Origin: Phycisphaerae bacterium
GTDB taxonomy: Bacteria; Planctomycetota; Phycisphaerae; Phycisphaerales; UBA1924
Direction of reading: 5' to 3'
Assembly (NCBI GenBank): GCA_030426395.1
Contig: JAUHYE010000024.1
Location: forward strand, 1 to 34,979
DNA length: 34,979 bases
Under the pieces are notes generated by a model, which was not told the DNA's origin, did no database searches, and saw nothing but the letters and a program-made list of their open reading frames with translations. Of the stretch, positions 1-34,979 are shown in pieces; within the stretch, counting starts at the first letter, position 1, and every line of letters begins with the position of its first letter. The position numbers and the translations under genes were made by a program.

Positions 1-32
1 CGACGGTGTCCCCGCCGTTCGGCGACCTGTCG

Positions 33-122
33 ATGTTCGTGGGGGTCGGTGCGATGAAGAGCGGAACGACGTGGCTGGCCGATCGGCTCGATGGCCGAAA
101 ACCGGATGCCGAGGGGGCGTGA
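33..122 (+). pseudogene. Sulfotransferase-like N-terminal fragment, truncated
   Basis: Read in the frame that ends with TGA at 120-122, this stretch gives MFVGVGAMKSGTTWLADRL followed by ten residues and a stop. KSGTTWL is the 5'-phosphosulfate-binding loop that opens PAPS-dependent sulfotransferases, and a hydrophobic strand precedes it as in that family. A complete sulfotransferase needs over 200 further residues, and none appear in any frame here. The stop overlaps the kinase start (TGATG), so the fragment may be translated and coupled to the kinase. The frame stays open upstream to the window edge, so it could instead be the tail of another protein; in planctomycetes an ECF sigma factor often precedes such kinases. 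The motif is directly seen; the pseudogene reading is inference. Confidence 0.35.
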
Positions 123-2323
123 TGATGGACCCAGACCGGGGACCAACCCGCGTCCCGTTCGACGAGAAGGCCGTGTTCCTGGCGGCGCTCTCGATGGCCG
201 AGGCCGATCGCGAGCCCTTTCTCCAGGGGGCCTGCCCGGGAGAGGTCGAGCGAGCCCGGATGCGCACGCTGCTGTCGCGGCACGCCGAGACGACCTCGCA
301 GTTGCTCTCGCCCGGTCCGCACGCTTCGCCGATTCCCGAAGGCGAAGGCGAGGGCGAGGACATCGAACTCCCATTCCGGCTGGGCGACTTCGAGCTCCGC
401 CGCGAGATCGGGCGGGGCGGCATGGGCGTGGTGTATCTCGCTCGTGATCTGACGCTGCGTCGCGACGTCGCCGTCAAGATCCTCGATGCACGCTACGCCC
501 GATCGCCCCGATTCCTGGCCAGCTTCAAGCAGGAAGCGATCCACGCGTCGCAGCTCCAGCATCCGGCGATCGTGCCCGTCTACCTCTTCGGTTCCAGCAA
601 GGGAATCCGGTACATCGTGACGCCCTACATCGACGGGCGCACGCTCCGGCAGCACCTCGACGACGCCGCCCGTGCCCGGCCCAAGGGCAGCGCAGCCAGG
701 CAGTGGCACCAGGAGGTCGCCTCGACGCTCGCGATGGTGGCCGAGGCCCTCGAGCAGGCGCACGTGGCCGGCATCGTGCATCGGGACGTCAAGCCCTCGA
801 ACATCATGATCGACGGCTCGGGCAAGCCACACCTGCTGGACTTCGGCATCGCGATGCGAAGCGGGGACGAGACCTCCCTGCTGGCCGTGAGCCAGATGGG
901 CAGTTCGGCGTACGCGAGCCCCGAGCAGCGCCACGGCGGCCAGGTCGATGGGCGCAGCGACGTCTACTCGCTTGGTGTGGTGCTGTTCGAGGCCCTCGCC
1001 GGCAGGCTGCCGTTCGAGTCCGGAGCATCCGGCAACCAGGGTTCAAACTCAAAGCGAGAGGCCCCGTCTCTGCGGCGACTCGATCAGGCGATTCCCAGGG
1101 ATCTGGACGTCATCTGCCAGATGGCCCTGGCGGAATCGTCCACCGACCGCTACCAGAGCGCCGGTCACCTGGCGGCGGACCTGCGCGCCTGGCTGAACGA
1201 TCGGCCAATCCTGGCACGGCCCGAGCCGGCGTGGCGGCGGCTGCGACGCCGGTACCAGCGGCACCGCGTGGCCGCGGTCGCGCTCCTGGCCGCGTGCGTC
1301 GCGGTCGTGATCACCGGGACGGTGCTGGTGATGGTCAACGATCCGAGGCCCTCGGTCATCATCGTGGGCGTCGATCCCGATGTCCGCGTCTTCGTGCAGC
1401 CCCTGAGCGAGCCGTTCGCGACCCCCATGGGAGCGTCGAGCGGTGTCGGGCGGCGGTTCCGCGTCGAGGAAGGCCTGTACCGCGTGACGGTGATCGATTC
1501 CTCGGGCGCCTACGCCGAATTCTCACGCTGGCTCGGCGCGAACACGACGACCCGCCTGACCCCGAGGCTGCGGGCTGGCGACGCCGACGCCCAGACCATG
1601 GTGCTGTTCGATCCCGTCCAGTTCCCCGTCGACCCGTCGATCCGCGATGGGTACGCGCAGATCGCCTCGACCCTGACCGAGCCCTTCCTGCTCGACCGCT
1701 ACGAGGTCTCCAACGCCCAGTACGAGGCGTTCGTCCAGGACCCCACCACCGACGCCCCGCCGCCGCCGATCTGGGGTGGCCCGTCATGCCCGCCGCAGTG
1801 GCGCGACTGGCCGGTCGTGGGCATCACCTGGGGCGAGGCCCAGGCCTACGCCGAGTGGTGCGGTAAGCGGCTGCCGACCGCTCCGGAGTGGCTCTACGCG
1901 GCGCGTGGGCCGAAGGGGCGGCGGTACTCGACGGCCGAATCAGCTCCGGATCCATCATCGCTCGGTGTGACATTCCTGGTGATTCCTGGGTACGAGGAGA
2001 TTCGTACCGCGGCATATCGACCGGCAGGCTCCGATGAGGCCCGGACGATGTACCAGGCCGGTGCTCGGGCAGTCCATGACACGTCAACGCTCTCCCCCGA
2101 CCTCACTCCAGAAGGCGTTGCCAACCTCTTTGGCAATGTTCGTGAATGGACCGGCTCACGTCCACTGGATGAGGACGCGCTGGCGCCAGAGCGGCTGGTC
2201 CTTGGCCATTGCTGGGAAACACCGATCTCTGGGGGGGACGACCTCACGGCCATGCCGGAGCAGCCCATGGACGCTCGCATCGTTGGCATCGGGTTTCGCT
2301 GTGCGCGCAGCATCCCACGATGA
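122..2323 (+). CDS. Serine/threonine protein kinase with C-terminal FGE/SUMF1-like domain
   Basis: Membrane-anchored Hanks-type protein kinase of 733 residues. The kinase domain starts near residue 90 with glycine loop GRGGMGVVY (from G97), ATP lysine K119 in VAVKIL, catalytic loop HRDVKPSN (H220, D222) and DFG at D240. One membrane segment lies at about 383-405, so the kinase is cytoplasmic and the rest probably outside the membrane. The C-terminal part from about residue 520 is a formylglycine-generating-enzyme-like fold: YEVSNAQYEAF, GITWGEAQAYAEWCGKRLPT, NLFGNVREWTG and final GFRCARS. The closely spaced Cys pair of true FGE enzymes is not evident, so this domain is more likely a sensor or ligand-binding module. 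ATG at 122 overlaps the preceding stop; an in-frame start at 71 would lie inside the upstream fragment and is less likely. Substrates are unknown. Confidence 0.93.
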   Translation: MMDPDRGPTRVPFDEKAVFLAALSMAEADREPFLQGACPGEVERARMRTLLSRHAETTSQLLSPGPHASPIPEGEGEGEDIELPFRLGDFELRREIGRGGMGVVYLARDLTLRRDVAVKILDARYARSPRFLASFKQEAIHASQLQHPAIVPVYLFGSSKGIRYIVTPYIDGRTLRQHLDDAARARPKGSAARQWHQEVASTLAMVAEALEQAHVAGIVHRDVKPSNIMIDGSGKPHLLDFGIAMRSGDETSLLAVSQMGSSAYASPEQRHGGQVDGRSDVYSLGVVLFEALAGRLPFESGASGNQGSNSKREAPSLRRLDQAIPRDLDVICQMALAESSTDRYQSAGHLAADLRAWLNDRPILARPEPAWRRLRRRYQRHRVAAVALLAACVAVVITGTVLVMVNDPRPSVIIVGVDPDVRVFVQPLSEPFATPMGASSGVGRRFRVEEGLYRVTVIDSSGAYAEFSRWLGANTTTRLTPRLRAGDADAQTMVLFDPVQFPVDPSIRDGYAQIASTLTEPFLLDRYEVSNAQYEAFVQDPTTDAPPPPIWGGPSCPPQWRDWPVVGITWGEAQAYAEWCGKRLPTAPEWLYAARGPKGRRYSTAESAPDPSSLGVTFLVIPGYEEIRTAAYRPAGSDEARTMYQAGARAVHDTSTLSPDLTPEGVANLFGNVREWTGSRPLDEDALAPERLVLGHCWETPISGGDDLTAMPEQPMDARIVGIGFRCARSIPR

Positions 2324-2350
2324 CCACTCAGCCATTTAGGAGCTCGACCG

Positions 2351-2896
2351 ATGACCGATTTGCAAGTCCACCACGCCAACTACTCATACCAACTGGAAGT
2401 GCTGGTGCCACAAGCCGTCGAAGACAACTATTCTGCGGTTCAGAGCCACTACAACTTGTTCATCCAGGCATACGACCCCGGGTTGACCAAGTCGGCGAGT
2501 TGGAGAGATGTTGACTACGAGGCGGTCCACCAGTGGGTCGTGGACTCCTCGAGTACGCCCGGCACGTTCGACGCGAATTGGGCGCTGGCGGCATCGGCGG
2601 TGTTCTTTCGGTATGATGATGGTAGTTCGACGCAGAACATTCCCGATCCGTGTCCAGGCTGCTGGGGCCCCACATCGCTACGAGCGTCCGCCATCAACAC
2701 CGCGGGATCGTACTCGTATGTGTGGCACTTTGACGAGCAATCGCAGAAGTGGGTCAAAGTGTGTCGGAGTACCCAGGCCCTTTCGACGACCCAGCCCTCG
2801 CCACCGATCTATCCCGAGGTCGTGATCTCGGGCCAGATCGTGGCGGTCGTCCGCGGTTTCCTGGAGTACGGACAGGAGGTCATGCAGGGCGACTAG
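2351..2896 (+). CDS. Hypothetical protein, 181 aa
   Basis: I do not recognise this family. An AGGAG ribosome-binding site sits eight bases before ATG, 27 nt after the kinase stop, so it is probably cotranscribed with the kinase. The protein is soluble in appearance, with no signal peptide or membrane segment. It is rich in aromatic residues and has a CPGC pair near residue 100. Segments such as VVDSSSTPGTFDANWALAASAVFFRYDDG and SYSYVWHFDEQSQKWVKV suggest beta strands. The last four bases overlap the 3' end of the convergent LuxR-type gene, the two stops sharing the palindrome CTAG. A substrate or partner of the kinase is possible from position alone; that is inference. Confidence 0.7.
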   Translation: MTDLQVHHANYSYQLEVLVPQAVEDNYSAVQSHYNLFIQAYDPGLTKSASWRDVDYEAVHQWVVDSSSTPGTFDANWALAASAVFFRYDDGSSTQNIPDPCPGCWGPTSLRASAINTAGSYSYVWHFDEQSQKWVKVCRSTQALSTTQPSPPIYPEVVISGQIVAVVRGFLEYGQEVMQGD

Positions 2897-3969
2897 CTCG
2901 CCCAGGCGTGCACCGCCGTCGATGCGTCCCGGCTAACACCAAGGACGCGGGCCAGCAGTTCCGACCTCGAGTTGACGCCGAGCTTGCGGTGCAGGCTCTT
3001 GATGTGGTCGTGCACGGTGTGCGGGCTCCGATCGATCATCTGCGCGATGTCGTTGCCCGTGAAGCCACGCGCGAGCCACTTGGCGATGGCCGCCTCGGGC
3101 GGCGTGACGAGCACCCTCTCGCCCGAAACCGGCTGCGGCAGCGCGACCGCGAGTGCTTCGGCGCACATTTCGAGAGCTAACCGTATGACGGCGCTGTGCT
3201 CCTCGCTGACCTGGCCACGGGGGCGCCTCGTCAGGCACAACAGCACCTGCTCGGCGAAGCCATCGCTTGTGGTTGTGTGGACAGAGAACGCCATGGATGG
3301 CGAGGCGAGGGCGGCCCTGAACGCGTACCAGCCGTCACCAGAGCCTTCCCACGACAAGGCCGCGAGGCGATCGCGCCAGGGCGATCCGTCCGAACCCGAA
3401 GGGCAGGGGATCGGGATCGAGCGCTCCGCGTCGCGCGCGGCCGGACGCAAACCCCAGTGCGGCGGTTCGCTCTCGGTTGTGCCAGGCATGGACCCCATGG
3501 GCCTTGCGCTCGCGACTCCGACCAGCCATGGCGTCCAGCGTACTTGATCGACCCGGCTGCCAAGCACGAGCGCAACCTCGGGGCCTGCCAGTTCGTGAGA
3601 CGAATCAGCAAGGGCCAGATTCCCCGAACGAGCGGCTGGCGCTTCAAAGCCCGCCCTGGGCGGCGTCTCCAGGAACCGGCATATCGCCGAGGCCATCGTG
3701 GCCATCGTGTCCGGGGAGGGCAGCAGCCAGACATTGGCGAGCTCGCGCGAGAGCGCCATGGCTCGGCCGACCAGATCGATGCTGAGCCCGGAGCCCTCTT
3801 GCTCCTCGCGCCACGGCACACGCGTAGCGCCGATCGCCGAGGCCACCATGCCGAGGTCGCTGAACGGCACATTGGAGGCGTCATCGCTCCGCTTCCCCGC
3901 TGCCACGGTTTCTGCGACGCCAAATTGCGATGTCGGTGCCGCTCGAAAGGAACTTCGGGGCTCTATCAC
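2893..3969 (-). CDS. LuxR-family (GerE-type HTH) transcriptional regulator
   Basis: DNA-binding regulator of 358 residues. The C-terminal 73 residues hold a typical LuxR/GerE helix-turn-helix: LTPPE-like start (VTPPEAAIAKWLARGFTGND), recognition region SPHTVHDHIKSLHRKLGV and SRSELLARV, roughly residues 286-343. The N-terminal 280 residues carry no receiver-domain signature and no domain I can name; they may be a ligand- or partner-sensing module. Start choice is uncertain: the ATG at 3969 gives the longest protein, and internal methionines such as the one in GMVASAIG could be used. It is convergent with the kinase operon, whose last gene overlaps it by four bases. Target genes cannot be told from the sequence. 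Confidence 0.85.
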   Translation of the reverse strand: MIEPRSSFRAAPTSQFGVAETVAAGKRSDDASNVPFSDLGMVASAIGATRVPWREEQEGSGLSIDLVGRAMALSRELANVWLLPSPDTMATMASAICRFLETPPRAGFEAPAARSGNLALADSSHELAGPEVALVLGSRVDQVRWTPWLVGVASARPMGSMPGTTESEPPHWGLRPAARDAERSIPIPCPSGSDGSPWRDRLAALSWEGSGDGWYAFRAALASPSMAFSVHTTTSDGFAEQVLLCLTRRPRGQVSEEHSAVIRLALEMCAEALAVALPQPVSGERVLVTPPEAAIAKWLARGFTGNDIAQMIDRSPHTVHDHIKSLHRKLGVNSRSELLARVLGVSRDASTAVHAWAS

Positions 3970-4107
3970 GCCACTACTCCATAGTCTGCTCGGTGCCTGT
4001 TGCCCTCCCTCACGCTTTCTTCATGATCCACCGAGAAACAGCCGTGCTCGTGCGCGAATGTGCGAAATGCTTCTATCGGTTTGCGTACTATCGAGCGGGG
4101 CCGTTGG

Positions 4108-4307
4108 TGACGCTCAAGACCTCCACCGACAACAACGCCCAGGCGGGCGTGGCCGGCTACGCCTACCGGGCCGCGACGCGGCTGACCAACGGCGTGCAGA
4201 GCGACTGGGGCGTGGCCAACCTGGGCGCCGAGCCCGAGCAGATGGACGAGGCGTCGGCCAAGGCCAAGCCCGACGAGCCGCAGGCCGAGGCGGCCAGGGC
4301 CACCTGA
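4108..4307 (+). pseudogene. FN3-like C-terminal fragment (remnant or very small gene)
   Basis: The reading frame gives a 66-residue peptide from GTG 4108, containing GYAYRAATRLTNGVQSDWG and then a charged tail (EPEQMDEASAKAKPDEPQ). The Y-x-YRA-x-x-x-x-x-NGVQSDW pattern is the last strands of a fibronectin type III-like fold and resembles the C-terminus of the FN3-like protein at 18334-19029 (GYRVRGERVGGASAFSSP). The frame is open back to about 3930, but the extra N-terminal residues look non-coding and overlap the LuxR gene start. A strong rho-independent terminator 33 bases downstream argues that a transcript really ended here. I read it as the surviving 3' end of a decayed paralogue; a short functional gene cannot be excluded. 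Confidence 0.35.
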
Positions 4308-4340
4308 TCGCCGCGGGCTTGATGTAACATCCACAACAAC

Positions 4341-4372
4341 AAGCGAGGGCCCCGCGGCCCTCGCTTTCTTAT
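4341..4372 (+). terminator. Rho-independent terminator
   Basis: An 11-bp perfect stem, AAGCGAGGGCC (4341-4351) with GGCCCTCGCTT (4356-4366), closes a CCGC loop and runs into TTTCTT. It lies downstream of the FN3-like fragment on the plus strand. The minus-strand neighbour msrBA ends at 4448, so the hairpin could also stop transcripts arriving from that side, although the T-rich tail is on the plus side. Confidence 0.82.
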
Positions 4373-4447
4373 GCCCAGGAAGTGACGAGTCAGCACGCTC
4401 AAGCGAGTGTGCGGCCGGAGGCCGCTACGGAGCGACCAAGATTACTC

Positions 4448-5641
4448 CTACCGAACCTTCTGCGGGAACTTCTCACGGACCTTCTTGATCTTGGGCGCCG
4501 CCACGTTGCAGATGTAGGGCTGGTCGGGGTTCAGCTCGGCGTAGTTCTGGTGGTAGTCCTCGGCCACCTGGAAGCCGTTGAGTGGTTCCAGTGTGGTCAC
4601 GATCGGGCTCTTGAACTCGCCACTGGCTTCGAGGTCCTTGATGAACGCGGCGGCGGCCTTCTTCTCCTGGTCGTTGGCGAAGAAGATGGCGCTGCGGTAG
4701 TGCGTGCCTACGTCGGCGCCCTGGCGGTTGAGCGTGGTCGGGTCGTGCGTGGCGAAGTGGACCTCGAGCAGGGCCTCGTAGCTGATCACCTTGGGGTCGT
4801 ACACGATGCGCACGGTCTCGGCATGGCCGGTGGCGCCGGTGTAGACCTGCTTATAGGTCACCGGCAGGGTCTCGGGGTTCTCGTGGCCACCGGTGTATCC
4901 GCTCGTGACGTCGTACACGCCCTTGAGTTGCTCGAACACGCCCTCGACGCACCAGAAGCAGCCACCAGCAAAGTAGGCGACGGCGACCTCGCCCAGGCTC
5001 TTCACGTCTTCGGCCTCGGTGAACATAAGGCTCTCGCTGTTCACGCAGAAGCGCATGCCCGTCGGCTCGGGGCCATCGTTAAAGACGTGGCCCAGGTGGC
5101 CGTCGCAGCGGGCGCAGAGGATCTCGGTACGGACCATGCCAAAACTGGTGTCCTGCTCGATGTTGATATTCTCGGTGGCCACGGGCTTGAAGAAGCTGGG
5201 CCAGCCGGTGCCGCTGGTGAACTTGGCGTCGCTGGCGAAGAGCGGCAAGGCACAGCCGGCGCACGCGTACACGCCGTCCTTCTTGTTGTCCAGCAGCGTG
5301 CCGCAGAAGGCGGCCTCGGTGCCGGCCTTGCGGAGGATGCGAAAGGCTTCCGGGCTCAAGCGTTCTTCCCACTGGGAATCGGTCAGTTCGAGGCGTGGGA
5401 GCGGCATCGGGCCGACGAGACTGCCGTTGAAGTCGAAGACCTTGAGCGGCGTCGTAGCGGCGTGCCTGGATTCAGAAGTGGTCGAATCGGTGGTGGTCAT
5501 CGCGGAACCCTCGGCTGGAGTCTGCTGGCTCGTAAATGGTATCGGACGCAGCACGCTGGCAACGGCCATGGTGGCGGCTATGAGGGCGATCGTGACGATC
5601 GAGGCGGCACGGACGAGGGCGGGTCGGGTTCCCATGGGCAT
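4448..5641 (-). CDS. msrBA: Fused peptide methionine sulfoxide reductase MsrB-MsrA, exported
   Basis: Repairs oxidised methionine: the MsrB half reduces the R-sulfoxide and the MsrA half the S-sulfoxide. The 397-residue protein starts with a hydrophobic segment (about 11-30) that should act as a signal sequence or anchor, placing it in the cell envelope. MsrB occupies about 85-205, with zinc cysteines CAGC (127-130) and CARC (176-179) and the catalytic cysteine in RFCVNS (C199). MsrA follows at about 220-380, with the active site GCFWC (C228) and the YHQNY segment. The order B-A is the reverse of several well-known A-B fusions. Two near ATGs (MPMG) are both served by a GGAGG about four or ten bases upstream. 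The next minus-strand gene upstream is the Old Yellow Enzyme, also a redox enzyme. Confidence 0.95.
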   Translation of the reverse strand: MPMGTRPALVRAASIVTIALIAATMAVASVLRPIPFTSQQTPAEGSAMTTTDSTTSESRHAATTPLKVFDFNGSLVGPMPLPRLELTDSQWEERLSPEAFRILRKAGTEAAFCGTLLDNKKDGVYACAGCALPLFASDAKFTSGTGWPSFFKPVATENINIEQDTSFGMVRTEILCARCDGHLGHVFNDGPEPTGMRFCVNSESLMFTEAEDVKSLGEVAVAYFAGGCFWCVEGVFEQLKGVYDVTSGYTGGHENPETLPVTYKQVYTGATGHAETVRIVYDPKVISYEALLEVHFATHDPTTLNRQGADVGTHYRSAIFFANDQEKKAAAAFIKDLEASGEFKSPIVTTLEPLNGFQVAEDYHQNYAELNPDQPYICNVAAPKIKKVREKFPQKVR

Positions 5642-5760
5642 AAGTCCTCCGGCAGGTAGTCCGACTCATTGGTCGCGTAGCGGCGGCGTTCCTTGCATCG
5701 CACGAACACCCGTTCCATCGTGAGTATTCGCAGCGCCCTTTCCGTCGCCCCGGATTCCCG

Positions 5761-6891
5761 TCAGTCGAGTGGGGGATACGTCGTGTAGCCCTCGGCCCCA
5801 CCGCCGTAGAAGGTGTCGCGATCCCACTCGTTCAACGGCGCGTCGCGGCGGAATCGCTCGGCCAGGTCGGGATTGCTGATGAAGGGCTTGCCGAATGCGA
5901 TGGCATCGGCCTTGTCGGTGGCAATCCGTTGGGCGGCGGTCTCGGCGGTGTACTCGCCATTGCCGACGTACGCGTGGCCGCCGGCGTCGCGGAAGGCGCT
6001 GCGGATGGCGGCGAACACGGGCTCGTTCTCGTCGCTGCGCGTGGCGCTGCCGAACTCTTCCACGACGTGGATGTACGCCAGGCCCAGCTTGCCGAGTTCG
6101 GCCGCAAGGTACGAGTAGGTGTCGATCGGCCGGTCTTGAGGATTGTCGGATGCCTCGCCCAGTGGGCTCACGCGATAGCCCACCTTGCCGGGCTCCCACA
6201 CGGTGAGCACGGCCTCGGCAACTTCGAGGCAGAATCGGGCCCGATTCTCGAGCGATCCTCCATACTGGTCGGTGCGTGTGTTCGAAGCGCTGCGTAGGAA
6301 CTGCTGCAAGAGGTAGCCGTTGGCGCCGTGGATCTCCACGCCGTCGAACCCCGCATCTTTGGCATTCTGGGCGGCTTGGCGGAACTGCTCGACGACGCCG
6401 GGGATCTCGTCGGTCTCGAGGGCGCGCGGCTCGCTCGTCGGCACGAGGCCGCTGTCCTTGCTGGTGTATGTCTTGCTTTCCGCCCTGATGGCCGAGGGGG
6501 CGACGGGCTTGCCACCGCCCGGTTGCAGGTCCGTGTGGCTGATGCGGCCGACGTGCCAGAGCTGGGCGAGGATGATGCCGCCCTTGTCGTGCACAGCCTT
6601 GGTCACCAACTTCCAGCCCTCGACCTGCTCTTTGCTGTGGATGCCGGGCGTGAAGGCGTAGCCCTTGCCTTGCGAGCTCACCTGGGTGGCCTCGCTGATG
6701 ATGACGGCGGCGCCCTTCTTCGGGTCGGCTCGTTGGCCGTAGTACTCGGCGTTGAGCTCCCACGGGACATCCCCGGGCTGCTTGCTGCGACTGCGGGTGA
6801 GCGGGGCCATCCAGACGCGCGTGGCGGCGTGGATCTGGCCGGCGGTGAGTGGCTTGAGGAGGTCGGCGAGGTTGGTGTCGAGGGTTGTCAT
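5761..6891 (-). CDS. NADH:flavin oxidoreductase / Old Yellow Enzyme family (NemA-like)
   Basis: FMN-dependent ene-reductase of 376 residues, the usual length for the NemA/OYE class, expected to reduce activated C=C bonds or nitro groups with NAD(P)H in the cytoplasm. Visible family signatures are VWMAPLTRSRS near residue 27, AQLWHVGRISH near 109-119, substrate-anion pair H188 and N191 in EIHGANGYLLQQFL, RTDQYGGSLENRARF, and the C-terminal phosphate-binding part DAIAFGKPFISNPDLAERFR. I chose ATG 6891 (MTTLDTNLADLLKPL) because the 30 residues upstream in the frame do not resemble the family. The physiological substrate is not deducible. The start region is divergent from the trp operon, and a pair of 8-bp direct repeats lies just upstream. 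Confidence 0.92.
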   Translation of the reverse strand: MTTLDTNLADLLKPLTAGQIHAATRVWMAPLTRSRSKQPGDVPWELNAEYYGQRADPKKGAAVIISEATQVSSQGKGYAFTPGIHSKEQVEGWKLVTKAVHDKGGIILAQLWHVGRISHTDLQPGGGKPVAPSAIRAESKTYTSKDSGLVPTSEPRALETDEIPGVVEQFRQAAQNAKDAGFDGVEIHGANGYLLQQFLRSASNTRTDQYGGSLENRARFCLEVAEAVLTVWEPGKVGYRVSPLGEASDNPQDRPIDTYSYLAAELGKLGLAYIHVVEEFGSATRSDENEPVFAAIRSAFRDAGGHAYVGNGEYTAETAAQRIATDKADAIAFGKPFISNPDLAERFRRDAPLNEWDRDTFYGGGAEGYTTYPPLD

Positions 6892-6901
6892 GATTGGAGC
6901 A

Positions 6902-6930
6902 TGATTCCCCGAAGCCGCGGGGTGATTCCC
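6902..6930. promoter_or_regulatory. Paired direct repeats TGATTCCC, 21 bp apart
   Basis: TGATTCCC occurs at 6902-6909 and again at 6923-6930, exactly 21 bp (two helical turns) apart and 11 bp upstream of the Old Yellow Enzyme start. Between them a short stem CCCCG/CGGGG (6907-6911 with 6918-6922) can form. The geometry fits a regulator binding one DNA face. No known operator is recognised. The rest of 6931-7010 shows nothing further that I can name. Confidence 0.3.
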
Positions 6931-7010
6931 GAGAAAGGGGCGACATAGAGAAACTCCCCATCGGACGGCCGATATCCGCATCGTGCCTCGCCTTGTCTTG
7001 CCTATGGGCC

Positions 7011-7039
7011 TTGACGGGGAGCGTCCCGGATGGCATAAT
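7011..7039 (+). promoter_or_regulatory. Sigma70-type promoter of the trp operon
   Basis: TTGACG at 7011-7016 and CATAAT at 7034-7039 are separated by exactly 17 bp, one mismatch each from the classical -35 and -10 boxes. Transcription would start near 7045-7047, almost at the ATG of the leader ORF and about 240 nt before trpE. That long leader is what an attenuator requires. Confidence 0.7.
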
Positions 7040-7047
7040 GGGCCTTA

Positions 7048-7167
7048 ATGAGCACCGCCGCCTCCAAACCCGTCCTGCCCGGCAACCGCAAATGCGGCTG
7101 GCTGTGGCGTTGGCAAACGGGGCGTGGTGCTCTTGGTGTTGTGATTACGGGCTGGCGTTCCGCCTAG
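7048..7167 (+). CDS. Candidate trp operon leader peptide (TrpL-like), 39 aa
   Basis: Small ORF between the promoter and trpE. Residues 16-24 read CGWLWRWQT, with Trp codons at 7099, 7105 and 7111 and a fourth at 7153; four Trp in 39 residues is far above normal usage. Leader peptides with clustered Trp codons control trp operons by ribosome stalling when charged tRNA-Trp is scarce. The ORF starts at the only in-frame ATG (TAA upstream at 7036) and ends with TAG at 7165-7167, inside a hairpin at 7149-7170. No Shine-Dalgarno is visible and the predicted transcript begins within three bases of the ATG, so translation would be leaderless. Composition, position and RNA context agree; function is inferred. 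Confidence 0.6.
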   Translation: MSTAASKPVLPGNRKCGWLWRWQTGRGALGVVITGWRSA

Positions 7168-7270
7168 CCCCCACCAACACCCCCGCACGCCGCGCCACGG
7201 GACACCTCACCGGGGCGGCGTGGCTGAACCCCCTCGGATGAGTCGATACACAGTCGACCAGCCACCGAGG
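7121..7270 (+). promoter_or_regulatory. Putative trp attenuator: alternative hairpins and RBS-masking stem
   Basis: CACGCC(GC) at 7186-7193 can pair either with GGCGTG at 7121-7126, just after the Trp codons, or with GCGGCGTG at 7215-7222 (8 bp, perfect). The two choices exclude each other like the 2:3 and 3:4 arms of a classical attenuator. A separate stem, GGGCT-GGCG (7149-7157) with CGCC-T-AGCCC (7161-7170), covers the leader stop. Nearer trpE, CCTCGG (7232-7237) pairs with CCGAGG (7265-7270), enclosing GTCGA/TCGAC (7242-7246, 7254-7258), and would mask the GAGG ribosome-binding site of trpE. There is no U-tract, so control could be translational or Rho-assisted. Confidence 0.45.
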
Positions 7271-7283
7271 AAGCCGTTCGGCC

Positions 7284-8702
7284 ATGCAATCTCCATTCGA
7301 CATCCCAGCCGACCTCGACACGCCGGTGTCGGCGTATCGCAAGCTGGCGGCCTTCAAGCCGTGCTTCCTACTGGAATCGGCCGAGAGCGGCACGCGGCTG
7401 GCCCGGTACTCGTTCATCGGGCTCGACCCCGCGTTCACGGCCCGGCTGCCCGCCGATGGCTCGCCGCTGACGATCAGGACCGAAGCCGGCATTGAAGAGG
7501 CTCCCGCCCCCACGGACTCAGCTGGCTATCTGGCGATGCTTCGGGAGCTACGCGATCGGGCGCCATCGCTGGGCCCGGTGCCCGCGGGCGTGCCATTCGC
7601 GGGCGGCATTGTCGGGGTGAGCGGCTACGACGCGGTGCGGTTCTTCGAGCCGCTCCCAGCACCCGACGGCCGCGAAGCATGCTCACCGATAGCCTTGTAT
7701 TGCGCTCCGCGGAGCGTGCTGATCTTCGACCACCTCACTCGGCGGATGGCCCTGCTGCACGCCGGCGAGGAATGGGAGCGCGAATCCCTCAAGCGCGAAA
7801 TGATGCACGCGATGCGCGGGGCCCACCCGCCCGAGCCGGTGCGCAGCGGCCACTCGCCGGCCAGCCACAGCATGACCCGGGACGAGTTCGTCGACCGAGT
7901 GGCCTCGGCCAAGGAAGACATTTACAACGGTGAGGTGTTCCAGCTCGTGCTGAGTATCCAGAGCACGGGCGAGGTGCACACCGAGCCGTTCCAGGTCTAT
8001 CGGGCGCTGCGGATGCTCAATCCCTCGGCGTACATGTACTTCCTCGACATCGAGGGCGTGCGTGTCGTGGGCGCCTCGCCCGAGGCGTTGTTCCGATGCC
8101 AGGGTGGCCACGCCATGCTCCGCCCCATCGCCGGCACGCGCAAGCGGGGGGAGAACGAGGACCGCGATCGAGAACTCGAAGCCGAATTGATCGCCGACCC
8201 CAAAGAAGCCGCCGAGCACGTCATGCTCGTCGACCTGGCCCGCAACGACCTGGGCCGCGTGGCAAAGCCGGGCACGATCCGCGTCGACCCCTTCCGCGTA
8301 GTCGAGCGATACTCGCACGTGATGCACCTGGTCAGCGGCGTGCGGGGCGTGCTCGACGAAGGGGCCGACGCGATGGACCTGATGGCCGCGTCGTTCCCCG
8401 CCGGTACGCTGGTGGGCACACCCAAGGTCCGGGCCATGCAGCTCATCGACGGGTACGAGCCCGTCGACCGCGGCTTCTACGCCGGCGCGGTGGGCTACTT
8501 CGCCAAGCCAAGGAATGGTGAGTTGGCCAGCGCCGACAAGGCCATCTGCATCCGCACGCTCGTATTCGAGAACGGCCGGTACGCCTACCAAGCCGGTGCG
8601 GGCATCGTAGCCGATTCGGTGCCCGAAGCCGAGTACCAGGAGGTGCGATCGAAGGTCGCCGTGCTCGAGAAGGCGCTCGAACTCGCCGAAGGGGGGTGGT
8701 GA
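7284..8702 (+). CDS. trpE: Anthranilate synthase component I
   Basis: Catalyses the first committed step of tryptophan synthesis, chorismate plus ammonia or glutamine to anthranilate, together with TrpG. Length 472 residues is usual for TrpE. The N-terminal LLES motif (CFLLESAESG, about 30) with RYSFIG marks the tryptophan feedback site. The chorismate-binding half shows PSAYMYFLD, GASPEALFR, RPIAGTRKRG, LVDLARNDLGRV, FPAGTLVGTPK and YAYQAGAGIVADS. The start ATG 7284 has GAGGAAG ten bases upstream, inside a predicted stem. It is the first gene of a seven-gene operon and is followed by trpG after one base. Expression is probably controlled by the upstream leader and activity by feedback inhibition. 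Confidence 0.97.
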   Translation: MQSPFDIPADLDTPVSAYRKLAAFKPCFLLESAESGTRLARYSFIGLDPAFTARLPADGSPLTIRTEAGIEEAPAPTDSAGYLAMLRELRDRAPSLGPVPAGVPFAGGIVGVSGYDAVRFFEPLPAPDGREACSPIALYCAPRSVLIFDHLTRRMALLHAGEEWERESLKREMMHAMRGAHPPEPVRSGHSPASHSMTRDEFVDRVASAKEDIYNGEVFQLVLSIQSTGEVHTEPFQVYRALRMLNPSAYMYFLDIEGVRVVGASPEALFRCQGGHAMLRPIAGTRKRGENEDRDRELEAELIADPKEAAEHVMLVDLARNDLGRVAKPGTIRVDPFRVVERYSHVMHLVSGVRGVLDEGADAMDLMAASFPAGTLVGTPKVRAMQLIDGYEPVDRGFYAGAVGYFAKPRNGELASADKAICIRTLVFENGRYAYQAGAGIVADSVPEAEYQEVRSKVAVLEKALELAEGGW

Positions 8703-8703
8703 G

Positions 8704-9342
8704 ATGCCGCGGGTGCTGATGATCGACAACTACGACTCGTTCACGTTCAACCTGGTGCAGTACATGCGCGAGCTCGGCGCCGAGGTGCTTACCTACCGCA
8801 ACGACACCCTGACCATCGACCAGGCACGATCGCTTGAGCCGACCCACATGATGATCTCACCCGGCCCGGGCAGGCCGCAGGACGCCGGCATGACCATGCC
8901 GATGATCGAGGCGTTTGCAGAACAACTGCCGATCCTGGGAGTTTGCCTTGGATTCCAGGCGATTGCAGCGATCTGGGGCGCGCCGATTCGCCACGCGGCG
9001 TGCCTCATGCACGGCAAGCCCTCGGACATCGAGCATGACGAGCAAGGCGTGTATGCGGGTGTGCCACAGCGGACGCCGGTCGGGCGGTACCACTCGCTTG
9101 GTGTGCACGAAGCCGAACTCCACGCCGATCTCATCCCAACCTCGCGCGACGTCGACGGCGGCGAGCTCATGGGCCTCCGGCATCGCACGCTGCCGATCGA
9201 GGCCGTGCAGTTCCATCCCGAGAGTGTGCTCACACCCTGGGGCGGCCGAATGGTGGCGAACTTCCTGGGCATCACCGATCGCAACGTGAGGCCACCCTAC
9301 CCGACGCGCGTGTACGTGCCCACGGCGGATGTCAGGTCATGA
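8704..9342 (+). CDS. trpG: Anthranilate synthase component II (glutamine amidotransferase)
   Basis: Supplies ammonia from glutamine to TrpE. The protein is a class I glutamine amidotransferase of 212 residues with N-terminal MIDNYDSFTFNLVQY, oxyanion loop SPGPGRPQDAG, nucleophile C81 in GVCLGFQAIA, and the His/Glu of the triad, H171 and E173, in VQFHPESVLTP. It starts one base after trpE stops (TGAGATG) and its own stop overlaps the trpD start by four bases (ATGA), so stoichiometric, coupled translation is likely. A role as PabA for folate synthesis as well is possible, because I see no second copy in this window; that is speculative. Confidence 0.97.
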   Translation: MPRVLMIDNYDSFTFNLVQYMRELGAEVLTYRNDTLTIDQARSLEPTHMMISPGPGRPQDAGMTMPMIEAFAEQLPILGVCLGFQAIAAIWGAPIRHAACLMHGKPSDIEHDEQGVYAGVPQRTPVGRYHSLGVHEAELHADLIPTSRDVDGGELMGLRHRTLPIEAVQFHPESVLTPWGGRMVANFLGITDRNVRPPYPTRVYVPTADVRS

Positions 9343-10364
9343 GCTTCGATGCCCGCCAGGCTCTCGAGACGATGCTCGCAGGGCAGCCCCTCGATACTGC
9401 TGCGGCCGAAGCGATGGCCCACGACTTGGCCAGTGAAGCCGTCGAGCCGGCGATGGCCGGTGCGTTGCTGGCGGCGTTGCGGAGCAAGGGCGAGTCGGCC
9501 GACGAGGTCCGCGGATTGGCCAATGGCCTGCGGGCATTGGCAACAAAGCCCGAATTCGACACACCCCCCACCGCCTGCGACATAGTCGGTACCGGCGGCG
9601 ACGGCAGCAACAGCTACAACATTTCGACCGGTGCAGCACTCCTGGCCGCGGCTGCCGGAGCCACCGTCGTCAAGCACGGCAACCGATCGATCAGCTCGAA
9701 GTCGGGGGCGGCCGATTTGCTATCGGCACTTGGTATCCGTGTGCCGATGTCCGATCCGGGCCGCGCATTGAGCGAGCTAGGGTTCGTCTATCTCCATGCT
9801 CCCGCGTATCACCCGGCGATGGCGAAGATCGCACCCATCCGCAAGGCCATGGGCGTTCGCACCGTATTTAACATTCTCGGGCCACTCACCAACCCAGCCG
9901 CGCCGAAGTTCGCTGTGATCGGGGCATACTCAGCCGAGATGGCCGAACTGATGGCCAACGCCTTGGCGGGCATGGCCATTGAGCGGGCACTCGTGGTCCA
10001 CGGCGAGCCGGGATGGGACGAAGCGACGCCCGTTGGACCATTCCTGTTGTTCGACGTGCGGCCGGGTGATGTGCAACACGGCACCCGCGATCCGGCCGGC
10101 GTTGGGATCGCTCGGTGTACGCCTGATGACCTCAGGGGCGGCACGCCGGAAGAGAATGCCGATGCCCTGCGACGGGTGCTCAGCGGCGAAGACACCGGAC
10201 CTCACAGAGACGCCCTACTGCTCACGGCGGCTTTGGCCTTGGAGGTCGCGGGCAACGTACCCGACATGAAGGCAGGGGTGTCAAGAGCCGCCGCCGCGAT
10301 CGAGGATGGCAGAGCGACTCGTCTGCTCGATGCCCTGGCCGGGATGGTGCGTCGTGACGCCTGA
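9339..10364 (+). CDS. trpD: Anthranilate phosphoribosyltransferase
   Basis: Transfers phosphoribosyl from PRPP to anthranilate, the second step of the pathway. The 341-residue length matches stand-alone TrpD. Diagnostic segments are the PRPP loop GTGGDGSNSYNIST near residue 85, KHGNRSISSKSGAADLLSALG, and FNILGPLTNPA. The ATG overlaps the trpG stop (ATGA). The 3' end overlaps the trpC start by 11 bases. Tight overlaps on both sides show it belongs to one polycistronic unit. Cytoplasmic enzyme; nothing unusual in its key motifs. Confidence 0.97.
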   Translation: MSFDARQALETMLAGQPLDTAAAEAMAHDLASEAVEPAMAGALLAALRSKGESADEVRGLANGLRALATKPEFDTPPTACDIVGTGGDGSNSYNISTGAALLAAAAGATVVKHGNRSISSKSGAADLLSALGIRVPMSDPGRALSELGFVYLHAPAYHPAMAKIAPIRKAMGVRTVFNILGPLTNPAAPKFAVIGAYSAEMAELMANALAGMAIERALVVHGEPGWDEATPVGPFLLFDVRPGDVQHGTRDPAGVGIARCTPDDLRGGTPEENADALRRVLSGEDTGPHRDALLLTAALALEVAGNVPDMKAGVSRAAAAIEDGRATRLLDALAGMVRRDA

Positions 10365-11163
10365 ACGGGACTTCCTACGGACGATGGCAGAGTCATCGCG
10401 AGCGCGTGCCAATGCAGCCATAGCGGAGGTTTCGCTTGCCGAAATACGAAAGCTCGCCATCGATTCACGCTCACCAAGGCCGATCCTACTCGACCGATTC
10501 GACCTCATCGCCGAGGTGAAGCGAGCAAGCCCAAGCCAGGGCGCACTCGCATCCGCTGATGCCGACATCGTGGCACAGGCTCATGCGTACGCCCAAGCCG
10601 GGGCGGCCATGATCTCGGTGCTGACCGAGCCGTCGCGGTTTGGGGGGAGCCCCGGGGACATCCGTGCCATTTCGGCATCAGTGAATCAGCCGGTGATGCG
10701 GAAGGACTTTCTCGTTGATCCCCATCAGGTGTACGAAGCCCGGGCGTGGGGCGCGTCGGCTGTGCTCCTGATCGCACGGTTGCTCGATGATGGGCTGCTT
10801 GGGCAATTGCTCGATGCCTCCGAAGAAATCGGCTTGGCGGTGTTGCTCGAAGCATTCGATGCCGAAGATTTGCGACGATCAGTCCGGGCCATTCAGAATC
10901 GCTCAAACGTGCTCTTGGGCCTGAACTGCCGGGATCTGGCGACGCTCAAGGAAAACACCTCTAGCTTCGAGGAACTCACGAGTGAATTTCCCGAGGGAGC
11001 AATCCGTATCGCCGAATCGGGGATCGTAACCGCCGACGATGCGGCATCGGTTGCTCGGCTGGGCTATGACGGCGCGCTCGTCGGCACCGCTTTGATGCGA
11101 TCGCATGATCCGGTTTCCCTCGCCCGATCGATGATCCAGGCAGGGAGGGTGGCCCGTGCCTGA
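10354..11163 (+). CDS. trpC: Indole-3-glycerol-phosphate synthase
   Basis: Closes the indole ring, converting CdRP to indole-3-glycerol phosphate. I chose GTG 10354 (269 residues), which overlaps the trpD stop by 11 bases, because the first helix DFLRTMAESSRARANAAIAE fits the family N-terminus; ATG 10384 would cut into it. Visible active-site strands are IAEVKRASPSQG, VMRKDFLVDPHQVYEARAWGASAVLLI, VLLEAFD, GLNCRDLATLKEN and IAESGI. The usual NNRDL reads NCRDL here, a substitution of the second Asn. It is a separate gene, not fused to trpF as in enterobacteria. Its last eight bases overlap trpF. Confidence 0.95.
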   Translation: MTPERDFLRTMAESSRARANAAIAEVSLAEIRKLAIDSRSPRPILLDRFDLIAEVKRASPSQGALASADADIVAQAHAYAQAGAAMISVLTEPSRFGGSPGDIRAISASVNQPVMRKDFLVDPHQVYEARAWGASAVLLIARLLDDGLLGQLLDASEEIGLAVLLEAFDAEDLRRSVRAIQNRSNVLLGLNCRDLATLKENTSSFEELTSEFPEGAIRIAESGIVTADDAASVARLGYDGALVGTALMRSHDPVSLARSMIQAGRVARA

Positions 11164-11773
11164 TCGCGTCCGAATCAAGATCTGCGGTTTCACGACACCT
11201 GAGATGGTTGAGGCGGCCATCGACGCGGGCGTGGACGCTGTTGGCGTCGTGATGAGCCCTTCGAAGCGGCAGGTAACACCCCAACGTGCGGCCGAGCTGA
11301 TTGGCGAGTTACCCGGCTATATCGCGGGCGTTGCCGTGTACCGGCACCCCAATACCGAGTTGGTTGCGCAGGCACTCGACGCCCTCCCCGCGTGGACGCT
11401 ACACCAGTCCGATTCCAGCGACTTCACCGGCGCGCTATCCGCCGTGCCAAGTAATCGCAGCATCCCAGTTGTCCGCCTCGGTGATTCATTCCAGCAACAC
11501 ATCGCAAAGCACCAAGGCCGCATGGTGCTCATCGAAGGCCAGAATTCCGGGACGGGCACGCCCGCGCCCTGGCACGAGGCCGCGCCGTGGATATCCCGCT
11601 GCCGCGCGATCATCGCTGGGGGCTTGGACATCGGCAATGTCGCGGAAGTTGTCCGCATGCTCCGGCCGTTCGCCGTGGACGTATCCTCGGGCGTCGAGCG
11701 CGAGCCGGGAGTCAAGGACGCGGGCATGATCCGCGAGTTCGTCGCGGCGGTGAGAGAAGGGGAGCGGGCATGA
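11156..11773 (+). CDS. trpF: Phosphoribosylanthranilate isomerase
   Basis: Isomerises phosphoribosylanthranilate to CdRP, the step before TrpC. Length 205 residues. The catalytic cysteine is in KICGFTT near the N-terminus, DAVGVVMSPSKRQV follows, and the phosphate-binding end reads IIAGGLDIGNV and VDVSSGVEREPGVKD, which supplies the catalytic Asp. The central strand normally reading QLHG reads TLHQ here, a mild departure. It starts with GTG 11156, overlapping trpC by eight bases, and its stop overlaps the trpB ATG (ATGA at 11770-11773). Confidence 0.93.
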   Translation: MPDRVRIKICGFTTPEMVEAAIDAGVDAVGVVMSPSKRQVTPQRAAELIGELPGYIAGVAVYRHPNTELVAQALDALPAWTLHQSDSSDFTGALSAVPSNRSIPVVRLGDSFQQHIAKHQGRMVLIEGQNSGTGTPAPWHEAAPWISRCRAIIAGGLDIGNVAEVVRMLRPFAVDVSSGVEREPGVKDAGMIREFVAAVREGERA

Positions 11774-12999
11774 GCGCCGACACACACATTCTGCTCCGCC
11801 AACTCATCGATGGCAAGCTGCCCGACGAGCACGGCTTCTTCGGCCCCTTCGGCGGTCGCTTCGTGCCCGAGACGCTGGTGCCCGCGCTCGAGCGCTTCGA
11901 GCGCGGCGCCCGTGACGCGCTCCAGGACGGGGCCTTCAAGACCGAGCTGCGCCAGCACCAGGAGACCTGGATCGGCCGGCCGACGCCCTTGATGTATGCG
12001 CCGCGCCTGAGCGAATCGTGGAAAGCCCATGTGTGGCTGAAGCGCGAGGATCTCGCTCACACCGGGGCCCACAAGATCAATAACGCACTCGGGCAGGCGC
12101 TGATCGCCAAGCGGATCGGGGCCCAGCACGTCGTCGCCGAGACGGGCGCGGGCCAGCACGGCGTGGCGACGGCCGCCGCGTGCGCCCGCGTTGGTCTTCC
12201 GGCAATCGTGTACATGGGCGCGAAGGACGTGGAGAGACAGGCCCCCAACGTCGTGCGCATGCGGCGCATGGGCGCGGAGGTTAGGCCCGTCACCGCCGGC
12301 GACGCGACGCTGCGGGCGGCCGTCGATGAGGCCATCCGGCACTGGGTGGGCGACCCGCAGGGCACGCACTACATCCTCGGCAGCGCCGTGGGGCCCCACC
12401 CGTTCCCCTGGATCGTGCGCGAGTTCCAGAAGGTCATCGGCGTGGAATCGCGAACGCAGATGCTCGAGCAGGCGTGGAAATTACCCGACATCGCCGTCGC
12501 GTGCGTGGGAGGGGGCTCCAACGCCATCGGCTTCTTTCATGGGTTCCTGGGCGATGCCCACGTCGAGCTGCACGGCGCGGAGGCGGGCGGGATTGGCCCG
12601 GCCGTGGGCCAGCACGCGGCGACCATGTCGGGCGGCACGCCGGGCGTGCTGCACGGCGCTCGTTCCATGCTCTTGCAGGATGGCGACGGCCAGGTGAGCA
12701 ACACGCACTCGGTGTCGGCGGGGCTGGATTACCCGGCCATCGGCCCCGAGCACGCGCTGCTCGCGCACGTTGGGCGCGTGAAGTACCACGCCGTGCGCGA
12801 CGACGAGGCCATCACCGCCCTCGACGAGCTGTGCCGGCTCGAGGGCATCCTGCCCGCCGCCGAGCCCGCCCATGCTCTTGCTCTTGCCAAGCGGCTCTGC
12901 GAAGGCCGCGACGACCCCACCGTGCTGGTCAACGTGTGCGGCCGTGGCGACAAGGACATGCCGATCCTAACGCGGCTGGCCGAGCAGGAGGGCCAGTAA
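11770..12999 (+). CDS. trpB: Tryptophan synthase beta subunit
   Basis: PLP enzyme that joins indole and serine to make tryptophan, working as the alpha2-beta2 complex with TrpA. The protein is 409 residues, the length of ordinary TrpB1 that pairs with TrpA. K102 in TGAHKINNALGQA is the PLP lysine. Other conserved stretches are FGPFGGRFVPETL, AETGAGQHGVATA, YMGAKDVERQAPNV, the phosphate loop VGGGSNAIG, EAGGIGPAVG, and HSVSAGLDYPAIGPEH. Start ATG overlaps the trpF stop. trpA begins three bases after the stop. Confidence 0.97.
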   Translation: MSADTHILLRQLIDGKLPDEHGFFGPFGGRFVPETLVPALERFERGARDALQDGAFKTELRQHQETWIGRPTPLMYAPRLSESWKAHVWLKREDLAHTGAHKINNALGQALIAKRIGAQHVVAETGAGQHGVATAAACARVGLPAIVYMGAKDVERQAPNVVRMRRMGAEVRPVTAGDATLRAAVDEAIRHWVGDPQGTHYILGSAVGPHPFPWIVREFQKVIGVESRTQMLEQAWKLPDIAVACVGGGSNAIGFFHGFLGDAHVELHGAEAGGIGPAVGQHAATMSGGTPGVLHGARSMLLQDGDGQVSNTHSVSAGLDYPAIGPEHALLAHVGRVKYHAVRDDEAITALDELCRLEGILPAAEPAHALALAKRLCEGRDDPTVLVNVCGRGDKDMPILTRLAEQEGQ

Positions 13000-13002
13000 G
13001 CC

Positions 13003-13767
13003 ATGCGCGCGCACGAGATTATCTCGAAGGCGATCACAGACGGCCGCGAAGCGCACGGAGTCGCCCTGGTCGCGTACGTCACGGCCGGTTTTCCAAGCAT
13101 GGACGCCTTCCCCACCATCCTCGCCGACGCCTGCGTGCACGCGGACGTCGTGGAGGTTGGCATCCCCTTCAGCAACCCCATCGCCGACGGCGGCTCGCTG
13201 CAGGAGACCGCCCGCCAGGCGCTCAAGGGCGGGGCGACCATGCACAAAATCATGCACGTCCTGCGCGAGCTCGATGGCACGCTGGCCGCCCCGCTGCTGC
13301 TGATGGGATACTTGAACCCGCTGCTGGCCTACGGGCTGGATCGGCTGGCGGGCGACGCACAGGCCGCCGGCGTGCACGGCGTGATCGTGCCCGACTTACC
13401 GCTCGAAGCGATCGACATGGCTCGGTCCCTCACCGACGCCGGTCTGGCGACGATCGGCATGGTCAGCCCCGTCACCAGCGACGAGCGGCTGAAGCGCATC
13501 GCCGAACGCGCGAGCGGCTTCGTCTACGCCGTCACGAGCGTGGGCGTCACGGGCCAGCAGCGGTCCGACCAGTCACAGATTACCGGCTACCTCCAGAAGG
13601 TCAGATCCGCCGCGACCATCCCCGTGTGCGCCGGCTTCGGCATCCGCTCGAAGCAGCACGTCGACGCCCTACGCGGCGCGTGCGACGGCGTGATCGTGGG
13701 CTCGGCACTCATGGAGGCGGTGGGCGAGGGGCGGGCCATCGGGCCGATCCTGCAAGGCCTGCGCTGA
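13003..13767 (+). CDS. trpA: Tryptophan synthase alpha subunit
   Basis: Cleaves indole-3-glycerol phosphate and passes indole through the tunnel to TrpB. Length 254 residues. The catalytic Glu is E51 in VEVGIPFSNP and the catalytic Asp D62 in ADGG; the family pattern is SDP...ADGP, so S-N-P and D-G-G-S are unusual neighbours of intact catalytic residues. VAYVTAGFPS, LLLMGYLNPLLAYG, GVIVPDLPLE, GFVYAVTSVGVTGQ and AGFGIRSKQHV are all typical. It is the last trp gene. The next gene starts 33 bases later, and no terminator is visible between them, so read-through is possible. Confidence 0.96.
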   Translation: MRAHEIISKAITDGREAHGVALVAYVTAGFPSMDAFPTILADACVHADVVEVGIPFSNPIADGGSLQETARQALKGGATMHKIMHVLRELDGTLAAPLLLMGYLNPLLAYGLDRLAGDAQAAGVHGVIVPDLPLEAIDMARSLTDAGLATIGMVSPVTSDERLKRIAERASGFVYAVTSVGVTGQQRSDQSQITGYLQKVRSAATIPVCAGFGIRSKQHVDALRGACDGVIVGSALMEAVGEGRAIGPILQGLR

Positions 13768-13800
13768 ATCCCTTCGCCGCCCGCGCGGTACACTCCCGCC

Positions 13801-14778
13801 ATGCGTCGCCGCCGGGCCATCCGCACGCTGCTCGTGTTCGTCCTGCTGGGGGTGGTGGCGACGGTGCTCTCGTCGTGGGCGATCCATGCCGTGCACTTCT
13901 GGCGGGTGCGTTCGATCGCCAGCCCGCCTCAGTGGTTCGTCCCGAGCGTGACGTGGCCGTTCGATCCCGATCTCGCACGCCGCATCGACATCGACACGAC
14001 CATCAGCCCGGGCGAGATCGGCGTCGACCTGCACGACACCAAGTGGGTCGAACTGCGCAAGGCCAGGGCGGCCGGCGTGCCGTACCTGAGCGAGGCGAAC
14101 GGCGTCAACGCCGACGCGCTCTGGCGCCGCCACCATCGGCCGAGCGATCGGCTCAGCCCCCTGCCGGCGTACCCGTTCCCCTACCTGGCGTTCGAAGGCT
14201 GGGAGAGCGGCATCGGCTGGCGGGTGCTGGTCAGCGAGGTTGACTTCTGGAACGACGCGTTCGCGCCCGAGCACGGCTGGATCACCGACACGCTCTACGT
14301 GGCGCGAACGGGCTGGCCCTTCGCGGCGATAGAGGCCGGGGCCCACTACGCGCAGATCGTCGAGCGTCATCCGCCGCACCCAACGATGCACGTGAGCTAC
14401 TACGGCTACAAGCGGGTGGAAGAGGTTCACACGCCGCCAAAGTTCGCCCTTTCCAGCGGCCTCGAACTGTGGGCCGCCCCGCGCCCACCGATCGCCACAG
14501 CACCCGCCTTTCCAATCGAGTACGCCGTCACCGACCGCTTCGCCCTCCCCCTTCTCCCTCTCTGGCCCGGCTTCCTTCTCAACACGTTGTTCTACACCCT
14601 CCTGCTGTTCGGCGCGTGGCGATTGCCGGGCGTGCTGCGTCGCGCGGTGCGTCGGCGGCGTGGGCGGTGCATCCGGTGCGGGTACGACCGCGACGGCCTC
14701 GATCCCGGCACGGCGTGCCCAGAATGCGGAACGCAAGCGGGCGCTCGCATGGCGACCGGGCCCGCGGCTGCGACGTAG
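13801..14778 (+). CDS. Two-pass membrane protein with C-terminal zinc ribbon (paralogue 1)
   Basis: Protein of 325 residues with an N-terminal membrane segment (about 8-29), a large middle domain of unknown fold rich in Trp, Pro and His, and a second membrane segment (about 247-273). A basic stretch RRAVRRRRGR then leads to a four-cysteine zinc ribbon, C290, C293, C306, C309 (CIRCGY...CPECG). Such short CxRCGY/CPECG tails recur in planctomycete proteins; their role is not known. The topology puts the middle domain outside and the ribbon inside. It starts 33 bases after trpA and is followed after nine bases by a paralogue. I see no enzymatic motif. Confidence 0.8.
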   Translation: MRRRRAIRTLLVFVLLGVVATVLSSWAIHAVHFWRVRSIASPPQWFVPSVTWPFDPDLARRIDIDTTISPGEIGVDLHDTKWVELRKARAAGVPYLSEANGVNADALWRRHHRPSDRLSPLPAYPFPYLAFEGWESGIGWRVLVSEVDFWNDAFAPEHGWITDTLYVARTGWPFAAIEAGAHYAQIVERHPPHPTMHVSYYGYKRVEEVHTPPKFALSSGLELWAAPRPPIATAPAFPIEYAVTDRFALPLLPLWPGFLLNTLFYTLLLFGAWRLPGVLRRAVRRRRGRCIRCGYDRDGLDPGTACPECGTQAGARMATGPAAAT

Positions 14779-14787
14779 GCTCTGGCC

Positions 14788-15744
14788 ATGCGTTGCCGCC
14801 GGGCCATCCACACGCTGCTCGTGTTCGTCCTGCTGGGGGCGGCGGCGACGGTTCTTACGTCGTGGGCGATCCACGCGATGCAATTCAGGCGCGCCCGCAC
14901 CGCCCAGAGCCCCCCGTTCGAGATGATCCCGCAGATTTGGTGGCCCGTGGACCTCGAACTGGCCAAACGCTATGGCATTGACACCACCATCCGTTCGGGC
15001 GAATTGGGGAGCGATACGGAAGAGGGATACCTCGCCGAAGAGCGTTCGTTCTACGGCGAAATGGGAGCACCCTGGCGGGCCCACGCCGGCAGCAACGCCG
15101 ACGCCGTGTGGCGTCTGCACCGCCGCGAGAACGATCGGCTCTCACCCGCGCCCGACTACCCGTTCCCGTACCTGCTCTTCGCCAGCGATTGGACGCGTGC
15201 GGCCTGGCCCGTGCTCGTCAGCGAAGCCCACATCATGAACGACGCGGTGGAGCCCGAGCACGTGAGCATCACCGAGTTGCTCTGGCTCGTGCGTCCGGGC
15301 TGGCCGGCGGCATCGATGGGGGTCGGGGCCCACTACGCCGAGTTGATCGAATTCCATCCGCCGCACCCAACGATGCTCGTCACCTACGCAGGCTTTCGGC
15401 GGGTCGAAGAACTCGCCGCGCCGCCGGCGCTCGCGCTGTCCAGCGGCATCGAGCTCTGGGCCGCGCCGCGACCCCAGCCCGCGACCGGCAACGCCAAGCC
15501 CATCCGCTACTCCCCCCTCGACCGCTTCGCCCTCCCCCTGCTCCCCCTCTGGCCCGGCTTTCTTATAAATACTTTGTTCTACGCCCTGCTGCTGCTCATC
15601 GCGTGGCGATTGCCGGGCGTGCTGCGTCGCGCGGTGCGCCGGCGGCGTGGGCGGTGTGTTCGTTGCGGGTATAGCCGCGATGGGCTCGATGCCGGCGTGG
15701 CGTGCCCGGAGTGTGGGGCGGAAGTGGCGATCCGGCCGGCGTAG
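14788..15744 (+). CDS. Two-pass membrane protein with C-terminal zinc ribbon (paralogue 2)
   Basis: Tandem paralogue of the preceding gene, 318 residues, with the same plan: N-terminal membrane segment (RRAIHTLLVFVLLG), middle domain, second membrane segment up to about 273, then basic linker and zinc ribbon C290, C293, C306, C309. The first 27 codons and the last 45 are nearly identical to paralogue 1 at the DNA level, whereas the middle domain has diverged strongly. Shared landmarks in the middle are NADA/VWR, RLSP-PxYPFPYL, HPPHPTM and ALSSG-ELWAAPRP. Start ATG 14788 follows the preceding stop by nine bases, so the two are cotranscribed. Function unknown. Confidence 0.8.
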   Translation: MRCRRAIHTLLVFVLLGAAATVLTSWAIHAMQFRRARTAQSPPFEMIPQIWWPVDLELAKRYGIDTTIRSGELGSDTEEGYLAEERSFYGEMGAPWRAHAGSNADAVWRLHRRENDRLSPAPDYPFPYLLFASDWTRAAWPVLVSEAHIMNDAVEPEHVSITELLWLVRPGWPAASMGVGAHYAELIEFHPPHPTMLVTYAGFRRVEELAAPPALALSSGIELWAAPRPQPATGNAKPIRYSPLDRFALPLLPLWPGFLINTLFYALLLLIAWRLPGVLRRAVRRRRGRCVRCGYSRDGLDAGVACPECGAEVAIRPA

Positions 15745-15780
15745 CCGCCACGCCGGGCGCGCGATGCGAATGATCCGGCC

Positions 15781-16335
15781 ATGGCCGGGCCCACCACCGC
15801 CGCGCTGCGTGAATCGCTGCTGATCGTCCGCGAGGATGATGCGACGCTCGTCGCGCTCCGGCGCGCGGCCGAGGCGCAGTGGTCGGTGCACGACGTCGAC
15901 CTGCGCGGGCGGGAAGGCAAGACGCCGCTGACGCGGCACTTCGGCGACGTGTGCCGCTTCCCCGAGTGGTACGAGGGCGGCAGTTGGGACAGCATGAAGG
16001 ACATGCTCGACGGGGCCGCCGAGGACATGGGCGTGGAGCGCCTGCTGCTGTGGGTCAACGCGACGACCGTCGAGCAGGAATTGCTCGAACAGTTGCTGGG
16101 CGTGCTGTCGTGCACGCTGAGGTTCCGCCGCGGCGTGCTGACCCATCCGCGCGATGTGGAGCACCCCTCGGACTTCGATCGCTACCGGATGGCCATCGTC
16201 TGCGTCGTCCGGTTCGAGCGGTACGACCGGCCGGGCATGGCCGCCGAGGTCCAGGCCTTCGGCGGGGCCGCGTTGCACCGCGTGGGCGAGGACGGGCTGG
16301 CGGTGCTGGGCGAGCTCGCGGGCGAGGACGGCTGA
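15781..16335 (+). CDS. Barstar-like protein
   Basis: Protein of 184 residues. The region around 40-75 resembles the barstar (barnase inhibitor) fold: a VHDVDLRG strand, then HFGDVCRFPEWYEGGSWDSMKDMLDG, matching the family pattern of a Pro-(D/E)-(W/Y)-(F/Y)-G loop followed by W-D-x-(L/M)-x-D-x-L. In barstar this helix inserts into the ribonuclease active site. The C-terminal half (GVLTHPRDVEHPSDFDRYRMAIVCVVRF) is outside what I recognise. No ribonuclease gene lies next to it. It may be an orphan immunity protein, or a housekeeping member of the family. It starts 36 bases after the zinc-ribbon pair on the same strand. Assignment rests on a short motif. Confidence 0.6.
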   Translation: MAGPTTAALRESLLIVREDDATLVALRRAAEAQWSVHDVDLRGREGKTPLTRHFGDVCRFPEWYEGGSWDSMKDMLDGAAEDMGVERLLLWVNATTVEQELLEQLLGVLSCTLRFRRGVLTHPRDVEHPSDFDRYRMAIVCVVRFERYDRPGMAAEVQAFGGAALHRVGEDGLAVLGELAGEDG

Positions 16336-16445
16336 CGGCGCGGGCGGTGCGGCGCGTGCGGCGAAGACCGGGGCGGGCTGGGTGCGGGGGCACGGTGGCC
16401 CAAGTGCGGGGCGGGCGTCGTATCTGGCTCCATCAGCGGGCCCTC

Positions 16446-16530
16446 CCAGCCTGACAGCCTGGCATAATGTCAGACTGGATGCTGACCCACCGCGGTCTTG
16501 CGACCGGCATGGGGTGGGTCAGTGCCGGTC
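16446..16530 (+). promoter_or_regulatory. Structured leader: -10-centred dyad and two competing stems
   Basis: CCAG-C-CTGACA (16446-16456) and TGTCAG-A-CTGG (16468-16478) form a 10-of-11 inverted repeat whose centre contains CATAAT (16463-16468), a possible -10 box; no good -35 is visible. Downstream, CTGACCCACC (16482-16491) is perfectly complementary to GGTGGGTCAG (16513-16522), enclosing CGGTC/GACCG. GACCGGCA (16502-16509) is also perfectly complementary to TGCCGGTC (16523-16530). The two long stems interlock, so they compete or form a pseudoknot, 12 bases before the ATG of the membrane protein. Confidence 0.4.
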
Positions 16531-16542
16531 GCGGGGGTGGCC

Positions 16543-17679
16543 ATGAGCCTTTGGATTGCGGGTATTGTCGTGCTGATGGCGCTGGGCTACTTCCTCGAAA
16601 TGGCGGTCAGCCCCCGCTTCAACGAGTCGTTCACCAAGCGACTGGACGCCGTGTGGCTCGCCATCACCAGCGACGCCTTCAAGACGAGCCACCAGAAGGT
16701 GGCCAGGGAGGTGCTGCGCTGGCTGACGCCCTATCCGAATCTTCGTGGGCACCTGCGGGATCGGTACGGAGAACGCTTCGCCCGGGCGGTGCCGCGGTGG
16801 CTTCCGTGTCTTGCGTACTGGGCGCTGCTCAGCGTGCACACGACGATCCTGGCGATCTTGTTGTCTGCGGGAAGCTATCGGTTCGTCGAGGCCTCTCCGT
16901 CAAGGCTCCCGTACTGTTTCCTCCTGCTGGCCGGCTTGTTCCTTTCGTGCCGCCTGACGTGGACGCGGCCCCTGCGCCGCTGGCGATGGCGGGGCGTGCT
17001 CGAGACCGCGGTGATGTTCATGGCCCTCTTGGTCGCATGGACTTTCATCGAGTGGGCGTTGGTGTATCTTCGGGAGGACAACTGGCCCCGTGCAGCCCAA
17101 TCGGTCTCCGGCCTCCTGCTCGCCTGCCTCATCAACTTGGTCTTCGATCTCCTCACGTTCCTCATCTCGGTCAGCCTATTCCGGATGATCGCTGTGACTC
17201 GGACCTCGTTGTCGTCGTTTCTCGTGCTGGTCGATCTGGCCACCGCGGCGGCCTTGGCATACCTCTCCTTCGTTGTCCTTGTCTTTTTCGCTCAGCACCA
17301 CGAAGGTCTGAACGATGGCACGATTCTGTTCAAATGGGACAACCCATATTGGATCCGCATGACCGAGCCCGCCACACCGCTCGACGGTGTGCTCTTCTAT
17401 CCCGATCACGTCGTGCTGATGGGCTACACCACGTGCAGCCTGACGGCCTTCGTCCCCACGGCGCTGGCGCTCCTGGTCGCCGCCGTCGTGCTGGGGGTCC
17501 AGTTCGCGGCGGTGCTGCCGTCCTGGATGATCAACGCGTGGACGCGCTTCCAGGGGAAGGACCTCGAGGGCAAAAAGTTCGTCGCCAAGCCGTTCATATC
17601 CATCGCGATCACCCTGAGCCTGGTCGTGGCGGTGCTGAAGCTTGCCTGGGTTCTCATGGCCCGTGGTCCGTCGCCCTGA
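16543..17679 (+). CDS. Multi-pass membrane protein of unknown function
   Basis: Integral membrane protein of 378 residues with about eight hydrophobic segments: near the N-terminus (SLWIAGIVVLMALGYFLEM), then WALLSVHTTILAILL, YCFLLLAGLFLS, TAVMFMALLVAWTFIEW, LLLACLINLVFDLLTFLIS, FLVLVDLATAAALAYLSF, VPTALALLVAAVVLG and a last one before the C-terminus. A soluble loop follows the first segment (RFNESFTKRLDAVWLAITSDAF). I recognise no transporter or enzyme signature. ATG 16543 was chosen because it opens directly on the first membrane segment with a G-rich stretch ahead; in-frame starts upstream fall in the structured leader. The next gene is over 600 bases away. Confidence 0.75.
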   Translation: MSLWIAGIVVLMALGYFLEMAVSPRFNESFTKRLDAVWLAITSDAFKTSHQKVAREVLRWLTPYPNLRGHLRDRYGERFARAVPRWLPCLAYWALLSVHTTILAILLSAGSYRFVEASPSRLPYCFLLLAGLFLSCRLTWTRPLRRWRWRGVLETAVMFMALLVAWTFIEWALVYLREDNWPRAAQSVSGLLLACLINLVFDLLTFLISVSLFRMIAVTRTSLSSFLVLVDLATAAALAYLSFVVLVFFAQHHEGLNDGTILFKWDNPYWIRMTEPATPLDGVLFYPDHVVLMGYTTCSLTAFVPTALALLVAAVVLGVQFAAVLPSWMINAWTRFQGKDLEGKKFVAKPFISIAITLSLVVAVLKLAWVLMARGPSP

Positions 17680-17820
17680 CGATGCCGTTCGGGCACGCGT
17701 GAGAGGGCGATCAACCTCGATCTCGCGGGCGCGGCGGCACGCGAGCAACGCCACGGCGATCCTCATATCGGCGATGGATCCATGGTTGCGGTCGGAGGGC
17801 TCGGGCCCGAACGCACCCGC

Positions 17821-18009
17821 CTTAGGCCAGCGCGAGAGAGTTTCGGGCCTGGACGTGGGAGTTTCAGGCCTGCACGCGAGAAATTCAGGCTTGTACGCGG
17901 CAGATTCAGCCCCGAGCGCGAGCGATTCGGGCTTGAGCGCGAGCGATTCAGGCTTGCGCGCGAGCGATTCGGGCCTGCGCGCCAGAAGTTCGGGCCCGCG
18001 CGCGTCACG
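17821..18009. repeat. Tandem 21-bp repeat array (about nine units), locus A
   Basis: Nine consecutive 21-bp units run without any insertion or deletion, with unit starts at 17821, 17842, 17863, 17884, 17905, 17926, 17947, 17968 and 17989. The best-conserved core is TTC(A/G)GGC(C/T)TG followed by CGCG and a purine-rich end. A further degenerate unit may precede at 17800. Because 21 is a multiple of three, it reads as a heptapeptide repeat in several frames on both strands, and none of these has a convincing start. The rest of the 650-base gap between the flanking genes holds only the hairpins listed separately. Confidence 0.8.
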
Positions 18010-18181
18010 ATCCGGCCGGCAATTCCTGCGCACGTCGCGGTCGGCTGCCCAAAAAGCGTGGGTTTGGGCCGGTTTTTCGTGCTCGCCCACGCGGGCCGCG
18101 CGATGGGAACGGCGTGCGAGAAGGGACGCCGCGGCGGCGCCCAGGGCCCGTGCGCGGCGCGATCGGCCGTTTCTGCGCGTT

Positions 18182-18204
18182 CGAAAAAATATAAGATTTT
18201 TTCG
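18182..18204. other. A/T-rich perfect hairpin in GC-rich intergenic DNA
   Basis: CGAAAAAAT (18182-18190) and ATTTTTTCG (18196-18204) form a perfect 9-bp inverted repeat around ATAAG. It is the most A/T-rich spot in the region. It could be a bidirectional terminator-like element, or it could carry a -10 region (TATAAG or TAAGAT) for the gene at 18334; no clear -35 box is present. Confidence 0.4.
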
Positions 18205-18277
18205 TGGGGCCGCCCCCGGGCCGCGTCGATGCCTGGGGCTCGGCCGGCGTCCATCGTGGAGCGGGCCAGGGCGCACC

Positions 18278-18315
18278 GGCCGGGACCCGATCGACTTCGG
18301 ATCGATCGCCCGGCC
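18278..18315 (+). promoter_or_regulatory. Strong stem-loop in the 5' leader of the FN3-like gene
   Basis: GGCCGGG (18278-18284) pairs with CCCGGCC (18309-18315), and CGATCGA (18288-18294) with TCGATCG (18302-18308), giving a 14-bp stem with one three-base bulge. The apical loop contains C-TTCG-G, a very stable tetraloop type. It ends about ten bases before the GAGGAG ribosome-binding site of the next gene, where it could set translation efficiency or mRNA stability. Confidence 0.5.
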
Positions 18316-18333
18316 CAGCATGAGGAGCAGGCC

Positions 18334-19029
18334 ATGGGCCTCCCACAAACACGATTCGCACGATTGCAGTACATGGAAAGCCACGTGACCCCCTTCGGCG
18401 ACCACCAGGCCGACATCGGCATCAGCGTGGTCCAGCTCGGGGAGTTCACCGCCAACACGACCGCGGCACGGGACGCCTGGGATGCGTACGTGGCCGCCCA
18501 GCAGGCCGAGGGCGCCGCCCGGGCGGCGTGGTACGGCGCCATCGCCACCGCGACGACGACGGCGCGCGGCGCCCTGCGCAGCATCAACACCTTCGCCAAG
18601 AACAGCGCCAACCCCGAGGCGGTGTACGCGCTGGCCGAGGTCGAGGGGCCCAAGCCGCGCGAGCCCCTGGGCCCGCCGGCGACGCCCACCGACATGGGCG
18701 TGACCCTGGACACCGAGGGCCGGGCCACGCTGCGCTGGAGCGGCAGCCGCGAGGGCGGCACCGTGTTCACCGTGCAGCGCCGCACGACCACGACCGGCGG
18801 CCAGACGAGCCCGTGGACCACCCTGTCGACCGTGCCCGAGCGCACGTTCCTCGACACGGCCACGCCCAGCGGCGTCCTGAGCGTCGGGTATCGCGTGCGT
18901 GGCGAACGCGTGGGCGGCGCGAGCGCCTTCTCGAGCCCCATCGCCCTGCCGCTGGGCGCGGGCGGCAACCAAGAGAGCGTCGCGGGCGCGATCGCGCCGG
19001 TGCAGGCCAGCGGCAAGGACGCGGGCTAA
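18334..19029 (+). CDS. FN3-like domain protein
   Basis: Protein of 231 residues with a strong GAGGAG site eight bases before ATG 18334. The N-terminal half is helical and Ala/Thr-rich (ARDAWDAYVAAQQAEGAARAAW...TTARGALRSINTFAKNS), without a signal peptide. The C-terminal half, about 115-210, looks like a fibronectin type III fold: a proline-rich entry (PLGPPATPTD), GRATLRWSGSREGGTVFTVQRR, a W-x-x-L strand, TFLDTATPSG and GYRVRGERVGGASAFSSP. Such proteins are known in planctomycetes, but I cannot assign a function. A shorter relative of the C-terminus is seen at 4108-4307. Hairpins flank the gene on both sides. Confidence 0.72.
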   Translation: MGLPQTRFARLQYMESHVTPFGDHQADIGISVVQLGEFTANTTAARDAWDAYVAAQQAEGAARAAWYGAIATATTTARGALRSINTFAKNSANPEAVYALAEVEGPKPREPLGPPATPTDMGVTLDTEGRATLRWSGSREGGTVFTVQRRTTTTGGQTSPWTTLSTVPERTFLDTATPSGVLSVGYRVRGERVGGASAFSSPIALPLGAGGNQESVAGAIAPVQASGKDAG

Positions 19030-19066
19030 CCCACTCCGTGGGCCACTCCGTGGCGGGGTTTCTTCC
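19028..19066 (+). terminator. Terminator after the FN3-like gene
   Basis: Directly at the TAA stop, AACCC and GGGTT form an outer stem enclosing two small hairpins, CCCAC-TCC-GTGGG (19030-19042) and GCCAC-TCC-GTGGC (19042-19054). TTTCTTCC follows. The compact double hairpin plus T-rich tail fits a rho-independent terminator on the plus strand. Confidence 0.6.
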
Positions 19067-19123
19067 TCGGCGTGGAGTGGCGGTCCTTGTTGATCGAGTC
19101 GAATCCAACCCCCGCGAGTCGCG

Positions 19124-19153
19124 ACGCCGCGGCGCCCGTTCGGGCCGCGGCGT
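19124..19153 (-). terminator. GC-rich hairpin after the small exported protein
   Basis: ACGCCGCGG (19124-19132) pairs perfectly with CCGCGGCGT (19145-19153), with a further short CCCG/CGGG pairing inside. It lies 15 bases beyond the stop of the minus-strand gene ending at 19168. There is no T-tract, so it may stabilise the 3' end rather than terminate transcription. Confidence 0.4.
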
Positions 19154-19167
19154 TCGCGTGCGCGGGG

Positions 19168-19881
19168 TCAGCCGTCGTCGTCCGGCAGCTTGGGCGTCGG
19201 CCAGCGATTCGGCGGGTTCTCCGGGCCATGCTGGCCGCGGGCCATGCGAGCGCGGACGTCGTCGCGCTGCATGATGAAGTTGGCGCGGTTGTGGTCGTTG
19301 GTCTCCATCGCGATGATCCGCTCCAGGGCGGCCAGCTCGATGTGCGGGCGGCCCTGGTTGCCGCCGCTCTGCATGCGGCTGCAGATGGTGATGATGGTCG
19401 TGTCGAGGCGCCTGCCCATCTGCTCGTGCAGGAACTCGGTGGTCGCCATCGCCAGCCACCGCTCGCGGTTGGCGTCGATGACGGCCAGGACCTCGACGCA
19501 GGCGTCGTGCATGCGGCTGTAGTCGTGGCGGTACGCGTGGATGCGTGTGAGCTCGTTGCCGACGTCGGCGATGGCCGGGGCGTCGCGCAGGCGGTCGTCG
19601 TCCCAGATGGCGCGGACCGCGCGCAAGTAGGCGATGCTGGGCGTGTCGTCGCCGTCGGCCTCGGCACGGGCCTTCTCGGCACGTGTGGCATCGGCCCGCA
19701 GCTCGCGGATCTCTTCCACGAGGTCGAAGTCGCCCGACCAGGTCATGTGGTCGACGGGCGTGGCGTTCGGGGGGACCTGGGCCTGCGCCCTGGGAGCCCG
19801 GCCCTGCGAAGCGGCAAACACCGCGATCGCGAGGACGGCCAGCGGGATCGCTGCCAGGACGAAGCGGTGCTGGCGGGGCAT
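19168..19881 (-). CDS. Exported protein of unknown function, 237 aa
   Basis: ATG 19881 has an AAAGGAG ribosome-binding site eight bases upstream and opens on a signal peptide (MPRQHRFVLAAIPLAVLAIAVFAAS, cleaved probably near ARAQAQ at residue 35). The mature part is charged and helical, with VEEIRELRADATRAEKARAEAD, an Arg/Asp/His-rich centre (HAYRHDYSRMHDACVEVLAVIDANRERW) and a proline-rich end. It lacks internal cysteine pairs, membrane segments and enzyme motifs that I can recognise. Export to the periplasm is inferred from the signal peptide. It is divergent from serS with 123 bases between the starts. Confidence 0.75.
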   Translation of the reverse strand: MPRQHRFVLAAIPLAVLAIAVFAASQGRAPRAQAQVPPNATPVDHMTWSGDFDLVEEIRELRADATRAEKARAEADGDDTPSIAYLRAVRAIWDDDRLRDAPAIADVGNELTRIHAYRHDYSRMHDACVEVLAVIDANRERWLAMATTEFLHEQMGRRLDTTIITICSRMQSGGNQGRPHIELAALERIIAMETNDHNRANFIMQRDDVRARMARGQHGPENPPNRWPTPKLPDDDG

Positions 19882-19977
19882 GGCGGGGCTCCTTTCGGTC
19901 TTGTGTAAGTGTACGGGGCGGACCGGCGAAGCCCTCCCGCGGCGCGGATGAACTCGCCCGCGGAGCGGCTTAGCCCC

Positions 19978-19990
19978 CCCACGGAGTGGG
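19978..19990. other. Hairpin CCCAC-GGA-GTGGG upstream of serS
   Basis: This 13-mer is the exact reverse complement of the hairpin at 19030-19042, so the two copies form an inverted pair about 950 bp apart around the small exported protein. Here it sits 14 bases before the serS start, touching the GGATGGG that probably serves as its ribosome-binding site, and may tune serS translation. Confidence 0.4.
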
Positions 19991-20004
19991 TAGGATGGGC
20001 CCCC

Positions 20005-21429
20005 ATGATCGACCTCAAGCACCTGCGTGAAGACCCCGAGCACTACAAGAAGGGCGCCGCCCGCAAGCACGCGAGGGTCGATATCGACCGCGTGGTGGAA
20101 CTGGACGCCCGCAAGCGGGAGCTGATGACCAAGAGGGAGTCCCTCAAGGCCGAGCAGAACACCCTGTCCAAGGAGAGCGGGCCGAAGATCGGGCAGCTCG
20201 CCGGGCGCATCAAGAAGGCCGTGGGAGCCGAGGCGAGCCGGCTGCAGGCCGAGATGGACGAGCTGAAGGCCGGGCCGGCCAGGCTGAAATCCGAGATCGA
20301 GGGGCTGGAGAGCGAGCTAGCCGGGCTCGAGCCCGAGTTGGAGAAGCTGCTCCTGATGATCCCCCAGCCGCCCGACCCCGACGTGCCCGATGGGCCGGGG
20401 AGCGAGGGCAACGTCGAGATCCGGCGCTGGTCGCCGCCGGGGTTCGATCCATCGAAGCCGTTCGCGGGGCAGAAGGGTTTTGTCGCCAAGAGCCACACCG
20501 AGCTGGGCGAGGTGCACGGCTTGATGGACTTCGAGCGGGGCGTCAAGCTGAGCGGCTCGCGTAGCTACGTGCTCACGGGCGACGGCTTCCGGTTGCACCA
20601 GGCGGTATTGCGGTACGCCTTCGACCAGATCGTGGCCCAGGGCTTCACGCCGGTGAGCGCCCCCAGCATTGTGCGCGAGAAGGCCATGGTGGGCACGGGC
20701 TTCTTCCCCGCCGGGCGCGAGCAGACGTACGAGGTGGGGATCCACGAAGCGAACGACGCGGGTGAGCGCGCATGGGAAGCGGATGGCTATCTCACCGGCA
20801 CCGGCGAGGTCGGTCTGATGGGCTTCCACATGGACGAGATCCTGGATGAAGACGACCTGCCCATCAAGCTGTGCACGCTCTCGCCCTGCTATCGGAGAGA
20901 AGCCGGGGCCGCGGGCAAGGACACGGCGGGCCTGTACCGCGTGCACTACTTCGAGAAGGTCGAGCAGGTGGTCATCTGCAAGGCCGACGAGGGCGAGAGC
21001 CGCCAGTGGCACCGCAAGATGATCACCTATGTGGAAAGCCTGTTGCAGAGCCTGAACCTGCCGTATCGCCTGCTGCAATGCTGCGCGGGCGACCTGGGCC
21101 AGAAGAACGCCGACATGATCGACGTGGAGTGCTGGATGCCCAGCCGCGGCGAGGTGGACAAGGACGGCGTGCCCGCGGGCGACTGGGGCGAGACCCACAG
21201 CGCCAGCCGGCTCTACGACTTCCAGTGCCGCCGCCTGAACCTGCGCTACCGCGCGGGCGGGGCGAACGGCAAGGGCGCGACGACGTTCTGCCACTCGCTG
21301 AACAACACCGTGCTGGCGAGCCCGCGGTTCCTGATCCCCTTGATCGAGATGAACCAGAACGCGGACGGGAGTATCACGATTCCCGAGGTGTTGCGGCCGT
21401 ACATGAACGGGCAAGAAAGAATCGGATAG
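20005..21429 (+). CDS. serS: Seryl-tRNA synthetase
   Basis: Charges tRNA-Ser, and tRNA-Sec where present, with serine. The protein is 474 residues, somewhat longer than the common 425. It opens with MIDLKHLREDPEHYKKGAARK, followed by the long antiparallel coiled-coil arm (about 30-110, Lys/Glu/Leu-rich) that grips the tRNA long arm. Class II motif 2 is in LSPCYRREAGAAGKDTAGLYRVHYFEKVEQ. Motif 3 reads ASPRFLIPLIEMNQNADGSITIPEVLRPYM, where the usual GLAVGR is replaced by LASPR with the key Arg kept. ATG 20005 was chosen by family start; the open frame extends 32 codons upstream into the hairpin region. The permease starts four bases after the stop. Confidence 0.96.
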   Translation: MIDLKHLREDPEHYKKGAARKHARVDIDRVVELDARKRELMTKRESLKAEQNTLSKESGPKIGQLAGRIKKAVGAEASRLQAEMDELKAGPARLKSEIEGLESELAGLEPELEKLLLMIPQPPDPDVPDGPGSEGNVEIRRWSPPGFDPSKPFAGQKGFVAKSHTELGEVHGLMDFERGVKLSGSRSYVLTGDGFRLHQAVLRYAFDQIVAQGFTPVSAPSIVREKAMVGTGFFPAGREQTYEVGIHEANDAGERAWEADGYLTGTGEVGLMGFHMDEILDEDDLPIKLCTLSPCYRREAGAAGKDTAGLYRVHYFEKVEQVVICKADEGESRQWHRKMITYVESLLQSLNLPYRLLQCCAGDLGQKNADMIDVECWMPSRGEVDKDGVPAGDWGETHSASRLYDFQCRRLNLRYRAGGANGKGATTFCHSLNNTVLASPRFLIPLIEMNQNADGSITIPEVLRPYMNGQERIG

Positions 21430-21432
21430 CCG

Positions 21433-22803
21433 ATGCCACCGCCCACGAATGAGCTCCGCCGCGTCATCACACTGCCCGGCGCGGTGGGCGTGGGGCTCGG
21501 CTCGATCATCGGCACCGGGGCGTTCGTGACGCTGGGGCTCGGGGCGGGGCTGGCCGGGCCGTGGCTGCTGCTCGGGATCGTGCTCGCCGGCGGCCTGGCG
21601 ATGTGCAACGGCCTGAGCAGCGCGCAGCTCGCCGCGGTGCAACCCGTCAGCGGCGGGACGTACGCGTATGGGTACCGCTTCCTGCACCCCCTCGCCGGCT
21701 TCACCGCCGGCTGGGTGTTCCTGATCGCCAAGACCGCCTCGTGCGCCACCGCCGCACTCGGGTTTGGCGGCCTCATCGCATGGGTGATGGGCAAGCCCGG
21801 CGATGGGGCGACCATGACGGTTGCGGGGTTGGGCTCGCTACTTCTCGTCACCGCCGCCGCGCTCGCGGGCGTGACGCGTTCGGTGCGGTTCAACTATCTG
21901 CTGCTCATCATCACGGTGCTGTCGCTCGTGACGATGGTCGTCGCCGCCGCGCCCGCGACCTTCAAGGGCTGGAGCGACATCTCGTGGTCCAGCATCGGGA
22001 GTCGCTCGATCGCCGCCCCCGGCGTGCTCGAGGCCGCCGCCCTCGCGTTCGTCGCCTTCGCCGGCTTCGCGCGCATCGCGACGATGGGCGAGGAAGTCGT
22101 CGAGCCCCAAACCACCATCCCCCGCGCCGTCGTCATCACGCTCGGCTCGGCCGTGCTGCTCTACGCGATGATCGCCTTCACCGGCATGGGCGTGCTCGGC
22201 CCCGCCGGGTTCGGCGCACGCTCAAGCGAGGACGCCGCCCCACTGCTCGCCATCGCACGAGCCGTCGAGGCCCCCACGCTGGCCGTCATGCTCGGCGTCG
22301 GCGCCGCGAGCGCGCTGCTGGCGGTGCAACTCAATCTCATCATGGGACTGTCCCGAGTCGCTCTGGCAGCCGGACGCGAACGAGACCTCCCCACCCCGCT
22401 CTCGCGCGTCGACGCCAAGGGCGTGCCAGTCATCGCGACCGTCGCATCAGCGGCCGGCATCGCTCTGGTCATCCTCGTCGGCAGCGTGCCACACGCATGG
22501 TCGCTCGCCGCCGCAGCGGTGCTGGTGTACTACGCCCTGACCAACCTCTCGGCCATGCGCGTGGCCGAAGGCCGGTTCATCGCCCGATGGGTGCACACGC
22601 TGGGCCTGGCCGGCTGCGTGTCGCTGGCGGTGTTCGTCGAGCCCATCGTGCTGGGCGTGATGCTCGCGCTGGTCGCGATCGGCTTCGGCGTGCGATGGCT
22701 GTCCAGACGGCTTCAGCCGCCGCCGGTGGGCTCATCCGGCTCTTCGGCCGGTTCTTCGACGGGCTCGGGATCATCCACCGGCTCGCTTCCGGCATCGCCC
22801 TGA
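21433..22803 (+). CDS. APC-family amino acid permease
   Basis: Cytoplasmic-membrane transporter of 456 residues from the amino acid-polyamine-organocation superfamily. The first helix carries the glycine-rich unwound substrate site, VGVGLGSIIGTGAFVTLG. SGGTYAYGYRFLHPLAGFTAGW is the typical second region, and AFVAFAGFARIATMGEEVVEPQTTIPRAVVITL is the conserved family loop. I count about twelve hydrophobic segments. The substrate is not deducible. The last 30 residues are low-complexity Gly/Ser (GSSGSSAGSSTGS) and lie over the antisense 3' end of the next gene, sharing 91 bp with it. It probably forms an operon with serS. Confidence 0.93.
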   Translation: MPPPTNELRRVITLPGAVGVGLGSIIGTGAFVTLGLGAGLAGPWLLLGIVLAGGLAMCNGLSSAQLAAVQPVSGGTYAYGYRFLHPLAGFTAGWVFLIAKTASCATAALGFGGLIAWVMGKPGDGATMTVAGLGSLLLVTAAALAGVTRSVRFNYLLLIITVLSLVTMVVAAAPATFKGWSDISWSSIGSRSIAAPGVLEAAALAFVAFAGFARIATMGEEVVEPQTTIPRAVVITLGSAVLLYAMIAFTGMGVLGPAGFGARSSEDAAPLLAIARAVEAPTLAVMLGVGAASALLAVQLNLIMGLSRVALAAGRERDLPTPLSRVDAKGVPVIATVASAAGIALVILVGSVPHAWSLAAAAVLVYYALTNLSAMRVAEGRFIARWVHTLGLAGCVSLAVFVEPIVLGVMLALVAIGFGVRWLSRRLQPPPVGSSGSSAGSSTGSGSSTGSLPASP

Positions 22804-23552
22804 TCGCCTTCGGCGGGCGGGAGCGCCGCGCTACCCGCTGCCGGCGCACTGACGACCTCGCGGCCCAGCGTGTCGTTGATCAGCCGCTCGATCTGCTCGG
22901 CCACATCCACGTCGTACGGCTCGTTGGGAATGCCCAACTCGTCGGCCTTCGTCTGCGCGGCCTCGATGTACAGCCGAACCTGCGGTGCCGTCGGGTTCTG
23001 GAGCGGCTGCAAGTCCCCGTCCTCGTCACGCTGCGAGATGGGCTCGAGGATCGGGTCGAGGTCGTCCATTTCCATCTGGTCTTCCACGAACGCCCGCTGC
23101 AGCCGCTGTGTGGCCAGCGTGCCGGCGGCTTTCTCCTCGTCGGTCAGCCCGGCCGCCTTGAGGCTGTTGGCCTCGACGTACTCGAGCAGGCCGATGGGCA
23201 GGATCGCGTGGTCTTCCATCGCCTCGATGACCTGGCCCAGGTCCTCGAAGGTCACGTCGCCATTCTCGAACGCGAGCGTGAGCTGGTCGATTTGGGTGTT
23301 GATCCGGCCCTGCTGGTCGGCCGGCAGCTTCGACTCCTGCAACGCCGCCTTCATGCCGGCGTTCATCGCGCTGGCGGTCCAGCCCTTCCAGTTCATCCAG
23401 ACGATGACACCGCCGACAACCACCAGCACGGCGATGACGCCCAGCACCGCCAGGCAACCCACCAGGAGATTGCCGCGGCGAGCGGCGAGCTGACGACCAC
23501 GATATGTACGGACGATATTTGGCACAGGGAGCCCCCATCTTGGCGAACACAT
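22713..23552 (-). CDS. Membrane-anchored acidic protein of unknown function
   Basis: Protein of up to 279 residues with a single membrane segment near residues 28-50 (LLVGCLAVLGVIAVLVVVGGVIVW) after a basic N-terminus, so the bulk is probably outside the membrane. The soluble part is helical and acidic (NTQIDQLTLAFENGDVTFEDLGQ, DQMEMDDLDPILEP). The last 35 residues are a Pro/Glu/Asp repeat-like tail (DDPEPVEEPAEEPDEPTGGG), encoded antisense to the Gly/Ser tail of the permease. The start is uncertain: ATG 23552 has no evident ribosome-binding site, and GTG 23525 is an in-frame alternative. I do not recognise the family. Confidence 0.72.
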   Translation of the reverse strand: MCSPRWGLPVPNIVRTYRGRQLAARRGNLLVGCLAVLGVIAVLVVVGGVIVWMNWKGWTASAMNAGMKAALQESKLPADQQGRINTQIDQLTLAFENGDVTFEDLGQVIEAMEDHAILPIGLLEYVEANSLKAAGLTDEEKAAGTLATQRLQRAFVEDQMEMDDLDPILEPISQRDEDGDLQPLQNPTAPQVRLYIEAAQTKADELGIPNEPYDVDVAEQIERLINDTLGREVVSAPAAGSAALPPAEGDQGDAGSEPVDDPEPVEEPAEEPDEPTGGG

Positions 23553-23591
23553 GGAACCGCGAATCTTTGGCCCGCACGGGCCTGCCGTCTC

Positions 23592-23619
23592 TTGACGCTG
23601 GGAAACTGGCGGTTACGCT
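23592..23619 (+). promoter_or_regulatory. Putative promoter of tRNA-Asn
   Basis: TTGACG (23592-23597) is followed after 16 bp by TACGCT (23614-23619). The -35 matches that of the trp promoter exactly; the -10 is weak. Position 22 bp before the tRNA fits a short 5' leader. Confidence 0.45.
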
Positions 23620-23640
23620 TTCGCCTCGACATCTCAGCGA

Positions 23641-23712
23641 TCCCCGATAGCTCAATGGTAGAGCGAGCGGCTGTTAACCGCTAGGTTGCAGGTTCGAGTC
23701 CTGCTCGGGGAG
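23641..23712 (+). tRNA. tRNA-Asn (anticodon GTT)
   Basis: Full cloverleaf. The acceptor stem is TCCCCGA (23641-23647) with TCGGGGA (23705-23711) and discriminator G. The D-arm contains AGCTCAATGGTAGAGC, the anticodon arm GCGGCTGTTAACCGC with GTT, and the T-arm GCAGG-TTCGAGT-CCTGC. CCA is not encoded and must be added by the nucleotidyltransferase. It decodes both Asn codons. Confidence 0.97.
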
Positions 23713-23717
23713 CTTCC

Positions 23718-23750
23718 CAGGCCCGCGTCCGATGGATGTGGGCCTGTTTT
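23718..23750 (+). terminator. Rho-independent terminator after tRNA-Asn
   Basis: CAGGCCCGCGTCC (23718-23730) pairs with GGATGTGGGCCTG (23734-23746), 13 bp with two G-T wobbles and a GAT loop, followed by TTTT. It starts five bases after the tRNA 3' end. Confidence 0.85.
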
Positions 23751-23906
23751 GTAGGCCAACGGCATTCCCGCCCGGCCCGCTCGCGTGCCCACCCTCGCCG
23801 GCGATGCGGTTCGATGGTGTGCTGCCCGGGGCTTCGGCCGGCCTCCGAGCCCCTCTTGGGGTGTTTGCCACCCGGTGGCGACCATCGCGCGGGATGACCC
23901 AAACAT

Positions 23907-23949
23907 GAACGAAAACCGTATCCGATGGCATCGGGTACGGTTTTCGTTC
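23907..23949. repeat. Long near-perfect inverted repeat (43 nt hairpin)
   Basis: GAACGAAAACCGTA (23907-23920) and TACGGTTTTCGTTC (23936-23949) are perfectly complementary. Inside, CCGAT and ATCGG pair around a GGC loop, with one T-G wobble at the junction, giving a 20-bp stem. It stands about 160 bases beyond the tRNA terminator and directly before the 21-bp array of locus B. It is not followed by a T-tract. Confidence 0.75.
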
Positions 23950-23961
23950 AACCGACAACGA

Positions 23962-24171
23962 TTTTCCCTGCTGGGAAAACCGTCTTCCCTGCTGCCAGAA
24001 CCATTTTCCCTGCTGGGAGAACCGTCATTCCTGCTGGAAAAACCGCCTTCCCCGCTGCCAGAACCGTGTTCCCTGCTGGGAAAACTGCTCCCCCAGTTGC
24101 CTCTGCCATCTTCCCACCAGGAGAAAACGTTCCCCCAGCTACCAGAGCCATCTTCCCACCAGGAGGAGCCG
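23962..24171. repeat. Tandem 21-bp repeat array (ten units), locus B
   Basis: Ten 21-bp units run head to tail with no gaps, starting at 23962, 23983, 24004, 24025, 24046, 24067, 24088, 24109, 24130 and 24151. Several carry the palindrome TTTTCCCTGCTGGGAAAA or variants of it. GGGA-type units and CCAGA-type units partly alternate, hinting at a 42-bp higher order. Three open frames cross it and read as heptapeptide repeats (for example FSLLGKP/SSLLPEP), none with a credible start or ribosome-binding site. The flanking DNA, 23751-23906 and 24172-24302, shows nothing else I can name. Confidence 0.8.
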
Positions 24172-24302
24172 TTCACCCTACCGCATGTGCGGATCGTCCC
24201 GGCTGGCGGGGCGGCTCCCGAGTGGCCGCGACGGCCGTGTCCCCATCAAAGTCTGGACTGCGGGCCCGGTCTCCCGTGGACAGGCGAGTTCGGTCCCGAG
24301 CC

Positions 24303-24701
24303 TCACGCCGGCCAGATGTCCGCGTCCATCACTTCCACGGAGTTCCCCGCCGGGTCTCGGAAGTAGATCGACCGGCCCGCCCGGAAGAACCCCGTCGGCC
24401 ACGCCACCTCCCGCTCGATCTCGACGCCGTGCTCGGCCAGCCGCGCGGGCCACGCGTCGAGGTCATCGACGCGGAACGCCACGTGCCCCGGCCCGGTCGC
24501 CCCGTGGCTCGGCACGTCCCGCCCCGGCCGCCCCGACCACGTGGGCTCGAACAACAACAGCACCGACGCCTCGCTTACCCGCAGCACCGCCATCCGCTCA
24601 CTGGGCTCTTCCAGCAGACGCAGGCCAACGACCTCCGCGTAGAAGCGTGCGGTGGCGACGGGGTCGGGGGTGTAGAGGATGGTTTCGAGGAGGGTGGGCA
24701 T
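24303..24701 (-). CDS. VOC-family (glyoxalase/bleomycin-resistance-like) protein
   Basis: Small metal-dependent or binding protein of 132 residues with the vicinal-oxygen-chelate fold of paired beta-alpha-beta-beta-beta units. Visible landmarks are PDPVATARFYAEVVGLRLLEE, the strand AVLRVSEASVLLLFEP, the metal-ligand-like histidine in GPGHVAFRVDDLDAWPARLAEHGVEI, and the C-terminal SIYFRDPAGNSVEVMD, the classical second half. The substrate cannot be told. I chose ATG 24701 because MPTLLETILYTPDPV is the usual family start. It begins one base after the stop of the FRG gene (TAG-C-ATG), so it is the third cistron after lepA. Its G+C is high like the host, unlike the FRG gene. Confidence 0.88.
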   Translation of the reverse strand: MPTLLETILYTPDPVATARFYAEVVGLRLLEEPSERMAVLRVSEASVLLLFEPTWSGRPGRDVPSHGATGPGHVAFRVDDLDAWPARLAEHGVEIEREVAWPTGFFRAGRSIYFRDPAGNSVEVMDADIWPA

Positions 24702-24702
24702 G

Positions 24703-25457
24703 CTACTCAACGTCGACAAACCGGGTCGCGGAGACCTCGGCTGCAAGGTGTTGCAGATCGGGAAACAGCGATGATTGTCGCACACCGAGAAGATGCAACT
24801 GAGACAATAGCCTTTGCTTACTAGCTGCGGGAATATTCCACTTAATCAAGAATTCGTAAGCTTTAGGGTGACTGTCTAAGCTCTCTGCCCTGCCATGCAC
24901 CGTGAATGCCCCCTGCTGAGCGAACATTCGCCAATCAACTTCGTTTGGAAGTGCGAAAGCTATCGGCTCTAACTGAGGTGCATTTCGTTCGAACACAGGG
25001 CGAACGATGTTCTTAACTCGATCACCAGCCAACGACACCTCTTCGGGCACGTCAAGCTCTATCTGATTGAGTCTCGCGGTGTTGAGAGCGTAGAGTGATG
25101 CGTCATGCGAAGCTTCTGATATGTCTGCACAAGCGAAGTAGCAAGCGACCAATACTGACTCGGTCCAGTCAAGCACTCTACACGGCAGCCCATAGTGCCT
25201 CATGAGTGACAACCAACCAGCTTGATCATTCCGATCGGGGCAGGATGCATATCTTAACGCGGACTTGCGTACGAAGTTATTGGCAAGAGTGATTTCCACG
25301 GGCCGCTTGCATGCGCGGTCAAGTGTCGTACTGAGTGTCCAATTACAGTCTGCATGCCCGCGGAAGTAGGGCTGTATGCCAAACAGTTCGTGAGATTTCT
25401 CTGCAGCCCAAATGAGTTGCTGAACGGAGTCTATTTTGAACTTTGGATCAGGAACAA

Positions 25458-25461
<4 letters not shown>
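24703..25461 (-). CDS. FRG-domain protein
   Basis: Protein of 252 residues with the FRG domain named for its Phe-Arg-Gly motif: QPYFRGHADCNWTLSTTLDRA near residue 30, then the family core LMRHYGLPCRVLDWTESVLVACYFAC near 87-112. FRG proteins are common in phages, mobile DNA and defence-type loci; their biochemistry is not settled, so I name no activity. The gene stands out in composition: I counted about 47% G+C at 24841-24900, against clearly GC-richer lepA and VOC genes. Its ATG overlaps the lepA stop by four bases (ATGA), so a probably acquired gene is translated in step with a core gene. Its stop is one base before the next start. Confidence 0.85.
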
Positions 25462-27278
<1,817 letters not shown>

Positions 27279-27500
27279 GCGGGCTGGGTGCTCCGGGTCG
27301 GTCGGCTGCGAATCAGGTACGGAACTTGGCCGGGGCGCACCCCGAAGCGAGCATTGTAGTTCGTACGCGCCCCCGATCCGGGCTTGTTGAGCCACCAGAT
27401 CGTGCGGGGCAGCCCGCGCGGGCTTGCCTTTGTGTCTAGCCCCCCACCGCCGACCAGCCACGACGCGACGCCCAATCGCAAGGCCTCGCGCTCTGTGGCG

Positions 27501-28862
27501 ATGCGGGTGCTGTGGAGCTTCCTGCCCGAATCGATCCCGCCCATGGCCCGCGCCAACTACCGGCGCGAGGCTCTGGCAGCCGTCTTCATCCCTTTTGCCC
27601 TGGCCGCTACCGAAGGCTCGATCATCAGCGTGCTCGTCCGCGTGGCCTACGAGGGCCGCGTCGACACCGTGCTGCTCAACCTGGCCGTGGGTGTCCTCGC
27701 CGCGGCGCCGGCGATGGCCAACATCACCAGCTTCGTGTGGGTTAAGCTCAGCCACGGCTCGCCCAAGATCCGCTTCATGAACCTGCTCCAGCTCGCCCTG
27801 CTGGCGATGGTGCTGGTCATCGCCTTCAGCCCGCGGTCGGGGCTGGGCCTGGTCACCACCACGCTCGCCGTCGTGGCCGGCCGCATGTTCTGGGCAGGGC
27901 TGGTGACCATCCGCTCGACCGTCTGGAGCTACAACTACCGCCGCGACACCCGGGCCCAGATCACCGGCAAGTTCGCAACGATCCAGGTCCTCTCGCTGGC
28001 CATCCTGGGCCTCGGTCTGGGCCAGGCGATGGACCTGGACGACCGCGCCTTCCGCGTCATGCTGCCCCTGGGCGTGCTGCTGGCAGCCATCGGCGTGTGG
28101 CACTATTCCAAGATACGCGTCCGCCACGAGGCCTCCCTCCTCGCCGGCGAGCGTCGGGGTGAATCGCGCAAGGCGGTCTCGCTCAACCCCTGGTCGGTCG
28201 TGCGCACGCTGCGCGATGACCGTCCCTTCGCGCGGTTCATGTCGGCCCAGTTCATGCTGGGCATGGGCAACATGATGGCGGGCGCCCCCCTCGTACTCGT
28301 GCTCCGCGAGCAATTCGAGCTCGAGTACCTCGCGGGCATCCTCATCGCCAGTTCGATCCCGATGGGCCTCATGCCGCTGTTCATCCCCGTGTGGGCCAGG
28401 CTGCTCGACCACACGCACATCGTCCGCTTCCGAACCATCCACAGCTGGGCGTTCCTGCTCAACCTCTCGCTCATGATCGTGGGCGTGTGGACCGGCCAGC
28501 TCTGGCTCATCGTCCTGGCCTCCATCGCCAAGGGCATCGCCTTTGCCGGCGGTGTGCTCGCGTGGAACCTGGGCCACCTCGACTTCGCCCCGCCGGGCCG
28601 CGAGTCGCAGTACATGGGCGTTCACGTGACGCTCACCGGCGTGCGCGGTGCCCTCGCCCCCATGCTCGGCGTATCGATCTACACCATCGCCGCCAGTTCG
28701 GGCTTCCACTTCAGCCCGGGCGCTTGGACCTACGCCCTGTGCCTTCTTGTGGCCGGCTGCGGCACAGCGGCGTTCTTCGTGCTGGCCAAGGATCCCGCGG
28801 TCCGGCGGCGCATCCGCGAGGCGCCCTTCGAGACCGCACCGCCCAGCCGCACCAGCGCCTGA
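27501..28862 (+). CDS. MFS-type transporter
   Basis: Multi-pass membrane protein of about 453 residues with roughly twelve hydrophobic segments in two halves, separated by a basic central loop (SLLAGERRGESRKAVSLNPWSVVRTLRDDRPF). The arrangement is that of the major facilitator superfamily, but the classical A-motif is weak, so substrate class is unclear. Segments include AAVFIPFALAATEGSIISVLV, LLNLAVGVLAAAPAMANITSFVW, GVLLAAIGVWHYSKI and AYLCL-type C-terminal helices. Start is uncertain: ATG 27501 (MRVLWSFLPESIPP) and GTG 27432 are both in frame, and neither has a clear ribosome-binding site. Divergent from lepA; threonine aldolase follows after 23 bases. Confidence 0.82.
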   Translation: MRVLWSFLPESIPPMARANYRREALAAVFIPFALAATEGSIISVLVRVAYEGRVDTVLLNLAVGVLAAAPAMANITSFVWVKLSHGSPKIRFMNLLQLALLAMVLVIAFSPRSGLGLVTTTLAVVAGRMFWAGLVTIRSTVWSYNYRRDTRAQITGKFATIQVLSLAILGLGLGQAMDLDDRAFRVMLPLGVLLAAIGVWHYSKIRVRHEASLLAGERRGESRKAVSLNPWSVVRTLRDDRPFARFMSAQFMLGMGNMMAGAPLVLVLREQFELEYLAGILIASSIPMGLMPLFIPVWARLLDHTHIVRFRTIHSWAFLLNLSLMIVGVWTGQLWLIVLASIAKGIAFAGGVLAWNLGHLDFAPPGRESQYMGVHVTLTGVRGALAPMLGVSIYTIAASSGFHFSPGAWTYALCLLVAGCGTAAFFVLAKDPAVRRRIREAPFETAPPSRTSA

Positions 28863-28885
28863 CCGCACAAGCATTGGAGACCCGT

Positions 28886-29989
28886 ATGGGCGCCCCAACC
28901 CCCGAACTGGCCATCGACCTCCGCAGCGACACCGTCACCCGCCCCACCGACGCCATGCGCGAAGCGATGGCAGGGGCCCAGGTCGGTGACGACGTGCAGG
29001 AGGGCGACCCAACCGTCCGCAAGCTCGAAGCCCGCGTCGCCAACATGCTCGGCAAGGAAGCGGCGATTTACGTCCCCAGCGGAACCATGGCCAACCTGCT
29101 GGCCATCAAGACCCAGACCCAGCCTGGAGACGAGATCGTCACCCACGAGCAGTCCCATATCTACCACTGGGAGACCGGCGGATACGCGGCCGTCGCGAGC
29201 TGTTCGATCCGGCTCATTCCGGGAGAACGCGGCCAATTCACACCCCAAACCCTCCACCGCAACATCCGCTTCGAAGACCAGCACTGCCCGCCCACCCGCA
29301 TGGTCGCCATCGAGAACACCCACAACAAGGGCGGCGGGCACGTGTGGGACCTGAACGCCATCGATGCCATCGCCGACGAGGCCAAGGCCCTCAACCTCCG
29401 CTTCCACGTTGATGGCGCGCGCCTCTGGAACGCCCACATCGCTACGGGCCAGCCGCTTTCGCGCCTCGTGCGAGACGCCAACAGCGTCAGCGTGTGCTTC
29501 TCAAAGGGCCTGGGCGCCCCGGTCGGTTCGGCCCTGGCCGCCGATGCCAAGACCATCACCCTGGCCCGCCGTTGGCGCAAGCTGCTGGGCGGCGCGATGC
29601 GTCAGTCCGGCATTATCGCCGCAGCCGCGTTGTACGCACTGGACCACCACATCGATCGCTTAGCCCATGACCACGCCCATGCGCGGCTCTTGGCAGACGC
29701 CATTACCGAGTGCCCCGGAATGGCCCTCGATCCTCTGGACGTGCGCACCAATATCGTCTTCGCGCGCGTGGCGCCCGATGAACCGCTGGAAACCCAGCAG
29801 AAGCTCGCCGACGAGCTGTGTGGGTTGCTCGCCGGCGAAGGTGTGGGTGTCCTGTCCGAAGGCGACGGTCGCGTGCGGGCGGTGTTCCACCTTGGAATCT
29901 CGACCGAACAAGCCAAGCAAGCGGCCCAAGCCTGGAAGGCTTGCGCCGCTCAATTCGTCGGTATCAACTCGCCCGGCACCAGTCGGTAA
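28886..29989 (+). CDS. ltaE: Low-specificity L-threonine aldolase
   Basis: PLP enzyme that splits L-threonine and L-allo-threonine into glycine and acetaldehyde. The protein is 367 residues with the family opening IDLRSDTVTRPTDAMREAM, YVPSGTMANLLAI, AIENTHNKGGG, the PLP aspartate D176 in FHVDGARLWNA, and the PLP lysine K207 in SVCFSKGLGAPVGS, followed by RKLLGGAMRQSGIIAAA. A GGAGA site lies eight bases before ATG 28886. It is probably cotranscribed with the MFS gene, 23 bases upstream. Its last 26 bases overlap the convergent PilZ gene. Confidence 0.95.
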   Translation: MGAPTPELAIDLRSDTVTRPTDAMREAMAGAQVGDDVQEGDPTVRKLEARVANMLGKEAAIYVPSGTMANLLAIKTQTQPGDEIVTHEQSHIYHWETGGYAAVASCSIRLIPGERGQFTPQTLHRNIRFEDQHCPPTRMVAIENTHNKGGGHVWDLNAIDAIADEAKALNLRFHVDGARLWNAHIATGQPLSRLVRDANSVSVCFSKGLGAPVGSALAADAKTITLARRWRKLLGGAMRQSGIIAAAALYALDHHIDRLAHDHAHARLLADAITECPGMALDPLDVRTNIVFARVAPDEPLETQQKLADELCGLLAGEGVGVLSEGDGRVRAVFHLGISTEQAKQAAQAWKACAAQFVGINSPGTSR

Positions 29990-30341
29990 TCTCGCCACTG
30001 GCCGCGAGCATCGAGGCCTTCGAGAGCGCCTGGCGCCGCTCGGGCGTGACGTTCTCGAACCTGATTCCAGCAACCCAGCCGAAAACTCGACGGCGTTCGA
30101 CGCGCGTAATGACGCCCTCGAACTCAAGCTTGCCCAAACCCCAGTCCAGTTGGAGCATGATCTTCTCGCCCTCTTCACCTGGCCGAGGGCCACGCCCGGC
30201 GATCTTCACGCCGCCGGCGGATAGATCAAGCACGTCGCCAAGGTCGCACGAAACGCCCTCGGGCGAGATACGCCCCGTGCGACGCTTCTGGTTGGGATCG
30301 GGTTCGGATGGGATCGGGATCATGTAGGGCCACCGCATCAT
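29964..30341 (-). CDS. PilZ-domain protein (c-di-GMP receptor-like)
   Basis: Single-domain protein of 125 residues. The two c-di-GMP motifs are intact: RxxxR at R20-R24 (RRTGR) and DxSxxG at D39-G44 (DLSAGG), followed by beta-strand-rich KIMLQLDWGLGKLEFEGVITRVERRRVFGWVAGIRFENV. It should therefore bind cyclic di-GMP and relay it to a partner. ATG 30341 is preferred because GGAG lies eight bases upstream; a longer frame exists but has no such site. It lies 162 bases downstream of the fapA-like gene on the same strand, with a possible terminator between, and overlaps ltaE tail to tail. Confidence 0.88.
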   Translation of the reverse strand: MMRWPYMIPIPSEPDPNQKRRTGRISPEGVSCDLGDVLDLSAGGVKIAGRGPRPGEEGEKIMLQLDWGLGKLEFEGVITRVERRRVFGWVAGIRFENVTPERRQALSKASMLAASGEITDWCRAS

Positions 30342-30376
30342 GTTTGGATCTCCGTGTCTGGGGACAGCAGACCACG

Positions 30377-30407
30377 AAAACCCGGGACGGGCAATATCAA
30401 CCCGCCC
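30377..30407 (-). terminator. Possible terminator between fapA-like gene and pilZ
   Basis: On the minus strand GGGCGGG pairs with CCCGTCC (one G-T wobble; plus coordinates 30401-30407 and 30385-30391) around a nine-base loop. CGGG and TTTT (30377-30380) follow. If active it separates pilZ from the upstream cistrons; pilZ would then need its own promoter, which I do not see in the remaining 36 bases. Confidence 0.35.
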
Positions 30408-30503
30408 AGAACGAACATCGGACGCCACGACGCCTATCTCCAACCGAAAACGTCCAACCGGATTCACATTTATCGAGACGTCGAAACCCTGATTCTGGGA
30501 CTG

Positions 30504-32024
30504 TCATGCCGCCTTGGTAGTGTCCCTGAGAGATGGGCTATCGAGCCAGCGCTCAAGTTCGTCCAGGTCGGCGCTGCCCGGGGCGGGATGCAGCTTCGCC
30601 TTGGATGCCAGCGGCGTAGCCGAACTCCCGTGACGCATGACCAACGTTCCCTGATCGTCACAGGCGATAACGACCGGGCCACGGATGGCCTGCCGGACTG
30701 TCGCGGCCTGGCTCCCGATAGCCAACGTGACGCCGGGCATGATCGCCTTCTCCACGGCAATAGTGGCACCCCCGAGCTTCTTGTACGCGGCCAACACCCG
30801 CTCGATCGCGGCCCGGATGGCCGGAAACCGCGACTGCTCGCTCACGATCTCGAATTCCAGCCTCGAGATTTCCCGCGACTGCGAGGGCGACGGTTTCACC
30901 GCGGCCAAGCGGAGGTCTGCCAACTGTTGCTTTGCTCGATCGATGCGCGAGACTGTCTGGGGCAGTAGCTCCTCGAGCATCCGTGCGCACGCGTCCATCT
31001 CGGCATCGACGCCAATGCGCACGAGCGTCTCGGCCTCGGCTTCGCCGCCGAGCATGCGGACTTCTCCGCCGAACCGTGCCCACAGCTCGCCCCCCACCAC
31101 CGTGCACGAGGGCGATCGAACGCACCGACCAACATGCGTGGTGCAGTTGGTGACCTCGCGTTGCACGTGCAGGTCGTACGCCACCCTCACCAACGCGCCG
31201 TCGAGATACTTCGCTTCGAGGTCTCCACCAACCGTCAGTTCGCCCTTGCCTCGCCCTGCCATCCCGCGGTGCAGAACGACCGATCCCTTGGCGATGACAT
31301 CGGCAGCTTCGATCAATTCGACGACCTCCAGATTGCCGCCGACCTCCACATCGAAGCAATCGCGCACGCCCTTGCCAATCGTTACGTCGCCTGGGAACTT
31401 CACGTTCCCGGTACTGAAGTCCACAGATTCGGCGATCTCGAGCACGGGATCGATCCTGAGCTTCAACGCGGTCAGTTCCACGCGTCCCTTGTGCAGGGAC
31501 ACGACCGTGCCGTCGCAGTTGACTTCGACGGTGTCGTCCAGCTTCAACTGGCACGGCTTGCCGGCAGTAGCCCTGACGACCTCGCCGCGCACGTCTACTC
31601 CGTCCTCGGCCTCGGTGTGCTGATAGAGCCTGCCAACAACCTGCCCCTGCTCGACGATGATGAACGCCGAGCGGCCGTAGTGATCGAACGCCGGTTCCTG
31701 GCCATCGCTTGGCGCCTTCGCTTCTGTTGGAGCCAGTTCCGCACTCAGTTCGAATCGGCCATCCTCGCCATGGACCGGAGGCTTGCCCTGGGCCACCACC
31801 ACCTCGGCCATCGAGTCGGGGTCGCCGGCGAGTTGTTGCGACAGCTTGGCCGCCGCGTCCGGCATGACGGAATCGGGATCGACGCCCCGGGCGGACAGGA
31901 TCGCCGCGACGGAATCCTGGGTGATCAGGGTCGGGTCGAATCCAGGATCGATCTGGAGCGTGGCCCTCAGCCCATCGGATGAAATCGCCACGCGACTGGA
32001 CTTCTCGAGCGCCTCTGTGCTCAT
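30504..32024 (-). CDS. DUF342 / FapA-like polymer-forming protein
   Basis: Protein of 506 residues of the DUF342 family, named FapA ('flagellar assembly protein A') in some annotations. The middle part (about 150-330) is a chain of glycine-spaced beta strands: GDVTIGKGVRDCFDVEVGGNLEVVELIEAADVIAKGSVVLHRGMAG, then LTVGGDLEAKYLDGALVRVAYDLHV. This right-handed beta-helix is typical of the family. A coiled coil follows (RIDRAKQQLADLRLA, EISRLEFEIVSEQSRF). ATG 32024 has GAGGA about eight bases upstream. It lies 29 bases downstream of cheY. Link to motility or c-di-GMP signalling is inferred from cheX, cheY and pilZ around it. Confidence 0.85.
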   Translation of the reverse strand: MSTEALEKSSRVAISSDGLRATLQIDPGFDPTLITQDSVAAILSARGVDPDSVMPDAAAKLSQQLAGDPDSMAEVVVAQGKPPVHGEDGRFELSAELAPTEAKAPSDGQEPAFDHYGRSAFIIVEQGQVVGRLYQHTEAEDGVDVRGEVVRATAGKPCQLKLDDTVEVNCDGTVVSLHKGRVELTALKLRIDPVLEIAESVDFSTGNVKFPGDVTIGKGVRDCFDVEVGGNLEVVELIEAADVIAKGSVVLHRGMAGRGKGELTVGGDLEAKYLDGALVRVAYDLHVQREVTNCTTHVGRCVRSPSCTVVGGELWARFGGEVRMLGGEAEAETLVRIGVDAEMDACARMLEELLPQTVSRIDRAKQQLADLRLAAVKPSPSQSREISRLEFEIVSEQSRFPAIRAAIERVLAAYKKLGGATIAVEKAIMPGVTLAIGSQAATVRQAIRGPVVIACDDQGTLVMRHGSSATPLASKAKLHPAPGSADLDELERWLDSPSLRDTTKAA

Positions 32025-32053
32025 GGAGTGTCCTCAAGCCGAGCCATGCACGC

Positions 32054-32425
32054 TCAGGCCGCCTCGCGCGCCGCGAGCGTTTCCTGGATACGCTGGCTCA
32101 ACAGGTCTGGCGTGAATGGCTTGATCACGAAGTTGTCAACCCCAGCCTTGACAGCCTCGACCACCCGAGCCCTTTCGGCCTCGCTGGCAACCATGATGAT
32201 GGGCGTCGTCGCGTCGCTCTGGCGGAACGCCTTCACGAAGCTCAGCCCGTCCATGTTGGGCATTCTCCAATCCACCAGCAGCAGGTCCGGCGCCGAACTC
32301 TCCAACAACGCGAGCGCCTCTTCGCCGTCGGAGGCTTCCTGCACCTCCGTATACCCCAGTTGCGACAGCACGGATTTCTGGACCTCTCGCATGGTCCTCG
32401 AATCGTCAATGAGCATGACCTTCAT
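32054..32425 (-). CDS. cheY: CheY-like response regulator, single receiver domain
   Basis: Stand-alone receiver of 123 residues with acidic pocket D7/D8, phosphorylation site D52 (LLVDWRMPNMDG) and lysine K102 (IKPF). The switch Thr of CheY is replaced: the strand reads IIMVASEAE, with Ala (A80) in the Thr position and Ser next to it, which may change output. ATG 32425 with AGGAG eight bases upstream was chosen over an in-frame start 13 codons earlier. It lies between cheX and the DUF342 gene, 23 and 29 bases away, as one operon. Its cognate kinase is not in the window. Confidence 0.93.
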   Translation of the reverse strand: MKVMLIDDSRTMREVQKSVLSQLGYTEVQEASDGEEALALLESSAPDLLLVDWRMPNMDGLSFVKAFRQSDATTPIIMVASEAERARVVEAVKAGVDNFVIKPFTPDLLSQRIQETLAAREAA

Positions 32426-32448
32426 TGCGCTTCTCCTCACATGGAGCC

Positions 32449-32955
32449 TCACGCCCCCGCACACGCCGAACGCTCGTCACGATCGGCGACCTCGGCCCCA
32501 TCTTCGAGCAGCAACTCGATCTGGAATGGGCCGCAATCCGTGACGCAAGGGATCACGACCACCGGCGCGCCGTTGAGCGCCCGAGCCGTCATGGGATTCG
32601 CACCGCACTCCGAGGTTGGGATCGACGCCGCCACCACCAGGTCGGGCAGCCACGAACGGGCCGAACCGCAGACCATCTCGAGCAACTCGCACAACGCGTC
32701 GGCACAGTCCGGCGAATCGCTGGCCGATTCACGACCGGTCAACAGTGCCACCATGCGTTCGGCCGTCTCGGACTCGAAGCCCAGGCAGACCGAGCCCTGG
32801 CAATCTCCGCCCAATTCCGCCACCACCGAGACGCCGTGCGCAGCCGCGCCGGCGTCTAGCCACCGGGGATCGCGCACTTCGACGGGCAGTTGCAGCATGG
32901 TCTCCAAGACGTGCTCCACGCCCTGGATGAACGGCGAGATCCGCATGATGTCCAT
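32449..32955 (-). CDS. CheX-like chemotaxis phosphatase-family protein
   Basis: Protein of 168 residues resembling CheX, which dephosphorylates CheY-P. The opening MRISPFIQGVEHVLETMLQLPVE and the helix ALCELLEMVCGSARSWLPDL followed by IPCVTDCGPFQIEL match the family plan. The catalytic ExxN signature, however, reads E90-L-L-E93: the Glu is present and the Asn is replaced by Glu, so activity is uncertain. AGGAGG lies four bases before ATG 32955. It is the first cistron of a cheX-cheY-DUF342(-pilZ) series on the minus strand; it may act on the adjacent receiver. Confidence 0.8.
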   Translation of the reverse strand: MDIMRISPFIQGVEHVLETMLQLPVEVRDPRWLDAGAAAHGVSVVAELGGDCQGSVCLGFESETAERMVALLTGRESASDSPDCADALCELLEMVCGSARSWLPDLVVAASIPTSECGANPMTARALNGAPVVVIPCVTDCGPFQIELLLEDGAEVADRDERSACAGA

Positions 32956-33047
32956 ATCGCCTCCTACCGGGCTCGGTGCGTGCCTTCTCAGTTTTCGACC
33001 ATTCCCGGACCGCCCTTGAGCAACACCCGATAGAAATCGGTGCCATA

Positions 33048-33075
33048 AGAAAACCGCCCCCTACGTCGGGGGCGG
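33048..33075 (-). terminator. Rho-independent terminator of the dockerin-tailed protein
   Basis: Read on the minus strand, CCGCCCCC (plus 33068-33075) pairs with GGGGGCGG (33054-33061) around a six-base loop, and TTTTCTTA follows immediately. It insulates the dockerin gene from the cheX operon 93 bases further on. Confidence 0.82.
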
Positions 33076-33108
33076 CTAGGTCAGCAATGACGAACTTTTA
33101 TGGGACGT

Positions 33109-33133
33109 GATCCGGGCCGACATGGCCCGGATC
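33109..33133. other. Perfect 10-bp hairpin after the dockerin gene
   Basis: GATCCGGGCC (33109-33118) and GGCCCGGATC (33124-33133) pair perfectly around GACAT, 13 bases beyond the stop of the dockerin gene and 34 bases before its terminator. No T-tract follows; it may protect the 3' end. Confidence 0.55.
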
Positions 33134-33145
33134 GGGAATGGCGGA

Positions 33146-33856
33146 TTACTCGCAGCCCGCGTCGAACTCGTTCTGGAAAGCCAGGAAGTCGAACAGGGTC
33201 AGCGAGCCGTCGCCGTCGAAGTCGGCCAGCAGGTCACCGGCATCGAAGGCGTTCTGGAAGGCAAGGAAGTCGAACAGCGTCAGCGAGCCGTCGCCGTCGA
33301 TGTCGGCGCGGCAGCCGCCGCCACCGAACGACATCTCGAGCGAGTCCATGTCGACGAACGCACCGCCGAACAGGCCGCTGTCAACCTGGATGCGGTAGAC
33401 CGGCGTGGCGAATTCCCAGCCACTCCAAGCCCAGGCGCAGTCCGGATCGATGGTGACCACGGCTTCGTCGATCAGGTTGTCGTCGATGTCGTAGAAGCGG
33501 ATGGTGGCGTCAACGCCGCTGGTGTCGGCGTTCGAGCCCCAGTAGCCACCGAACGTGCCGACGCCCTCGTCAAAGAAGTACTCGGCAGGCTGCGAGGCCG
33601 AGCCGGCAAAACGGCTGCCGGCGTGCGGCCCGATCGAGCAGCGGAAGCCCCAGCTACCACTGATGAGCAAGGTGCCCGAAGGACCGGCCCACACGTTGCC
33701 GTTGCCATCGAAGATGGCCAGCGGGTTGCCAGCACCTGCCGACGCCTTGTCGTCGTAGGTCTCCGAGAAATCGCCGGTGAACGGACCGACGGCCGTCGCC
33801 TGGGCCATGGCCAAGGCGGGAACCGCGAGCATGGAAGCAAACACGAACTTCTTCAT
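33146..33856 (-). CDS. Secreted protein with C-terminal GC-type tandem EF-hand dockerin
   Basis: Extracellular protein of 236 residues. A signal peptide (MKKFVFASMLAVPALAMAQA) is followed by a beta-rich domain of about 155 residues (FRCSIGPHAGSRFAGS, ATIRFYDIDDNLIDEAVVTID, GWEFATPVYRIQVDSG). The last 55 residues contain two calcium-binding loops, ADIDGDGSLTLFDFLAFQNAF and the equivalent ADFDGDGSLTLFDFLAFQNEF, closing with DAGC-E. This paired loop ending in Gly-Cys is the planctomycete 'GC-type dockerin' sorting or docking tail. GAGGGG lies eight bases before ATG 33856. Function of the main domain is unknown. A terminator follows and a promoter precedes it, so it is a single-gene unit. Confidence 0.9.
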   Translation of the reverse strand: MKKFVFASMLAVPALAMAQATAVGPFTGDFSETYDDKASAGAGNPLAIFDGNGNVWAGPSGTLLISGSWGFRCSIGPHAGSRFAGSASQPAEYFFDEGVGTFGGYWGSNADTSGVDATIRFYDIDDNLIDEAVVTIDPDCAWAWSGWEFATPVYRIQVDSGLFGGAFVDMDSLEMSFGGGGCRADIDGDGSLTLFDFLAFQNAFDAGDLLADFDGDGSLTLFDFLAFQNEFDAGCE

Positions 33857-33944
33857 ACGAATACCCCTCTGTCTCTTCTTTGGGGGGACTCCCCAATGTG
33901 CGAAATCGGGACGCAACACAACTTTGCCGCACCCATCGCTCCCA

Positions 33945-33974
33945 CATATACCCGACAGAGGGGGGTCGTTTCAA
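33945..33974 (-). promoter_or_regulatory. Putative promoter of the dockerin gene
   Basis: On the minus strand TTGAAA (33969-33974) and TATATG (33945-33950) are spaced by 18 bp, about 90 bases before the start codon. It lies in the most A/T-rich part of the region. Confidence 0.45.
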
Positions 33975-34222
33975 GCAATTTTCTAGCATGCCACGCATAA
34001 AATCGGATTTTGTTTGGCACATTGGGTCCAAAACCGCAAAACCGCCTGCAACCGTAAATCGAACAATCCCTAGAACTCGAACAGGTCGTTCCCGGTAGGA
34101 TCGGTCGAAATACTCATTTCTGATCGCCTGCCCAACTTCCCGAGGCCACAGAACCCGATGCCCCACCGGCCCGTGCGCGCCATCCGAACACCTCCAGGCG
34201 CGCCGGCGATCGAGGGCTGGCA
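33975..34222. other. Divergent intergenic region, no gene seen
   Basis: Between the dockerin gene promoter and the VWA gene I see no gene. Its left half is relatively A/T-rich. A 15-codon frame at 34074-34118 on the minus strand (MSISTDPTGNDLFEF) has no ribosome-binding site. The VWA promoter must lie here, but no clear box pair is visible. Confidence 0.5.
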
Positions 34223-34979
34223 ATGTTGAATCTGCTGGCCGTCGTCCGCCTCGGACCGATCGAGTTCGCCCAGCCTCATTGGTTCTGGCTCCTGGCGATC
34301 CTCGTGCCTCTGGCCGTGCTCATCGGCCGCAAGAGCCTCTCGGGCATGGCGACCGCCAGCCGCCGCGCGGCTTTGGTCGTGCGGCTGCTCGTGCTGACCA
34401 TGCTTGTGAGTGCGCTCGCCCGCCCGTCGATGCGCGACACCGCCGAGGACATGGCGGTCACTGTGGTGGTCGACCTCAGCCGCTCGGTGCCAACGACAGT
34501 GCAGGAGCGGGCCCGCCAGTTCGTGCGCGAATCGGCCGAGCAGGGCAAGGAGCCGGCCGACCGCATCGGCACCGTTGCGGTCGCGGGCGAGGCGATCATT
34601 GAGAATCTGCCGCGAACGATGCTGCCCGAGGCCGACCGAGCGTTCACGGGCCGCACCGATCAGACCAACCTCGCCGAGGCACTCCGTCTGGCTCTGGCTG
34701 TCCGCCCCACCGACGCCGCCTATCGCGTCGTGCTGATGAGCGATGGCAACGAGACGACAGGCGACCTGCTGGCCGAGGCTCGTTCTGCCCGTGCCCAGGG
34801 CGTTCCTATCGACGTTCTTCCCCTTCGGTATAGCTACCAGAACGAGGTCATCGTCGAGCAACTCCTCGCACCGGCGACGGCGCGCATCGACGAGAACGCG
34901 AACCTCCGCGTCGCGCTGCGCTCCAATGACACGGCCCAGGGCACGCTCACCATCACCGCCAACGGTTCGCCCATCAACA
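34223..34979 (+). CDS. Von Willebrand A-domain membrane protein, partial (runs off window)
   Basis: Reading frame open from ATG 34223 to the window end (252 codons). GAGG lies a few bases upstream. Two membrane segments open the protein (HWFWLLAILVPLAVLIG and AALVVRLLVLTMLVSALA), as in the BatA-like and large planctomycete VWA proteins. The VWA domain follows with its MIDAS metal site: VVVDLSRSVP (DxSxS), the Thr in GRTDQTNL, and VLMSDGNETTG. After about residue 205 a new beta domain starts (EQLLAPATARIDENANLRVALRSN). The family often has a C-terminal glutamine-amidotransferase-like domain, which would lie beyond the window. Function is probably protein-protein interaction at the membrane. 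Confidence 0.88.
   Translation, partial: MLNLLAVVRLGPIEFAQPHWFWLLAILVPLAVLIGRKSLSGMATASRRAALVVRLLVLTMLVSALARPSMRDTAEDMAVTVVVDLSRSVPTTVQERARQFVRESAEQGKEPADRIGTVAVAGEAIIENLPRTMLPEADRAFTGRTDQTNLAEALRLALAVRPTDAAYRVVLMSDGNETTGDLLAEARSARAQGVPIDVLPLRYSYQNEVIVEQLLAPATARIDENANLRVALRSNDTAQGTLTITANGSPIN

Follow-up and report, generated by a model that had tools for sequence, protein, structure and literature searches.

A Trp-rich, probably leaderless leader ORF ahead of a planctomycete trp operon, and its possible readout at the trpE start

Does a short ORF rich in Trp codons, lying ahead of the trp operon of a Phycisphaerae bacterium, regulate that operon, and through which readout would it do so? The DNA in question is a stretch of 34,979 nucleotides (assembly GCA_030426395.1, contig JAUHYE010000024.1), which as a whole we call the window. 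An earlier reading of its letters alone (the sequence-only reading) had proposed ribosome-mediated attenuation by a leaderless leader peptide. Here we compare the locus with its relatives, and find a conserved leader that very probably has a Trp-responsive function, together with a readout in the window's genus that appears to differ from the one predicted for most relatives.

The leader ORF, its promoter and the operon behind it

Translation bears out an ORF of 39 codons plus stop at 7048-7167 on the forward strand (trpL; translation MSTAASKPVLPGNRKCGWLWRWQTGRGALGVVITGWRSA), with the four Trp codons that had been read at 7099, 7105, 7111 and 7153. The first three form the W-L-W-R-W cluster (7099-7113, forward strand), the putative regulatory codons, which are near-invariant within the genus; all leaders considered below carry a Trp cluster. 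The fourth codon is unconserved, being absent from the closest relative (L003). The promoter proposed ahead of the ORF is likewise in place. A promoter scan of 6800-7400 returns a single promoter-like site (0.1 expected), a sigma-70-type TTGACG-17-CATAAT at 7011-7039 on the forward strand, TTGACG starting at 7011 and CATAAT ending at 7039, and the same geometry relative to the leader start is found in most relatives. The A of the trpL ATG (7048) is the ninth base past the -10 box. The exact pattern TTGAC-(16-18)-NATAAT-(5-9)-ATG occurs at two sites in the 3.49-Mb genome, one of which is trpL; the other, L127 (G000:C176:5049-5088), opens a 4-codon ORF (MSKF).

To place the promoter in the relatives, the first in-frame ATG met on going upstream from the Trp cluster was taken as the start codon (GTG in one locus), and -10 boxes were scanned over 3-59 nt. 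In this unbiased scan the best -10 box falls 6-10 nt ahead of the start codon in 25 of the 30 leader loci, and TTGAC lies 30-41 nt ahead of it in 21/30 (0.2 expected). No Shine-Dalgarno sequence is visible by eye ahead of the trpL start in the short upstream space of the leader loci. The position of the -10 box thus gives good support to the earlier suggestion of a leaderless leader peptide, and points to a leader that is probably leaderless in the whole TrpE lineage of the window (type A, described below).

Predicted folds add two hairpins within the leader. One spans the trpL stop codon (7149-7170, forward strand; MFE folds), and a similarly placed hairpin is predicted in relatives of the genus. 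The other, a small CCGC-AAAU-GCGG hairpin at 7086-7113, has a 3' arm that reaches into the first Trp codon; the folds predicted for the genus show it again (the equivalents in L003-L006), and it may serve as an RNA polymerase pause hairpin. Several MFE folds also paired the leader 5' end with the stretch past the Trp codons (1:2), but this pairing was no better than in shuffles and was rejected.

The operon downstream has the order that had been read from the sequence, trpE, G, D, C, F, B, A. The type-A trpE, first gene of trpEGDCFBA, occupies 7284-8702, and trpG, trpD, trpC, trpF, trpB and trpA occupy 8704-13767, all on the forward strand, with starts at 7284 (trpE), 8704 (trpG), 9339 (trpD), 10306 (trpC), 11156 (trpF) and 13003 (trpA) and a trpB ORF at 11587-12999. 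About 13 nt separate the trpE AUG from a Shine-Dalgarno-like GAGGA. In every related locus checked, trpE is followed by trpG, and nearly all of them also yielded trpD. Neither TRAP (PF02081) nor TrpR (PF01371) is encoded by any of six genomes searched, and the positive controls were found. On the other side of trpL lies a divergent gene (5666-6892, reverse strand) with no Pfam or NCBIfam match. The genus's other four type-A genomes have it upstream of trpE too; near trpE in the remaining loci checked it was undetected.

Conservation of the leader and distribution of its TrpE lineage

The TrpE of the window belongs to a lineage that we call type A. A search of 163 family genomes found it, at 58% identity or more, in 17, from 10 genera; most other family members carry a different TrpE (type B) at about 43% identity. 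Class and phylum samples yielded six further type-A loci at 48-55% identity, and among named genomes a scan picked up TrpE at 52-58% identity in MAGs that mostly bear the label Gammaproteobacteria or Proteobacteria, with one Acidimicrobiia, taxon labels that can be wrong where they rest on single contigs. The TrpE tree unites type A in a single clade (support 0.97), from which the type-B enzymes of this family and order stand apart, so that horizontal transfer would be the simplest reading of its distribution. The leader does stand ahead of a planctomycete trp operon, as the sequence-only reading had it, but it is no general planctomycete trait: it follows a minority TrpE lineage (those 17 family genomes) that is common to other phyla. 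Two of the seven genomes of the window's genus (G127 and G137) are without type-A trpE. Since G137 has the other TrpE type (L032, 45% identity) and G127 gave no TrpE match at E 1e-40, trpE appears to have been swapped or lost inside a single genus.

A short ORF with clustered Trp codons is present in 30/34 loci of the type-A lineage: in 13 of the 16 readable family loci, in all six others of the phylum and in 11 of the 12 named loci outside it. The set of 30 leaders was chosen by the Trp cluster itself, and the fair count is therefore 30/34; shuffles would give about 2.3 Trp-clustered ORFs in 30 loci by chance. Conservation of the cluster in relatives had been named beforehand as the observation on which the proposal could fail, and it speaks in the proposal's favour. 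Among type-B TrpE loci of the order, a Trp-clustered ORF occurs in 2/21 (0.8 expected), and there is no clear leader among these 21 loci.

The cluster itself varies in form, reading WLWRW and WWWRW in the window's genus, WWWR in the MAGs labelled Gammaproteobacteria, and WWRP, WWWHA, WWYP, WRWW, WRGWWWR, WCWW, WAWSWR, WRWRR or WQWW in other relatives. The block GGCTGG.TGTGGCGTTGG hardly changes across the genus's five genomes, in contrast to the remaining leader, which diverges. Three loci (L007, L013 and L016) have a type-A TrpE and the trpE-G-D order, yet no recognisable Trp leader, and are apparent losses of the attenuator.

Terminators in relatives and hairpins before trpE in the genus

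Between leader and trpE, 23 of the 30 leader-bearing loci have a hairpin with a U tract behind it. In most of these 23, a segment 5-17 nt past the last Trp codon complements the 5' arm of the terminator (z -1.6 to -5.4), as in the pairing of GGAGUGGGC with GACCCAUCUCC. To judge from their sequences, these terminator-bearing loci, most with a predicted antiterminator, are cases of textbook terminator/antiterminator attenuation.

The U-tract terminator was found in none of the five type-A genomes of the window's genus, nor in L008 and L009. The genus forms a clade with L007 and L008 in the TrpE tree (support 0.97), and no member of this clade has a terminator. Antiterminator complementarity in the genus, measured against shuffles, gives z of -0.6, 0.3, -0.8, -0.8 and -2.0, the last in L006. 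The site of the relatives' terminator is occupied in the window by a hairpin without a U tract (P2; 7187-7221, forward strand). In the leader regions that were searched, no Rfam family, Trp_leader and T-box included, matched at E up to 1, and sub-threshold hits there are meaningless. Because the window lacks a terminator and its antiterminator is unclear, we do not file it as a transcription attenuator. Ribosome-mediated attenuation, as first proposed for this locus, thus holds in part: the conserved Trp-clustered leader and the full attenuator anatomy of relatives favour it, but the classical form is not supported for the window itself, whose genus has no U-tract terminator.

What the genus has instead of a U tract before trpE is another hairpin, P3 (7222-7283, forward strand), which ends directly before the trpE AUG and whose outer stem pairs 7222-7229 with 7276-7283. 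Its folding energy against shuffles gives z of -4.9 in the window and -4.4, -5.5, -3.3 and -1.8 in the other four genomes of the genus. Ten other gene starts of the window served as controls, and their z never falls below -1.9. The fifth genome carries a shorter version. In the four sequences that were aligned, 97.5% of the cells are paired, as against no more than 51% after sliding; a double compensatory change (G-C to U-A) occurs once, and changes in the outer stem preserve pairing in all but one cell. The covariation score of P3 was reached by 118/500 shuffles, four aligned sequences being too small a depth for a firm claim.

Equilibrium folds computed with a ribosome sitting on the Trp codons or on the stop codon showed no change of consistent direction in the occupancy of the trpE AUG. 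Similarly, no alternative partner for the P3 3' arm was found at equilibrium, and no conserved antisequestor was demonstrated in the genus. Because equilibrium folding shows no opening of P3 on stalling, the opening step is one that we infer, as is ribosome stalling itself. A short relay pairing that would compete with P3 (GUGGCUG:CAGCCAC) is put forward as an idea only.

A proposed mechanism, its rivals and related systems

These observations can be assembled into a mechanism in which transcription would start at, or 1-2 bases from, the AUG at 7048, yielding a leaderless mRNA with trpL as its first ORF. The ribosome on trpL would gauge charged tRNA-Trp at WLWRW, proceeding to the stop codon when Trp is ample and stalling when it is scarce, and its position would determine the downstream RNA fold and through it the expression of trpEGDCFBA. 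In most type-A relatives the readout would be the intrinsic terminator/antiterminator; in the window's genus, where the terminator seems to be gone, it would likely be access to the trpE start codon that P3 abuts. The best-supported part of this mechanism is the Trp-responsive function of the leader, in which our confidence is high. We place moderate confidence in the mechanism taken whole, that is, in ribosome-stalling attenuation whose output in the genus has moved from transcription termination to trpE translation via P3. The window's element would work like a trp leader-peptide attenuator and, to judge by synteny and the TrpE phylogeny, probably descends from one. Whether a trp attenuator with a leaderless peptide spreads between phyla with one TrpE lineage, one planctomycete clade having swapped its output from termination to trpE translation initiation with the sensor kept, we regard as an even call.

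The sensor might also work while its output remains transcription, a reading that we consider rather unlikely but worth weighing. Here the U-less P2 (7187-7221) would terminate, or Rho would act between trpL and trpE once the leader ribosome is gone, and P3 would be accessory. Such an output would leave the strong conserved hairpin at the trpE AUG unexplained, and it has to contend with the lack of a U tract in all five genomes of the genus and with antiterminator complementarity that is mostly no better there than in shuffles. It gains from the position of P2, which is that of the relatives' terminator, from the use of transcription termination by those relatives, and from the L001 locus, where P2 has to compete, in the stalled state, with a pairing past the Trp codons. 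For the cys operons of Mycobacterium, moreover, leader peptides that lack a terminator and are suspected to depend on Rho have been proposed (PMC1262725). For the genus, we favour control of trpE translation through P3 over termination by P2 or Rho.

It is improbable that trpL has ceased to sense Trp after loss of the terminator and persists as a translational enhancer that feeds ribosomes to trpE, or as a decaying relic. The distance from the trpL stop to trpE, 116 nt, can be read both ways, as it holds no obvious terminator but is long for reinitiation. Three loci of the same TrpE lineage (L007, L013 and L016) have indeed lost a recognisable leader; in the genus, however, the Trp block stays near-invariant in five genomes while other leader parts diverge, and the promoter geometry is kept. 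Comparison effectively refutes the reading of the ORF as a chance product of GC-rich intergenic sequence. Shuffled GC-rich DNA does yield short ORFs rich in TGG at a low rate: when the 390-nt intergenic region is shuffled by dinucleotides, 0.33% of the shuffles contain an ATG-started ORF of 8-60 codons with three Trp in five residues. But the same feature at the same place and promoter distance in 30/34 loci, most with terminator and antiterminator, makes a chance origin untenable.

A leaderless trp leader is known experimentally from Sinorhizobium meliloti, in which the attenuated RNA begins with the trpL AUG (PMC7298713). The trpL of S. meliloti trpE(G) (rnTrpL/peTrpL) resembles the leader predicted here in being a leaderless trp leader peptide, and in attenuation without transcriptional repression. 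It differs in that its peptide has 14 aa and stands before trpE(G) in an alphaproteobacterium, whereas in the window's genus a U-tract terminator is lacking and a hairpin abuts the trpE AUG. The enterobacterial and Corynebacterium/Streptomyces trp attenuators also place Trp codons, in tandem or clustered, in a short ORF before trpE, and the window's relatives share their terminator and antiterminator; unlike these classical systems, the window's genus has no terminator, a predicted leaderless start and no Rfam match. In Actinobacteria, both leader peptides without terminators and start-sequestering switches have been described (PMC1262725). There the cys leaders, the LEU element (leuA) and translational T-boxes (ileS) offer parallels, as a regulatory-codon ORF without a terminator or as a hairpin sequestering the region in which the first gene starts (PMC1262725). 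These systems concern other amino acids and another phylum; ileS has a T-box and no leader peptide, and in leuA the regulatory codons are themselves one side of the stem, opposite the Shine-Dalgarno box.

Our search of the open-access literature found no described case of trp attenuation or of leaderless transcripts in Planctomycetes. If the proposed mechanism is true, ribosome-sensed amino-acid attenuation would extend to this phylum, leaderless leader peptides would be the norm for one TrpE lineage across phyla, and a single family would display a switch of readout in evolution. This family offers a natural series, from a terminator, through a start hairpin without a terminator, to no leader, which suits tests of how a regulatory RNA changes its output while the sensor stays.

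Elsewhere in the window, a single ORF at 71-2323 (forward strand) encodes a protein kinase domain followed by a sulfatase-modifying-factor (FGE) domain, and another at 4448-5641 (reverse strand) combines SelR and PMSR domains as a fused methionine sulfoxide reductase B-A. The site of a Planctomycetes 16S probe had no match in six genomes, although MAGs can be without a 16S gene and some members may differ from the probe. An HX9DG prepilin motif, which none of 14 control genomes has, was found, and we take it to be consistent with a bacterium of the Planctomycetes-Verrucomicrobia group.
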